Positions 1 to 64,000 of a stretch of DNA of 64,000 nucleotides are shown in pieces; positions within the stretch are counted from its first letter, which is position 1; every line of letters starts with the position of its first letter. A program made the position numbers and the translations under genes. Origin of the DNA: Chitinophagaceae bacterium (lineage in GTDB: Bacteria; Bacteroidota; Bacteroidia; Chitinophagales; Chitinophagaceae); NCBI GenBank assembly GCA_947488765.1, contig CANLAE010000008.1, positions 37,716-101,715 on the forward strand. The letters run 5' to 3'. Under the pieces are notes generated by a model. The model did no database searches, had not been told where the DNA came from, and was given only the letters and a program-made list of their open reading frames with translations.

Positions 1-453
1 ACTCATAGCATCGTTTTCTGTAGTTTCCACTTTTAATACTTCTGTCGCTTATTTTAGGAACTGAAAGAAAATAATTGACAGCTGCTAATGCTTCTTCAAA
101 TTTTCCTTGTCCTGCAAGATTGATAGAATAAGGTAAATGATATTGTTTGAAATAAGTGGTGTCTTTTCTTTTGGCTAATTCATAAAATTGTACAGATAAA
201 TCATGTTTTTTTAATTGCCCATAAACGCCTGCAAGAGATAAAATTGCATCCACATAATTTGTGTCCTGAATAATACTTTTTTGAAGCAAAGGAATTGCTT
301 CAATCAAATCACCATCCTTTAAATATTCAATAGATTGTTCGTATGTTTTTGTTGCTTTGGGATTGATTTTTTCCGGCACATAGATTTGACTCTTTGCGTT
401 CTGAAAACCAATCATTAAAAGTATTAAAGCAATAATTTTTATTCGTTTCAATT
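1..453 (-). CDS. TPR-repeat protein, N-terminal part (runs off the window edge)
   Basis: Reverse-strand reading gives a signal-like start followed by TPR-like text (KATKTYEQSIEYLKDGDLIEAIPLLQKSIIQDTNYVDAILSLAGVYGQLKKHDLSVQFYE). Start codon uncertain. Confidence 0.6.
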
Positions 454-565
454 CAAGAGTATTTAGGGTAAAATTTTCGTTAGCATTGTAATATCCGAAA
501 AAGAAAATCAATAAGCTGTTAAAATGAAAATTGTTGTAATTACTTTTTTATGAAACCAATTTTAA

Positions 566-1210
566 TTAAGGGATATCAACATATTTATGCAATTGCAAAC
601 TCAGTTCCCATTGCGGATTTTTTTTAATGTATTCAATGATTAAAGGAACCACATTTTGTTTTTTATCCCATTCGGGTTGTAAGTATAATTTACAATTTGA
701 AGGTACTTGTTGTGCATAGGTTTCAGCCCATTCAAAATCATGTTTGTTAAAAACTACCACTTTCAATTCATTGGCTACTGCAACAACTTCGGGTAATGGT
801 GCTTTGAATTTTTTTGGAGAAAGACAAATCCAATTCCATTTTCCGCTTAAAGGCGATGAACCACTTGTTTCAATATTTGTTTCAAATCCTGCTGATTGCA
901 GTTGTTGTGTCAACTCATCGAGTTTATGCAATAATGGTTCGCCACCGGTAACTACAACAAGGGGTTTTGTTTTCAATGATTTGTTGATACTTATTCCTGC
1001 CTCTTCCATTGCTTTTGAAACAATTTCAGCCACTGTATATTTTGGATGTTGAGAAGCATCCCAGCTATCTTTCACATCGCACCAAACACAACCAACATCA
1101 CAACCACCTAATCTGATAAAATAAGCAGCACGACCTTGATGAAAGCCTTCGCCTTGCAGGGTATAAAAGCTTTCCATTACCGGAAGCATCATTTCGTTGG
1201 GTAATGCCAT
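566..1210 (-). CDS. queE: 7-carboxy-7-deazaguanine synthase (radical SAM)
   Basis: ORF with YTLQGEGFHQGRAAYFIRLGGCDVGCVWCD and VTGGEPLLH motifs typical of QueE. Confidence 0.92.
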   Translation of the reverse strand: MALPNEMMLPVMESFYTLQGEGFHQGRAAYFIRLGGCDVGCVWCDVKDSWDASQHPKYTVAEIVSKAMEEAGISINKSLKTKPLVVVTGGEPLLHKLDELTQQLQSAGFETNIETSGSSPLSGKWNWICLSPKKFKAPLPEVVAVANELKVVVFNKHDFEWAETYAQQVPSNCKLYLQPEWDKKQNVVPLIIEYIKKNPQWELSLQLHKYVDIP

Positions 1211-2094
1211 TATTTAATTTGATTGTTTAATAAGTAAGCTTGTAAGGTATTTTTTAGTAATCCTGCGATTGTCATTAATCCAACTCCGCCGGGTACAGGA
1301 GTTATTGCAGCACATTTTGAAGCCACTTCATCAAAAGCTACATCACCCTTTATTCTAAAACCTTTTTTTGCAGTTTCATCGGTAACCCTTGTAATTCCTA
1401 CATCTATCACTACTGCATTTGCTTTTACCATATCTGCCGTAATGTAATTTGGTTTGCCAATGGCAGCAACAATAATGTCAGCTTGTAAACAAATTTCTTT
1501 TAAGTTGGCGGTATAACTATTGCACAATGTAACCGTGCAATTCCCTCTTTTTAAATTGCTGCTTAATAAAATACTCATTGGTCTGCCTACAATATTGCTT
1601 CTCCCTATTACAACTGCATGTTTGCCTTTTGTTTCAATATCAAAATGTTCTAGCATCAACATGATGCCATAAGGTGTGGCCGGAATAAAAGTTGGTAACC
1701 CCTGAACTAATTTACCAACACTAATTGGGTGAAATCCATCAACATCTTTTTCGGGAGCAATTGTTTCAATCACTTTTGCTTCGCTGATATGCTTTGGTAA
1801 TGGCAATTGTACCAAAATGCCATCGATGTTATTATCATGATTGAGCGCTTTAATTTTTTCCAATAAAACAGCTTCAGATACTGTTGCATCTAATCTTATT
1901 AAAGTTGATTCTATACCTACTTCGGCACAGTTTTTTACTTTACTCGCTACATAAGTTTCGCTTGCACCATCATTGCCTATTAATATAGCAGCTAAATGCG
2001 GGCTGCGACTTCCGTTATTTTGAAGTTCAATAACTTGTTGTTTCAAATCATCTTTTACAGATTGTGAAGCAATTTTTCCGTCTAATAATATCAT
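1210..2094 (-). CDS. folD: bifunctional methylenetetrahydrofolate dehydrogenase/cyclohydrolase
   Basis: Motifs GILVQLPLPKHI, PEKDVDGFHP, VVIGRSNIVGRPM, TPVPGGVGLMT. Confidence 0.96.
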   Translation of the reverse strand: MILLDGKIASQSVKDDLKQQVIELQNNGSRSPHLAAILIGNDGASETYVASKVKNCAEVGIESTLIRLDATVSEAVLLEKIKALNHDNNIDGILVQLPLPKHISEAKVIETIAPEKDVDGFHPISVGKLVQGLPTFIPATPYGIMLMLEHFDIETKGKHAVVIGRSNIVGRPMSILLSSNLKRGNCTVTLCNSYTANLKEICLQADIIVAAIGKPNYITADMVKANAVVIDVGITRVTDETAKKGFRIKGDVAFDEVASKCAAITPVPGGVGLMTIAGLLKNTLQAYLLNNQIK

Positions 2095-2261
2095 AATGAC
2101 AAAGGTAATAGCTCCTCTATAAAACGTTGGAGTTACTTTATGCTGATTTAAAATATTTTTGAAATAAGGGGTTAGCTATTAAAAAAAATAAAAAAGTTAA
2201 CAAATTGTTACCATTATTAGTATATTTACGCTTTAAATGTTAAGATAAAAACAATACGCAC

Positions 2262-5200
2262 ATGAAAAAAATGCTATTCTTAATGGTGATGTCGCTATTT
2301 ACAATTACAGTAGCTTTCGCCCAAACCCGGTTAGTTTCCGGAACAGTTAAGGATGATAAAGGTGAACCAGTTCCCTTTGCATCTATTTTAGTTAAAGGTA
2401 CGAAAACCGGTGTGGCAGCAGATGCTAATGGTGCATTTAAAATTAATGCAAAAACTGGCGATGTACTTGTAATTTCTGCAGTAAATTTTAAAACAATTGA
2501 AGAAAAAGTTGGTTCTGCCAATGTAATGAATCCTTCGTTGACAAAAATGGAATCAACTGCTGAAGTTGTTGTAACAACTTCTTTGGGGCAATCTAGTAAA
2601 AAGAAAGAATTGGGTTATTCGGTTGCTACAGTTAAAGCTTCTGAATTAACACAAGCTAAAGTAGTAAACTTACAAAATGGTTTAACTGGTAAGGTTGCCG
2701 GATTGAATATTACCACAACAAATAATGGTGTATTTGCCGATACAAGAATTACCCTTCGTGGTATTCGTTCTTTAACGGGTAACAACCAACCAATGTTAAT
2801 TTTAGATGGTGTGCCTATTAGCTTAGGTTACATTAACTCTATTAATCCTAATGATATTGCAGATGTTACAATCTTGAAATCTGCATCTTCAACTGCTTTA
2901 TATGGTGGTGATGGTGTAAATGGTGCGATTGTAATAACTACTAAAAAAGGGAACAAATCAAAACCTCAAGTTTCTTTGAGCTCAACCGTACAGTTTGAGA
3001 CTGTTTCATTTATGCCAAAATTCCAAACACAGTTTGGTAGTGGGTCTAGTGAAGATGCTAATGGATATGGTATTTATGATCCTGTTGAAAACCAGTGTTA
3101 TGGACCGGCATTTGATGGTTCTATGGTTCAAATTGGTCGTACAAGAGCTGATGGTTCTAAGTTTATGACCGATTATAGTGCTAAGCCTGATGAAAAGCGT
3201 AAGTTTTTTAATACAGGAGCTACTACACAAAATGACTTTTCATTCTCTACTGGAGATTTTTATTTAAGTGTTCAAGATGTAAACATCAAGGGTATTGTTC
3301 CTAAAGATGTAAACCACAGAACTTCCGTAAGGGTTTCTGCTATTAAAGAATACAATAAGTTCAAAGCAACTTTCAATGTAACTTATACACAAAGTAACTA
3401 CAATGTTACTACGGGTGATATTTATTGGAGCGTGTTTAATACCCCAATGCAAATCCCTTTAACGCAGTTTAAAGATTGGAAAAATGATTCTGATTGGGGT
3501 AATCCTAACAACTATTTTAGCGATTATTATGGTAATCCGTATTTTGAAATTGACAATGAAAGACAAAAAGGAAGAAGCCATGATCTAATTGCAAATCTTG
3601 AATTTAACTATAGATTTACAGATTGGTTAAGCGCTACTTATAGAGTTGGTGGAACTGTAAATACAGGATATTCTAAATCTACCAATGGTGCATTTGTATA
3701 TTCTGATTTTGCAAAAAATTCAAATAAATACATAGCAGGAACTGATTTAGCAGCCTCTGTATCTGATAATACAAGTAATTCAAGTCGTATTACTGCTGAG
3801 TTTTTCTTGAGTGCAAGAAAACAATTTGGTAAATTCAGAGTAGAAGCTTTAGCAGGTCATTTGTTTAGAGAAACACAAGCTAAGTCAATTGGTGTTGCTA
3901 CTGGAAGCGGTGGATTGGGTATACCAACTGTATTTAACGTTAATGCACGTAAAGGTGAGCCAAGTGTAAGTGAAGGTACTTCTATGACTAGATTACAACG
4001 CTATTATGCAAAAGCTACTGTAGGATACAATGGTTGGTTGTTTGCTGAGGTAAATGCTAACATGGAAGATAATTCAGTATTGGCATCTGCATTGAATTTT
4101 GATGCAAAATCAATCAACTACTTCTATCCTGGAGCAAACGTATCAGTTATCTTAAGTGATGCAATTCCTGCAATTAAAAATAGCAAAGCAATCTCTTTCT
4201 TAAAATTAAGAGCTGCTGTTGCAAAAACAGGTAATACCAATGCATTGGGTGCTTATAGTTTAGAAAATACTTTCGGTAATGGTTCTAATTTCCCTTACGG
4301 AACTTTATTAGGATATACTGCAAGTAATACTTTGAAACCTGCAACCTTACAACCTGAGTTTGTAAATACCACTGAATTTGGTTTTGACTTAGGCTTTAAC
4401 AAAAATAAAATCAACATTGAAGCTACATATTACAAGCAGGATAACTCAAATCAAATATTAACAGGACAAGCTTCTGTATCTTCTGGGTTTACCGGAATTT
4501 TACAAAATGCAGCTTCTTTTGTGAATGAAGGTTTTGAAGTTGATTTGAAATTAACGCCGTTATTTAAAATCAATAAATTCAATATGGATTTTAAAATCAA
4601 CTACTCTTACCAACAAAACAAAGTATATAAAGTATTGGATGGTGGTGTAGATGAGTTGGGTATTGGCAATGGTAACTTTATCATTAAAGGATATTCTGCT
4701 TATACTTTTAAATTAACTGATTATAAGAGAGATCCGGAAGGACATGTGATCGTTGATGCAAATACAGGTTACCCAAGTTTGGATGCAACTCCAAAAATAT
4801 TTGGACAAACTTTACCTAAACATTATTTGGGTATGACTGCAAGCTTTAGCTATGAAAGATTCAGTTTGAATATTGTGGCTGATTACCGTGCAGGTGCTCA
4901 AATTTATAACGGTATTGGTCCTGATATGGATTTCACAGGTATTTCATATAGAAGTGGTCAAAATGCTCGTCAACGTTTTGTATTCCCTAACTCTGTTTAT
5001 GTAGATGGTTCAGGTAAATATGTTACCAACACAAACATTTATACACAAAGCGGTGGTTATGGTTTCTGGGAGTCTTCAGCTTACAATCGTTCTATCAATT
5101 CAAACTACTTATGTAGTGCTGATTTCTGGAAGATAAGAGAAGTTGCTTTAAGTTATAATATCCCTGTAGGTATTTTTGGAAAGCATATTCCAATTAAAGG

Positions 5201-5369
5201 AGCTACTGCTACTTTAACTGGTCGTAACTTGTTTACATTCTTGCCAAAAAATAATGAATGGACAGATCCTGAGTTTTCTAATACAACAGGAAATGCTCAA
5301 GGTGTAAACAGTACATTCAATACCCCTCCAACAAGAATATGGGGAGCTAACATTACCTTAAACTTCTAA
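2262..5369 (+). CDS. SusC/RagA family TonB-linked outer membrane protein
   Basis: N-terminal carboxypeptidase-regulatory-like domain (VSGTVKDDKGEPVPFASILVKGT), plug domain (ILDGVPI...ALYGGDGVNGAIVITTKKG), 1035 aa beta-barrel ending in F. Confidence 0.95.
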   Translation: MKKMLFLMVMSLFTITVAFAQTRLVSGTVKDDKGEPVPFASILVKGTKTGVAADANGAFKINAKTGDVLVISAVNFKTIEEKVGSANVMNPSLTKMESTAEVVVTTSLGQSSKKKELGYSVATVKASELTQAKVVNLQNGLTGKVAGLNITTTNNGVFADTRITLRGIRSLTGNNQPMLILDGVPISLGYINSINPNDIADVTILKSASSTALYGGDGVNGAIVITTKKGNKSKPQVSLSSTVQFETVSFMPKFQTQFGSGSSEDANGYGIYDPVENQCYGPAFDGSMVQIGRTRADGSKFMTDYSAKPDEKRKFFNTGATTQNDFSFSTGDFYLSVQDVNIKGIVPKDVNHRTSVRVSAIKEYNKFKATFNVTYTQSNYNVTTGDIYWSVFNTPMQIPLTQFKDWKNDSDWGNPNNYFSDYYGNPYFEIDNERQKGRSHDLIANLEFNYRFTDWLSATYRVGGTVNTGYSKSTNGAFVYSDFAKNSNKYIAGTDLAASVSDNTSNSSRITAEFFLSARKQFGKFRVEALAGHLFRETQAKSIGVATGSGGLGIPTVFNVNARKGEPSVSEGTSMTRLQRYYAKATVGYNGWLFAEVNANMEDNSVLASALNFDAKSINYFYPGANVSVILSDAIPAIKNSKAISFLKLRAAVAKTGNTNALGAYSLENTFGNGSNFPYGTLLGYTASNTLKPATLQPEFVNTTEFGFDLGFNKNKINIEATYYKQDNSNQILTGQASVSSGFTGILQNAASFVNEGFEVDLKLTPLFKINKFNMDFKINYSYQQNKVYKVLDGGVDELGIGNGNFIIKGYSAYTFKLTDYKRDPEGHVIVDANTGYPSLDATPKIFGQTLPKHYLGMTASFSYERFSLNIVADYRAGAQIYNGIGPDMDFTGISYRSGQNARQRFVFPNSVYVDGSGKYVTNTNIYTQSGGYGFWESSAYNRSINSNYLCSADFWKIREVALSYNIPVGIFGKHIPIKGATATLTGRNLFTFLPKNNEWTDPEFSNTTGNAQGVNSTFNTPPTRIWGANITLNF

Positions 5370-5399
5370 TTTTTAGCAAACACAATAAATAGTAAGACA

Positions 5400-6968
5400 A
5401 TGAGAAAAATTTCAATCATAACCTTGGTTCTTGCAGTTGTAATGATTGCCAACCAAAGTTGTACGAAAACATATTTCGATATTAATAAAGACCTGAACAA
5501 CGTTACATCTGGTACGGTAACTTATGATGTAGTTTTACCTGCTGCATTAAGTACCTCTGGAAGTATTATTGCAACACAATGGGGTTTCTTGCAAAACTGG
5601 ATGGGCTACTGGGCACGTTCGGGTAGCTACTCTGCAAATTCTGTAGAAGAAACTTATAACATTACTACAAGTTTTGGTACAGGTATTTGGTCTAATTTAT
5701 TAGATAACAATTACGATTATCAAATTATTATTGCCAAAGCAAACGCAGCAGGAGCTGGATATTACGAAGGAATTGCTCGTATCATGAGAGCACACAATAC
5801 TGCTTTATTGGTAGATTTATACAACAATGTACCATACTCTCAAGCAGGTCAGGGTGCAAGTGGTAATATTACCCCGTCTTATGACAATGGGTTAACGGTG
5901 TATAAAGATTTATTCAGACAATTAGATACTGCAATCTCTTTAATTAAAGTTGCATCTACAACTGGACCTAACAAGGGCATTACTGAAAATGATATCATGT
6001 TCAAGGGCAATAATGCACTTTGGGTAAAATTTGCCAATACACTTAAATTGCGTATGATTATTCACATGCATAAAGTTCCAACTACTGAATTCGATAGAGC
6101 ATCTGAATTGGCTAAAATTGTTGCAGAAGGCAGTGGATATTTAGGTGCAGGTGAAAACGCTGCTGTAAATCCAGGATATGCTGCAGACAAGCCTAATCCT
6201 TTTTATAATTCATTCATCAAAGATGCCGCTGGTAATGCAACTGGTAACAATAGATACTATGCAGCTAATAAGTGGGCTATGGAATACTACAAATGGAATG
6301 GTGATTTGAGAAAAAATTATTTTTATGCTCCGGTTGGAGGAACAGGAACAACTTACACGGGGGTTGATTATGGATTACCTCCATCTACAACAAATGCCTA
6401 TACGTCACTATCTTTAATTGGTGCAGGTTTAGGTAAAAGTCCTACTATGTCTCAATGGATTTTAACAGGAACAGAAAGCTTGTTCTTGCAAGCAGAAGCA
6501 GCACAAAGAGGCTTCATTACAGGAACTGCTGCAACTTTATTGTCAAGTGCAGTTGCAGAATCTTTTTCTTGGTTGGGTGTACCAACAACAACGCAAACTG
6601 CAAGTGGTTATTTATCATTTAATGCAACATATACAGATTGTGATATTAGTGCTGCTGCTGCTCCGGCATCTGCAACAGCTACCGCTACAGGGGATAAGAA
6701 TTTTACTATTCTTTCTCAAAAAATGTTCGCTTTAAATGGAATTGCTCCTTTTGAGATTTTTACTGATTGGAGAAGAACTGATATCATTTATGGAACAGGA
6801 AATGCAGGCTATACACCAGGTCCGGCATTATCGGTTTCACCTGCTGTAGGAAGTAATAAAATTCCAACAAGATTGTTTTATCCTCAAAATGAGTATAACT
6901 ACAATGCTGCTGCAGTTGCAGCGCAAGGAACAATTACTGCACAAACTAAAATTTTCTGGGATCGTTAA
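5400..6968 (+). CDS. SusD/RagB family nutrient-binding lipoprotein
   Basis: Directly downstream of SusC; lipoprotein signal (NQSC), SusD-like layout and RLFYPQNEYNYN near the C-terminus. Confidence 0.9.
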   Translation: MRKISIITLVLAVVMIANQSCTKTYFDINKDLNNVTSGTVTYDVVLPAALSTSGSIIATQWGFLQNWMGYWARSGSYSANSVEETYNITTSFGTGIWSNLLDNNYDYQIIIAKANAAGAGYYEGIARIMRAHNTALLVDLYNNVPYSQAGQGASGNITPSYDNGLTVYKDLFRQLDTAISLIKVASTTGPNKGITENDIMFKGNNALWVKFANTLKLRMIIHMHKVPTTEFDRASELAKIVAEGSGYLGAGENAAVNPGYAADKPNPFYNSFIKDAAGNATGNNRYYAANKWAMEYYKWNGDLRKNYFYAPVGGTGTTYTGVDYGLPPSTTNAYTSLSLIGAGLGKSPTMSQWILTGTESLFLQAEAAQRGFITGTAATLLSSAVAESFSWLGVPTTTQTASGYLSFNATYTDCDISAAAAPASATATATGDKNFTILSQKMFALNGIAPFEIFTDWRRTDIIYGTGNAGYTPGPALSVSPAVGSNKIPTRLFYPQNEYNYNAAAVAAQGTITAQTKIFWDR

Positions 6969-7006
6969 TTCACATATTTAATTAAGGAACAACTAAACTT
7001 TATATC

Positions 7007-7990
7007 ATGAAAATAAATATCGCTTCACTTAGTGCTTTATTGATTTCAGCAGCAATGTTTACAGGCTGTTTGAAAGACAATGGTTTTGAAAACCAAGAGT
7101 ACGGCATCAAAAATCCATCTGGTGGGTCTTTGGGAATCTCATTCCCTGAATCTCCTGAAAAAGATTTTGCAATTGATGCCTTGAATACAGCACAAACTGT
7201 TACTATGTGTAATTTGAACTTAGAGGCAGATCAACCTGCTCCTACTGATGTTCATGTTAATTTAGTAATGAATCCAACTTTAATATCAACTTACAATACA
7301 GCAAATGGTACATCTTTAGTTAGTTTGCCAACTAGCAGATACACAATGAATATGAAAGTTACAATCCCAAAGGGTGCAAGAATGGGAGATGTAAGTATCA
7401 GCGTACCAAATGCTTCTTTAATAGATCCAACATTGTCTTATGCTATGGGTTTATCAATAGCAAGTGTTGATGAAGCAGGATATACTATTGCATCTAATCT
7501 TAAAAATATCTTGTTGAAAATCAGTGTAAAAAATAAATATGATGGTACTTATGTTTTAAAATCTAAATTATTAGATTGGCAAAATAGTACACCATTTAAT
7601 ATTGCAAACACGCCTTTTACATGGCCAGGTTCTACTTCTAGTTATGGTTCAATTTTAATGATTACTGCGGGACCAACTAGTGTTAAAATGTTTGATGATT
7701 GGGGTTTTGGTACTTACATTCACCCTATTAAAACAACAACTCCATCATGGTCAGGTTTTGGTTCTACAGAACCTAAATTTACTTTTGATGGAACAACAAA
7801 CGCTTTAACAGCTGCTACAAACGACTTTCTAAATCCTACTAATGGAAGAGCTTTCAAAGTTAATACAGCAGTAACTACCAGCAGATGGGATCCTGTAACA
7901 AAAAATATTTATGCAGCAATTATCATGACTCAACCAGGCAGATCAGATTTGCAAATTTTTGATACACTAGTTTACGTAGGTCCAAGATAA
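7007..7990 (+). CDS. DUF1735-domain lipoprotein associated with SusCD
   Basis: Lipoprotein signal (AAMFTGC); DUF1735-like beta-sandwich text (YNTANGTSLVSLPTSRYTM...VTIPKGARMGDVSISV); third gene of the SusCD operon. Confidence 0.8.
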   Translation: MKINIASLSALLISAAMFTGCLKDNGFENQEYGIKNPSGGSLGISFPESPEKDFAIDALNTAQTVTMCNLNLEADQPAPTDVHVNLVMNPTLISTYNTANGTSLVSLPTSRYTMNMKVTIPKGARMGDVSISVPNASLIDPTLSYAMGLSIASVDEAGYTIASNLKNILLKISVKNKYDGTYVLKSKLLDWQNSTPFNIANTPFTWPGSTSSYGSILMITAGPTSVKMFDDWGFGTYIHPIKTTTPSWSGFGSTEPKFTFDGTTNALTAATNDFLNPTNGRAFKVNTAVTTSRWDPVTKNIYAAIIMTQPGRSDLQIFDTLVYVGPR

Positions 7991-8019
7991 TTACAAAATA
8001 AATTTATTTTATTTATAAT

Positions 8020-8048
8020 AAAAGCCACACTATCTTAGTGTGGCTTTT
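8020..8048 (+). terminator. intrinsic terminator
   Basis: AAAAGCCACAC-tatctta-GTGTGGCTTTT hairpin after the SusCD operon, 11-bp perfect stem with T-rich 3' arm. Confidence 0.85.
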
Positions 8049-8071
8049 AAATTTTTTAATATATATATTTT

Positions 8072-8785
8072 ATGAAAAAATGCTTACTCGTAATTCTTGT
8101 TTTCGTTCAGTTTTCAATATTCCAATCAAATGCTCAGGGTATTGCTTTCACAGATCCTGCAAAAGCATTTAATAAAATGATGTTGGATAAAAATGGCGAA
8201 GGGTCTAATCTTGAAAGAGTAGGAACCTATAAAGTAAAAGGCACATCATTATACTTTGGTGGTAGTTTAAAAGGAACTATCTATACAAAAGAAAGAGCTT
8301 TTCCGGATGTATTGATTAGTTACAATACATACAATCAATATGTAGATATTTATGACAATAGCAATACGCCTATTGCTACTAAAAAATTCAATGAATTGGA
8401 TTCATTTAAAGTTAAAATAAATACAAGTGAATTTAATACCAATTCTACTTTCATTTCATCTTTAGTTTTACAAAGTAACGACAACTGCTTTTTTCAAGTA
8501 ATATCACTTGGTAAAAAATATGCTTTGTTCAAAAAATACCATACCGATTTAGGAATTGTAACAGAAAATCAATTTCAAGCAGATTTAAGACAATATGATT
8601 TGTTGACTGATTATTATTATACTGAAACTGGTATGAAGGGTGTTAAAAAAATTAAACTCACCAACAACGGAATTATTAAAGAATTCAAACTGGTAAAAGA
8701 TGTAAGCAGAATTGTAGAGGAAGGCTCTTTAATCTTTAATCCTGAAGGTATCTTGCTCAATGTTTTCGAAGAAATTAATAAATAA
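8072..8785 (+). CDS. hypothetical secreted protein
   Basis: ORF with N-terminal signal peptide; no recognised domain. Confidence 0.7.
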   Translation: MKKCLLVILVFVQFSIFQSNAQGIAFTDPAKAFNKMMLDKNGEGSNLERVGTYKVKGTSLYFGGSLKGTIYTKERAFPDVLISYNTYNQYVDIYDNSNTPIATKKFNELDSFKVKINTSEFNTNSTFISSLVLQSNDNCFFQVISLGKKYALFKKYHTDLGIVTENQFQADLRQYDLLTDYYYTETGMKGVKKIKLTNNGIIKEFKLVKDVSRIVEEGSLIFNPEGILLNVFEEINK

Positions 8786-8811
8786 GTTAATACTAATTTT
8801 TCAGTTGTAAC

Positions 8812-10353
8812 ATGCTTGTAAAAACTTTTGGCAGTGCCGTTTATGGCGTAGAAGCAATTACAATTACTATTGAAGTAAATGTAAGCAGTGGCCAAAATTA
8901 TTATATCGTTGGTTTACCCGATAATGCAGTAAAAGAAAGTTTACAACGCGTTGAAGCTGCTATAAAAACCAATAATTACGAAATGCCACGCACCAAATTG
9001 GTGGTGAATATGGCTCCAGCTGATATCAAAAAATCTGGTAGTGCTTTTGACTTGCCCATTGCAATTGGTGTTTTGGGTGCTACCAATCAACTAGAAAATC
9101 CGGACTTATTAAAAGACTATTTAATGATGGGGGAATTAAGTCTTGACGGAACAATACAACCTATTAAAGGGGCATTGCCTATTGCCATTCAGGCAAGGAA
9201 AGAAGGCTACAAAGGATTGATTATTCCCAAAGCAAATGCGAGAGAAGCGGGTCTGGTAAATAACCTTATCGTTTATGGAGTAGATCATTTAAATGAGGTG
9301 GTGTCATTTTTTAATAATCCGGAATCTTTAAAACCAATTCTTGTAAATACAAGAGATGAGTTTTTTGCCAATCAATACGAATTTGATTTTGATTTCAGCG
9401 ATGTTAAAGGACAGGAAAATATTAAACGTGCTTTAGAAATTGCAGCAGCCGGTGGTCATAATGCAATTTTAATTGGTCCGCCCGGAGCGGGCAAAACCAT
9501 GCTGGCAAAGCGTTTGCCAACAATCTTACCTCCGTTGAGTTTGCAAGAAGCATTGGAAACAACAAAAATTCACAGTGTTGCAGGAAAGTTGCCGGAGAAT
9601 AGTTCATTGATTAGCAAACGACCTTTTAGAAGTCCGCATCATACAGTTAGTGATGCAGCTTTAGTTGGTGGTGGTAGTGTTCCCCAGCCCGGTGAAATTT
9701 CTCTGGCACACAATGGTGTTTTGTTCTTAGATGAATTACCGGAGTTTAAAAAAACGGTACTAGAAGTTATGCGACAACCAATGGAAGAACGAATGGTAAC
9801 CATTAGCCGTGCAAAATTGGCATTGGATTTTCCAGCAAATTTTATGTTGATTGCGAGTATGAACCCCTGCCCATGTGGCTTTTACAATCATCCCGATAAA
9901 GAGTGTACTTGTCCAGCCGGATCTGTACAAAAATATTTACACAAAATAAGTGGTCCGTTATTAGACAGAATTGATTTGCATGTTGAGGTTACACCAGTTG
10001 CATTTAGTGAATTGAGCAATAGTAAAAATGGCGAAAATTCAGCAACCATTCGTGAAAGAGTAATTGCTGCAAGAGCAATACAAACCGAACGTTATAAAGC
10101 ACAAACTGGTATTTATTCCAATGCGCAAATGAGCAGTAAAACGTTGCGAGAAATTTGTGCGATTGATAATATTGGCGAAACATTATTGAAGAGAGCAATG
10201 GAGAAATTAAACCTGAGTGCAAGGGCTTACGACAGAATATTGAAGGTAAGCCGAACGATTGCAGATTTAGCTGCAAGCGAAAAAATTAAACCCGAACATC
10301 TCGCTGAAGCCATTCACTACAGAAGCTTAGACAGAGAAGGCTGGGCAGGGTAA
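8812..10353 (+). CDS. YifB family Mg chelatase-like AAA ATPase (ComM-like)
   Basis: GPPGAGKTMLAKRLPTILPPL Walker A, FRSPHHTVSDAALVGGG, GEISLAHNGVLFLDELPEF, NPCPCGF. Confidence 0.95.
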   Translation: MLVKTFGSAVYGVEAITITIEVNVSSGQNYYIVGLPDNAVKESLQRVEAAIKTNNYEMPRTKLVVNMAPADIKKSGSAFDLPIAIGVLGATNQLENPDLLKDYLMMGELSLDGTIQPIKGALPIAIQARKEGYKGLIIPKANAREAGLVNNLIVYGVDHLNEVVSFFNNPESLKPILVNTRDEFFANQYEFDFDFSDVKGQENIKRALEIAAAGGHNAILIGPPGAGKTMLAKRLPTILPPLSLQEALETTKIHSVAGKLPENSSLISKRPFRSPHHTVSDAALVGGGSVPQPGEISLAHNGVLFLDELPEFKKTVLEVMRQPMEERMVTISRAKLALDFPANFMLIASMNPCPCGFYNHPDKECTCPAGSVQKYLHKISGPLLDRIDLHVEVTPVAFSELSNSKNGENSATIRERVIAARAIQTERYKAQTGIYSNAQMSSKTLREICAIDNIGETLLKRAMEKLNLSARAYDRILKVSRTIADLAASEKIKPEHLAEAIHYRSLDREGWAG

Positions 10354-10356
10354 TGA

Positions 10357-11067
10357 TTAATCTTCCAAGTGAATAGAAATGGTAATCATACGAGATTGCA
10401 ACTTGTCAAAAACATTACTATATTTTAATGATGCGTCTCTGCTATGAATATTGGATAATCCGTAACTGTATTTTATTTCTGGAGAAAAAGTAACAAAGGG
10501 TAAGTAAAAATTAAATCCAATTCCGGCTTCTAATGCAAAATCATTTGTTTTTAGTTTTACCAAATCTTCGGCATTTCTTGCAGTAGAATTACTAGCTAAA
10601 TCCATATCAAATTTTGCTCCGGCTAAAATATAAGTTCTGAAATTATTAATGCGGTCCGAATTAAATTTCACATGAAATGGAAAACTGACAATGGTAGATT
10701 GTAATATCTTTTTTTCTTCTCTTAATGGGTAATTAACATTGTAGGTAAAATATTTTGCTCCGCCGATAATGAGTTGGGGGTTAACCCTGAATTCAAAATA
10801 CTTATTGATTTTTATAGTTCCTAGTAAGCCTAAAGCAATACCACCACTTGCTCCGGGTTCGGCACTCATGATACTGTCATCAGCTAAAAATTTAGGATGT
10901 TTTGATCCGGTAAGATAGCTGCTGTTGTATGCTAAAGTCATCCCAAAATAATATGGCATATCATCATGGTCTGGACGATTCAGATCTCTGTATTGTGCTT
11001 GTGTTTTTGTAATTAAAAAAACGATACAAGCCATTATAATTATTTGCTTCCGCAATAAATGGTACAT
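10357..11067 (-). CDS. PorT family outer membrane beta-barrel protein
   Basis: Signal peptide plus beta-barrel text; overlaps the 3' end of ubiE, an arrangement I recall as common in Bacteroidetes. Confidence 0.75.
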   Translation of the reverse strand: MYHLLRKQIIIMACIVFLITKTQAQYRDLNRPDHDDMPYYFGMTLAYNSSYLTGSKHPKFLADDSIMSAEPGASGGIALGLLGTIKINKYFEFRVNPQLIIGGAKYFTYNVNYPLREEKKILQSTIVSFPFHVKFNSDRINNFRTYILAGAKFDMDLASNSTARNAEDLVKLKTNDFALEAGIGFNFYLPFVTFSPEIKYSYGLSNIHSRDASLKYSNVFDKLQSRMITISIHLED

Positions 11068-11792
11068 ATGCCTATACTAAGTTTTTTTAAAAAAGTATTT
11101 TTAAAACCTGCATCATTCATAATGCTTAAAAAATTGATTCCCTCCGGAAACGCTTGAATTGAACCGTTAAGGTATTGATAAGCATCTTTATTTTTTGCAA
11201 ACAATTTCCCAAAATTTGGCGCAATCACATTCATGTATAAAGAATAAATGCTTTTGAATCCTGTTTGAGTGGGTTTGCTGAACTCCAAAATGACAGCTTT
11301 GCCGCCCGGTTTCAGCACTCTGTACATATCTTGTAACCCTTGTGTAAGATTTTCAAAATTACGCACTCCAAATGCAACGGTAATGGCATCAAAAGTATTA
11401 TCTGCGAAGTTTATTTTTTCGCTATCGCCTGTTTGTAATTCAATTGTTTCATTTAAGCCAAGGTTGCTGATTTTTTTTCTGCCAAAATCCAACATGCCTT
11501 CGCTAATATCAATACCAATAATCTTTTTAGGGTGCAATAATTTTTGGGTAAGTATGGCAACATCTGCAGTACCTGTTGCAACATCTAAAATGTACTGAGG
11601 CTGTATGCTTTTTAATTGCTTGATTGCTTTTTTTCTCCAGCCAATATCTATTCCGGCACTTAAAAATCGGTTCAAAAAATCATAGCGAAAAGCAATATCA
11701 TTAAACATAGATGCCACCTGTTGTTTTTTGCTTAAACTACTCGCATTATCCGGAACGATTGTATCATGTGCAAACTTACTCATACGTAACAA
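11040..11792 (-). CDS. ubiE: demethylmenaquinone methyltransferase
   Basis: MFNDIAFRYDFLNRFLSAGID, DVATGTADVAI, AFGVRNFENL, GGKAVILEFS motifs. Confidence 0.95.
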   Translation of the reverse strand: MLRMSKFAHDTIVPDNASSLSKKQQVASMFNDIAFRYDFLNRFLSAGIDIGWRKKAIKQLKSIQPQYILDVATGTADVAILTQKLLHPKKIIGIDISEGMLDFGRKKISNLGLNETIELQTGDSEKINFADNTFDAITVAFGVRNFENLTQGLQDMYRVLKPGGKAVILEFSKPTQTGFKSIYSLYMNVIAPNFGKLFAKNKDAYQYLNGSIQAFPEGINFLSIMNDAGFKNTFLKKLSIGICTIYCGSK

Positions 11793-11928
11793 CGAAGATA
11801 AGCATTGCTTGGTTTTAGCTGCTTTTGTTTGCAGTAGTTATTAAAAATAGTTGTTTCAATACAACAACAGGTATTGCTCACAACTTACTATCTATTACTT
11901 GAAAAAAGCCAATTATCTTCGTATCTGA

Positions 11929-12855
11929 ATGAAGGCATTAATTTATAAATCTACGGGCAGCTGGTATATTACCAAATCAGAAACTGGTAAGTTGTATAAT
12001 GCACGTATAAAAGGGGTTTTAAAAATTGATGGCATTACTTCTACCAATCCTATTGCAGTTGGAGATGAAGTGGAAATGGATTTGGAAAATGAATTAGAAG
12101 ATACAACCACTATCACAAAAATTCATGAACGAAAAAATTATGTTGCCCGTCAATCTCCGCACAACAAACACCAACATCATATCATTGCAAGTAATTTAGA
12201 CCAAAGCTTGTTATTTGCAACTTTAAAAGATCCCAAAACATCTACCGGTTTTATCGATCGTTTTTTAGTGGCTTGTGAAATGTTTCATATTCCGGCTATT
12301 CTTGTTTTTAATAAAGCAGACGTTTACCGACAAAAAGAATTGGAAAAGTTTGAAGAAATAAAAGCCAATTATGAAGCAATTGGTTACACGGTAATTTTAG
12401 CAAGTGTTCAAAATAATTTAGGCATTGATACAATTAAAGGTTTACTAAAAGATAAAACTACTTTGTTAAGCGGGCATAGCGGTGTTGGAAAATCTACTTT
12501 TATCAATAAATTATTTCCTGATTTAGGATTACGTACTACTGAAGTAAGCAGCTGGAGCGGTAAAGGCATGCACACCACCACTTTCGCCGAAATGTTTGAT
12601 TTGCCTTTTGGTGGAAAAATTATTGATACACCCGGTATACGTGAACTAGGAATTACTGGATTGACAAAGCAAGAATTGAGTGGTTATTTCCCCGAAATGA
12701 AAGCCCTAATTAATGAATGTCAGTTTAACAATTGCATGCACATCAATGAAATGGATTGTGCTATTAAAATTGCTGTAAACGAAGGGGTGATTGCTATTGA
12801 CAGATACGTAAGTTATATGAATATCCTAGATACAATTATTGACAAAAAGTATTAA
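11929..12855 (+). CDS. rsgA: ribosome small-subunit-dependent GTPase A
   Basis: NKAD, LSGHSGVGKSTFINKL, IDTPGIRELG circularly permuted GTPase motifs. Confidence 0.95.
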   Translation: MKALIYKSTGSWYITKSETGKLYNARIKGVLKIDGITSTNPIAVGDEVEMDLENELEDTTTITKIHERKNYVARQSPHNKHQHHIIASNLDQSLLFATLKDPKTSTGFIDRFLVACEMFHIPAILVFNKADVYRQKELEKFEEIKANYEAIGYTVILASVQNNLGIDTIKGLLKDKTTLLSGHSGVGKSTFINKLFPDLGLRTTEVSSWSGKGMHTTTFAEMFDLPFGGKIIDTPGIRELGITGLTKQELSGYFPEMKALINECQFNNCMHINEMDCAIKIAVNEGVIAIDRYVSYMNILDTIIDKKY

Positions 12856-13082
12856 TTACCAAATTTATCCAGTTTATAAGCAGGAGCTTTGGGTATTTTT
12901 TTATCCCCTCTTAATAACTTTTCTGCTCCAACATTTTTACCGTTACTTGGACAACCATTTTTATTTGCACCGCCTCCAAAAATACTATTAAATAAACTGC
13001 ATGAGCTTAATGTAATTAGTACAACTAATATTACAATGATTTGCTTTAATGATTTCAATGTTTCAATTTTTGGATAATACAA
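12852..13082 (-). CDS. small hypothetical lipoprotein
   Basis: 76 aa ORF with lipobox (LITLSSC). Confidence 0.5.
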   Translation of the reverse strand: MYYPKIETLKSLKQIIVILVVLITLSSCSLFNSIFGGGANKNGCPSNGKNVGAEKLLRGDKKIPKAPAYKLDKFGN

Positions 13083-13132
13083 AGATGTAGAATATTGAGT
13101 ACGAAAAAATATTTTTAGGACTACAATACAAA

Positions 13133-13666
13133 TTATTTTTTGGCATCGTTGTATGCATCAAACCAGCTTGCATATTTTACATAATTATTGGCAATGCGGT
13201 TAATCTCTCCGCTGATTAAATTTTCTGAAATATCTTTTACTTTTTTTGCAGGCACTCCGGCATAAATACTTCCGGCTTCTACCACAGTACCTTCTAATAA
13301 TACAGCACCTGCTGCAACAATACTATTGCTGTGTATTTCGCATCTGTCCATTACAATACTACCCATACCAATCAATACATTATCGTGTATCGTGCAACCA
13401 TGTACCAATGCATTGTGCCCAATAGAAACATTGTTTCCAATGATAGTTGCATTTTTTTCATAGGTACAATGTATTACTGCGCCATCTTGCACATTCACCT
13501 GATTGCCCATTTTAATAAAGTTTACATCTCCACGAACTACTGCATTAAACCAAATGCTGCAATTGTTTCCCATCGCTACATCGCCTATGATTGTTGCATT
13601 TGGAGCAATAAAACAGTTTTCGCCAAAGGATGGAGTTTTGTCTAGTATGGTTAGAATGTAGGACAT
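13133..13666 (-). CDS. gamma carbonic anhydrase family protein (left-handed beta-helix)
   Basis: Hexapeptide repeats; NCSIWFNAVVRGDVNFIKMGNQVNVQDGAVIH, SIGHNALVHGCTI. Confidence 0.9.
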   Translation of the reverse strand: MSYILTILDKTPSFGENCFIAPNATIIGDVAMGNNCSIWFNAVVRGDVNFIKMGNQVNVQDGAVIHCTYEKNATIIGNNVSIGHNALVHGCTIHDNVLIGMGSIVMDRCEIHSNSIVAAGAVLLEGTVVEAGSIYAGVPAKKVKDISENLISGEINRIANNYVKYASWFDAYNDAKK

Positions 13667-13675
13667 TGTTTTAAG

Positions 13676-13697
13676 TTGACAGATTTTTGGATGACAG
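13676..13697. repeat. short repeat arm upstream of four-helix-bundle gene (TTGACAG/GATGACAG)
   Basis: TTGACAG (13676-13682) and GATGACAG (13690-13697), reverse complement of the downstream CTGTCATC array. Confidence 0.55.
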
Positions 13698-13740
13698 GAT
13701 TACTATTTCAAATGTAACTTTATCTTTCATAAAAATTGTT

Positions 13741-14106
13741 ATGACCAGCTATAAAAATTTGTTGGCTTGGCAAAAAGCCATGCTTTTGGTTAAAGAGATT
13801 TATACTGTTACCAAACTTTATCCTAAGGAAGAATTGTTTGCATTAACCTCACAAACAAAACGGGCTGCTGTTTCTATTCCAAGTAATATTGCAGAAGGTT
13901 GTGGCAGAAAATCAAAAAAAGATACGAGTCATTTTTTATACATTTCAAGAGGATCATTGTATGAATTAGAAACACATTTAAATATTGCTGTAATGATTGA
14001 AATTTTATCAGAAGCATCTTTTCAAAAAATTACATTAATATTAGATGAATGCTTAAAAATTTTAAACGGCTTAATCCGCAGATATGAAATTGATGACTTA
14101 AAATAA
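13741..14106 (+). CDS. four helix bundle protein (23S rRNA intervening-sequence protein family)
   Basis: NLLAWQKAMLLVKEIYTVTKLYPKEELFALTSQTKRAAVSIPSNIAEGCGRKSKKDTSHFLYISRGSLYELETHL; ATG at 13741 preferred over the track start at 13687. Confidence 0.92.
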   Translation: MTSYKNLLAWQKAMLLVKEIYTVTKLYPKEELFALTSQTKRAAVSIPSNIAEGCGRKSKKDTSHFLYISRGSLYELETHLNIAVMIEILSEASFQKITLILDECLKILNGLIRRYEIDDLK

Positions 14107-14127
14107 AAATAATTTTTTATGAAACCT

Positions 14128-14185
14128 CTGTCATCTATCATCTAATCTCTGTCATCTTAAAATTGTCATCTTAAAACTGTCATCT
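14128..14185. repeat. degenerate CTGTCATCT short-repeat array
   Basis: CTGTCATCTATCATCTAATCTCTGTCATCTTAAAATTGTCATCTTAAAACTGTCATCT between the four-helix-bundle gene and the next ATG (14190). Confidence 0.85.
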
Positions 14186-14189
14186 CCCA

Positions 14190-15383
14190 ATGAATACACG
14201 TCAATTATTTCTTGCTCATCTTGCACAAACTTCTCCTGCGCCAATTGGAATTGAAATGGTGAAAGCAGAAGGAATTTATTTGTATGATAAGGATGGTAAA
14301 AAATATATTGATGGAATCTCAGGATTTAGCGTTGCCAATATTGGACACTCTAATCCGTTGGTAATTGAAGCTGTAAAAAAGCAAGCTGAACAATACATGC
14401 ACTTAATTGTGTATGGCGAATTTATTCAGCAGCCACAAGTAGCTTATGCAAAATTATTAACCGATTATTTACCCAAATCTTTAAACTGTGTATACTTTAC
14501 CAACAGTGGTGCAGAAGCAACAGAAGGCGCTATGAAGTTGGCAAAACGTGTTACCGGACGAACAAAAACAATTGCATTCAACCATTCTTATCATGGAAGT
14601 ACGCAAGGTGCGTTGAGTGTGATGGGTGATGAATATTGGCGCAATGCTTTCAGGCCATTATTGCCCGAAGTTTATCATTATGATTATGGAAGTGAAGCTG
14701 CATTGGCTGCAATTGACGATACGGTTGCTTGTGTAATTATGGAAACGGTACAAGCCGAAGCAGGCATTAATGCTCCTGCAAAAGCATGGATACAAGCCGT
14801 ACGTGAAAAGTGCAATGAACATTGTGTTTTATTAATTCTTGATGAAATACAAAGTGGTTTTGGCAGATCGGGAACGCTATGGGCTTTTGAACAATTTGAT
14901 GTTGTACCCGATATTTTATTACTCGGAAAAGCATTGGGTGGCGGTATGCCAATTGGTGCTTTTATTGCAGACACCCGACTCATGAGCACTTTAACCAATA
15001 ACCCTGTATTGGGCCATATCACTACGTTTGGTGGACATCCAGTAAGTTGTGCTGCGGGTAAAGCAGCATTTGAATTTTTAGTAAATGATACATTGGTACA
15101 TGATGTAAAAGCGAAAGAAAAAATATTATTGAGCAACATTCATCATACTTATATACAATCCATCAAAATCTTTGGAATGTGGATGGCGATTGCGTTTGAT
15201 AGTTTTGAAACCAATCATGCCATCATTCAAAAATGTATTGCAAAAGGGTTGATTACCGATTGGTTTTTATTTGCACCCAATTGTATGCGCATTGCACCGC
15301 CATTAATTGCTACAGAACAAGAATTGATAGATATCTGCAACATTATTAACGAAAGTATCAATGAATATTCCCATGCTGTATAA
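14190..15383 (+). CDS. class III pyridoxal-phosphate aminotransferase
   Basis: YFTNSGAEATEGAMKLAKRVTGR, HGSTQGALSVMG, LILDEIQSGFGRSGTLWAFE, LLGKALGGGMPIGAF. Confidence 0.92.
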   Translation: MNTRQLFLAHLAQTSPAPIGIEMVKAEGIYLYDKDGKKYIDGISGFSVANIGHSNPLVIEAVKKQAEQYMHLIVYGEFIQQPQVAYAKLLTDYLPKSLNCVYFTNSGAEATEGAMKLAKRVTGRTKTIAFNHSYHGSTQGALSVMGDEYWRNAFRPLLPEVYHYDYGSEAALAAIDDTVACVIMETVQAEAGINAPAKAWIQAVREKCNEHCVLLILDEIQSGFGRSGTLWAFEQFDVVPDILLLGKALGGGMPIGAFIADTRLMSTLTNNPVLGHITTFGGHPVSCAAGKAAFEFLVNDTLVHDVKAKEKILLSNIHHTYIQSIKIFGMWMAIAFDSFETNHAIIQKCIAKGLITDWFLFAPNCMRIAPPLIATEQELIDICNIINESINEYSHAV

Positions 15384-15505
15384 CGAGTTGCAGCTTTGTT
15401 TGCGTTAGGGATTGCAGTGAAAATCCTTTTGCTTGCAGGCATTTTGCATAGCCTTGTGTGGCAAGCAAAAGATTGCAACGAAAAGCCCGGCCCCTGGGTA
15501 ACGCC
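15384..15505 (+). repeat. intergenic palindromic repeat element, copy 1
   Basis: GCGTTAGGGATTGCAGTGAAAATC ... GATTGCAACGAAAAGCCCGGCCCCTGGGTAACGCC; internal hairpin CTTTTGCTTGC/GCAAGCAAAAG; matches 17523-17620 on the opposite strand. Confidence 0.85.
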
Positions 15506-16594
15506 CTATTGTTTTTTATTCTTTTTATTCATCGAAAAATTTAAATAATCGGGAAGGATATTTCTTTTTTTACGTTTGTCATTTGCAGGCTTTTGGTATT
15601 CTGAATAATAAATTTGTAGTAGAATGATAAAATAAGAAATCAGCAGCGGTCCGAAAATTAATCCTGTAATTCCAAAATATCGCAACCCCATAATAATACC
15701 CAATACTGTAACAACGGGATGTACATCTGCCATTTTTTTTGCCAACAAAAAGCGTATTAAATTATCACTCAATCCAATGACGATAACACCCCACGACAAT
15801 AGAAAAATGCCGTATCCGGTTTGATGCATGAACAACAAATAAATAGATGCAGGTATCCAAACTAAACCCGTTCCTACCAAAGGAATAACAGAAGCAAACC
15901 CTGTTATGATGCCCCAAAATCCGGCTTCGGGCAAGCCACAAATTTTATAAGCAAGGTACGACAACAACCCGTGAACCACAGCAATCAAAGGCATTCCCAA
16001 AGAATTGCTAATCGTTTGTGCTACAAGTTCTTTGCCAAATAATTCTATCAGCGTTCTTCTGAATGGCAAATAAAAAACAATAGCTGCTTCCAAGCGATTG
16101 ATATTGATTAATAAAAAATATAGGAAGAAATACATCATGGTGATGCTACTAAAAAAATTGAGGCTGCTGTTTAAAATAAAGGAAACTCCTTGCGTGGTGA
16201 TTTGTTGAATATTGCTCAATGTTTGGCCCGATAAAATACTGAAATGGAATTTTTTTTCTATCTCGGTATTCAGTTGTTTCAGCGGTTCGTAAATAGATGC
16301 AGGGTTGATAGAAATCAATGATGCTTCTTTGTACAACAAGCCGCCAATAAACAAGATGGGTAATAAAACAATGAAAAAGGAAATCAATAATATTAATGCA
16401 GCTGCCAAAGATTTTTTCCAATGAAATCGTTTAATAAGCAATTCCATCAATGGTTTGCTCAATACATAAAACATAACAGCACCAAGGAATGCAGTAAAAA
16501 ATTCTAATAAACTATATAATAACATTAAACCAAATATGGCAATGATGCCTAGGAAGAAATATTTGTTTATTTTATGTTCTTGATTCGTTTCCAT
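15506..16594 (-). CDS. AI-2E family transporter (YdiK/TqsA-like permease)
   Basis: Multi-TM ORF; FASVIPLVGTGLVWIPASIYLL and LRYFGITGLIFGPLLISYF are AI-2E transporter-like. Confidence 0.88.
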   Translation of the reverse strand: METNQEHKINKYFFLGIIAIFGLMLLYSLLEFFTAFLGAVMFYVLSKPLMELLIKRFHWKKSLAAALILLISFFIVLLPILFIGGLLYKEASLISINPASIYEPLKQLNTEIEKKFHFSILSGQTLSNIQQITTQGVSFILNSSLNFFSSITMMYFFLYFLLININRLEAAIVFYLPFRRTLIELFGKELVAQTISNSLGMPLIAVVHGLLSYLAYKICGLPEAGFWGIITGFASVIPLVGTGLVWIPASIYLLFMHQTGYGIFLLSWGVIVIGLSDNLIRFLLAKKMADVHPVVTVLGIIMGLRYFGITGLIFGPLLISYFIILLQIYYSEYQKPANDKRKKRNILPDYLNFSMNKKNKKQ

Positions 16595-16663
16595 AAAATT
16601 TGTGTTGCTTTGTACAAATGTAATTTACGATTTGTTGTTGTTACAAAATGAATACTTTGAACT

Positions 16664-17512
16664 ATGCAAAAATTAAAAATGATTTTTAATGGAGTAATGA
16701 TGGATGCTGAAAAGCCTGTGATTACAGTAGATAACAGAAGTTTTAGGTATGGCGATGGATGCTTTGAAACAATGAAAGCAGTGAAAGGAAAAATCATTCA
16801 TGCCAACGAACATTTCAAACGCTTTTTTACATCATTGGAATTGCTGCAATTTGATAAACCTAATTATCTCAATGCAGCATATTTAAGCGAGCACATCATC
16901 AAATTACTAGCGCAAAATAAACACCAACAAACAGCAAGAATACGCCTTACTTTATTCAGAGGCAATGGTGGTTTGTATGATGCCGAAAATCATTTTCCAA
17001 ATTATTGTATTCAAACCTGGAATTTGAATGTTGCCAACAACGAACTCAACGAAAACGGCTTGGTGATTGATGTGTACAAAGATGCCCGAAAAGTTTGCGA
17101 TGCTTTTTCGCACCTCAAAAGCAACAATTATTTGCCTTATGTAATGGCTGCATTGTGGGCTAAAAAAAATCATTTGAATGATGCGTTGCTGCTCAATCCG
17201 TTTGATAAAATTGCCGATGCTACAATCGCCAATATTTTTATGGTTAAAGATGGAATCATTAAAACACCTGCAATTACCGAAGGCGGTGTAAATGGAGTAA
17301 TGAAAAATTATTTGTTGCAATGTATGCGCAAAGAAAATATGCCCGTAGAAGAATGCAGTATTGCTGTTGAGGATGTTTTGCAGGCACAGGAAGTTTTTTT
17401 AACCAATTCTGTGTACGGAATAAAATGGGTAAAACAATGTGGCAATAGCAATTACACACTTCAGGCAGCGGCGTTGTTGCACAAGCAATTTATACAACCT
17501 TTATGGTATTAA
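16664..17512 (+). CDS. aminotransferase class IV (branched-chain/4-amino-4-deoxychorismate lyase-like)
   Basis: RSFRYGDGCFETMKAVKGKI, ARIRLTLFRG, ATIANIFMVKDG, TPAITEGGVNGVMK. Confidence 0.88.
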   Translation: MQKLKMIFNGVMMDAEKPVITVDNRSFRYGDGCFETMKAVKGKIIHANEHFKRFFTSLELLQFDKPNYLNAAYLSEHIIKLLAQNKHQQTARIRLTLFRGNGGLYDAENHFPNYCIQTWNLNVANNELNENGLVIDVYKDARKVCDAFSHLKSNNYLPYVMAALWAKKNHLNDALLLNPFDKIADATIANIFMVKDGIIKTPAITEGGVNGVMKNYLLQCMRKENMPVEECSIAVEDVLQAQEVFLTNSVYGIKWVKQCGNSNYTLQAAALLHKQFIQPLWY

Positions 17513-17522
17513 TATTTTAATG

Positions 17523-17620
17523 GCGTTCCCCGTGGTGCGGGATCGGGCTTTTCGTTGCAAGTCCTCGGTACTGCGTACCTGCGGGCTTTCCACTTCAATC
17601 CCTAACGCAGCCGAGCTGTA
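17523..17620 (-). repeat. intergenic palindromic repeat element, copy 2
   Basis: Reverse complement reads TACAGCTCGGCTGCGTTAGGGATTGAAGTGGAAAGCCCGCAGGTACGCAGTACC...TTGCAACGAAAAGCCCGATCC...GGGGAACGCC, same conserved ends as 15384-15505. Confidence 0.85.
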
Positions 17621-17657
17621 AGTCAACAATTTTTCTGTAGTATTGTTATCCAAACTT

Positions 17658-18971
17658 ATGAAGCCAACAATCAATATCATCTGGTTCCGAAGAGATTTGC
17701 GTTTAAGCGATAATGCAGCTTTGTACCATGCATTACAAAGCAATCATCCCGTTGTTCCAATATTTATTTTCGATAAAAATATTTTAGACAAACTATCCGA
17801 TAAAGCCGATAGAAGAGTTGAATTTATCCATGCTGCACTTTGTAAAATGCAACAACAATTGGTTGCCATCAATAGCACAATGGAAGTGTATTATGGATAT
17901 CCGTTAGAAGTGTACAAACAACTCCTGGAAAAATATACCATTACTAATGTTTTTACCAACCACGATTATGAATTGTATGCTTTAAATCGTGATGCCGAAA
18001 TAAAAAATTTGCTCAATGAAAATGGAATCAATTTTAGTACCTACAAAGACCAAGTTGTTTTTGAGAAAGATGAAGTAACCAAAGATGATGGAAAACCTTA
18101 CACCATCTTTACACCATACAGCCGCAAATGGAAAGCAAGATTGCAGGAAAAAGATATTGCAGCTTATGACACAGAAAAATATTTTGCCAACTTTTACCAA
18201 CAAGCAACAAAAGCAATTCCTTCTTTAGAAAGTATGGGTTTCAAATCTGTTGACAAACATTTTCCAACTAAAGAATTAAATGAAGCCATTATTTCAAAAT
18301 ATACCGAACAAAGAAATTTTCCTGCGGTGCGAGGCACAACACAATTAGGCGTTCATTTTCGTTTTGGCACCATCAGCATCAGAGCTGCAGCACGTAAGGC
18401 AATGGCATTGAATGAAACATATTTGAATGAACTCATTTGGAGAGATTTTTACCATACGATTATTTATCATTTTCCGCATGTACAACAAGGTAAATCTTTT
18501 AAAAAAGAATATGATTTTATTGAATGGCGCAACAACGAAAATGATTTTCAAAAATGGTGCGATGGACAAACCGGTTATCCTATTGTAGATGCTGGTATGC
18601 GTGAATTAAATACCACAGGATTCATGCACAACAGGGTTCGTATGATTGTGGCTTCTTTTCTTACCAAACATTTATTAATCGACTGGCGTTGGGGAGAAGC
18701 TTACTTTGCACAAAAATTATTAGACTTTGATTTTGCTGCCAACAATGGTGGCTGGCAATGGGCTGCAGGAAGTGGTTGCGATGCTGCACCTTATTTCAGG
18801 GTATTCAATCCTACCTTACAAACAGAAAAATTTGATAAGGCATTAAAGTACATTAAACACTGGGTTCCGGAGATTGATGGCTTTAATTATGTAGCCCCAA
18901 TTGTGCAACACGAAGTTGCCCGAAAACGTGTTTTGGAAGTGTATGCAAAAGCGTTGAAAGGAGGGGTGTAA
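17658..18971 (+). CDS. deoxyribodipyrimidine photo-lyase / cryptochrome family
   Basis: INIIWFRRDLRLSDNAAL, CDGQTGYPIVDAGMRELNTTGFMHNRVRMIVASFLTKHLLIDWRWGEAYFAQKLLDFDFAANNGGWQWAAGSGCDAAPYFR. ATG at 17658 preferred. Confidence 0.96.
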   Translation: MKPTINIIWFRRDLRLSDNAALYHALQSNHPVVPIFIFDKNILDKLSDKADRRVEFIHAALCKMQQQLVAINSTMEVYYGYPLEVYKQLLEKYTITNVFTNHDYELYALNRDAEIKNLLNENGINFSTYKDQVVFEKDEVTKDDGKPYTIFTPYSRKWKARLQEKDIAAYDTEKYFANFYQQATKAIPSLESMGFKSVDKHFPTKELNEAIISKYTEQRNFPAVRGTTQLGVHFRFGTISIRAAARKAMALNETYLNELIWRDFYHTIIYHFPHVQQGKSFKKEYDFIEWRNNENDFQKWCDGQTGYPIVDAGMRELNTTGFMHNRVRMIVASFLTKHLLIDWRWGEAYFAQKLLDFDFAANNGGWQWAAGSGCDAAPYFRVFNPTLQTEKFDKALKYIKHWVPEIDGFNYVAPIVQHEVARKRVLEVYAKALKGGV

Positions 18972-19094
18972 ATTTTTAAGTTTAATGCCAATTGTAAATT
19001 GGTTTACAGTATGACATAGTCACATACTATGTCAACCGATCACTAAGCGGAACCGATACTAAAAAGTACGAAAGTGAAAATATTTAAGATCGAT

Positions 19095-19796
19095 TTATAA
19101 ATTAACCCAACTTGGTGCCGAAAGATATGTTTTAAAAGGTAGGTCATAGGGTTGGTAAAAACCCGAACCTGGAAAACCTGCCTGCCCATTTGCATATACA
19201 TCTGAAGCAATTCCAATCCAAGTATAACGGTCGAAAGATCCAATTGGGGTAAGTAGTATAGTATAAGTTTGGCCAGAAGTTAAAGTTGCGTAACCGGGAC
19301 CCAAAAAGGTAAACTTATTCCAATCATAGCCATTTGTTGGAGTTACAATTTGGCTAGTTGCCAATAAAGTTCCAGAAATTCCAGCACCAGCGTATATACG
19401 AACGTACACAGTTGAATTTAATGTGCTGGATGGGTTTTGCATAACCAAATCAACAGATCCCAATACTCCAGAGGCTGTAGCAATGAATGATTGATACACA
19501 CCGGCAGGGGCAGGATTAGTCATATTCCACAATGACTGATTGATATTTAAAGACTCTGTCCCTTTTTTATAAACCTGTAAATTATCTGAAGTTGCGTTAT
19601 AGATAACCAAACCAAATTCAGGCTTACTTATAGAATCTCTTTGAGCACTAGTCATTCGTGGTGGTAAAAACCCCTTTTTGGTACTGCTTACATCTAGTTG
19701 TGCTGATGCAGCTGGTGAGGTGGTGCCAATACCTACTTGTGACATGCTATGTATTGTAAAAGCTAAAAAAATTAATATTGTTAATGCTTTTTTCAT
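19095..19796 (-). CDS. hypothetical secreted/cell-surface protein
   Basis: Signal peptide then VGIGTTSPAASAQLDVSSTKKGFLPPRMTSAQRDSI, the common Bacteroidetes surface-protein N-terminus. Confidence 0.75.
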   Translation of the reverse strand: MKKALTILIFLAFTIHSMSQVGIGTTSPAASAQLDVSSTKKGFLPPRMTSAQRDSISKPEFGLVIYNATSDNLQVYKKGTESLNINQSLWNMTNPAPAGVYQSFIATASGVLGSVDLVMQNPSSTLNSTVYVRIYAGAGISGTLLATSQIVTPTNGYDWNKFTFLGPGYATLTSGQTYTILLTPIGSFDRYTWIGIASDVYANGQAGFPGSGFYQPYDLPFKTYLSAPSWVNL

Positions 19797-20094
19797 GATT
19801 ATTTGTTTAAGACAAACTTAGTGGTTTTTTTAACAAAACTGTAATTTTAATAGATTATAATAAATTAACCACCCTGATATAAATATTGCCAATTCATCCA
19901 TTTTTGCAGGTTAGACGCTAAGAAATATACTATTTTCAAATGCTTTAAAAAAAAGCTCCACAAAGTAAAAAGCCCTGAAGTGTGCGACGCCGAGACAGTC
20001 CAATAGCGAAATACAGATTGGCTCAAAAAAATAATTATGGGAAAAATTGTGTAGCAAAAAATGTCAATTCTTCCTTGCTTCGTGTGAGATAAAA

Positions 20095-21309
20095 TTATCT
20101 TCTGCTTGCAATCAATAAATTTAAGTCGGTGTATTTTAAATCAAATTTTTGGCTGATATAAAAATCGGTGAGTGCGCCTTTAAACAAATAAATGCCTTCT
20201 CTTACATTAAAGTTGTGCCATACAATTTCTTCAAAACCACCTTCATCGCTTACCTGCAACATCAATGGCATCAACACATTGCTGATAGCCTGACTTGCGG
20301 TACGTGCAAAGCCACTTGGGATATTGGGTACGCAATAATGGATAACGCCATGTTTTACATAAGTGGGGTTTTCGTGACTTGTAAGTTCGCTTGTTTCAAA
20401 GCAACCGCCTCTGTCTATTGCCACATCTAAAATAATGCTGCCGGGTCTCATAGCGGCTACCATGCTTTCGGTAACAACAACAGGGGCTCTGCCAAATTCA
20501 TTGCTGAGTGCACCAATTGCTACCTCACAAGTTTTTAATTGCTTTGCCAAAATTTTTGGTTCAAGTACACTTGTCCAAAGACGTTGTCCTATGTTATTTT
20601 CTAATTGTTTTAAACGATATACATTGTTGTCGAACAATTTTACGCTTGCTCCTAATGCTAGTGCATTTCTTACCGCTACTTCACCAACAATTCCTGCACC
20701 AACCACTACCACTTTTGTGGGTGGTATGCCGCTGATGCTGCCTAAAAGCACGCCTTTGCCATTGTTGAAGCTGCTTAAATATTGCCCTGCAATCAGCATC
20801 AAAGCACCACCTGCAATTTCGCTCATGCTGCGAACAATTGGGTACGTGCCGCTATCGTCTTTTAAGTTTTCAAAACTCAATGCAGTAATTTTTTTCTCCA
20901 TCATTTTTTCAATGATGTTGCTTTTTAAAGCTGAGTAATGTATGGGAGAAACAATGGTTTGATTGAGTTGTAAAAATGGCAAATCTTCTGCAACAATTGG
21001 TGCACTTTTAATTAAGGTAGGTGCTTTAAAAATCTCTTCTCTGCTGTACACAATATTTGCACCTGCTTCGCTGTATTCTTGATCGGTAAAATGACTGCCA
21101 TTTCCTGCATTGTGTTCTACGGTTACTTTGTGTCCGTTGTTTACCAAAACGCCCACTGCATCAGGTGTTAGCGAAATTCTGTTTTCCTGAAATGCAATTT
21201 CTTTGGGTATACCAATTTCTAACCGAGCACCTTGTACTTTTATATCTAAAGTTTCTTCTAATGTTTCATAATTAAAAGAAGTTGAAATAATAGGTTTGGT
21301 AGTTGCCAT
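20095..21309 (-). CDS. ald: alanine dehydrogenase
   Basis: IGIPKEIAFQENRISLTPDAVGVLVNNGHKVTVE, VVVVGAGIVGEVAVRNALALGASVKLFD. Confidence 0.9.
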   Translation of the reverse strand: MATTKPIISTSFNYETLEETLDIKVQGARLEIGIPKEIAFQENRISLTPDAVGVLVNNGHKVTVEHNAGNGSHFTDQEYSEAGANIVYSREEIFKAPTLIKSAPIVAEDLPFLQLNQTIVSPIHYSALKSNIIEKMMEKKITALSFENLKDDSGTYPIVRSMSEIAGGALMLIAGQYLSSFNNGKGVLLGSISGIPPTKVVVVGAGIVGEVAVRNALALGASVKLFDNNVYRLKQLENNIGQRLWTSVLEPKILAKQLKTCEVAIGALSNEFGRAPVVVTESMVAAMRPGSIILDVAIDRGGCFETSELTSHENPTYVKHGVIHYCVPNIPSGFARTASQAISNVLMPLMLQVSDEGGFEEIVWHNFNVREGIYLFKGALTDFYISQKFDLKYTDLNLLIASRR

Positions 21310-21432
21310 AATTTATTTTATCAGTTAGAATTTTGTAGTGGTCCCAATTTAGTTTTTATATACTGCTAAATGATTGTAATGATTAGTTTTACTTAATAGC
21401 GATACTTCGTAAAGATACTTTTTTTTAATTTT

Positions 21433-21867
21433 CTATAAACTAACATCTATTGTGTCTTTTGTAAAAATTCTCCTTGTATGTTCATCAAGTGCTTCTATAT
21501 ATACTTTGAAAGTATTTTTTGGTAATAACCCTTCTGCTTTTTCGGGCCACTCAACCAGACAAATATTTCCGGAGTTCAAGGCGTCTTCTACACCAGCATT
21601 AATTGCTTCATCTTCATTCTTAAGGCGATACCAATCCATGTGTAAAATTGTTCCTGCAATTGTACTTTCATATTCGTTGATGATGGCAAATGTGGGGCTG
21701 CTGATATTATCTTGTACATGCAATGTTTTTTCGCAAAGTGTATGTATGAATGTTGTTTTTCCTACGCCCATCGGTGCAAAAAAAGCCCATACTTTTTGTT
21801 GTTTATTTTTTTTCCAAACAAGATTGGCAACTTGTTCTAATTCTTCTAATTTGAAAATAAATTCCAT
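21433..21867 (-). CDS. tsaE: tRNA threonylcarbamoyladenosine biosynthesis ATPase TsaE
   Basis: GVGKTTFIHTLCEKTLHVQDNISSPTFAIINEYES, LHMDWYRL, LVEWPEKAEGLLP; ATG at 21867 preferred over the longer track ORF. Confidence 0.93.
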   Translation of the reverse strand: MEFIFKLEELEQVANLVWKKNKQQKVWAFFAPMGVGKTTFIHTLCEKTLHVQDNISSPTFAIINEYESTIAGTILHMDWYRLKNEDEAINAGVEDALNSGNICLVEWPEKAEGLLPKNTFKVYIEALDEHTRRIFTKDTIDVSL

Positions 21868-22069
21868 ATAATGCATGTATAAATTAGGTACGAAGTTAAG
21901 TTGCAAGAATCTTATCGTATTTGAAATATGTTTACAATCTGGTATTAACTGAATTGAACTGATTTTTATCAATAGCCTAGATGATATTAATTACTTTAAC
22001 AAAAACTTTGCTGTATAACTCGCTTACTTTTACAATACATTAATAACTTTATTGCAAATCATTAACATT

Positions 22070-22765
22070 ATGGAAGAAAGAAAATACAGAGTTCTACTTT
22101 GCGAAGATGATACAAACCTTGGCATGGTATTGAAAAATTATTTAGAGCTAAACGATTATGAAGTTGTATTGGAACGTGATGGAAGGCTCGGATTGGCTGC
22201 CTTTCAGCGTGAAAAGTTTGACATCTGTTTGTTGGATGTAATGATGCCAAATATGGATGGATTTAAATTGGGCGAAGAAATAAGGGATCTTGATCCAGAT
22301 ATGCCTTTATTTTTCTTGAGTGCAAAAACCATGAAAGAAGATATTATACAAGGCTACAAACTTGGCGCTGATGATTATATTACAAAACCTTTTGACAGTG
22401 AAGTGTTGTTGCTTAAAATTAGAGCAATTTTAAAACGCAATGAAGAGGAGAATAGAATCAGCGAAAATATTCAATTTGATTTGGGTTCGTATCATTTTAA
22501 TCCGAGATTACGTGAACTGATACATGCCGGTAAAACAGAAACATTGTCTCCTAAAGAAAATGATTTGCTGAAAATGTTGGCAGAAAATAAAAATGATTTG
22601 TTGCCAAGAGAAAAAGCCTTGAAAAAGATTTGGGGTAGCGATACTTATTTTAATGGTAGAAGCATGGATGTATATATTGCTAAACTAAGGAAATATTTGA
22701 AAGAAGATGACACTATTGAAATTGTAAATATTCATGGTAATGGATTTAGATTGGTGGCACCTTAA
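22070..22765 (+). CDS. OmpR/PhoB-type response regulator
   Basis: Receiver domain (CLLDVMMPNMDGFKLGEEIR, GADDYITKPFDSEVLLLKIRAIL) plus winged helix (SMDVYIAKLRKYLKEDDTIEIVNIHGNGFRL). Confidence 0.95.
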   Translation: MEERKYRVLLCEDDTNLGMVLKNYLELNDYEVVLERDGRLGLAAFQREKFDICLLDVMMPNMDGFKLGEEIRDLDPDMPLFFLSAKTMKEDIIQGYKLGADDYITKPFDSEVLLLKIRAILKRNEEENRISENIQFDLGSYHFNPRLRELIHAGKTETLSPKENDLLKMLAENKNDLLPREKALKKIWGSDTYFNGRSMDVYIAKLRKYLKEDDTIEIVNIHGNGFRLVAP

Positions 22766-22782
22766 AATATAATTTGTTGTAT

Positions 22783-22815
22783 AAAAAAAGCACCGGATTT
22801 TTTCGGTGCTTTTTT
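22783..22815 (+). terminator. intrinsic terminator
   Basis: AAAAAAAGCACCG-gatttttt-CGGTGCTTTTTT; could act on both convergent flanking genes. Confidence 0.9.
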
Positions 22816-22821
22816 GTTGAA

Positions 22822-23226
22822 CTACATCAAACCTTTTCGCTTGGCTTCACTATCTACATAGTTTAAAATCAATTCTATTTCTGCATTGGTAATTTTTGGA
22901 AATGGCGTCATTACGGTTTTGTTCCATTTGATAAATAATTTTTTTGCATATGCATCTTTTTTGATCACTTCATTTGAATTGCGAATGTATTGGTATAATA
23001 AATTTTTATTCGTCCATCTGCTTCTTACAGCATAAATACTTGGTCCTATTAAATCTCTTGTTGCATGATGACAAGATGCACATTGCAATAAAAATAATTG
23101 TTTGCCATCGGGCTGTAATGTTTTGCTGTCAATTGTTTCAGCTGATATAGTTTTGTTGTTTTCGGTAATTGGATTTGCCGAAAAAAACCCGCCAATTATT
23201 ATTGCGAAAATCGTTTTTATGATCAC
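22822..23226 (-). CDS. c-type cytochrome
   Basis: Heme motif CASCH in LQCASCHHATRDLIGPSIYAV. Confidence 0.85.
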   Translation of the reverse strand: MIIKTIFAIIIGGFFSANPITENNKTISAETIDSKTLQPDGKQLFLLQCASCHHATRDLIGPSIYAVRSRWTNKNLLYQYIRNSNEVIKKDAYAKKLFIKWNKTVMTPFPKITNAEIELILNYVDSEAKRKGLM

Positions 23227-23230
23227 GTTG

Positions 23231-25867
23231 TTATTTTTTTATTTCGGATTGATTCGTTTCTTGTTTTGTTTCTGTATAATTTGGATTGGTCAATAGCTTT
23301 TGTACATCAGCTAATTTGGCAATGTAAATACTTCTGCCATGTGTGCCCAAAATAATTTCATTGTCTCTTGCATGTATTGCAATATCATGTATCGGAATAC
23401 TTTTCGGTAAATTGGTTGTCCATTGCATTGAAGTATTACCCGCATCAATACTTACATACAAACCACCATCTGTTCCAATATAAATAATGCTGTCTTGCTT
23501 ATTGTCTTCTCTAATAACATTCACCGGTTCTTTAGGTAAATCTGTACAAATTTGTTTCCAACTGCTGCCATAATTTTCACTTACAAATACATATGCATTG
23601 AAGTGGTCATTGCGATAACCATTTAATGTAGCATAAACCCTGCCTTCTTTGTATGCACTTGCTACTACACGACTCACATAAAGTCCTTTGTGTGATTTGC
23701 CTAAATTGCTGCTGATGTTTGTCCAGCTGTAACCCCCGTCCTTACTGAATTGTATATTGCCATCGTCACTGCCTGCATACAACAATCCAAATTTTAACGG
23801 GCTTTCACTAATAGTAGTTAAAGAACCAAATGGCACATCGCCTTGTGTTGGATTAGTAGTTAAATCTGTACTTAAAGTTTCAATGTTATCTCCTTTTTTT
23901 AAACTGCGGTGAAATTTATTACTTCCATAATACAATATATCCTGATTGTGTCGGCTGAGTAAAATTGGTGTTTGCCAGTTGAAGCGAAAACCAACTTCAC
24001 CTAAATCATTTTTTGGCTGAATATTGATTGGTGCATCTTCATCCTCTTCTTCCTCTTTTGCAGCTACACTTTGCTGGGCTTCATTTGCTTCTGATGTTTC
24101 ATTTTCAGCCTCACCAACTTTTACAGACTGATTGGTTTTGCTTCTTCTGTAATTGCCAAATTGATAGCCGGAATAAACAGTTGAATTGTCTCTCCAATCT
24201 ACTTGCACTTGCATGCCATCGCCGCCATTGATTGCTGTGTAAGGGTTGTGGCCACTATCATACCAATCATAATTTTCTTTTGTATTGCTTTTTGCAAACC
24301 AAGTTCCATTGTCTTGCAAACCACCATAAACATTGTAAGGTTTTGCCATGTCTACAGTTATTGCATAAAATTGTCCTACTGCAGGGGTGTTGGCTTTGAA
24401 CCAATGTTTGCCATCATCATAAGTAATATTGCAACCACCATCATTGCCAATAATCATGTGGTTGTCTCTATTTGGATTGATCCATGCAATATGATGATCG
24501 GCGTGTACATTTTCTTTATCCATTTTTTTGAATGTCTTGCCGCCATCGGTGCTTAATTCAATATCAAATCCTGTAATGACAACTTTATTTTCATTAGCTG
24601 GGCTAACAAATATTTTTCCAAAATAGTAGCCATAAGTGTTGTAAAGTTTGAGTGCTTTTTCGTTTACTTTTTTCCAAGTAATGCCAGCATCTTCGCTTTT
24701 ATAAACTTCACAACCAATAATTGGCGTTTCAAATAAAGCAGTATTTGCATCGTACAAATAATCCCAAATGCATGATGGAAGCAGCTTGTCGGTTGCTACC
24801 ATTTCTTTTACACTGATTGCAGTATATTTTTTTGGTATTCCGTTTCGTTTAAAAAAAGAATCAATTTTTTTATTGTCCAATGCAGCAAAACTTTCTTTAT
24901 CCAAGTTTTTAAAATTCTTTAAAACATATTTTGTGCTATCTGTTTTTTTAGTTGCCGTATCAGGTTGGTGTGCCTGATTATCTACTACAGCATAAATAAT
25001 ATTTGGTTTTTGAGGAACTACTGCAATGCCAATTCTACCAACGCTATCGCCGGTTACAAATCCTGAATTAGGAGTAGTTATCAATTGCCAGGAATCACCA
25101 CCATTGCTGCTTTTATAGATGCCACTTGTTTTTCCTGCTTCTTCAAAATTATTTGCACGTCTTGTTCTGTACCAACTTGCTGCATACAATTCGTTTGGGT
25201 TGGTTGGATTGATATCTACATCAATTGCACCGGTATTTTCATCAATGAATAAAGATTGTTTCCAGGTGTTGCCGCCATCGGATGTTTTATAAATGCCACG
25301 TTCTTTGTTAGCGCTGTATAAGTGCCCCAAAGCCGCTACCCAAACGGTATTACTATCTGTTGGGTGTAATTGTATTTTACCAATATGATGACTTTCGGGT
25401 AAACCAACATAGCTCCAACTTTTGCCGTTGTTGCTGCTTTTGTAAATACCAATTCCTGCATAAGAACTTCGGCTGCTGTTGGCTTCGCCGGTGCCAACCC
25501 AAATTATTTTTGCATTCCAGTTTATAGCAATATCACCGATGCCAATAATATCTTCTGAATCGAAAATTGGAGTAAAACTTTGCCCATTATTGGTTGTGTG
25601 CCATAAGCCTCCTGTAGCATAGGCTACATAAAATTCGGTAGGGTCTTTTGGATTTACTTCAAGATCAACTACTCTGCCACTCATTATACTTGGACCAATA
25701 TTTCTGAATGGAATTTTGTTTACCAAACTACGCTCTTGCAATAACTTTCTTTGTTCTGCATTTTTTAATCGATCACTTGCAGGTGTAGATTTTATTTGTG
25801 CAAATGAATTGATTGCACATAATAAAAACAAAAGAATTGTTTGAAATATTTTAGTTGGCTGAAACAT
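23231..25867 (-). CDS. VPS10/BNR (sortilin-like, glycosyl-hydrolase-type beta-propeller) secreted protein
   Basis: Repeated asp-box-like GIYKSSNNGKSWSYVGL, GIYKTSDGGNTWKQS, FSKDGGYSWTNIS; start MFQPTKIFQTILLFLLC at 25867 preferred. Confidence 0.88.
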   Translation of the reverse strand: MFQPTKIFQTILLFLLCAINSFAQIKSTPASDRLKNAEQRKLLQERSLVNKIPFRNIGPSIMSGRVVDLEVNPKDPTEFYVAYATGGLWHTTNNGQSFTPIFDSEDIIGIGDIAINWNAKIIWVGTGEANSSRSSYAGIGIYKSSNNGKSWSYVGLPESHHIGKIQLHPTDSNTVWVAALGHLYSANKERGIYKTSDGGNTWKQSLFIDENTGAIDVDINPTNPNELYAASWYRTRRANNFEEAGKTSGIYKSSNGGDSWQLITTPNSGFVTGDSVGRIGIAVVPQKPNIIYAVVDNQAHQPDTATKKTDSTKYVLKNFKNLDKESFAALDNKKIDSFFKRNGIPKKYTAISVKEMVATDKLLPSCIWDYLYDANTALFETPIIGCEVYKSEDAGITWKKVNEKALKLYNTYGYYFGKIFVSPANENKVVITGFDIELSTDGGKTFKKMDKENVHADHHIAWINPNRDNHMIIGNDGGCNITYDDGKHWFKANTPAVGQFYAITVDMAKPYNVYGGLQDNGTWFAKSNTKENYDWYDSGHNPYTAINGGDGMQVQVDWRDNSTVYSGYQFGNYRRSKTNQSVKVGEAENETSEANEAQQSVAAKEEEEDEDAPINIQPKNDLGEVGFRFNWQTPILLSRHNQDILYYGSNKFHRSLKKGDNIETLSTDLTTNPTQGDVPFGSLTTISESPLKFGLLYAGSDDGNIQFSKDGGYSWTNISSNLGKSHKGLYVSRVVASAYKEGRVYATLNGYRNDHFNAYVFVSENYGSSWKQICTDLPKEPVNVIREDNKQDSIIYIGTDGGLYVSIDAGNTSMQWTTNLPKSIPIHDIAIHARDNEIILGTHGRSIYIAKLADVQKLLTNPNYTETKQETNQSEIKK

Positions 25868-25965
25868 AGAATGGATTGTGCTTTTATTGTTGAATTGAGG
25901 TATGAACGTACAAGAGTGCGACGCAACAGGTGCTGCATAAAGATTTACAGTTGAGGAAATATTTA

Positions 25966-25998
25966 TTGTTTTCTTCACAAAGTTTATTTTTACATTTG
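25966..25998 (+). promoter_or_regulatory. putative Bacteroidetes-type promoter (TTG ... TACATTTG)
   Basis: -7-like TACATTTG at 25991-25998 (consensus TAnnTTTG) with TTG 22 nt upstream, before the ORF at 26012. Confidence 0.5.
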
Positions 25999-26011
25999 GC
26001 TTCTAAAATAC

Positions 26012-26683
26012 ATGAAAATGCGTTTCCTTTTGATGTTGGTATTTGGTATTTCTTTTGGGCAAGTATTTGCACAGTGTAAAACCTTTATACTAATGAGTAA
26101 TGGCGACACTTTAAATTGTATAGATGTAAATGATAAAAAGCGTGGCAAATGGAAACTGCATGTGAATCCTTTGCGTGGTAATCCGGGTTATGATGAAGAA
26201 GGTGAATTTAGAGATAACAAAAAAGAAGGGGTTTGGCGCAAGTATAGTTCTATGGGTGATTTGCTGGCAATACAAAATTACAAGTGGGGAAATTTAGATG
26301 GCACTTCTCAATATTTTACAATTGCCGGCTTGGATCGGGAAGAAAACTGGCATGCCATGAATCCGGAAAAGGCTTTTGATACTTTACAAGTAGAAGATAT
26401 TAATGACGAGAATAAATATGTTCAGGTAATTGTACCAAATGATGGAAAAAGTATGAAACATGGTAAATGGACTTGGTATAGAACCGGAAGTGAAAATATA
26501 ATTAAGACTGAGGTTTATTTTTTAAATAAATTGAAAGAGCCTAAAGACGATAAGAAAGATATTCCTGCAACAATACCTGCAGAGCCTGTAAAGAAAGTAC
26601 CACCTAAAGAAGTAGCGGATTTTGACAAAAAAAATTCCGGTAAAAAATCAGTGAAAACCCGTGATGGTAGAGTGGGTGGTTGA
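26012..26683 (+). CDS. secreted protein with MORN/YwqK-like motifs
   Basis: Signal peptide; GEFRDNKKEGVWRKYSSMGDLLA and KHGKWTWYRTGSENI repeats. Confidence 0.65.
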   Translation: MKMRFLLMLVFGISFGQVFAQCKTFILMSNGDTLNCIDVNDKKRGKWKLHVNPLRGNPGYDEEGEFRDNKKEGVWRKYSSMGDLLAIQNYKWGNLDGTSQYFTIAGLDREENWHAMNPEKAFDTLQVEDINDENKYVQVIVPNDGKSMKHGKWTWYRTGSENIIKTEVYFLNKLKEPKDDKKDIPATIPAEPVKKVPPKEVADFDKKNSGKKSVKTRDGRVGG

Positions 26684-26714
26684 TGATTTTATCTTATAAA
26701 AAGAAGTAAATCAG

Positions 26715-27551
26715 CTATGATTTAATCCCTTGTTTTTTAAAATATTCGTTGAAAAAAATCATTTGGTATCTGATTGCATTAGCCCAATATTTCCAGTCAT
26801 GTTTGCCGGGGCGTTCTATATAATCATGGGGTATTTTTAAGGAGACTAATTTCTCATGTGTGGCTTTGGTCATGCCATAAATAAAATCTTGTAACCCACA
26901 GTCCATAATAATTGCAAGCGAATCTGATGGTTGGTTTTCAATTACATTTAATACACTCCAGTCGGTATAATATTTTTTGTTCAGAATAGTATCACCCAAT
27001 CTTTTGTTGACATCATAACCTCTTGTGATTAAGCTTACATTCAATGCACCACTCATACTGCCACATGCACCAAAGTTTTGTGCGTGTCTGAATGCAATAA
27101 ACATAGCACCGTGTCCGCCCATGCTCAAACCCGTAATAGCTCTGGCTTTGCGGTCTTTGATGGTTCGGTAATGATTATCGATATATTCAGGCACTTCTGT
27201 ACTAACATGCGTTTCATATTTATAAGTGCTGTCAACCGGGCTGTCGAAATACCAACTATTTACAGATCCATCAGGGCAAATAATCATAATGTTATCTTTA
27301 TCTGCTATGCTTTGTAATTCGGGAACTTTATTGATCCAATTGGTAGAATTTCCCATTGCACCATGCAATAAATAAACCACTGCATACGTGTTGCTTTTCT
27401 TTTTATAAGATGCCGGGGTAATAACGATCGTTTTAATTTCTTTGTGCATGCTGATGCTTGGAATAAAGATCGTATCAACACTAGCTTTTGAATTTAATGA
27501 AACAATTAAAATAATAAAAAACAAAAATATTTTTTTGATGAATAAGTACAT
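26715..27551 (-). CDS. esterase family alpha/beta hydrolase
   Basis: AVVYLLHGAMGNSTNWIN, RAITGLSMGGHGAMFIAFRH (GLSMGG nucleophile), PGKHDWKYW. Confidence 0.9.
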   Translation of the reverse strand: MYLFIKKIFLFFIILIVSLNSKASVDTIFIPSISMHKEIKTIVITPASYKKKSNTYAVVYLLHGAMGNSTNWINKVPELQSIADKDNIMIICPDGSVNSWYFDSPVDSTYKYETHVSTEVPEYIDNHYRTIKDRKARAITGLSMGGHGAMFIAFRHAQNFGACGSMSGALNVSLITRGYDVNKRLGDTILNKKYYTDWSVLNVIENQPSDSLAIIMDCGLQDFIYGMTKATHEKLVSLKIPHDYIERPGKHDWKYWANAIRYQMIFFNEYFKKQGIKS

Positions 27552-27641
27552 AGGGCTTGATTAATGTAGAATGAAATTAATCAAAGGAATTGATTCAATC
27601 AAATTTGAAAGCTACTATTGTTTTATACTTAGAGGAGTAAT

Positions 27642-28283
27642 TTATTTATCTTCTTTTTTCAGTTCCTGAATGTCCTTAATGAGTTGTTCAATATCTAATC
27701 TAAGTGTTCCGTTATAAATACCCCTGATTCGTTTGTTTTTATCTACCAATAAAAAATGTTCGGTGTGTAAAAAATCTTTGGAGTCTTTTGTGAAACCTAA
27801 ATCTTCTTCGGCGAAGTATGATTTTCTAGCAAGGGTATAAATACTGTCTTTTTTCCCAGTTAATAAATGCCAATTTTTTGCGTCTATTTCATTGGCTTGG
27901 GAATATACATTCAACTTTTGTACAGAGTCAACCCAAGGGGCTACAGAGAAAGAAAGCAGTACAACATTCGTATCATTTTTAAATGCTTTGTCCACCAGTT
28001 TCATGTGATTGGTCATGACAGGACAAATGCTGCCACAGCTTGTAAAAAAGAAATTGGCAACATGAATTTTGCCTTCTATATTTTTTTGCGTGATGGTTTT
28101 TTTTTCCTGATCTGTAAAAGAAAAATCAGCGATGGTATGCGTAATTTGTTTGTTTACATCACTTTCGTTTTGTAAAAAAATGGGTGTAAAATTTGGCTCA
28201 TTATAGTAGGGTAATTGTTGCTTTTTTTCAGTGCAAGCAATCATTAGGCAACTACAAAGTATTAAGTAAACTATCCGATACAT
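27642..28283 (-). CDS. SCO1/SenC family protein
   Basis: VANFFFTSCGSICPVMTNHMKLVDKAF; SCO-type FFTSCGSICP; LHTEHFLLVDKNKRIRGIYNG. Confidence 0.88.
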   Translation of the reverse strand: MYRIVYLILCSCLMIACTEKKQQLPYYNEPNFTPIFLQNESDVNKQITHTIADFSFTDQEKKTITQKNIEGKIHVANFFFTSCGSICPVMTNHMKLVDKAFKNDTNVVLLSFSVAPWVDSVQKLNVYSQANEIDAKNWHLLTGKKDSIYTLARKSYFAEEDLGFTKDSKDFLHTEHFLLVDKNKRIRGIYNGTLRLDIEQLIKDIQELKKEDK

Positions 28284-28818
28284 TTTTACAATTTTTAGTT
28301 CCTAATAATCCATAACGTCTGCCTTTGATGATGATGTAATTGGCTCTTATTTTTCCGTTATCGTACCACATTTGTTGTGTTCCATCTTCTTGCCCATTTA
28401 TAAAATGGGCATCATGTGTTAATTTGCCATCAAAGTTCCATTCTTTTAATTCACCTTCGTAAGCATCATTTTTTGCAACAAACTCAAATCGTTTATTGCC
28501 ATTTTCCCAATAAGCAATTTGCTTTCCATTTTTTCTTCCCATTATGTATTCCCTGCTTTCCATTAATTGTTTATTCAGATACCATTTTTTACAAGTCCCG
28601 CTCAATAAACCATTGCTATAATGTTCTATCAATATTGTATCCTTTTTATTGGGATATACATTAAATAAGCAACCACTGAATTTTTGGTTATTCAAAAAAA
28701 CAACATCATTAATTGAAGTAATATTACTGGCAGATATTAAAACAAAAATTTCTTTTGGCTTTTCCGAAGTACAAGAAAAAGCCAAAAGAAAAAAGAAGGT
28801 GTAATAAAGTAATTTCAT
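28252..28818 (-). CDS. MORN-repeat lipoprotein (YwqK-like)
   Basis: Lipobox AFSC; NGLLSGTCKKWYLNKQLMESREYIMGRKNGKQIAYWENGNKRFEF, KEWNFDGKL. Confidence 0.75.
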   Translation of the reverse strand: MKLLYYTFFFLLAFSCTSEKPKEIFVLISASNITSINDVVFLNNQKFSGCLFNVYPNKKDTILIEHYSNGLLSGTCKKWYLNKQLMESREYIMGRKNGKQIAYWENGNKRFEFVAKNDAYEGELKEWNFDGKLTHDAHFINGQEDGTQQMWYDNGKIRANYIIIKGRRYGLLGTKNCKNVSDSLLNTL

Positions 28819-29580
28819 TTATTGAGTTACTGTTCCTGGTGTGCCATAAAATCCACTACCATTCAAATATGGCGCATCGCTTGTAAAATGATAATGATAA
28901 ATTCCATTTGGATAATCAACTGTAGCATGTGTATGTCCATGATAAGCATCTAATTGACTACTAACTAATACCGTACCATTTTCTTCCTGTGGACCATAAA
29001 CTGGAAAACCATCCAATAAAAAACCCATTAAACCTGATTTGGTAGATTTTACTGTAGTTAAGTATAATGGCTCCACGTGATAATGATACATGCCTGTATT
29101 TTGTGGGTGACCATAGTACTTATCGAAACTAACTATCTCACTTGTTAAAGGTTGATTAGGGCCAGCATATTGATTGAAAAAAGGAACTCCATTTAAAGCA
29201 ATGCCAATAGGACCTAATGGTGTAGCGGCATGTGCTGTATTAACAGCAGGGTTTAAAGGTATTTTGAAAGTACCTGTTTGTTCTATTATTGAATTTGGAT
29301 TTTTTACAAATGTATAACCGGCGAATGTAGTTCCACTATAGGCCTCATACAAAGCATTTGTAGTAGGGTAGTAAGCACTTTTATGGTCTGGTAAGTCTTT
29401 TGTTTTGATGTAAACATAAGCACCATCTGAAGTAATACTAGTTGCACCATAAATTTTCTTGTAAACATCTGGTACTGTATTAGTAGTAGTATCAGCAGTA
29501 CTTGTGGTAGATTTAGAACAACTTATTGCAGCACTGATTAATAATATTAATGTGACTAAAGGAAGTTTTGCTTTTTTCAT
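28819..29580 (-). CDS. YHYH domain-containing lipoprotein
   Basis: GMYHYHVEPLYL, LLDGFPVYGPQEENG, LDAYHGHTHATVDYPNGIYHYHFT. Confidence 0.9.
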   Translation of the reverse strand: MKKAKLPLVTLILLISAAISCSKSTTSTADTTTNTVPDVYKKIYGATSITSDGAYVYIKTKDLPDHKSAYYPTTNALYEAYSGTTFAGYTFVKNPNSIIEQTGTFKIPLNPAVNTAHAATPLGPIGIALNGVPFFNQYAGPNQPLTSEIVSFDKYYGHPQNTGMYHYHVEPLYLTTVKSTKSGLMGFLLDGFPVYGPQEENGTVLVSSQLDAYHGHTHATVDYPNGIYHYHFTSDAPYLNGSGFYGTPGTVTQ

Positions 29581-29611
29581 ATTTACTTTTTTATATCAGA
29601 CGTTCTTTCTT

Positions 29612-29656
29612 TAAAAAACCCTTCTGTAAACTCTAAAAGGATTTAACAGAAGGGTT
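29612..29656 (-). terminator. intrinsic terminator
   Basis: AACCCTTCTGT (29617-29627) / ACAGAAGGGTT (29646-29656) stem followed on the minus strand by a T-run. Confidence 0.7.
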
Positions 29657-29677
29657 AACTAAAAAATATAGTGACAA

Positions 29678-32068
29678 TTATTTTTTCTTTTCAGCAGCTT
29701 GCATTGGATTCATACCAATTGCACCAGGGTTTCTTCTATTGCCAGCACCAGCTTTGAATAAGCTGAACTTACTAGGCTCGTTACTCATATTGCCCCAAGT
29801 GTTGTTGCTTTCATTAATGTCGGCTGTTTCTCTCATTGGGTCTAATTTGATTCCGGTTGCTTTTTTAGTAGTTATAAACACTTTGGTTACTTTATTTTCA
29901 TTCTTGCGCCAAATTTGTGCAGGAATTCTTTCTACTTGTTTGCTGCCATCTTCTAAAGTAAACTCTACAATGATTGGCATTACCAAACCGCCTTTGTTGC
30001 TGAAAGTAATTTCGTACAAATGTACATTGGCATATTTTGCTTTATCAGCATCAGTCAAGCCTTCCAGCGCATTAGCAGTTCTGGGAGCAACTGCATATTT
30101 TGCTGTATCGTATGGTTCAATACCTCTGTCATATCTCCAATAAAAATCTCTTAACGTTGTATCAGCATCTGTTTGAAAAACTATTTTTTTATCTGCTCTG
30201 TTTCTAATTTTTGAAATGTCATCAAAACCTGGAACAATTGGTTTGTCAATGCCTCTTGCCATTCCGTTTCTATCACCACCAAAGCCATTTGACATTGGTT
30301 TAGCTTCCGGATCAAACACTGCATGTTTTACTGTGTCAATTGCAATATCACATGGGTCAATTCCATAAAACCAACCTCTCCAAAACCAATCTAAATCTTC
30401 ACCACTTGCATCTTCCATTGTTCTGAATAAATCAGCAGGAGTAGGATGTTTGAAAGCCCAACGACGGGCATATTCTCTGAAAGAAAAATCAAATAATTCA
30501 CGACCCATCACTGATTCTCGCAAAATATTTAATCCTGTAGCTGGCTTGCTGTAAGCGTTTGGTCCAAATTGAATAATGTTTTCACTATTCGTCATAATTG
30601 GTTCTAGCTGATCTTTTGGCAAACGCATATAATCTGCAATGCTAAATGCAGGTCCACGACGAGAAGGAAATTTATTGTCCCATAATTCTTCAGTTAAGTA
30701 TTCAACAAAAGTATTCAAACCTTCATCCATCCAGCTCCATTGTCTTTCATCGCTATTAATAATCATTGGGAAAAAGTTATGACCAACTTCATGAATGATT
30801 ACGCCCAACATACCATTCTTTGTTGCTTCGCTGTAGGTGCCATCTTTTTCCGTTCTACCATAATTAAAACAAATCATTGGATATTCCATTCCATTGCTTG
30901 CTTCTAAACTTTGTGCAACTGGGTATGGGTAAGGAATAGAAAATTTAGAATAAGATTTAATGGTATGTGCTACTGCTTTAGTAGAATATTTTCTGTACAA
31001 GTTATAAGCCTCTTTCGGATAACCACTCATACACATTACTTTCTTGCCTTCAACATAAGCAGGCATTGCATCCCAGATAAATTTTCTTGAACTGCCCCAT
31101 GCAAAATCTCTTACATTGGTTGCAGTGTACATCCAAGTTTTTTTCTTATCAGATTTATTTAATTCAGCATTTTTTGCTTCTTCTAGTGTTACAACTTCAA
31201 CAGGCTCTTTAGCAGATTGCGCTAAAGTCCAACGCTTCAATTGCGCAGGTGATAACACTTGTGCGTAGTTGGTACATTCGCCAGTACTTAAAATAATATG
31301 ATCTGCTGGCACCGTCATTTGTACATTGAAATTTCCGAAGGTTAATGCAAATTCACCTCTGCCGGTAAACTGATGGTTTTGCCAACCCTGAAAATCGCTG
31401 TACACACAAAGACGCGGATACCATTGTGTCATAGTAAATAAAATATTTCCATCTTCAGGAAAAAGTTCATATCCGCCTCGGCCACCTTGTACTAATCGAT
31501 TGCTGATTTTATAATTCCAATTTACGTTGAACGTGAATGTTTGTCCCGGTTTCAACGGAGTTGCCAAATCAACACGCATCATTGTTTTATTTACAGTATA
31601 GCTGATTGCTTTTCCGGTAACATCACTAAGTTTTGTAATTTTTATACCAAAACCATTATCAGATTTTTCTTCCAGCATATTATCTAACATAGAAGTTGTA
31701 GCAGCTCTCGACATACTGCTGCCATCTTGATAGTTTGCATTGTCTTGATTGCTGTGCTCATTCTCATCTAATTGAAGCCATAAATATTTCAACACATCGG
31801 GAGAGTTGTTGTAATAAGTTATCGTTTCTGCACCTGTGAGTTTTGTATTTTTTTCATCCAACTCACACTTAATGTTATAGTCTGCACGTTGTTGCCAGTA
31901 TTTATTACCGGGCGCACCACTTGCAGTTCTGTATTCATTGGGTGTTGGTAAAATTGTGCCCAATTGTTCAAACTTATTACCATGATTACTCGTAGGGTTG
32001 TTCATGATATTTTGTGCTTGTGAAGTTGTAATGACAAGCACTAAAAAAAACGATAAAAAAACTTTCAT
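29678..32068 (-). CDS. M1 family metallopeptidase
   Basis: HEVGHNFFPMIINSDERQWSWMDEGLNTFVEYLTEE (HExxH...E zinc site). Confidence 0.95.
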   Translation of the reverse strand: MKVFLSFFLVLVITTSQAQNIMNNPTSNHGNKFEQLGTILPTPNEYRTASGAPGNKYWQQRADYNIKCELDEKNTKLTGAETITYYNNSPDVLKYLWLQLDENEHSNQDNANYQDGSSMSRAATTSMLDNMLEEKSDNGFGIKITKLSDVTGKAISYTVNKTMMRVDLATPLKPGQTFTFNVNWNYKISNRLVQGGRGGYELFPEDGNILFTMTQWYPRLCVYSDFQGWQNHQFTGRGEFALTFGNFNVQMTVPADHIILSTGECTNYAQVLSPAQLKRWTLAQSAKEPVEVVTLEEAKNAELNKSDKKKTWMYTATNVRDFAWGSSRKFIWDAMPAYVEGKKVMCMSGYPKEAYNLYRKYSTKAVAHTIKSYSKFSIPYPYPVAQSLEASNGMEYPMICFNYGRTEKDGTYSEATKNGMLGVIIHEVGHNFFPMIINSDERQWSWMDEGLNTFVEYLTEELWDNKFPSRRGPAFSIADYMRLPKDQLEPIMTNSENIIQFGPNAYSKPATGLNILRESVMGRELFDFSFREYARRWAFKHPTPADLFRTMEDASGEDLDWFWRGWFYGIDPCDIAIDTVKHAVFDPEAKPMSNGFGGDRNGMARGIDKPIVPGFDDISKIRNRADKKIVFQTDADTTLRDFYWRYDRGIEPYDTAKYAVAPRTANALEGLTDADKAKYANVHLYEITFSNKGGLVMPIIVEFTLEDGSKQVERIPAQIWRKNENKVTKVFITTKKATGIKLDPMRETADINESNNTWGNMSNEPSKFSLFKAGAGNRRNPGAIGMNPMQAAEKKK

Positions 32069-32079
32069 AGTTATTAAAA

Positions 32080-32661
32080 TTAAAAGGGTAAACGTGTTAA
32101 TACCATCTGTAAAGCTAACCCGAAAATAATACCATTGCTAAACAATAAATATTCTCTTTGTTTTAGTTTAAATACAGATAAGCAAATAAAAGAAATTATT
32201 AAGACAGTTGTTGCAAAAATTAGTTGTGCAACTTCTATGCCTATATTGGCAAAAAGAATATTGAATACGGTTCCAATGCTTTTGCCTTCTAAGGCTACAA
32301 ACTCACTCGCAAAGCCCATTCCATGGATGAGCCCGAAACAAAGTGTAAAAAAATAGATCAAGGTAATTTTTGATGAATGACTTGATTTTTTAGCAATTAA
32401 ATTATAAATAACCGCAATGATAATAGTTAGTGCAATAAAGAGTTCAATCCAGTTTTTTGGAAAATGAATGATGTTGAAAACTGCCAGTGCCAGTGTAATG
32501 CTATGCCCAATGGTAAATGCAGTAACCAGCATCAATAATTTTTTCCAGTCGCTGAAATCATAACGTAACACCAATGCTGCCATGAATAATATATGATCCA
32601 ATGCACCCAGATTCATGATGTGCTCGAAGCCTATTTGAAAATAAATGGAAAAATTATTCAT
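32080..32661 (-). CDS. HupE/UreJ family membrane protein
   Basis: GLDHILFMAAL-like ALDHILFMAALVLRYDFSDWKKLLMLVTAFTIGHSITLALA and GLIHGMGFASE. Confidence 0.85.
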   Translation of the reverse strand: MNNFSIYFQIGFEHIMNLGALDHILFMAALVLRYDFSDWKKLLMLVTAFTIGHSITLALAVFNIIHFPKNWIELFIALTIIIAVIYNLIAKKSSHSSKITLIYFFTLCFGLIHGMGFASEFVALEGKSIGTVFNILFANIGIEVAQLIFATTVLIISFICLSVFKLKQREYLLFSNGIIFGLALQMVLTRLPF

Positions 32662-32714
32662 GCTGAATGTGGAAAATAATGATGAATTTTATCGCAGCAA
32701 AATAATAAATATAA

Positions 32715-33203
32715 ATGGTAAATAGTGTACACCAATGGTTAATGATTAGTTTGTTCACTTTCTTACATCCGTTTTTTATCAGCGTGATTGAGATTAATCA
32801 CAATGCAAAGGAAAAATCGGTTGAAGTAAGTGTGCGGGCATTTGTAGATGATGTTGAAAGCACTTTGTCTAAAAACAATGACATAAAAGTTGATTTGAAT
32901 AATCCAAAAGATAAAGCTGCACTTGATCAATTGATTGCAAAGTATATGGCTCAAAAAATTCAAATCAGTATTGATGGAAAGTTACAGCCGATGCAATATA
33001 TAGGCTATGAAGTAAAGCAGGAAAGTGTTTGGGTTTATTTAGAAATTGAGCACATCAATACGCTTAAAAAAGTAGATGTGCATTGTAATTTGTTGTACGA
33101 TTTTCAACAAAAGCAAATCAATATTTTTCATGTAAAAGCCAATGGTAAAGAAAAAAGTTACAAGTTAGAATATCCTAAAACGATTGCTGGGTTTGATTTG
33201 TAG
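32715..33203 (+). CDS. DUF6702-like family protein
   Basis: HPFFISVIEINHNAKEKSVEVSVRAFVDDVESTL; sits divergently next to HupE/UreJ and the M1 peptidase. Confidence 0.7.
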   Translation: MVNSVHQWLMISLFTFLHPFFISVIEINHNAKEKSVEVSVRAFVDDVESTLSKNNDIKVDLNNPKDKAALDQLIAKYMAQKIQISIDGKLQPMQYIGYEVKQESVWVYLEIEHINTLKKVDVHCNLLYDFQQKQINIFHVKANGKEKSYKLEYPKTIAGFDL

Positions 33204-33235
33204 GGATTTTTCAAACAATTTTTTCAGAATCATCA

Positions 33236-33353
33236 ATGATCTGTGTTATCCATGTGATCTGTGAGAGATAATTTAAAGTTGCTCACGGATAGCACAGATA
33301 GCACGGATATTTTTTTTGTATGATTCGTGAAAACACGAATTATGGCTGAGCAG
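33236..33353. repeat. about 118-bp intergenic repeat, copy 1
   Basis: AATGATCTGTGTTATCCATGTGATCTGTGAGAGATAATTTAAAGTTGCTCACGGATAGCACAGATAGCACGGATATTTTTTTTGTATGATTCGTGAAAACACGAA...GAGCAG. Confidence 0.92.
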
Positions 33354-33395
33354 TTTTTCAAATATTATTTTGGAATTTTTTTTCTTAGAATTATT

Positions 33396-33513
33396 AATGA
33401 TCTGCGTTATCCATGTGATCTGTGAGAGATAATTTAAAGTTGCTCACGGATAGCACAGATAGCACGGATATTTTTTTGTATGATTCGTGAAAACACGAAC
33501 CATCGCGGAGCAG
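33396..33513. repeat. about 118-bp intergenic repeat, copy 2 (near identical direct repeat)
   Basis: AATGATCTGCGTTATCCATGTGATCTGTGAGAGATAATTTAAAGTTGCTCACGGATAGCACAGATAGCACGGATATTTTTTTGTATGATTCGTGAAAACACGAACC...GAGCAG. Confidence 0.92.
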
Positions 33514-33520
33514 ATCAAAT

Positions 33521-33844
33521 TTATTTCCCTTTCACCAAAGCATAAGAGTCATCTATCATTTCTTGCAGTTGACGGTTGTTCAATTGTCCATTTACAATGA
33601 TTGTATTCCAATGTTTTTTGTTCATGTGATAACCGGGTAATACTGCATCAGGGAATTGGTCACGTAGTTCCAAAGCCTTTTCAGGATTGCATTTCACATT
33701 AAATTGTAATGGAAGAATATCTAAACTTGCTAATAAAAATATTTTTCCGTTTATTTTAAATACTAAAGTGTCTTCTCCAAACGGAAAACATGCTTCAGCA
33801 TTGGGTTTGCTGATAGCGTATTCGTGCAGTGCTTCGATGTTCAT
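33521..33844 (-). CDS. MmcQ/YjbR family DNA-binding protein
   Basis: KPNAEACFPFGEDTLVFKINGKIFLL...PGYHMNKKHWNTI. Confidence 0.9.
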   Translation of the reverse strand: MNIEALHEYAISKPNAEACFPFGEDTLVFKINGKIFLLASLDILPLQFNVKCNPEKALELRDQFPDAVLPGYHMNKKHWNTIIVNGQLNNRQLQEMIDDSYALVKGK

Positions 33845-33960
33845 TTTGGAATTATGGTTCTAAAAAAGTTCTACCAAAAATACTAATAATTCTTGTGATG
33901 AGCTCGTTGGAAAATGATAATTACTACAAATTAAAGTTGTGTTTTTGCATGAATCACAAT

Positions 33961-34040
33961 GTGATCTGCGTTATCTGCGAGAGATACATTAAAGTTGCTC
34001 ACGGATAGCACCGATAGCACGGATATTTTTTTGTATTTTT
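33961..34040. repeat. intergenic repeat, copy 3 (partial)
   Basis: GTGATCTGCGTTATCTGCGAGAGATACATTAAAGTTGCTCACGGATAGCACCGATAGCACGGATATTTTTTTGTATT. Confidence 0.85.
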
Positions 34041-34064
34041 TGTGATGAGAAAAACATGGCGTAG

Positions 34065-34145
34065 GTGATCTGCGATATCTGTGTGATCTGTGAGAAATAA
34101 ATTAAAATTACTTACGGATAGCAAAAATAGCAGCAATATTTTTTC
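34065..34145. repeat. intergenic repeat, copy 4 (degenerate)
   Basis: GTGATCTGCGATATCTGTGTGATCTGTGAGAAATAAATTAAAATTACTTACGGATAGCAAAAATAGCAGCAATATTTTTT. Confidence 0.8.
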
Positions 34146-34166
34146 TCTATTGGAATTATGAATTTT

Positions 34167-34195
34167 AAAGCCCATAATTTTTAAACCATGGGCTT
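34167..34195 (-). terminator. putative terminator downstream of korA
   Basis: AAAGCCCAT ... ATGGGCTT inverted repeat just beyond the stop of the minus-strand gene. Confidence 0.5.
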
Positions 34196-34204
34196 CAGTC
34201 AATA

Positions 34205-36052
34205 TTATAACATCTTCGTAATTACATCTACCAGTTCTTGTTTCGTAATTGGTACGCCCATGATTTTGTGGTAGCCTTGTGCATCAATCAAATATTGGTC
34301 ACGAATAATTTTAATCAATTGACCATTATTAATTTCAGGAATCAAAACTTTATCAAACTGTTGCATTAATTCTCCCAAGTTTTTTGGAAAAGGTCTTACA
34401 TACCTGATATGTGCATGACTTACAGCATGTCCTTCGGCTTGTAACTCAAGCACAGCGCTTTTGATAGCACCATAAGTACTTCCCCAGCCAATCACCAATA
34501 CTTTACCTTTTTCGGGTCCGCTGTCTAATTTTTGTTCAGGAATATATTGTGCAATTCTATCTACTTTTTCCTGACGAATGTTCACCATCAACTGATGATT
34601 CTCCGGCTCGTAATTTACATTGCCTGTAATGTTTTGTTTTTCCAAACCGCCAATTCTGTGTTCCAATCCGGCTGTACCGGGAATTGCCCATGGTCTTGCT
34701 AATTTTTCATCACGTAAATAGGGTAAAAATTTATCTTCTCCTTCAGCCAAACCGGTTTTGAAAGCTACTTCAATATTGGGTAAATCATCAGCCTTTGGAA
34801 ACTTCCAAGGCTCAGCACCATTGGCAATAAATCCATCACTCAATAAAATTACCGGAGTCATGTGTTGTACAGCAATACGAACAGCTTCAAAAGCTACATC
34901 AAAACAATCACTAGGTGTAGATGAAGCAATGATAGGCATTGGACATTCACCATTTCTGCCATAATATGCTTGCATTAAATCACTCTGTTCTGTTTTGGTT
35001 GGCAATCCTGTACTTGGGCCGCCACGTTGTACATTGATGATTAACAAAGGAATTTCCAGCATTACCGCAAGCCCCATCGCTTCTGCTTTTAAAGCCATCC
35101 CCGGTCCGCTTGTTGTAGTAACGCCAAACAATCCGCCATAGCTTGCGCCAATTGCACTTGTAATAGCTGCAATTTCATCTTCTGCCTGAAAGGTGCGTAC
35201 CCCAAAGCTTTTGTGTCTGCTTAGTTCATGTAAAATATCTGAAGCAGGTGTAATAGGATAGCTGCCTAAAAATAAAGGCAAATTACTTTTTTCACTTGCA
35301 GCAATTAAGCCGTAAGCCAATGCCTGATTACCCATAATACTTCTGTATGTACCGGCATTCATTTTTGCTTTTTCTACACGAAAGCGGGTGGTAAAAGTTT
35401 CGGTGGTATCGCCGTAGTTATAACCGGCTTGAAGTACTTTAATATTACTTTGTAAAATCGTTTCTTTTTTGCCAAATTTTTCTTTCAAAAATTCAATGGT
35501 GTTTTCTAAACTTCTGTTGTACATCCAATAAATGAAACCCAATACAAACATATTTTTGGCACGGTCTCTTTCTTTTGTACCCAGGTCTGTAAAGTCTTTC
35601 AGCGATTCTCTTGTAAGTTTGGTAACGTCAATTTTTATGAGTTCGTAACTATCCAAACTGCCATCTTCCAATGGGTTGATGCCTTCGGGATAATTGGCAA
35701 GGCGTAAATTTTTTGCATCAAAACCATCAATGTTTGCAATGATTTTTCCGCCCGGTTTAATGCTTTTTAAATTTACTTTTAATGCAGCAGCATTCATGGC
35801 AACAAGCACATCTGCAATATCACCCGGAGTATAAACTCTGTTAGAAGAAAAATGAAGTTGAAATCCGCTCACGCCGGGTAGTGTGCCAATCGGAGCCCTG
35901 ATTTCTGCAGGGAAATCCGGGAAGGTTGCCAAGTCAATTCCTAATAAAGCAGTATTGTTGGTAAATTGTTGTCCGGTTAATTGCATTCCATCACCACTGT
36001 CACCTGCAAATTTGATGACTACATCTTGTAAGAGTTCTTCGTTTGCTGCCAT
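34205..36052 (-). CDS. korA: 2-oxoacid:acceptor oxidoreductase subunit alpha
   Basis: GDSGDGMQLTGQQFTNNTAL (gamma domain) fused to the alpha domain (NQALAYGLIAASEKSNLPLFLGSYPITPASDILHELSR). Confidence 0.93.
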   Translation of the reverse strand: MAANEELLQDVVIKFAGDSGDGMQLTGQQFTNNTALLGIDLATFPDFPAEIRAPIGTLPGVSGFQLHFSSNRVYTPGDIADVLVAMNAAALKVNLKSIKPGGKIIANIDGFDAKNLRLANYPEGINPLEDGSLDSYELIKIDVTKLTRESLKDFTDLGTKERDRAKNMFVLGFIYWMYNRSLENTIEFLKEKFGKKETILQSNIKVLQAGYNYGDTTETFTTRFRVEKAKMNAGTYRSIMGNQALAYGLIAASEKSNLPLFLGSYPITPASDILHELSRHKSFGVRTFQAEDEIAAITSAIGASYGGLFGVTTTSGPGMALKAEAMGLAVMLEIPLLIINVQRGGPSTGLPTKTEQSDLMQAYYGRNGECPMPIIASSTPSDCFDVAFEAVRIAVQHMTPVILLSDGFIANGAEPWKFPKADDLPNIEVAFKTGLAEGEDKFLPYLRDEKLARPWAIPGTAGLEHRIGGLEKQNITGNVNYEPENHQLMVNIRQEKVDRIAQYIPEQKLDSGPEKGKVLVIGWGSTYGAIKSAVLELQAEGHAVSHAHIRYVRPFPKNLGELMQQFDKVLIPEINNGQLIKIIRDQYLIDAQGYHKIMGVPITKQELVDVITKML

Positions 36053-36186
36053 TTAAATAAATTATGTTGCAAAAGTAACACTTGCATCAGTCAATATAGC
36101 ATTATTGTTGAAGATAATATCGGCATTTAAAAAAATATCCATCGTTAACGTTGCTTTGACTTTGTTTGATATAAATTGCATTTATA

Positions 36187-37062
36187 ATGAAACTAAGGCA
36201 TCCTAAAAAAAGTAGCATAATTGTAGCAACAGCTTGGGGAGTATTGCTTTGTATGGCTTGCAACAATAATACCTCTAATCAGCAGCAAAAAAATTCAGCA
36301 GTAATTACTAAAGCATCCGGATTGCAAAAAAACACAATTACTGCTCTTCAAGATACACCAACCCGAGCAATTGTATACCAGCCTATAACATACGATACCA
36401 CCAAACAATACATTTATCTCACTTTTGATGATGGTCCGCAGGGTGGAACAAAACAATGCCTGGAATTGTGTAAAAAACTTGGGATTAAAGCAACTTTTTT
36501 TATGGTGGGCAGACATGGCAATGACAAACATGGCAAGGAACAGGTAAAAATTATCAGCAGTCAATATCCACAAATATTATTGGCCAATCATAGCTACACA
36601 CATGCCAACGAAAAGTACCAATTTTTTTACCAGCATCCATTGATGGCAGAAGAAGATTTTTATAAAGCACAGGATTCTTTGAGTGTTCCATTTAAAATTA
36701 TTCGTTTGCCCGGTAATAGTGCATGGGTGCGGAAGAATGAAATTAAATGCAGCGGGCTCGTACGTTCCGTGTGCAACAAGTTGGATAGTGCCGGATATAA
36801 TGTGATGGGCTGGGATGTAGAATGGCGGTTTACAAGAGGAAAATCTTTTCCGGTAGAACGCCCTGCTGTTATGGCAACACATGTAGATACTGCATTGCAT
36901 AGGCATACACATACGCCCAATCATGTGGTTATTTTAACCCATGACAGAATGTTTAGGCTGCCTAATTATGCAGATTCCCTTCAAAAATTTATTATGATTT
37001 TGAAACAAAATCCAAAATATGTTTTTGAAACAATGGATCATTATCCGGGATTAAAAATGTAA
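36187..37062 (+). CDS. polysaccharide deacetylase family lipoprotein
   Basis: IYLTFDDGPQGGTKQCLELCKKLGIKATFFMVG (NodB motif 1), NHSYTHAN, lipobox CMAC. Confidence 0.88.
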   Translation: MKLRHPKKSSIIVATAWGVLLCMACNNNTSNQQQKNSAVITKASGLQKNTITALQDTPTRAIVYQPITYDTTKQYIYLTFDDGPQGGTKQCLELCKKLGIKATFFMVGRHGNDKHGKEQVKIISSQYPQILLANHSYTHANEKYQFFYQHPLMAEEDFYKAQDSLSVPFKIIRLPGNSAWVRKNEIKCSGLVRSVCNKLDSAGYNVMGWDVEWRFTRGKSFPVERPAVMATHVDTALHRHTHTPNHVVILTHDRMFRLPNYADSLQKFIMILKQNPKYVFETMDHYPGLKM

Positions 37063-37104
37063 AATGTTCGGGTGGAAGTTGAATATTTGCTGAATCATTT
37101 TTTT

Positions 37105-37737
37105 ATGCAACATTTTACTATTGACACAATTCAAAGTTGGGATCGTTTTTATCGGGGTAATTTTATCAATTGCCTGAGTGGATTTAAAAGTGCTTCCTTA
37201 ATTGGTACGGTAAATGCAGCCGGAGTTACCAATCTTGCGATATTCAGTAACATTATACATTTGGGAGCAGATCCTGCATTGATTGCTTTTCAAAATCGCC
37301 CTACAGCTGCAGCGCCACATACCATTGCAAACATTGAAGTTACCGGGGTTTATACCCTAAATCATATTCACCCATCTTTTGTAGATAAAGCACATCAAAC
37401 AAGTGCGAAGTATGCTGCTGAAGAAAGTGAGTTTGCTTCAGTGCAACTTACGGAAGAGTGGAAACCCAATATTCAAGCGCCTTTTGTAGCAGAAAGTAAC
37501 ATTAAATATGCATTGTCTTTGGTAGAAATAGTACCCATACAACACAACAATACTTTTTTGGTAATTGGAAAATTAACGGATGTTTTTGTGGATGAAAGTT
37601 GTATCGAATCTGATGGTTATCTATCGCTTGAAAAGGTACAATCTGTTACTTCTTTGGGTATTGATGGGTATTATAATGTTAGTAAAATTGCCCGCTACAA
37701 TTATGCAAAGCCTGGGGAGATGGCGAAGGAGATTTGA
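37105..37737 (+). CDS. flavin reductase-like (FMN-binding split barrel) protein
   Basis: LSGFKSASLIGTVNAAGVTNLAIFSNIIHLGADPALIAFQNRP; ATG at 37105 preferred. Confidence 0.8.
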   Translation: MQHFTIDTIQSWDRFYRGNFINCLSGFKSASLIGTVNAAGVTNLAIFSNIIHLGADPALIAFQNRPTAAAPHTIANIEVTGVYTLNHIHPSFVDKAHQTSAKYAAEESEFASVQLTEEWKPNIQAPFVAESNIKYALSLVEIVPIQHNNTFLVIGKLTDVFVDESCIESDGYLSLEKVQSVTSLGIDGYYNVSKIARYNYAKPGEMAKEI

Positions 37738-37758
37738 GATAAAAATATTTGATTTTTA

Positions 37759-39039
37759 TTACTTCACCCCGCACAATTCTTTCCAACGGCTTGTATATTT
37801 TGGACTGTTGAAATTTTGTTGCATTTTCCAGTTGCGTTGTGTGCCGCTGCTTGCAAATTTTAAAACATCATTGCGTTGGCTGAAGTTGATATTGTCTATC
37901 ACATCCATTAATAACCTGCCTTTGTTGTCATTATCTGATACAAATAAATTTCCTTGAATAGATTGATCGGGGATAATGTTGTACAACAATACACCCGCTT
38001 TTTTATATGTTGTTCCTTCCGTAAAAATGCGTTCTGCCATTGCAAGTGCAGGCTTAATTAACAGATTGGTTTGTGCAGTTGCAATAGGTAATGTAGCATA
38101 GCTGCTAACACTTGTGCCTCTGTGAAAAGATGCATTAAAGTTTTCTTGTTTTGCTACTAAAAAAATACTGATTGTTTGGGCAGCTCCTTTTTGTCTTCGT
38201 AGCTTTTCTGCTGCACGTGCAGTATAAGTAGCTATCGCTTCTTGAATGCGATGCAACTCGGTTACGGGTTCGCCAAACATACGAGTTGTAGCAATCATTT
38301 TTTTGTTGGTCAATTCATCTTTCATGCCAATACTTGGAATACCTTTTAACTCCCGTATCAAGCGTACACCAACAATTCCGCCTAAATATTTTTTACCAAA
38401 TTCAGGCGAACGAATACTCAAGTCAAAAGCAGTATTGATGCCCATTCGTTTTAATTTTTCGGCGTACTGATAACCGATGCCCCATACCGCATCAATATCT
38501 GTTTGCTGTAATGCAGCTTCAATTTTTTTGGTGGAATCGAGCACCATAATACAGTTGGTAGCTGCCTTGTTTTTCTTGCACAATCGATTGGCTACTTTTG
38601 CCAAAACCTTTGTGGCAGCCACTCCTATAGAAACTTTGATGCCTGTCCATAATTCTGTTGTTTCTTTAATTTGTGTGGCAAAATCGTATAAAGATTCTTT
38701 GGGTACAGCTTCAAGATTTAAAAAAGCTTCATCTACAGAATACACTTCTACATTTTCTTCTCCTGCTATTTGCCGCAAGGTTTCCATAACACGCCAACTT
38801 AAATCGCCATACAAATTGTAATTGGATGAAAAAGTAGTAATGCCATGTTTTTCTATCAATGGTTTTGCTTTAAAATAGGGTCCGGCCATACCTATGCCAA
38901 AAGCTTTTGCTTCATCGCTGCGTGCAATAATGCAGCCATCATTATTGCTGAGTACGATGACGGGTTTGTGTTCTAATTCTGGACGAAATAATTTTTCGCA
39001 GGAACAATAAAAACTATTACAATCTACAATGGCTTTCAT
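37759..39039 (-). CDS. umuC: Y-family DNA polymerase UmuC
   Basis: AIVDCNSFYCSCEKLFRPELEHKPVIVLSNNDGCIIARSDEAKAFGIGMAGPYFK, YSVDEAFLNL. Confidence 0.95.
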   Translation of the reverse strand: MKAIVDCNSFYCSCEKLFRPELEHKPVIVLSNNDGCIIARSDEAKAFGIGMAGPYFKAKPLIEKHGITTFSSNYNLYGDLSWRVMETLRQIAGEENVEVYSVDEAFLNLEAVPKESLYDFATQIKETTELWTGIKVSIGVAATKVLAKVANRLCKKNKAATNCIMVLDSTKKIEAALQQTDIDAVWGIGYQYAEKLKRMGINTAFDLSIRSPEFGKKYLGGIVGVRLIRELKGIPSIGMKDELTNKKMIATTRMFGEPVTELHRIQEAIATYTARAAEKLRRQKGAAQTISIFLVAKQENFNASFHRGTSVSSYATLPIATAQTNLLIKPALAMAERIFTEGTTYKKAGVLLYNIIPDQSIQGNLFVSDNDNKGRLLMDVIDNINFSQRNDVLKFASSGTQRNWKMQQNFNSPKYTSRWKELCGVK

Positions 39040-39261
39040 ACAATTATTTTTATTTGATATGCAGATGAAGGAGGCATCTGCAATTTTTTTGTACTAATAT
39101 TTTGAGAGATCCCTCCTTGCGTCGGGATGACAAATAAATATTCAGAGATCATATTTTCAATTGCACAAACACTTGCTGCGTAAGGCTTTGAACGTACAAG
39201 TGTGCGACGCAACTACAGCAACACAGCATTGCTACAGCTCGTTACCTAAACAATTATTTCT

Positions 39262-39732
39262 TTAACTATTTTTGTTTTTATTGAACGCAACTAATGTGGC
39301 ATCAATTAAATGAATGGTGCAAGTAACTACGCCCCAGCTTTGAAATTGCATCCATTCATCCAACACAATGTCTTTGAATTTTTTATTCTCTGCACATAAG
39401 CTAACGCCATTAAAATTTTGTTGAAAGCGCCGCACCAATAATTCGCCATTCACTGCTGCTACAATAATTTTTCCATTGCTTGCTTTAATGCTTCTGTCTA
39501 CAATCAATACATCACCGGGCTGAATGCTTGCGTTTTCCATTGCATTGCTGTTCATTCTGAAAAAGAAAGTGGCCGGTTTATTCATAATTAATTGTTCATT
39601 TAAATCAATGCCACGTTCCATAAAATCGTCTGTTGCAGCTCCGAAGCCCGTTGCATTAGCTGTTGCTACTTGATGTTGGTTGAAATTTTTAGTGCCATTG
39701 TAGGCTGCTTTTTGTCCTATTTCGTTATCCAT
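39262..39732 (-). CDS. umuD: UmuD-like S24 peptidase
   Basis: GFGAATDDFMERGIDLNEQLIMNKPATFFFRMNSNAMENASIQPGDVLIVDRSIKASNGKIIVAAVNGELLVRRF; start MDNEIGQ at 39732 preferred. Confidence 0.88.
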   Translation of the reverse strand: MDNEIGQKAAYNGTKNFNQHQVATANATGFGAATDDFMERGIDLNEQLIMNKPATFFFRMNSNAMENASIQPGDVLIVDRSIKASNGKIIVAAVNGELLVRRFQQNFNGVSLCAENKKFKDIVLDEWMQFQSWGVVTCTIHLIDATLVAFNKNKNS

Positions 39733-39807
39733 AAAAAATAAATTTTGAAATGCTAAATTAATTAGTAATTTCATACCATAAAATTTAGTTTTTAAAATCT
39801 CCGCCTT

Positions 39808-40164
39808 ATGATAACAAATGTTTTGAATTGTGGAAAAAGCCACAAACAATACCGCATTATAGCCGAATGTGTCATTGCCCAAACGCAAGTGGCGTTGGCA
39901 GGTTTTTGTGCAGAAGAACAAGCTGAAAGTATACTGTTCAGGCACTTGCACAACCTTTGTGTGCAAAGTGATGGAAGCCTAAACAGTACGCATCACTTAC
40001 TTTGTAATATGATGCAGCAATGGCAATCTTCGTTTGATATTCCGGCGGCACAAATGCTGCAATATGTGCGTTCGTCTGATGCTACGGCACAACTGAAATC
40101 GGTTTGTTTGTACCGCACCAATGCAGGTGAAGAAGAACAATTGATTAATCGAATTTTGATGTAA
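39808..40164 (+). CDS. hypothetical protein divergent from umuDC
   Basis: 118 aa ORF with consistent codon use; no recognised domain. Confidence 0.55.
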   Translation: MITNVLNCGKSHKQYRIIAECVIAQTQVALAGFCAEEQAESILFRHLHNLCVQSDGSLNSTHHLLCNMMQQWQSSFDIPAAQMLQYVRSSDATAQLKSVCLYRTNAGEEEQLINRILM

Positions 40165-40272
40165 AAAAAGTATCAGTTGGTATTTTATGGAGAAAGGAAT
40201 GAAGCGAATGTTGGATGATACAATCAACAAACGTTCTTTTTATATACATTCGTCTTTTCTCAATATTAATTT

Positions 40273-41718
40273 ATGGATGTTATTATACAGGGTATTCAAG
40301 GTTTATTTAGCAACTGGAAAGGAATTCAGCCGGATCGTATAGAAAAGTTACCACAAAGTGGCAGCGATAGAATTTATTTTAGGTTGTACGCACAAGGGCA
40401 AACATTTATTGCAGCCCATAATTTGAATATAAAAGAGAACAATACTTTTATACATTTCAGCAAACATTTTCAACAAAAAAAATTGCCTGTACCCGAAATG
40501 TTTTGTGTGAATGAGGAGCAGACAATTTATATACAGCAAGACTTAGGCACCCATTCATTGCTGAATAAATTAGAAGAACACGGGCACAATGAATATGTAT
40601 ATGGATTGTTTGAAAAAAGTTTGCACAACCTTGTCCAAATTCAAATCAAAGGCAATGACGGATTGGATTACAACCAATGTTTAACTGCAAAAGAATTTGG
40701 CAAACAAGCCATACTTAGCGATTTACTTTACTTCAAATATTATTTTTTAGATACGCTTCGGTTACCTTATGATAAGCAAGCAATGATGGATGATTTTGAA
40801 GCATTGAGTACCTACCTCACCTTTACGCAACACAAGTATTTTATGTTTCGGGATTTTCAGAGCAGGAACATTATTGTACAAAATGATGCGGTTTTTTTTA
40901 TAGATTATCAGGGTGGTATGAAAGGTGCTTTGCAATATGATGTTGCAAGTTTGTTGTGGCAGGCAAAAGCAGAATTGAGCGAAGATTGGAAAGACAAATT
41001 GTTATTGTATTACATGGATGAAGTGGAAGTGTTGTTGCAGCAAAAAATTGATCGTACCACATTTGTAAGTCAGTACAATGGTTATGTGTTGATTCGGTTG
41101 TTGCAAGTGCTTGGTGCGTATGGTTTCAGGGGTTTGTTTGAGCGTAAGGCACATTTTTTGGCAAGCATTCCGCTGGCTTTGCAAAACCTTAAATTTTTTA
41201 TTGAGAATAAGCGTATAGGTATTGTTACACCTGAGTTTGACAGGGTTTTGAAAATTATTGTTGCCGATGAAATTATTCAAAAATTTACACCACTGCAAGC
41301 AACTGAAACAACACCGCTGGCAATTGAAATAAACAGCTTTAGTTATAAAAAAGGGATTCCAAAAGATGAAACTGAAAACGGTGGCGGTTTTGTATTTGAT
41401 ATGCGTGGAATACTGAACCCGGGCAGGTTTGATGATTACAAAACATTGAGCGGGAATGATAAATCTGTTCAGGATTTTTTGGAACAACGAACAAAAATGA
41501 ATGAGTATTTAAACAGCGTTTGGGACTTGATAGATATTAATGTTGAGAATTATCTGGAACGTGGATTTAGCAATTTGCAAATCAATTTTGGTTGTACTGG
41601 TGGGCAACACAGAAGCGTATATGCAGCAGAACAAACAGCAAGACATTTGCGGAATAAGTATAAGTTGAAAGTTCAGTTGACACATACCAATCAGGCGAAT
41701 TGGAAAACGGAATTGTAA
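40273..41718 (+). CDS. AmgK-like sugar kinase (APH fold) fused to a RapZ/YvcJ-like C-terminal domain
   Basis: APH/AmgK catalytic region YFMFRDFQSRNIIVQNDAVFFIDYQGGMKGALQYDVASLLW; C-terminal GGGFVFDMRGILNPGRFDDYKTLSGNDKSVQDFLE...INFGCTGGQHRSVYAAEQTARHL is RapZ C-domain-like. Confidence 0.85.
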   Translation: MDVIIQGIQGLFSNWKGIQPDRIEKLPQSGSDRIYFRLYAQGQTFIAAHNLNIKENNTFIHFSKHFQQKKLPVPEMFCVNEEQTIYIQQDLGTHSLLNKLEEHGHNEYVYGLFEKSLHNLVQIQIKGNDGLDYNQCLTAKEFGKQAILSDLLYFKYYFLDTLRLPYDKQAMMDDFEALSTYLTFTQHKYFMFRDFQSRNIIVQNDAVFFIDYQGGMKGALQYDVASLLWQAKAELSEDWKDKLLLYYMDEVEVLLQQKIDRTTFVSQYNGYVLIRLLQVLGAYGFRGLFERKAHFLASIPLALQNLKFFIENKRIGIVTPEFDRVLKIIVADEIIQKFTPLQATETTPLAIEINSFSYKKGIPKDETENGGGFVFDMRGILNPGRFDDYKTLSGNDKSVQDFLEQRTKMNEYLNSVWDLIDINVENYLERGFSNLQINFGCTGGQHRSVYAAEQTARHLRNKYKLKVQLTHTNQANWKTEL

Positions 41719-41768
41719 TTTTTTTATCCTCATTTACCTACAAATTTTGACCAATTAAATTTACCTAT

Positions 41769-42485
41769 ATGAAAGCAATGATTTTTGCAGCAGGATTGGG
41801 AACAAGGCTGAAACCCTGGACAGACAAGCATCCTAAGGCATTGGCTTTGGTAAATGGAAAAAGTTTGTTGCAAAGAAATATTGAATATTTACAATTGCAT
41901 GGCATTAATCAGGTGATTATTAATGTACATCATTTTGCTGATCAAATTGTAGCGGCTGTAGCAATGAATAATGGTTGGGGAAGTCAAATTGAAATTAGCG
42001 ATGAAACAAGTGAAGTATTAGAAACTGGTGGCGGATTAAAAAAAGCAGCTTGGTATTTTGAACAGGAACAACATTTTGTTTTGATGAATGTAGATATACT
42101 GACTGATTTAAATTTAACTGCTATGATACAGCAACACCAACAAAATCAAGTGTTGGCAACACTAGCTGTTACAGAAAGAAATACTTCAAGATATTTTTTA
42201 TTTAATGAAAATAATATGTTGTGCGGTTGGAAAAATGTACACACGAATGAAGAAAAAATTGTTCGTCAGGATGTACCACTTGTTGCAAAAGCATTCAGCG
42301 GAGTACATGTGATAGATACTGCAATTTTTTCTTTGGTGCACCAAAAAGGAAAGTTCTCTATGGTAGATGTTTATTTAAGTGTAGCCAATACCAACCTTAT
42401 TCAATCCTTTGATCACAGCGGAGGTAAATTGTTGGATGTTGGTAAGCCTGAAAGTATTGCAAAAGCAGAACAATTGTTTGTTTGA
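41769..42485 (+). CDS. nucleotidyltransferase, MurNAc-1-phosphate uridylyltransferase (MurU)-like
   Basis: MKAMIFAAGLGTRLKPWTDKHPKALALVNGKSLLQRNIEYL; next to the AmgK-like gene. Confidence 0.85.
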   Translation: MKAMIFAAGLGTRLKPWTDKHPKALALVNGKSLLQRNIEYLQLHGINQVIINVHHFADQIVAAVAMNNGWGSQIEISDETSEVLETGGGLKKAAWYFEQEQHFVLMNVDILTDLNLTAMIQQHQQNQVLATLAVTERNTSRYFLFNENNMLCGWKNVHTNEEKIVRQDVPLVAKAFSGVHVIDTAIFSLVHQKGKFSMVDVYLSVANTNLIQSFDHSGGKLLDVGKPESIAKAEQLFV

Positions 42486-42486
42486 T

Positions 42487-43716
42487 TTACACTTTGATAT
42501 AAATTTTTTTCTTGTCCATTAAAAAAACAATCAGCCAGTAAAAAGCAATCATGCACAAGGCATAAACAAGTGAGCCCACTCTTAAATCTGAGGCAATATT
42601 TTTACATACATGTTCATAAAACCAGCCAAAAGCTGATACATAAACGGGTTTGCCATTGGCATCTGTTTTCTCAAAAATTCTAAACAGCCCAAGTAAGCGA
42701 GGCAGAAAGCCACTTAATACAAAAATGAACAATGGATTTTTTCCAAACACATCAAAAAATTTGCTCCATTTTCCGGTAACTCCTTTAAACTCTATCAAAT
42801 AAATTAACAACGCAAGTGTAAGCGTAGCAAGGCCTGTAGTGTAAACGGTATAGCTGCTTGTCCATATTTTTTTGTTAATTTAAATTAACAACGCAAGTGT
42901 AAGCGTAGCAAGGCCTGTAGTGTATACGGTATAGCTGCTTGTCCATATTTTTTTGTTAATTGGAAAAACCATATCCCAACAATAACCTGCAACTACTAAT
43001 ATTACTCCTGCAATAAATAAGTTGCTTAACATTTCAAAATTTTTGCCTTTTTGTTGAATGTATTGACCAATAAAAAAACCAAATATTACTTGTACAATAG
43101 CAGCAATGGTACTTGAAATTCCTTCCGGATCAAAAGGGATTCCTTCTCCTTTATAGATGTGGGAAAGACCTAAAATCTTTAAATCAATGGAAGTTCCAAA
43201 AAATCCGGATAAGCTGTAAGGGTCTGCAGGATTTGAAAACCAGCACAACAACCAATAACCAAGTAATAACGAACAACTGAGTACAAATGCGCCACGTGTT
43301 TTAAGAAAATAAACAGCGATTGAAGCAAAAAAATAACAAACTGCAATGCGTTGCAATACGCCAAAAATGCGGATGTTTTCCCATGTCTTTGCCACCAGAT
43401 GGTTGTTGTCCCATTTTACAAACGGACTCCAGTTTAAGAATAATCCTATTGCAAAAATCAGTAAGGTTCTTTTGATTACTTTTTTAAAAAAGAAGGAATT
43501 TCCTGCTGCTTCAAATTTGGGCATTACAAATGCCATTGCATTTCCTACGGCAAACAAAAAAAACGGAAATACTAAGTCAGTTGGTGTACAGCCATGCCAA
43601 TTGGCATGTTCCAGCGGAGGAAAAATATGCGCCCATGAACCAGGGTTGTTTACCAATATCATCAGTGCTACTGTAGCACCTCTAAATACATCTAAGGAAT
43701 AATATCTTTGATTCAT
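42487..43716 (-). pseudogene. HGSNAT/NagX-like transmembrane acyltransferase (DUF5009/DUF1624-type), interrupted by a stop at an 81-bp tandem duplication
   Basis: Two track ORFs (42880..43716 and 42487..42810) form one protein: YYSLDVFRGATVALMILVNNPGSWAHIFPPLEHANWHGCTPTDLVFPFFLFAVGNAM plus YLIEFKGVTGKWSKFFDVFGKNPLFIFVLSGFLPRLL; in-frame TAA at 42880-42882. Confidence 0.8.
42802..42961. repeat. 81-bp tandem duplication
   Basis: AATTAACAACGCAAGTGTAAGCGTAGCAAGGCCTGTAGTGTA(A/T)ACGGTATAGCTGCTTGTCCATATTTTTTTGTTAATT occurs twice; CGCAAGTGTA at 42811 and again at 42892 (period 81). Confidence 0.95.
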
Positions 43717-43890
43717 GTGATTAATTTCTAGCTATGAAGGTAAGTCAGGAAATGAAATGTTGCAATTTTCAATTCGTTGTTTTTGATTACCGTAAATACA
43801 AACAACTTTATTTGCGTAAGAAAAAGTAAAATAAATTTTGTTATTTTTATTATTCTTTGGGCTTATTTTTAAAGTTATAATTAAAACACG

Positions 43891-44901
43891 TTGATAAATT
43901 TTGTATTGATAGGTTGTGGTAAAATTGGGAAGCGACATGCAGCATTCATGTCCACCTTTGGCAAATTATTGGCGGTATGTGATGTAGACAAAAACAGAGC
44001 AGATGCATTGGCAAATCAATTTGATGTGCCTGCTTTTTATGCAATAGAAGATTTACTGCACAACATAAAAAATGCAACGGTAGCAGCCGTTTGTACGCCC
44101 AATGGATTGCATGCGCAACACAGTATTCAGCTATTAAATGCTGGCTTACATGTAATTTGTGAAAAGCCAATGGCATTGACAGTGGAAGACTGTAACAAGA
44201 TGATTGCCGTTGCTGAAGAAAATAATAAATACCTTTTTTGTGTAAAGCAAAACAGATTCAATCCGCCGGTAGCTGCCGTAAAAAAGTTGATGGATGAAGG
44301 CGTTTTGGGTAAAATTTACAGTATTCAACTCAATTGTTTTTGGAATCGGAATGACGATTATTATCTTAATTCCTGGCATGGAACAAAAGCATTGGATGGC
44401 GGTACATTATATACGCAATTCAGCCATTTTATAGATTTATTGTACTGGATGTTTGGTGATGTAAAGCACGTTGAAGCTTTAATCAAAAATTGCAAGCATC
44501 AAAACGCTATTGAATTTGAAGATACCGGAGTAGCAATCCTTGAATTTGAAATGGGTATAATTGGAACAATCAATTACACCGTAAATAGTTTTGAGCAAAA
44601 TATGGAAGGCTCGCTCACCATCTTCGGCGAAAATGGAACGCTAAAAATTGGTGGTCAGTATTTAAATGAGATTGCTTATCAGTGTATTAAAAACTACGCC
44701 ATAGAAAATTTACCTGAAGGAAATGCTCCCAATAATTATGGCAATTACCAAGGTTCTATGAGCAACCATGATAAAGTGTATGAAAATGTGGTGAATGTTT
44801 TGATGAACAATGCAAACACAACAGTAAGTACGGTGGAAGCTTTAAAAACGGTAGAAATTATCCAACGCATTTATTCAGCAGCAAATAATACTTATGTCTA
44901 A
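43891..44901 (+). CDS. Gfo/Idh/MocA oxidoreductase (WlbA/WbpB-like)
   Basis: NFVLIGCGKIGKRHAAFMSTFGKLLAVCDVD, GLHVICEKPMALTVEDC; TTG start. Confidence 0.88.
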   Translation: MINFVLIGCGKIGKRHAAFMSTFGKLLAVCDVDKNRADALANQFDVPAFYAIEDLLHNIKNATVAAVCTPNGLHAQHSIQLLNAGLHVICEKPMALTVEDCNKMIAVAEENNKYLFCVKQNRFNPPVAAVKKLMDEGVLGKIYSIQLNCFWNRNDDYYLNSWHGTKALDGGTLYTQFSHFIDLLYWMFGDVKHVEALIKNCKHQNAIEFEDTGVAILEFEMGIIGTINYTVNSFEQNMEGSLTIFGENGTLKIGGQYLNEIAYQCIKNYAIENLPEGNAPNNYGNYQGSMSNHDKVYENVVNVLMNNANTTVSTVEALKTVEIIQRIYSAANNTYV

Positions 44902-45358
44902 CGCCCCCACTTTATACCATGCAAAAATTGCCGATGATGTGGTGATTGGTAACCATGTTTCAATTGTACAACCGGTAAACTTGTACGGTTGTACCATAGG
45001 CAATCATTGTTTTGTAGGACCTTTTGTAGAAATACAGAAAAATGTAACTATTGGAGATAATACCAAAATTCAATCCCATTCTTTTATTTGCGAATTGGTT
45101 ACCATAGGCAATCATTGTTTTATAGGACATGGCACTATGTTTGTTAACGACAAGTTTACCAATGGTGGACCGGCAATGGGGGATACAACTTTATGGGCAG
45201 CAACTACTATTGGTAACCATGTTTCTATTGGTTCTAATGTAACGGTATTACCGGTGTCTATTTGTGACCATGTGGTGATTGGTGCAGGGGCTGTAGTAAC
45301 AAAAGATATTATCGAGCCAGGAACTTATGTAGGAAATCCTGCAAGGAAACTTAAATAG
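44894..45358 (+). CDS. left-handed beta-helix acyltransferase (WlbB/WbpD-like)
   Basis: Hexapeptide repeats; overlaps the oxidoreductase by 8 bp; VIGAGAVVTKDIIEPGTYVGNPARKLK. Confidence 0.88.
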   Translation: MSNAPTLYHAKIADDVVIGNHVSIVQPVNLYGCTIGNHCFVGPFVEIQKNVTIGDNTKIQSHSFICELVTIGNHCFIGHGTMFVNDKFTNGGPAMGDTTLWAATTIGNHVSIGSNVTVLPVSICDHVVIGAGAVVTKDIIEPGTYVGNPARKLK

Positions 45359-45621
45359 CTTAAAATCACAATTTAGAATAAAGAAATTCTGGCCTTAGAA
45401 ATTAGATGTATAACAATTTTTTTTAATTTTGGAGTTAACATATTTTCACGTATGTTTGTAACCGTATAAATGTTATCTTTTTTGCGCTAGCAATATCATT
45501 TATAAAGCCGCTTGTCTATAATCTATCCATGATTACAAGACAATTTTTATTAATATAATCGACCGCTCTGTGAGTGACTTGGCGGAGCTGTGTATTACTT
45601 AAAACATATCATAATTTTTGT

Positions 45622-46431
45622 ATGAAAAAACCTGTACTATTTCTCCCGCTGCTATTACTGTTTTTATTCAGTTGTGTCAGTAAAAAAGAAATTGAAAAGT
45701 CTTACCAGTTGTTTCAAACAGATTTGGATAGCATGTCCAACTATACCTATAAAGAACTGACCATTAAAGAAGGGGATAACCTTTCAATACAGGTATATAC
45801 ATTGGCAAGCGCCGACCAGCAACAAGTAGCACTTTTTAATCTGCCCAATACCGGAACTAAAACTACTGCAGGCGCAGCATCAGGAGCTGCTTCAGGAGGT
45901 GCTTATGTGGTGAATACCTCCGGTGAAATTTTTTTACCAAAAATTGGCATGTATAAAGTTGTGGGTTTAACCTGCGCTCAGTTAACTGAGAAACTTAAAA
46001 CAGACTGGGCTACTTATGTAAAGGATATTGTAGTAGATGTAAGAATGTTGGGCTTTAATGTAAATATGCTGGGAGAAGTAAAAGTACCCGGTGTGAAAAG
46101 TTTTACAACAGGTCGTGCAACTGTACTCGATGCAATAGCCGCTGCGGGTGGCTTAAACGATGAAGCAAAACGAACCGATATCAAATTGGTGCGGGAAGAA
46201 AATGGCAAACGAACATCTTATCTGTTAGATTTAACCAGCTCAAAAATTTACCGGTCACCAGTTTTTCAGTTGCAACAAAATGATTTAATTTATGTAGGTG
46301 CAAGTGACTATAAATTTGCTAGCCTGAAAAACTCCAGATTTGGTACTACTTTAAATCCCGTTTCAACAATTACTAACTTAATATTTCCATTGTTGAGCAT
46401 TGCTTACTTCATAGTTTCATTACAAAGATAA
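45622..46431 (+). CDS. polysaccharide export lipoprotein (Wza-like)
   Basis: Lipobox FLFSC; KEGDNLSIQVYTLASADQQQVALFN, FLPKIGMYKVVGLT, MLGEVKVPGVKSF SLBB-like. Confidence 0.9.
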   Translation: MKKPVLFLPLLLLFLFSCVSKKEIEKSYQLFQTDLDSMSNYTYKELTIKEGDNLSIQVYTLASADQQQVALFNLPNTGTKTTAGAASGAASGGAYVVNTSGEIFLPKIGMYKVVGLTCAQLTEKLKTDWATYVKDIVVDVRMLGFNVNMLGEVKVPGVKSFTTGRATVLDAIAAAGGLNDEAKRTDIKLVREENGKRTSYLLDLTSSKIYRSPVFQLQQNDLIYVGASDYKFASLKNSRFGTTLNPVSTITNLIFPLLSIAYFIVSLQR

Positions 46432-46450
46432 TTTCTTAAAATTTTTTTAA

Positions 46451-48895
46451 ATGAGTGATTTTAATAATCAAATCATCGGATTGAATAAGGGTGGTGAAAA
46501 AAAGAAAATTCAGTTAAGCGAATTATTTTTTAAATACTTCAGTCACTTCCCGCTCTTTATTATTTCTCTGGTATTGTCTTTAACCATCATTCAGTTGATT
46601 ATACGATACGATACGCCAATGTACAACGCCAGTGTACAAGTATTGGTGGCAGATGACCAAAGCCAAAAAGCCTCGGGTCAACAAAATGATATTGTGAACC
46701 AAGCATTGACTGGTGTTAAGCCCATCAATATTGAAAATGAATTGGAATTGATTAAGTCAATCAATTTATTGCAAGAGGTAGTTAAAAAAGGAGATTACAA
46801 CATTAATTATTTTAAAGAAGGGAATATCAAAAACTCAGAATCTTCTTTGCGAACACCATTCAAATTTAGTTTTTTTGCCATTCCCGATTCTGCCGGTTCT
46901 TACTCATTTAAGGTAAGCAAGTTAACACCTATTGGAGGAGACATCGATTTTTTGGGCAGTGTGCAACAATTCAAATGGAATGACACCGTTACTTTCAATA
47001 AAATAAAATTGATGGTAACGGCTTCCGATGTTTATACCATTAACCAGGAAAAAAATCCATATACTGTTGTCTGGAATCCCATCCGGTCTGTTGCAGCTGC
47101 ATTTCAGGGCTCCATTTCTGCCGCCTCACTCAAACCCCGTTCTAGCATTGTAGTGATAACTTTAAAGGGAGAGAATCGGTCAAAAATGACAGGTTTTTTA
47201 GATGATTTACTTACAGAATTGATTGAAAAAGATATACAACAAAAAAAAGAAGCAGCCTATAATACCCTCAAATTTATCGACGAACGGGTTGATATGGTTG
47301 CCAAAGAGCTGGGCATGGTAGAACAGGATTTGCTGAACTTTAGAAAAAAAGGAAGGTTTTTAACCAGCGAAGCTGAGTTTGGTTATTACCAAGGCAGAAT
47401 TTCGGAATCTGATAAATTACTAGAAGCCTGGAATTTGGAAATTGAGATACTTAAAATGATTCAGAACTACTTGAATACCGATAAGTTAAACCAAAGTATG
47501 CGTACCATCCCTACCAATTTAAGTGTAACGGATGCGGTATTTGGAGGGATGATTTTAAAGTATAATGAATTGCAAATCAGAAAACAAACCCTTGCACCTA
47601 CACTTACCAAAGACAACGATGTGATCAATAGCATCAATATTCAACTAAAAGAAATCAAAGAAAATATTTTAACAACATCCGTTAATTTGATTAAGGCAGG
47701 AGAACTGAAGATAAAAGCATACAACGACAGAAAAAATCAGGATATTGGAAACCTATCGCAATTGCCTGAAAAAGAAAAGACAAATCAGGAAATTAACAGG
47801 CAAAGACAAACCAAAGAAAAACTATTTTTATACCTCTTGCAAAGAAAGGAAGAAACTGCAATTTCTTCTATTTCCACAGCATCTAATTATCGAAAACTCG
47901 ATCCGGCAATTGCGTCGGGTAAACCATTGGGTACTCCCGATTCTCAATTGCAATTGGTGGGCTTATCCATCGGATTTATCCTCCCGATTTTTATTATTTA
48001 CCTGCTAGATTTATTCAACAATAAAATTACCCAGCGAACCGATATTACCGAAAATTCGGATGCCCCTATTATTGCCGAGATTAGTTACGATCCCAGCTTC
48101 AATACTATGTTGATAGGAAATACCAGAAGTGTGATTGCCGAACAGTTTAGAATATTTAGAAGTAATCTGCAGTTTCTTTTACCCAAAAACAATGATGATA
48201 AACTTGGCAAAATAATCCTTGTTACTTCATCTATGAGTGGTGAGGGAAAATCTTTTGTAAGTTTAAATTTGGCATCAGTGATTTCTTTATCCGGAAAAAA
48301 AGTGGCATTGCTTGAGTTTGATTTGCGTAAATTAAAAAGTATTTCCATCCCCGAATTAGATGGCATCACAAGTATTGGAATATCCAATTATTTAACAGGT
48401 CAGGTTACCGATCCTGCCTCTATTCATCAATCGCTCGCATCATTTCCATTATTGCATATTTATCGTACCGGTCCATTACCCTATAACCCAGCCGAATTAA
48501 TTATTGGAGATGCCATGGGGCAATTGATGGAATATGTTAAATCCAATTACGATTACGTTATTATGGACTCTGCCCCTATTGGGTTGGTAAGCGACTCTTT
48601 TACACTGGCTAATTATGCCGATGCAGTTTTATATGTGCTCAGACAAAGATATACTTTCAAAACCCAGCTAACCCAGGTAGAGGAACTTAAAAATGCCAAC
48701 AAATTAAAAAATTTATCTTTTGTGGTAAATGATGTAAAAGCAGGGGCACGATACGGATATTATGGTTACGGCTATGGTTATGGCTACGGTTATGGTTACG
48801 GCTATGGTTACGGCTATGGCTCAAAACAAAACAGCTATTTCGATAACATGGAAAAAAAGAAGTGGTGGAAAAATATTTTTAGCGCAAAAAAATAG
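46451..48895 (+). CDS. polysaccharide co-polymerase / BY-kinase (Wzc-like)
   Basis: Wzz N-domain, Walker A VTSSMSGEGKSFVSLNLASVISLSGKKVALLEFDLR, VIMDSAPIGLVSD, Tyr-rich C-terminus YGYYGYGYGYGYG... Confidence 0.95.
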   Translation: MSDFNNQIIGLNKGGEKKKIQLSELFFKYFSHFPLFIISLVLSLTIIQLIIRYDTPMYNASVQVLVADDQSQKASGQQNDIVNQALTGVKPINIENELELIKSINLLQEVVKKGDYNINYFKEGNIKNSESSLRTPFKFSFFAIPDSAGSYSFKVSKLTPIGGDIDFLGSVQQFKWNDTVTFNKIKLMVTASDVYTINQEKNPYTVVWNPIRSVAAAFQGSISAASLKPRSSIVVITLKGENRSKMTGFLDDLLTELIEKDIQQKKEAAYNTLKFIDERVDMVAKELGMVEQDLLNFRKKGRFLTSEAEFGYYQGRISESDKLLEAWNLEIEILKMIQNYLNTDKLNQSMRTIPTNLSVTDAVFGGMILKYNELQIRKQTLAPTLTKDNDVINSINIQLKEIKENILTTSVNLIKAGELKIKAYNDRKNQDIGNLSQLPEKEKTNQEINRQRQTKEKLFLYLLQRKEETAISSISTASNYRKLDPAIASGKPLGTPDSQLQLVGLSIGFILPIFIIYLLDLFNNKITQRTDITENSDAPIIAEISYDPSFNTMLIGNTRSVIAEQFRIFRSNLQFLLPKNNDDKLGKIILVTSSMSGEGKSFVSLNLASVISLSGKKVALLEFDLRKLKSISIPELDGITSIGISNYLTGQVTDPASIHQSLASFPLLHIYRTGPLPYNPAELIIGDAMGQLMEYVKSNYDYVIMDSAPIGLVSDSFTLANYADAVLYVLRQRYTFKTQLTQVEELKNANKLKNLSFVVNDVKAGARYGYYGYGYGYGYGYGYGYGYGYGSKQNSYFDNMEKKKWWKNIFSAKK
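48764..48820 (+). repeat. hexanucleotide GGYTAY array encoding poly(Gly-Tyr)
   Basis: GGTTACGGCTATGGTTATGGCTACGGTTATGGTTACGGCTATGGTTACGGCTATGGC within wzc. Confidence 0.95.
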
Positions 48896-48929
48896 CTGTC
48901 GCACAAATAATTATTCATACAAAAAGTAC

Positions 48930-49787
48930 ATGCAAAAAACAACAGATACACCCGAGTGGGATTTGGTAATACAGCCTCAAAGCTCCTTATTTAGTTTAAA
49001 TTTGAGAGATGTATGGCGTTACCGTGATTTGCTTGTGATGTTTGTGAAACGAGATTTTGTGAGTTTTTACAAACAAACCATATTAGGGCCCTTGTGGTTT
49101 TTTATACAGCCATTATTTACAACAATTGTATTTACTTTCATTTTTGGTAATTTAGCCGGACTTAGTACTGATGATTTGCCACAGCCTTTGTTTTATATGG
49201 CAGGGATTACTGCCTGGAATTATTTTGCCGATTGCCTTACCAAAACTTCTACCGTTTTTCGGGACAATGCCAATATTTTTGGTAAAGTATATTTTCCTCG
49301 CTTAATTATGCCGTTAAGTATTGTAGCAAGTAATTTGGTGCGGTTTGGTGTGCAAATGATTTTGTTTATAATGATGGTTGTGTATTACTATTTTCAGGGG
49401 GCACATTTTCAAATTACTTGGGCAATTGCGCTATTTCCATTGTTAATAATACTTATGGCATTACTTGGTTTGGGGTTGGGTTTAATTATTACCGCATTAA
49501 CCACCACTTATAGAGATTTGGCTTTTTTAATAACTTTTGGTGTACAATTAATGATGTATGCCACAACAGTAATTTACCCATTGAGCTCCGCTCCGGCAAA
49601 GTACCACACCATTGTTACACTCAATCCCATGACAGGCATTATAGAGGCTTTCCGTTACGGGTTTTTGGGCAAAGGCATTATTACCTGGCACACATTGGGT
49701 TACTCTGTTATTTTTACAGTAATATCTGTTTTATTAGGCGTTGTAATTTTTAATAAAACGGAGAAGACGTTTGTGGATACGATATAA
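48930..49787 (+). CDS. ABC transporter permease, polysaccharide export (Wzm-like)
   Basis: VMFVKRDFVSFYKQTILGPLWFFIQPLFTTIVFTFIFGNLAG; ATG at 48930 (the track start at 48762 lies out of frame inside wzc). Confidence 0.92.
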   Translation: MQKTTDTPEWDLVIQPQSSLFSLNLRDVWRYRDLLVMFVKRDFVSFYKQTILGPLWFFIQPLFTTIVFTFIFGNLAGLSTDDLPQPLFYMAGITAWNYFADCLTKTSTVFRDNANIFGKVYFPRLIMPLSIVASNLVRFGVQMILFIMMVVYYYFQGAHFQITWAIALFPLLIILMALLGLGLGLIITALTTTYRDLAFLITFGVQLMMYATTVIYPLSSAPAKYHTIVTLNPMTGIIEAFRYGFLGKGIITWHTLGYSVIFTVISVLLGVVIFNKTEKTFVDTI

Positions 49788-49918
49788 GGTTGAGGATAAG
49801 GTTGAGGGGGGAGAAAGGTTGAGGTAAAGGTTGAGGGGGGAAAAGAAAGGTTGAGATGAGGATAAGGTTGAGGATAAGTTTAAGGATAAGGTTGAGGGGG
49901 AAAAGAAAGGTTAAGATT
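49787..49918. repeat. degenerate GGTTGAGG(GGG/ATAA) array, G-rich on + strand
   Basis: AAGGTTGAGGATAAGGTTGAGGGGGGAGAAAGGTTGAGGTAAAGGTTGAGGGGGGAAAAGAAAGGTTGAGATGAGGATAAGGTTGAGG... starts at the wzm stop. Confidence 0.92.
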
Positions 49919-49981
49919 GAAATAAATTAATTTTAAAATAATAAAAGATACAAATAAAGTAGTTGTTCGTTGAAGCATTGC

Positions 49982-50100
49982 AACTCAACCTCAACCTCAA
50001 TCTCAACCTCAATCTCAACCTCAATCTCAACCTCAATCTCAACCTCAATCTCAACCTCAATCTCAACCTCAATCTCAACCTCAATCTCAATCTCAACCTC
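49982..50100. repeat. CTCAACCTCAAT 12-mer/hexamer array
   Basis: About nine CTCAAT units interleaved with CTCAAC, ending directly at the ATG at 50101. Confidence 0.97.
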
Positions 50101-50472
50101 ATGAAATATTTATCTTTTGAAGAGATGCCGGTTTGGAAAAATGCGATGGGGTTGGCAGTGTCAATTTTTGAGATAACAAAATCTTTACCGAGGGCTGAAG
50201 ATTACGGGTTAACAAGCCAAATAAGACGCTCAGCGTTGTCGGTCTCCGCTAATATTGCAGAAGGTTTTGGAAGAGAAACGCAAATGGATAAAAAACGTTT
50301 CTACATAATAGCAAAAGGAAGCCTATTGGAAACAAAAAGTCATTTTATATATGGTTGTAAAGTAGCTTATTTTAAAGAAGATCCTGTCATTATAAAACAG
50401 TTGGAACAGATATATTTTGAAATAAACAAGCTCAATAAATCTATTAAAAATAATCTCAACCCTCAACCTTAA
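50101..50472 (+). CDS. four helix bundle protein (23S rRNA intervening-sequence protein family)
   Basis: MKYLSFEEMPVWKNAMGLAVSIFEITKSLPRAEDYGLTSQIRRSALSVSANIAEGFGRETQMDKKRFYIIAKGSLLETKSHF; the ORF stays open upstream through the repeat as (NL)n to a TTG at 49963. Confidence 0.92.
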   Translation: MKYLSFEEMPVWKNAMGLAVSIFEITKSLPRAEDYGLTSQIRRSALSVSANIAEGFGRETQMDKKRFYIIAKGSLLETKSHFIYGCKVAYFKEDPVIIKQLEQIYFEINKLNKSIKNNLNPQP

Positions 50473-50490
50473 CCTCAACCTAACCTTAGC
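50453..50490. repeat. short CTCAACC/CTTAACC repeat block
   Basis: ATAATCTCAACCCTCAACCTTAACCTCAACCTAACCTTAGCC; contains the stop codon of the four-helix-bundle gene. Confidence 0.85.
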
Positions 50491-50499
50491 CTAATTACT

Positions 50500-51048
50500 T
50501 TGTCATCCAACGAAATAGTCATTTATCAGTCAGAAAATACATCTACTCATATAGATGTTTTATTAGAAGATGAAACCGTGTGGCTTACACAATTACAAAT
50601 GGTAGAGTTGTTTCAATCGACAAAGCAAAATATTAGTTTGCATATAAGTAATATTTTTAAAGAGGATGAGCTACGAGAAAACTCAGTTGTCAAGTATTCA
50701 TTGACAACTGCATCTGATGGTAAAAAATATAAAACAAAGTTGTATAATCTCGATGTAATTATATCGGTTGGTTATAGAGTGAAGTCAAAAACGGGAACAC
50801 AATTTCGCATCTGGGCAACAAATACTTTAAAAACGTATTTATTGAAAGGATATGTTATTCAGGATAGGATTGAAAGTATTGAAAAAAAAATTTACGAACA
50901 TGATACTAAAATAAAATTATTACTCAACACTAATTTACCTCCAAATCAAGGTGTGTTTTTTGATGGAGCAGTTTTTGACGCTTATGTTTTCGTATCTAAA
51001 TTAATTAAATCAGCAAAAAACCAAAACCGTATTAATCCAATAAATTGA
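50500..51048 (+). CDS. RhuM-like virulence/KilA-N-type protein, apparently C-terminally truncated
   Basis: VLLEDETVWLTQLQMVELFQSTKQNISLHISNIFKEDELRENSVVKYSLTTASDGKKYKTKLYNLDVIISVGYRVKSKTGTQFRIWAT; ends soon after LIKSAK. Confidence 0.85.
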   Translation: MSSNEIVIYQSENTSTHIDVLLEDETVWLTQLQMVELFQSTKQNISLHISNIFKEDELRENSVVKYSLTTASDGKKYKTKLYNLDVIISVGYRVKSKTGTQFRIWATNTLKTYLLKGYVIQDRIESIEKKIYEHDTKIKLLLNTNLPPNQGVFFDGAVFDAYVFVSKLIKSAKNQNRINPIN

Positions 51049-52409
51049 TAACAGAAAATCAACATACAGAATTCAAATCGAGTTTCAATGAGACTGTGAT
51101 AGAAACCTTGTGTGCCTTTGTAAACACCAATGGAGGAAAAGTGTATGTAGGTATAGATGATAAAGGAATGCCGGTTCCTAATTTTTCCATAGGTAAGGAA
51201 ACCATAGCAAATTGGATTAATGAAATAAAAAATAAAACACAACCCAGTATCATAGCCGATATAGAACCTTTAATTAGTTATGGGAAAGAAGTCGTTTGTA
51301 TAAGTGTAAATGAGTTTCCCGTAAAACCAGTTTCTTACAAAGGAAGGTATTACAAACGTGTTAATAACTCGAATCACCAACTTTCATCAATAGAAATCAC
51401 CAATTTGAGTTTGCAATCTTTACAACTTTCCTGGGATTCTTACATAGCGCATGGGAAAAGTATAGAAGATTTAGATACACATAAAGTGAATGCTTTTTTT
51501 GAAAGGGTAAATTCGATGGGGCGGTTTAGGCTTGAAGGCAGTTGGATCGAAAAACTTCATAAATTAAAGTTGGTACAAGGTGCCGTGATTACGAATGCAG
51601 CTTGGTTGTTATTTGCAAAAGAAAGTACAGGATATAATGTTCATTTAGGCAGATTAAAAACGCCTTCTATGATTATTGACGATAAGATGCTTAACGGCAC
51701 TTTGTTCGATATGGTCGAGGAAACCATGCGGTATATTATAGGTCAGATAAAAGTTGCCTTTGAGATAAAAGGTATGCCTACGCAGCGAACGGAGATATTC
51801 GAATATCCGCTTCCCGCTTTGAGAGAGATAGTTCTCAATGCCGTTATTCATAGGGACTATATGAGTCCGATAGATATACAAATTAAAATTTTCGATAATT
51901 ATATTACATTTTATAATCCAGGAACGCTTTATGGGAATCTTACCGTAGCCGATCTTAAAAAGGACAATTATCAAGCTATAGCCCGAAATAAATTGATAGC
52001 AGAAGCGTTTTATCTTACAGGTGACATAGAGAAATATGGTAGTGGTTTTGTACGAATTCGTAAAGGAATCAAGGAATATCCCACAATGAAAATGGAGTTT
52101 GCAGAGGTTGCTAGCGGTTTTTTATGGACTGTTAGTTATACGAAGCAGCGAGTGAGTTTGGTTGATGATAAAGTCACCGATAAAGTCACCGATAAAGTCA
52201 CCGATAAAGTCACCGATAATCAAGCATTAATCGTACAATTTATTTCTGAAAATAATAAAATAACAACCCAAATGCTTTCGGAAAAGGTAAAAATTTCCCA
52301 AAGAAAAATAAAAGAAAATATAGCTAAATTGAAAGAAATTGGCCTTATCGAACGCATAGGATCTGCTAAAGGGGGATTTTGGAAAGTGCAGTCTACGAAC
52401 AACGAATAA
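51045..52409 (+). CDS. AlbA_2/Schlafen-type DNA-binding domain ATP-binding protein with C-terminal HTH
   Basis: TEFKSSFNETVIETLCAFVNTNGGKVYVGIDDKG (AlbA_2), ALREIVLNAVIHRDY (ATP-binding), C-terminal winged-helix-like KITTQMLSEKVKISQRKIKENIAKLKEIGLIERIG. Confidence 0.9.
   Translation: MITENQHTEFKSSFNETVIETLCAFVNTNGGKVYVGIDDKGMPVPNFSIGKETIANWINEIKNKTQPSIIADIEPLISYGKEVVCISVNEFPVKPVSYKGRYYKRVNNSNHQLSSIEITNLSLQSLQLSWDSYIAHGKSIEDLDTHKVNAFFERVNSMGRFRLEGSWIEKLHKLKLVQGAVITNAAWLLFAKESTGYNVHLGRLKTPSMIIDDKMLNGTLFDMVEETMRYIIGQIKVAFEIKGMPTQRTEIFEYPLPALREIVLNAVIHRDYMSPIDIQIKIFDNYITFYNPGTLYGNLTVADLKKDNYQAIARNKLIAEAFYLTGDIEKYGSGFVRIRKGIKEYPTMKMEFAEVASGFLWTVSYTKQRVSLVDDKVTDKVTDKVTDKVTDNQALIVQFISENNKITTQMLSEKVKISQRKIKENIAKLKEIGLIERIGSAKGGFWKVQSTNNE
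52167..52214 (+). repeat. 12-bp GATAAAGTCACC array (four perfect copies) encoding DKVT repeats
   Basis: GATAAAGTCACC x4 plus a partial unit; protein DKVTDKVTDKVTDKVTDN. Confidence 0.97.
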
Positions 52410-52426
52410 CGACCAGTTCACCAAAT

Positions 52427-52513
52427 AACCTCAACCTCAACCTCAACCTCAACCTCAACCTTAACCTCAACCTTAACCTTAACCTTAACCTCAACCTCAA
52501 CCTCAACCTCAAC
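52427..52513. repeat. AACCTC/AACCTT hexamer array abutting the wzt start codon
   Basis: 87 bp, about 14.5 units of AACCTC with AACCTT variants; next base is the A of ATG at 52514. Confidence 0.97.
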
Positions 52514-53770
52514 ATGTCCACCGCCATCAAAGTAGAAAACCTTTCTAAAATTTACCGACTAGGGGAAATAGGCACGGGTACCATTTCTCGTGATTTGGAG
52601 CGATGGGTAAAGGTGAAACTAATGGGTAAAGAAGACCCGTTTTTAAAAATAGGTGAGAGCAATGACAGAAGTAAAAGGGGAAACAGTGATATTGAGTATA
52701 GTTTAAAGGATATCAATTTTGAAATACAACAAGGCGATGCGGTAGGTATTATTGGCCGGAATGGAGCGGGAAAAAGTACGTTGTTAAAAATTTTATCACG
52801 GGTTACGACACCCACCACCGGTAAAATAAATATTAAGGGCAGGGTAGCCAGTTTATTGGAAGTGGGTACCGGCTTTCACCCCGAATTGACAGGCAGAGAA
52901 AATGTCTATTTGAATGGGGCCATACTAGGAATGAGGAAAAAAGAAATTGACCGAAAATTTGATGAAATTGTTGATTTTAGTGGTGTAGAACGCTATATAG
53001 ATACACCGGTAAAACGCTACAGCAGCGGAATGTATGTACGGCTGGCATTTGCGGTAGCGGCGCACTTGGAAAGTGAAATTTTGATTGTAGATGAAGTACT
53101 AGCTGTTGGCGATGCTGAATTTCAAAAAAAATGTTTGGGCAAGATGGGGGACATTTCAAAAGGGGAAGGAAGGACGGTGTTGTTTGTGAGTCATAATATA
53201 AGTGCTATACTAAATTTATGTAGTGCAGGAATTTATCTGAAGAATGGTAGCCTTTTATCTTTAGGGGATTGTTCTTCTGTAGTAAAAGAATATTTTGATG
53301 ACAGACTAAATTCAAAGTCAGATAAAGTTCAGATTGATTCTACTAACAAGGATGTTTGGTTAGTCGATATGAATTTTCAAAGTGAAAGTTCGATGGTAAT
53401 ACGAACATTTGATGATGTTAACGTAAATATAATTATAGAGAGTAAAAAAAAGCTTGAAAATGTTTTAGTTGGAATTGGCATAAATGATATGAATGAAAAT
53501 AGAGTAGTTACTTTTTTTAGCAAGTTCTATAATAGTTCTTTTGATTTAAATATTGGTCTTAATAATATTGGTTGCTCCATAACTAATTTTTGTATCAAAC
53601 CAGGATTATATACGGTTGAAGTCTATATTGGAGATGGCTATAATATATATGACTATTATGATAAAGGTTTCAAATTATACGTTGAAGTTTCCGACAATAA
53701 ATCTCAGTTAATCTACCCTGATTCATCTCAGGGGAATCTAGTTTTAAATCAAAAATGGAATAAAATATGA
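52514..53770 (+). CDS. ABC transporter ATP-binding protein, polysaccharide export (Wzt-like) with C-terminal domain
   Basis: GIIGRNGAGKSTLLKILSRVTTPTTGKI, RYSSGMYVRLAFAVAAHLESEILIVDEVLAVGDAEFQ; the track ORF extends upstream through the repeat. Confidence 0.94.
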   Translation: MSTAIKVENLSKIYRLGEIGTGTISRDLERWVKVKLMGKEDPFLKIGESNDRSKRGNSDIEYSLKDINFEIQQGDAVGIIGRNGAGKSTLLKILSRVTTPTTGKINIKGRVASLLEVGTGFHPELTGRENVYLNGAILGMRKKEIDRKFDEIVDFSGVERYIDTPVKRYSSGMYVRLAFAVAAHLESEILIVDEVLAVGDAEFQKKCLGKMGDISKGEGRTVLFVSHNISAILNLCSAGIYLKNGSLLSLGDCSSVVKEYFDDRLNSKSDKVQIDSTNKDVWLVDMNFQSESSMVIRTFDDVNVNIIIESKKKLENVLVGIGINDMNENRVVTFFSKFYNSSFDLNIGLNNIGCSITNFCIKPGLYTVEVYIGDGYNIYDYYDKGFKLYVEVSDNKSQLIYPDSSQGNLVLNQKWNKI

Positions 53771-54618
53771 ATGAAGATTTAGTTAAGCTAAAAGAAGAAG
53801 TTTTTTGTTTAAAATACGAGTTAGAAGGCTTTTCAAACGTTGTATTAAGAAATGAAGCAGAACGATGGATTCCCAACTATTTACATAATTCAACAGAACA
53901 GTCTCATTATGATCGTTATCGCTTAGCATGTAAATATACTAATAATAAGAATGTTCTTGATATTGCTTGTGGTGCTGGTAAAGGGAGTTATTTAATGGCT
54001 ATCGAGGGTAAAGCAAAGTCGATCTTAGCTTGTGATATAGACAGTAGTGCTATTCGTTATGCAAAGCATCGTTATGAGCACCCCAAAATAGTTTTCAAGA
54101 CTTCAAATGCAGAGCTCTTTGAATCCGAAAAACAGTTTGATGTAATTGTTAGCTTTGAGACCATAGAACATTTACCGAATGTTAATAGTTTTTTAGCTAA
54201 AATGTCTCTTGCACTAAATCAGGATGGGATTTTTATTGTTTCTACACCCATTTCTAGTAAAGATTATGATTCATCACCCAAAAATCCATATCACACACAG
54301 GAGTGGGGGTTTAATAAATTCCAAGAACTTATTTGTGAGTATTTTATTATCGATAGTGTTTTTGTACAATTTTATAGATCCAAATTAGAAGTATATCGAG
54401 AACAGCAGAAATCTAAAAGTTTTCTAAACAAAATGTTATTAATTCGGGCAATTAAAAAAGTACTAAAAAAAATGGGATACTTCAGAAAAAAACAACTGGA
54501 TGATAATTATTTTAAATACAATTTTTCGGAAATAGATTTATTTAAAGGTCAATTTACAGAAGATGAATTAGGGATTGATGGCATAGGATATCAGATATTA
54601 ATAGCTCGTAAAAAATAA
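53767..54618 (+). CDS. class I SAM-dependent methyltransferase
   Basis: NKNVLDIACGAGKGSYLMAIEGKAKSILACDID, FDVIVSFETIEHLP. Confidence 0.9.
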   Translation: MNEDLVKLKEEVFCLKYELEGFSNVVLRNEAERWIPNYLHNSTEQSHYDRYRLACKYTNNKNVLDIACGAGKGSYLMAIEGKAKSILACDIDSSAIRYAKHRYEHPKIVFKTSNAELFESEKQFDVIVSFETIEHLPNVNSFLAKMSLALNQDGIFIVSTPISSKDYDSSPKNPYHTQEWGFNKFQELICEYFIIDSVFVQFYRSKLEVYREQQKSKSFLNKMLLIRAIKKVLKKMGYFRKKQLDDNYFKYNFSEIDLFKGQFTEDELGIDGIGYQILIARKK

Positions 54619-54633
54619 GTTCTTAATTAAGGT

Positions 54634-55371
54634 ATGGGAAAAGTTTCTGTAATAATTCCAAATTATAATCACTCTTCTTTTTTAGAAGAAAGAATTTTAA
54701 GCGTTTTAAATCAGACGTACGAAAATTTTGAAGTCATAATTTTAGATGATTGCTCTACTGATTCAAGTAGAGAGATAATTGAGAGATATAAAAATTCAGA
54801 AAAAGTATGTCATGTTATATACAATCAATTTAATAGCGGTAGTACCTTCATTCAATGGCATAGAGGAGTTACACTTGCTTCTGGAGAGTATATTTGGATA
54901 GCAGAGAGCGATGATTCGGCTGATTCAACTTTTTTGGAAAAAACTGTTGATATACTTGAACAAGATATTGGGATAGGATTAGTATATACTGATGCCTACA
55001 CAATAAATAGTGATGGCATTATTTCTGATTTAAATCGATCAGCTATTAGGAATAAGATTATTCCTAAGTGGAGTAAATCTTATACCAATAATGGGGAGAC
55101 TGAGTTAATGGAAAATCTATCCTATTGGTGTTCTATCAATAATGTAAGTTCAGTTCTTTTTCGAAAAAAAAATGTCGAACTTTCAAGTTCGTTTATAAAA
55201 TTTAAATATGCAGGTGATTGGCTTCTATATGTTACTGTAGCTTTTTCTGCTAAAATTTCTTATCTACATCTTCCTTTAGCTTATTACAGAGAACATGAGT
55301 ATAACTCTTCAAAGAACCGTTTTCATAAAAATCGAATTCAAATTGAAAATTTTATAATAAGTTCATATTGA
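54634..55371 (+). CDS. glycosyltransferase family 2
   Basis: VSVIIPNYNHSSFLEERILSVLNQTYENFEVIILDDCSTDSS, WIAESDD; possibly interrupted by the TGA at 55369-55371. Confidence 0.88.
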   Translation: MGKVSVIIPNYNHSSFLEERILSVLNQTYENFEVIILDDCSTDSSREIIERYKNSEKVCHVIYNQFNSGSTFIQWHRGVTLASGEYIWIAESDDSADSTFLEKTVDILEQDIGIGLVYTDAYTINSDGIISDLNRSAIRNKIIPKWSKSYTNNGETELMENLSYWCSINNVSSVLFRKKNVELSSSFIKFKYAGDWLLYVTVAFSAKISYLHLPLAYYREHEYNSSKNRFHKNRIQIENFIISSY

Positions 55372-55579
55372 TATACTCGGTATGAAGTGAACCACAAAAT
55401 GAAGTATTCAAAAAACATTTCAAGTTCTATTTTCAGTTGTCGAAATAATCATATTTCCCAAAATTTTTACAGCAAAATAAGGTTCTTCAAAACGTTATTC
55501 TTAATTCATCCAACATTCTTTGTAATCACACTTTTTTTAAATCAATTACGATTAGTTAAAATTAGATTTTTAAATTTAT

Positions 55580-56395
55580 ATGTTAATAAATTACGCGATA
55601 CATAGTTCTGATTCAAACCAAATGTATTTGGACTTTTGGCCTGTAGTATCCGAAATATGGAAAAAAAAATTTTCTATAGTTCCTGTTTTAATTTTCATTG
55701 ATGATGAAGATATTACTGTTGATAACTCATATGGAATAATTATTAGATTAAAACCTATTAAAGATATACCAATTCATCTTCAAACTCAAATTGTAAGGTT
55801 TTGGGCTACTACTTTATTTCTTAATGAAACTAGCATAATATGCGACATTGATATGCTTCCATTGGCTAACGATTATTTTGTCGATTCAATTGCTAAGTTT
55901 CCACAAGAATCTTATATTCATTTGAACCCATGTTTTGAAACTTATGGGAGATTGCCAGCATGTTATCATGTTGCACAAGGCAGTACATTTAAAAGTGTAT
56001 TAGATATTGATGAGGATTGGGAAATATTTTTAAAAAAAATTCTTACAAATGATAAATATGCTAAAAATCTTGGACATGATAAATATGCTTGGTTCGCTGA
56101 TGAATTGTATAGTACAGATAAAGTTCTGAGTTATGTAGATAAAAAGAATATACATTTTGTTAAACGAAAAGGTGGTCAGAATGGCTTTAGACTTGATAGA
56201 GGTAATTGGATATATTCCAAAATGTTGTTAAAAGCCGATTATTATTTTGATGCACATTCAATTAGACCCTATAGCCTTTATGCAGAAGAGATTGAAAAAG
56301 TTAAAACAATAACTTTAAAAGCTAAAAAAAAGCACTTGACAAAACTACTTATAGTGTTTGTAACGCTAATATTTAAGCTTAAAAGTAAAATTTAA
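55580..56395 (+). CDS. hypothetical protein, putative glycosyltransferase
   Basis: NETSIICDIDMLPLANDYF resembles a GT-A nucleotide-sugar binding region; located in the polysaccharide locus. Confidence 0.6.
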   Translation: MLINYAIHSSDSNQMYLDFWPVVSEIWKKKFSIVPVLIFIDDEDITVDNSYGIIIRLKPIKDIPIHLQTQIVRFWATTLFLNETSIICDIDMLPLANDYFVDSIAKFPQESYIHLNPCFETYGRLPACYHVAQGSTFKSVLDIDEDWEIFLKKILTNDKYAKNLGHDKYAWFADELYSTDKVLSYVDKKNIHFVKRKGGQNGFRLDRGNWIYSKMLLKADYYFDAHSIRPYSLYAEEIEKVKTITLKAKKKHLTKLLIVFVTLIFKLKSKI

Positions 56396-56416
56396 TGATA
56401 CTATCACTAGCTTATA

Positions 56417-56842
56417 CGTTATAAACAACTTGATTCTTTACGAGGCATAGCTGCATTAAGTGTTTTCTTTTCTCACTTTATGGGGATTTATGAAATTAAA
56501 TCGTATAATATGAAACTTGGATGGATAACCGATGAGGTTTTTTTAGGCAGATGCATAAAAGAAAAGCAAAAATTTATTAACGTACATTATCTAGAGAGAT
56601 GTAGGCAAAATCTATTTCAAATTATCCGTATTGATAGATCTAATTGGCATATAAATATATAAAGTTTTCCTAGAAGTAAATACATTGATTTGCATTTGTT
56701 AAGGCCACTTTCTAAACACAAGAATAATATTATTTTACTTGAATTATATGTTAATAACAATAATAATGCAGCATTAACATTAATAATTTACTATGTAAGT
56801 ATTATTGTTAATAAATTTAAATTAAATAAAAAATTAAACTAA
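56417..56842 (+). pseudogene. acyltransferase-3 family remnant
   Basis: RYKQLDSLRGIAALSVFFSHF (canonical N-terminus), then disrupted frames; C-terminal-like ALTLIIYYVSIIVNKFKLNKKLN. Confidence 0.7.
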
Positions 56843-57091
56843 TCTCACATGCAAACAAATCCAATTACTATTGCTAAAGTAGAATATATAGAATTTCTAG
56901 ATGCTGAGATTTTTTTTGCATAATAAGCTTTTAATGCAAGTTTCTTCTATTAAAAGCTATGTTTCTGAGTTTTATGCAACAAATGAAAATATGGGTTTTG
57001 GTCTTTATTGATCATGATGGGTTTCCTTTAGCAAATTCAGATGTTTTCAATTATGAAAATGGATCAGGAGTAATATTTATAGATTGATAAA

Positions 57092-57907
57092 ATGGAAATT
57101 GTTTTAGTTACTTTCGCCGATAAAGCTTTTGAGAATTCTCGGAAAGAAATAATAAAAGAGGCAAAAAGACTGAAGTACTTTTCAAAGTACTTCAGTTATA
57201 CACCCTCTGATTTACCCTTAGAGGTGCGGGAGTCTCTATTTTTAAAAGGTAAGAAAGGGTTGGGTTATTGGGTATGGAAACCAATAATAATTAAAATGTC
57301 ATTAGAAAGAATTCAGGAAGGGGATGTCCTAGTATATGTTGATTCAGGATCTAAGCTGCAAGAAAGTTTCATCTGGAAAGAATGGCTAGGTGAATTAAAT
57401 TCTAAGAATAGTATTTTTTTTCGTTACAATAGTTCTGTTGATTATAAATGGCATTCTTTCGGGATTAATAGCACTAAACTAGGTTACTGGTGCCATCAAA
57501 CATTAAAAGATTATTTTGATAATAGAAAATCTAACATTGATTGGTATTCGATTGATAAGTTATTAGCAGGCGTTTTTTTTATTAAAAAGTCGAAGGAAAA
57601 TAATATTATCAATAAATGGAGTGATTTGGCTTTAACTCAAATTCAACTTTTTGCTGACGAAATAATAGAAGTCACACAAGACAAATTTAATTCTCATAGA
57701 CATGATCAATCGGTTTTATCGATTCTTGTTCACTTGTATTCTGATGAAGAGACATTAATACTGGACGAAATATTTGAAAGTTCGACTAGTTCATATGACT
57801 CACCGATTTTAACAGTAAGACGCAAGTTGATTGAGATACCATTTGTAGTTCGAGTAAAACTAAAGTTATCGCAAATTATATATACTATTTTCAATAATAA
57901 CAATTAA
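57092..57907 (+). CDS. hypothetical protein, putative glycosyltransferase
   Basis: GYWVWKPIIIKMSLERIQEGDVLVYVDSGSKL suggests a GT-A fold with a D-x-D/G-like motif. Confidence 0.6.
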   Translation: MEIVLVTFADKAFENSRKEIIKEAKRLKYFSKYFSYTPSDLPLEVRESLFLKGKKGLGYWVWKPIIIKMSLERIQEGDVLVYVDSGSKLQESFIWKEWLGELNSKNSIFFRYNSSVDYKWHSFGINSTKLGYWCHQTLKDYFDNRKSNIDWYSIDKLLAGVFFIKKSKENNIINKWSDLALTQIQLFADEIIEVTQDKFNSHRHDQSVLSILVHLYSDEETLILDEIFESSTSSYDSPILTVRRKLIEIPFVVRVKLKLSQIIYTIFNNNN

Positions 57908-58218
57908 TAACAACAATTCAAAGTGTCTTCAATTAACAATTGAAAGCGTAAATAAATTAAAAAATTGAACATATATTATTTGATAGAAATAGTACTGATG
58001 AAAGTAAAATTCTTCTGGAGGAATACAAACAAGAGAATTTTTCCGTTTGCTTTTATCCGAGAATGATAATGTTATTAATGATTCTATTAACAAATTAATA
58101 AAATTCCAAATGGTGATTTTTATTTTCTTCAAAGAATTTTAATATTCTTAGTGGGTTACTTCCATTTTCCTACAAGTAGAAGATATTTATGAAATTTTAG
58201 ATAAAGTAAAGTTGTTTT
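57888..58218 (+). pseudogene. glycosyltransferase family 2 remnant with multiple frameshifts
   Basis: FSIITINNNNSKCLQLTIESVNKLKN / IEHILFDRNSTDESKILLEEYKQEN / FRLLLSENDNVINDSINKLI / KIPNGDFYFLQRILIFLVGY lie in shifting frames in GT2 order. Confidence 0.8.
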
Positions 58219-58905
58219 ATGATAATAAAGATTAACCTGTATATATCATTGTATGAGATATTAAATACTGAGAGAAAAAATGAGATTCTAGGAGTTTTGA
58301 AAAGGAACGTTCAAAACCAAATTATTGATAAAATCGTAATCTTTAGTGAACCTAATGATAACATTTCATTTAATGATACCAAGATAAATAAAGTGCATAT
58401 TCAATCACGTCCTAGATTTTCTGATTTTATAGATGTCCTCGATCCAGAATGTATCAATATTATCGCTAATAATGATATTGAATTTCTAGAACCATCAAGG
58501 CTGAATTGGCTTAAATATATTACTTCTTCTGATTTTATTACACTTACAAGATATGAATCTAATGGTAAGTTATTTAGAGAAAACAGAGGTGATTCTCAGG
58601 ACACTTGGATTTTTAAAGGGAGACCTGATGTTTTAAAATACTGTGATTTCCCAATGGGCGTACCAGGATGCGATAATCGAATTGCTTACATATTTTATGC
58701 GATGGGGTATAGAGTTTTAAATCCATCTAAATCCATCAAAACGATTCACCGTCATAAATCACAATTTAGATTTTATACTGAAGAGGAGAGAATTCTAGGT
58801 CCTTACTTAAATGTAAAGCCTACAACTTTTTTACACACGTTATTTATCAAACTTGTGACATTACTCCTATCTAAAATTTACAAAATAGAGTTGTCAATTA
58901 ATTAA
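58219..58905 (+). CDS. hypothetical protein, putative glycosyltransferase
   Basis: ORF in polysaccharide locus; INIIANNDIEFLEP and DTWIFKGRPDVLKYCDFPMGVPGCDNRIAY text. Confidence 0.6.
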   Translation: MIIKINLYISLYEILNTERKNEILGVLKRNVQNQIIDKIVIFSEPNDNISFNDTKINKVHIQSRPRFSDFIDVLDPECINIIANNDIEFLEPSRLNWLKYITSSDFITLTRYESNGKLFRENRGDSQDTWIFKGRPDVLKYCDFPMGVPGCDNRIAYIFYAMGYRVLNPSKSIKTIHRHKSQFRFYTEEERILGPYLNVKPTTFLHTLFIKLVTLLLSKIYKIELSIN

Positions 58906-58934
58906 TAATTTCTACAGTAATTAAGTCATATAAA

Positions 58935-59930
58935 GTGAAAATTGTAATAATTTCTAGGCCTAGTGATTGTTTTCCGAATATTATTTCTAAAGGCTTGAAG
59001 GAAATGATTCAAAAGCAAGGGTTTGAAGTGGAAATTTTACATGAAATTCCGTTTTTAATGAGGGCTCTTCCTTTAATTGAACAACCTATAAGATGGGAAG
59101 CAAATTTTGGATTTAGAATTCGTGAAAAGATAAAGTACTTTTTTCATGATTTTCTTTTAAAAAAAAAATTAGCAAATAAGGATGTAATTATTATTTCTGA
59201 ATGTTATGCAAATTTGTTTTGGAGAAATTACCTCTACATAGAGGTAATTAGAAATATAACCAATGCAAAGATTGTTAGTTATACGGATGGTCCACTTGAT
59301 TCTGCTCCGCTGCATAAGAAAAGATGGATAAATAATTATGACCGGGATGAAGGCTTTTTTGATTTCAATTTGTTTTTAACTGATAAAATTGAAAGAAAAG
59401 TTCCACTAAAAAAAAATCAGTACAAAATCGGGGTAAATCTGTGTATTTCTGACGAAATAATAAAAGTAGATAGTGATTTTAAGATACTTTTAGATTTTGA
59501 ACAAATAGGAGTTGAGTCAGAACGGACATTTCAAAAGATGTTTCTGTTAAGTCAAAATATTTTATTTACTCAATTATTAGGTCAATATACAAACGTTCAA
59601 ATTAGAAAAATATACTCAGAACATAATATTTTATTTCTTTCATTGCCTGAAACTTTTGGGCTATCGATTGGAGAAGCACTTTGTCTAGGTTGTAAAATTG
59701 CCATTCCAGATAGAAATTGGGTGATGTCGTGGGATATTTATGACGAATTACCCTATTTTTTCATTATTTACAATTCTGAAAATCTCTACGAAATTTTAGA
59801 AAAGGAAAAAAATGTATCTAAAGAAGAACGAATAAGAGTTATCAGAGATTTTAAGTCATTATACCCTGATTTCATTTTTGGGAATGATAAAAATCTAGAA
59901 ATTTTTTTACATCACCTATCAAAAAGTTAA
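58935..59930 (+). CDS. putative glycosyltransferase
   Basis: Start GTG; C-terminal HNILFLSLPETFGLSIGEALCLGCKIAIPDRNW resembles a GT-B family 4 donor-binding region. Confidence 0.65.
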   Translation: MKIVIISRPSDCFPNIISKGLKEMIQKQGFEVEILHEIPFLMRALPLIEQPIRWEANFGFRIREKIKYFFHDFLLKKKLANKDVIIISECYANLFWRNYLYIEVIRNITNAKIVSYTDGPLDSAPLHKKRWINNYDRDEGFFDFNLFLTDKIERKVPLKKNQYKIGVNLCISDEIIKVDSDFKILLDFEQIGVESERTFQKMFLLSQNILFTQLLGQYTNVQIRKIYSEHNILFLSLPETFGLSIGEALCLGCKIAIPDRNWVMSWDIYDELPYFFIIYNSENLYEILEKEKNVSKEERIRVIRDFKSLYPDFIFGNDKNLEIFLHHLSKS

Positions 59931-59999
59931 AAAAAATTATAGCTAGTGTTTAGGTAAATTTTTGTTGAAAACATTTTTTATTTAAAAAGGTATTAAATA

Positions 60000-61238
60000 A
60001 TGAATAAAAACCTTGTAAGAAATATTGGAATCATTATTCCTTATTCTTTTTTCCCTCCATTAGGTGGTGGAGCATTGCGTTGTTTCTATGTTGTAAAAGA
60101 ATTATCAAAATACCACAATCTGGTGTTATTTATTTCTGAACAGGAAAACATGCCTGAATTTGTAGATTGGATTGAATCTTTAAAAAATGTCAGGTATGTT
60201 ATAATATTGAATTCAAAAAATAAAACACGTACTCTTTTAAATAAAATCAAGGACAGATTGAGGTCAGGTATTCATACAAATCAATTTTTTCAACCTACCA
60301 ATCAGGTTTTTCTGGATGGGTTTGAATTGATAAGAAATGAAATAACTAATCAAAAATTTGATGCCTTTATTTGTGAAAATCTTGATACGCTGATAAGTTT
60401 TAATAAATTATTAAAAAAATACCAAATTCCAGTTGTTTATGAAGCACATAATGTAGATAGCGACTTATGGTTACAAATGCATTTGAAAACAGGAAATAAA
60501 CAATATCTTTCTAATAGTAAAACCGCACTAGTAACTGAAAAGAAATTAGGCAATATCACTGATCTTGTTGTAACTGTTACAAATAATGATAAAATCAGAT
60601 TGTCTAAATTAAACACCACTCGTTCTGTAAATATTGAAGTAGTTGAATCTGGGGTAGATACTGATTTAAAGATACCTGCACACCAAAAAAATGACGATAG
60701 GTTTAATATATTATTCTGCGGTAATTTGGAATACGAGCCTAACTATGAGGGATTAGTATGGTTTTACTACAGCGTACTTCCATTATTTAAAAAGTTTGGC
60801 ATTTTATTCAAAATAACAGTTATTGGTAAATTAACAAATTCTGATAGGTATAATTTTTTAAAAGATTCAAATGATATTAATTTTATTGGAACCGTAGAAT
60901 CAGTCAACAAATACTATCACGAAGCGGATGTGAGTATAGTTCCAATTTTAAGCGGCAGTGGTATTAGACTTAAAATTACTGAGTCGTTGAGCTTTGCAGT
61001 TCCGGTTGTTTCAACTACACTTGGTGCTGAAGGCATTAGAGAAAATAATGCAGTTTTATTGGCAGATACACCTGAAGAATTTGTTGATTCTTTGATTAGT
61101 TTGTATCAACTTGGTAAGATGAGAAGGGAATTAGGAAATGAAGGAAGAGAAATGATCTTGAAATACTATGATTGGAAATCATTGATGTCAAAGTTTAATA
61201 ATAATATTTTAAATATTATAAACACTAATACCAATTAA
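60000..61238 (+). CDS. glycosyltransferase family 4
   Basis: PPLGGGALRCFYVVKELSKYHNL, ILFCGNLEYEPNYEGLVWF, PILSGSGIRLKITESLSFAVPVVSTTLGAEGI. Confidence 0.92.
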   Translation: MNKNLVRNIGIIIPYSFFPPLGGGALRCFYVVKELSKYHNLVLFISEQENMPEFVDWIESLKNVRYVIILNSKNKTRTLLNKIKDRLRSGIHTNQFFQPTNQVFLDGFELIRNEITNQKFDAFICENLDTLISFNKLLKKYQIPVVYEAHNVDSDLWLQMHLKTGNKQYLSNSKTALVTEKKLGNITDLVVTVTNNDKIRLSKLNTTRSVNIEVVESGVDTDLKIPAHQKNDDRFNILFCGNLEYEPNYEGLVWFYYSVLPLFKKFGILFKITVIGKLTNSDRYNFLKDSNDINFIGTVESVNKYYHEADVSIVPILSGSGIRLKITESLSFAVPVVSTTLGAEGIRENNAVLLADTPEEFVDSLISLYQLGKMRRELGNEGREMILKYYDWKSLMSKFNNNILNIINTNTN

Positions 61239-61268
61239 GGCACGTCAACATAGGCTTTAAAGTTTATT

Positions 61269-62132
61269 ATGTCAAAAAATTTACAAATGAATACACCTTT
61301 AATTAGTGTGTTAATGACAGCCTACAACCGTGAAAAGTATATAGCAGAAGCAATTGAAAGTGTTTTAGCATCTACTTATCAAAATTTTGAATTGATTATT
61401 GTAGATGATTGTTCAACTGATCAAACATTAGAGATTGCAAGAGGATATGAAAAACTAGACGCACGCATTCGGGTACATGTAAATGAAAAAAATCTTGGGG
61501 ACTATAAAAACAGAAATTTTGCAGTCAGTCTTTCAACATATGATTATTTTACATTTGTTGATTCCGACGATTTAATTTTTCCGCATACACTTGAGACTAT
61601 GGCTTCAGCAATTGAAGAGTTCCCATATCATGGCGCTTATATAATGACACGAAATCAAGACCCATACAATTCAAAATCATATTCACTATCGTCAATTGAA
61701 GCATTGCATGATCATTTTTTTGTAAGTGGGTTTTTAGAGACCGGACTTCTTGGCACTTTGTTTAACAAAGAAATATTTTATAAGCTAGGTGGTTTTTCGG
61801 AACGGCGAATGACTAGTGATATTGATTATTTTTTGAGAATTTCATTGAATGGTCCAATAGTAAGGTTACCAAGTAAACTAGGATTTTGGAGGTCACATAT
61901 CAATCAAGAATCGAGTCATGGGTTTGAGTATTATCTTTTAGATATGACTTTGATTTACAAGAATACAATTAATTCAAGTAATTTTCCACTAAAAAAATAT
62001 AGATTTAGAATACTAAGAAAAATGTATATTTCGAAATTAAAGTATGTTTTGTATAGGGTTTATAAAACAAAGAATATTCAGGATTTAAAGTATTTAATCA
62101 GAATTTTTACTGTGAATGAGTTTATTGTTTGA
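61269..62132 (+). CDS. glycosyltransferase family 2
   Basis: ISVLMTAYNREKYIAEAIESVLASTYQNFELIIVDDCSTDQT, FVDSDDLIFP. Confidence 0.94.
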   Translation: MSKNLQMNTPLISVLMTAYNREKYIAEAIESVLASTYQNFELIIVDDCSTDQTLEIARGYEKLDARIRVHVNEKNLGDYKNRNFAVSLSTYDYFTFVDSDDLIFPHTLETMASAIEEFPYHGAYIMTRNQDPYNSKSYSLSSIEALHDHFFVSGFLETGLLGTLFNKEIFYKLGGFSERRMTSDIDYFLRISLNGPIVRLPSKLGFWRSHINQESSHGFEYYLLDMTLIYKNTINSSNFPLKKYRFRILRKMYISKLKYVLYRVYKTKNIQDLKYLIRIFTVNEFIV

Positions 62133-62778
62133 ACCATATCGTATTCGTAATAAAGCAGTAGCTATACTTGAAAAATTTTTAGGGATTTTTCCATTATATA
62201 GTTTTTTCAGAAAAACTAAAAGTGATGAATATCCAATCACGTTTAGTATTTGGTATAATCAAAAATTGCGCGGCATTAATGGTTCAGCATATTGGCCCGT
62301 TCATCCTTCAAGTTTGGTTAAGTTTCAACATAAAGTGAAAATTGGAAAACATTCTTATCCAGGCTATCAATCAGGGTGCTTTATCAACGGGTCCAATGGA
62401 ATAATAATTGGTGATTACACCTATTTTGGTACAAATGTAGGATTAATGAGTTCGAATCACGATGTACATGATTTGCGTAATCTCATTAGTACTTCACCAA
62501 TTCAAATAGGTAATTATAATTGGGTTGGTATGAATTCGGTGATATTACCTGGAGTTGATTTAGGGGATTTTACGATTGTTGGTGCTGGAAGTGTTGTAAC
62601 AAAATCTTTTAGCGAAGGTTACTGTATAATTGCTGGAAACCCAGCAAAAATTATCAGACATTTAGACCCTAAAGAATGTATGAAATATGAAAAAAACACA
62701 CAATGCATCGGTTATTTGAGCATTAGTGAATTTGAAATAAGGAAGGAACAAATTTTAAAGGATATTTGGAGCATATAA
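62116..62778 (+). CDS. hexapeptide-repeat acyltransferase
   Basis: GIIIGDYTYFGTNVGLMSSNHDVHDL, WVGMNSVILPGVDLGDFTIVGAGSVVTKSFSEGYCIIAGNPAKII. Confidence 0.9.
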   Translation: MSLLFEPYRIRNKAVAILEKFLGIFPLYSFFRKTKSDEYPITFSIWYNQKLRGINGSAYWPVHPSSLVKFQHKVKIGKHSYPGYQSGCFINGSNGIIIGDYTYFGTNVGLMSSNHDVHDLRNLISTSPIQIGNYNWVGMNSVILPGVDLGDFTIVGAGSVVTKSFSEGYCIIAGNPAKIIRHLDPKECMKYEKNTQCIGYLSISEFEIRKEQILKDIWSI

Positions 62779-63764
62779 TAATCAAGGATCCCACGTTGAA
62801 GGGCAGAGAATACGGGACTCTTGCTTCGTTTCAAGAAGCAATTCAAAAAATTACGGCCGCTGATGAAATATTACTCCCGGAATTAGGATTTTGGGAAAAA
62901 TATTTTCTCCAAGTTTCAAAATGGAGATTTTTAAGAAAGTTCATTCGTAAAAGAAAAATAGTTCATAATACAGAAAAGATTGACGTACTCTGGTATATCT
63001 TAATGGGCCCCGAGAATTATAGACTTGATTTATTTAAAGGGTATGAAAATGTAGCTGTAAAAATCATTTACTTTTTTGATACTTTACCACACCAAATCTA
63101 TTTAATTAAAAAATTAAAAATTCATTCTTTATTTAATTATCAAATAACTTCATTTAATGATGCTGTTGTTTATTTAAATAAAATAACTAATTCAAATTGG
63201 TATTTCGTTCAGCAAGCATCTAGCATAGAATACATGTATGACAAAGATTTAATAAGCAAGGAGATTGCTTTTAGTTCTTTTGGGCGTTCAGATTCTAAAT
63301 TAAATAATGTTATTCAAAAATTTTGTGATAAGAATAATCTAATTTTTTATCGTACACATGAATTAGGAGGAAAAATACTGACTAATAATAAGGAGCTTTA
63401 TAAAAGTTATTGTTGGGCTCTTTCAAATTCAGTTTTTAATGTAAGTCTATCCGTTGAAACAACTAACAAGGAACGTGCTGCCTTTCTTTCTCCTATTACA
63501 TGTAGATGGTATGAATCAATTTTAGCCAAAAATATTGTTATTGGAAAAAAGCCTAAAAATCCATTTTTTAATCATTTATTCCCAGATAATTTTGTGCAAG
63601 AAATTGACATAAATGCTTCTGACGATATATTAGAAGATCAAATTTCTATACTTTGGAAGAATAGGCAAATTCTATTTAAAAATATTTATAATAGTAAAAA
63701 TATAAATTTTATTGATTACGATTGGTGTTCAAGAGTTGTTGAAATTTTAAATATCGTAGATTAA
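62766..63764 (+). CDS. hypothetical protein, possible glycosyltransferase
   Basis: 332 aa ORF (TTG start, overlaps previous gene) in the polysaccharide locus; no confident domain. Confidence 0.55.
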   Translation: MEHIIIKDPTLKGREYGTLASFQEAIQKITAADEILLPELGFWEKYFLQVSKWRFLRKFIRKRKIVHNTEKIDVLWYILMGPENYRLDLFKGYENVAVKIIYFFDTLPHQIYLIKKLKIHSLFNYQITSFNDAVVYLNKITNSNWYFVQQASSIEYMYDKDLISKEIAFSSFGRSDSKLNNVIQKFCDKNNLIFYRTHELGGKILTNNKELYKSYCWALSNSVFNVSLSVETTNKERAAFLSPITCRWYESILAKNIVIGKKPKNPFFNHLFPDNFVQEIDINASDDILEDQISILWKNRQILFKNIYNSKNINFIDYDWCSRVVEILNIVD

Positions 63765-63767
63765 GTT

Positions 63768-64000
63768 ATGAAATTAAATTTAGGTTGTGGATCTGTTAGG
63801 CCAATGGGTTGGATTAATACTGATTCTTCATTAAATGCCAATATTCAAAGAATTCCATTCATTGCAAAAAAAATTACTAAATTATTTAATAAAGTCGATT
63901 ATGACTCTAATAATTTAGTTTATATGAATTTAAACAAAAAATGGGCTTTTAAAGATAACTCTGTTGATATTGTTTATGCGTCTCATTTATTTGAGCACTT
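63768..64000 (+). CDS. SAM-dependent methyltransferase, N-terminal part (runs off window)
   Basis: MKLNLGCGSVRPMGWINTDSSLNANIQRIPF...FKDNSVDIVYASHLFEH. Confidence 0.8.
   Translation, partial: MKLNLGCGSVRPMGWINTDSSLNANIQRIPFIAKKITKLFNKVDYDSNNLVYMNLNKKWAFKDNSVDIVYASHLFEH

Follow-up and report, generated by a model that had tools for sequence, protein, structure and literature searches.

A four-helix-bundle protein gene between inverted repeat arrays in a Chitinophagaceae genome: a candidate compact gene-plus-repeat element

Described systems and the locus between the wzm-like and wzt-like genes

The closest described systems are the intervening sequences (IVS) of 23S rRNA genes and the REPtrons. 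In Coxiella, Leptospira and other bacteria, the 23S IVS carries a PF05635-family ORF (S23/IVP) between complementary ends; in Coxiella, the stem of the IVS measures 28 bp, RNase III cuts the IVS, and the S23 ORF is preceded by heptamer repeats (PMC4990558). The REPtron consists of a TnpA_REP/RAYT gene bordered by its cognate REPs, with gene-less REPs elsewhere in the genome (PMC8266576).

The window, which is the whole stretch of 64,000 nucleotides analyzed here, shows a gene encoding a four-helix-bundle (4HB) protein between wzm and wzt, the O-antigen exporter genes at the insertion site. The 4HB gene is framed by a GGTTGAGG array and by CCTCAACC arrays complementary to it. The features, all on the forward strand, are:

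48930-49787, +, wzm-like ABC-2 type exporter permease, upstream host gene (PF01061, E=3.4e-22)
49786 to about 49920, +, array 1, upstream arm, degenerate GGTTGAGG/GGATAAGG units (read from the sequence; TRF 49786-49912)
49984-50101, +, array 2, CTCAATCTCAAC repeated about 10 times (TRF 9.8 copies, 97% matches)
50101-50472, +, 4HB gene, 123 aa (PF05635, E=3.6e-30)
50451-50494, +, array 3, downstream arm, CTCAACCCTCAACCTTAACCTCAACC (TRF)
50500-51048, +, RhuM-family ORF, 182 aa (PF13310; PADLOC PDC-S05, E=1.4e-70)
51045-52409, +, gene for a SLFN_AlbA_2 / HATPase_c_4 / winged-helix protein (PF04326, PF13749)
52427-52513, +, array 4, AACCTC repeated 14.5 times (TRF)
52514-53770, +, wzt-like ABC exporter ATPase, downstream host gene (PF00005, PF14524)

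Array 1 starts at the stop codon of the wzm-like gene, array 2 directly reaches the ATG of the 4HB gene (50101), and the stop codon of that gene (50470-50472) lies within array 3. Array 4 adjoins the start codon of wzt and not the 4HB gene; the stretch between arrays 3 and 4, within the wzm-wzt gap, is occupied by the SLFN_AlbA_2 gene and the RhuM-family ORF, which matches only the N-terminal part of its profile (positions 1-65 of 252). The first-pass annotation had placed a 4HB gene amid complementary arrays, and all four arrays and the PF05635 match were found. DNA resembling the RhuM ORF was also seen near 4HB and wzt genes in loci L147 and L092. Elsewhere in the window, positions 42800-42961 show an 81-nt tandem repeat with two copies that are 98% alike.

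Local complementarity of array 1 was 27.5 to array 2, 20.5 to array 3 and 30.5 to array 4, whereas random segments of the window reached a median of 7; this bears out the earlier proposal that array 1 could pair with any of the other three; stem pairing in the RNA of the window is possible. A minimum free energy (MFE) fold of the RNA of 49786-50496 (-210 kcal/mol) nests array 1 with array 2 as inner and array 3 as outer partner, and both the alignment and this fold indicate that arrays 1 and 2 are able to form a hairpin. According to pattern searches, from which all genome-wide array counts derive, CTYAAY x3 is confined to the window locus in the 2.5 Mb genome, with no hits of the reversed control.

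The 4HB protein exceeds the curated cut-offs of PF05635 (104.7 bits vs 33.8) and TIGR02436 (98.8 vs 24). Its AF2 model has a pLDDT of 91.5, with predicted helices at residues 10-26, 35-56, 61-87 and 95-114, and matches 2GSC (XCC0516; TM 0.85, rmsd 1.3, 32% identity) and also 2RLD (BT_0352), two solved S23-family proteins with no assigned function. Matches to Avd of the diversity-generating retroelements were weaker (4DWL, TM 0.63; 8UB7, TM 0.60): the fold is similar, at 10% sequence identity. No reverse transcriptase (PF00078) match was found in the genome of the window (G000) or in G009, a genome with 19 4HB matches, and with PF00078 absent we rejected reverse transcriptase-driven mobility for the genome of the window. 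The 4HB protein had no PADLOC hit, and its membership of a defence system was rejected on this basis. Genes of the PF05635 family over the cut-off were present in 34 of the 41 sampled Bacteroidota genomes.

The locus thus shares its protein family with the 23S IVS and is REPtron-like in layout, and by protein and layout it is akin to the IVS, although it is a member of neither group. Like the 23S IVS, whose terminal complementary sequences have about 30 nt, it has a PF05635-family ORF between complementary ends and, as in Coxiella, short tandem repeats ahead of the ORF (PMC4990558). The 23S IVS, however, sits in an rRNA gene, whereas the window element lies between protein-coding genes and the arms of the 4HB elements are tandem arrays with a unit specific to the protein clade; furthermore, the 4HB elements lack a wobble signature and gene-less array copies occur. 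With the REPtron it shares cognate repeats in opposite orientation beside the gene. The REPtron has a HuH/Y1 transposase and its repeats are REP palindromes with a GTAG tag, while the window gene matches PF05635 only, as a four-helix bundle, and the 4HB repeats are degenerate tandem units. Gene-less repeats were seen for the types of L002, L003, L004 (other 4HB loci of this genome) and the GxxExxY genes, but not for CTYAAY x3 of the window.

On balance, we lean towards a compact gene-plus-array element whose protein recognizes its own inverted arrays, most likely as DNA, and enables the copying or re-establishment of the unit.

Complementary flanks across the 4HB family and in other families

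A set of 168 distinct 4HB loci was assembled from the genome of the window, its relatives as far out as order level and 80 genome_contigs loci spanning many phyla. Each was given a flank score by aligning the 250 nt before the gene with the reverse complement of the 250 nt after it and taking the best value. The median score was 17, compared with 9 for position-shifted intervals along the same loci, and 117 of the 168 loci were above the 99th percentile (14.0) of these shifted controls; about 30% showed no detectable complementary arms at this threshold, which speaks against the element. A control with mismatched pairs likewise had a median of 9, but the recurrence of repeat families gave it a heavy tail; its 99th percentile (27.5) was exceeded by only 9 of 168 loci, and therefore the threshold was taken from the shifted positions and the mismatched pairs were compared by medians (17 vs 9).

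Scores above 14 were absent from the flanks of AguA (0/19), ArgD (0/21) and RhuM (0/26) genes. RhuM was thereby rejected as a further family with complementary flanks; its flanks were cut at the profile borders and not at the full ORF ends, many RhuM matches being partial. Enrichment of inverted repeats in the flanks across the family, a check set beforehand in the first-pass annotation, was therefore found (117/168 vs 0/66 in the ordinary families and RhuM together), and the complementary-flank layout is a property of the 4HB family which recurs in many bacterial phyla. GxxExxY (PDDEXK_3) genes also show complementary repeat flanks above 14, in 16 of 26 loci (L316-L345). Their flank units are mostly of the CACAAAG/CACAGAG type.

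An unbiased inverted-repeat scan of 112 loci gave eight rows with a spacing of 150-800 nt outside the focal gene, which represent seven distinct pairs because two rows in L158 are the same pair. Four of these pairs enclose a 4HB gene (L101, L154 and L158 by profile, L100 by eye), two a GxxExxY gene (L125 by eye and match position, L158 by eye) and one an apparent ORF6N ORF (L121, by eye). Rows with shorter (40) or longer (18) spacing, and a further 22 rows near the 4HB gene, were only counted. Among the sampled loci, the layout is restricted to 4HB and GxxExxY genes plus this one apparent ORF6N case. A perfect AGGTGGTCGCA..TGCGACCACCT palindrome stands on both sides of the short ORF6N-like ORF in L121 (5128-5399).

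Arms, protein clades and gene-less arrays

The median arm length in the 117 loci above the threshold is 31 nt, and G outnumbers C in the upstream arm of 109 of these loci. The two arms of a locus co-vary at shared sites: across 23 sites common to at least two loci (70 loci, genome relatedness left in), own arms matched better than cross arms (16.25 vs 12.5, p=1e-5).

The repeat unit tracks the protein clade and not the host or the site. Of the 77 loci encoding a protein with 47% or higher identity to the window protein, 52 carry GGTTRAG in both arms; the 91 other 4HB loci include no such case. Four of these 77 come from the genome of the window and its relatives (L005, L048, L092 and L106) and the rest from genome_contigs, where the phyla named include Bacteroidota, Nitrospirae, Elusimicrobia, Cloacimonadota, Deltaproteobacteria and others. 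For pairs without a common neighbour, a Mantel test gave r=0.684 over the full set and 0.173 when the window clade was left out, with 0 of 1000 permutations reaching the value in each case. When two clades occupy one site, the arms go with the protein, as in L046 vs L151, L196 and L208 at wzm-wzt and in L158 vs L178 and L186, a comparison based on five low-identity pairs. L113, from a clade other than that of the window protein, shows GTTCACAAG arms. Shared descent of gene and flanks could be a partial source of the match between clade and repeat, though pairs sharing a neighbour were excluded.

These data also bear on whether the arrays are a mutational by-product, in which slippage would expand the repeats, template switching between the arms would keep them complementary and the protein would be irrelevant. 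Degenerate tandem units and the concerted change of the arms fit slippage plus quasi-palindrome correction; nevertheless, this explanation, already disfavoured, accounts neither for the restriction to 4HB and GxxExxY genes nor for the way in which the unit follows the protein clade from host to host and from site to site, and we regard it as highly improbable.

The PF05635 search of the genome of the window gave seven matches, which correspond to six genes because an interrupted gene at C1:350154-350470 (L006, outside the scored set) accounts for two adjacent matches. By eye, all five other loci show short degenerate flank repeats which differ per locus and are rich in G upstream of the gene and in C downstream. 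Flank scores were strong in L002 (20.5), intermediate in L001 (13.0) and L003 (12.5), and at background in L004 (9.5), although arrays are visible there. L002 is a second 4HB gene in the window (13741-14106), with arrays at about 13667-13707 and 14127-14192; its complementary flanks have the unit CTGTCATCTTAAAA, two further copies of which are located elsewhere in the genome (C13 and C24). The downstream array of L004 falls inside the AguA coding sequence, where it encodes an N-terminal extension of AguA, PNSKLSDLGLPDFSLSDS.

Paralogous 4HB genes within genomes have a median identity of 31% and a maximum of 80%, with different arms, and no near-identical paralogues with the same arms were found at different sites. 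Recent transposition or within-genome amplification was consequently rejected, which also weighs against the element reading. A tendency of within-genome paralogues to avoid similar arms was rejected as well, since they did not differ from between-genome pairs.

Gene-less copies of the arrays occur. Arms of L002, L003 and L004 find matches in the islands L352 and L353 of the same genome, with alignments beyond the 95th percentile obtained for random 320-nt segments, but the arms of L001, L006 and the window gene show no clear alignment to these islands. Convincing dispersed gene-less arrays were not found for the window clade, L001 or L006, a further point against an element. In the intergenic islands L352, L353 and L366, several repeat classes follow one another, and three of these classes match own-genome 4HB arms; L352 and L353 give the impression, by eye, of a common order of array classes. 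GxxExxY-type hairpins without a gene were observed at positions 33220-34140 of the window, where CACGGATAGCACAGAT repeats, the unit found beside GxxExxY genes, surround a short ORF (33521-33844), and another solo hairpin of this type lies at C1:285 kb.

Selection, the level of recognition and the proposed element

The 4HB protein is mostly under purifying selection: NG86 dN/dS was about 0.07-0.25 in eight of nine pairs at shared sites, the exception being L003-L131 (about 0.46). A simple ORF method called both neighbours in 162 loci; the 4HB gene is sense to both in 128 of these and antisense to both in five. Neighbouring pairs of other genes within these loci are on one strand in 79% of cases. 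Sense orientation is expected either from a function at the RNA level or from a need for read-through expression. The elements also decay to remnants. The argC-argD gap, which has only a few nt, up to about 20, in the relatives L271, L273 and L274, holds a 4HB gene in other relatives and, in G009, a 3' fragment of the gene amid array remnants; at the AguA site of the sister species G005, a deletion scar marks the place of the 4HB gene, of which just the final codons survive.

Purifying selection on most pairs would also be expected of an immobile local regulator, a protein that binds the arrays of its own operon and controls transcription or translation of the neighbours. The arrays adjoin the start codons of the 4HB gene and wzt, and the same gene pairs, such as wzm-wzt and argC-argD, recur as sites, in agreement with such a role. 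Across loci, however, the neighbours have no functional relation, close relatives show loss or decay of the element, and one clade with one repeat is found at many different sites, so local regulation appears improbable.

The first-pass annotation had likened the locus to a free-standing rRNA IVS. Read at the RNA level, the element would be transcribed within the host operon, its arms would pair, RNase III would cut and the protein would bind or protect the stem-loop. The protein family and the layout of an ORF between complementary ends shared with the Coxiella 23S IVS (PMC4990558), the sense position of the 4HB genes within operons, the long stems predicted in window RNA and a fold in common with Avd, a component of a ribonucleoprotein of diversity-generating retroelements, are all consistent with it. 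Selected pairing of sense RNA should give more G-U than A-C mismatches in the arms; nevertheless, mismatches over the 117 loci were 120 G-U vs 157 A-C (binomial p=0.03 toward an A-C excess), and 29 vs 45 by locus (p=0.08). This comparison, the single one in the analysis that tells RNA from DNA, therefore gives no sign of selection keeping sense-RNA pairing, and RNA-level pairing selection was rejected. Furthermore, stem formation alone leaves the gene-less arrays and the clade-specific units unexplained. The analogy stands for the architecture, the flank enrichment and the co-varying arms, but not for an RNA stem as the object maintained, and we consider the RNA-level form unlikely.

The compact gene-plus-array element, in contrast, would probably operate on DNA. 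The 4HB gene and its flanking arrays would act as one genetic unit, and the protein, as we strongly infer, would recognize the short repeat of its own arrays, oppositely oriented on the two sides, probably by direct binding and as DNA rather than RNA. Host replication and recombination might then copy or re-establish the unit, or in some cases just its arrays, with short gaps between co-directed operon genes as the target sites; mobility by this route is plausible. Neither a target-site duplication nor an exact element end could be established, and we know of no catalytic motif for the four-helix-bundle fold, and both points count against it. More tentatively, and with rather more doubt than conviction, the 4HB genes and, separately, the GxxExxY (PD-(D/E)XK) genes might represent cross-phylum mobile elements that lack a recognized transposase, each clade reading its own repeat.

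No description of the layout was found in titles and abstracts of the open-access full-text literature, a body that leaves most subscription journals and preprints outside, and priority is not established; the data point to compact gene-plus-repeat elements as an undescribed family. The 4HB element ties the old puzzle of the rRNA intervening sequences to a free-standing form, and the clade-specific repeats offer a concrete test substrate for a common family which has solved structures but no assigned function. If the protein reads the repeats, these loci would provide a natural set of paired proteins and target sequences.
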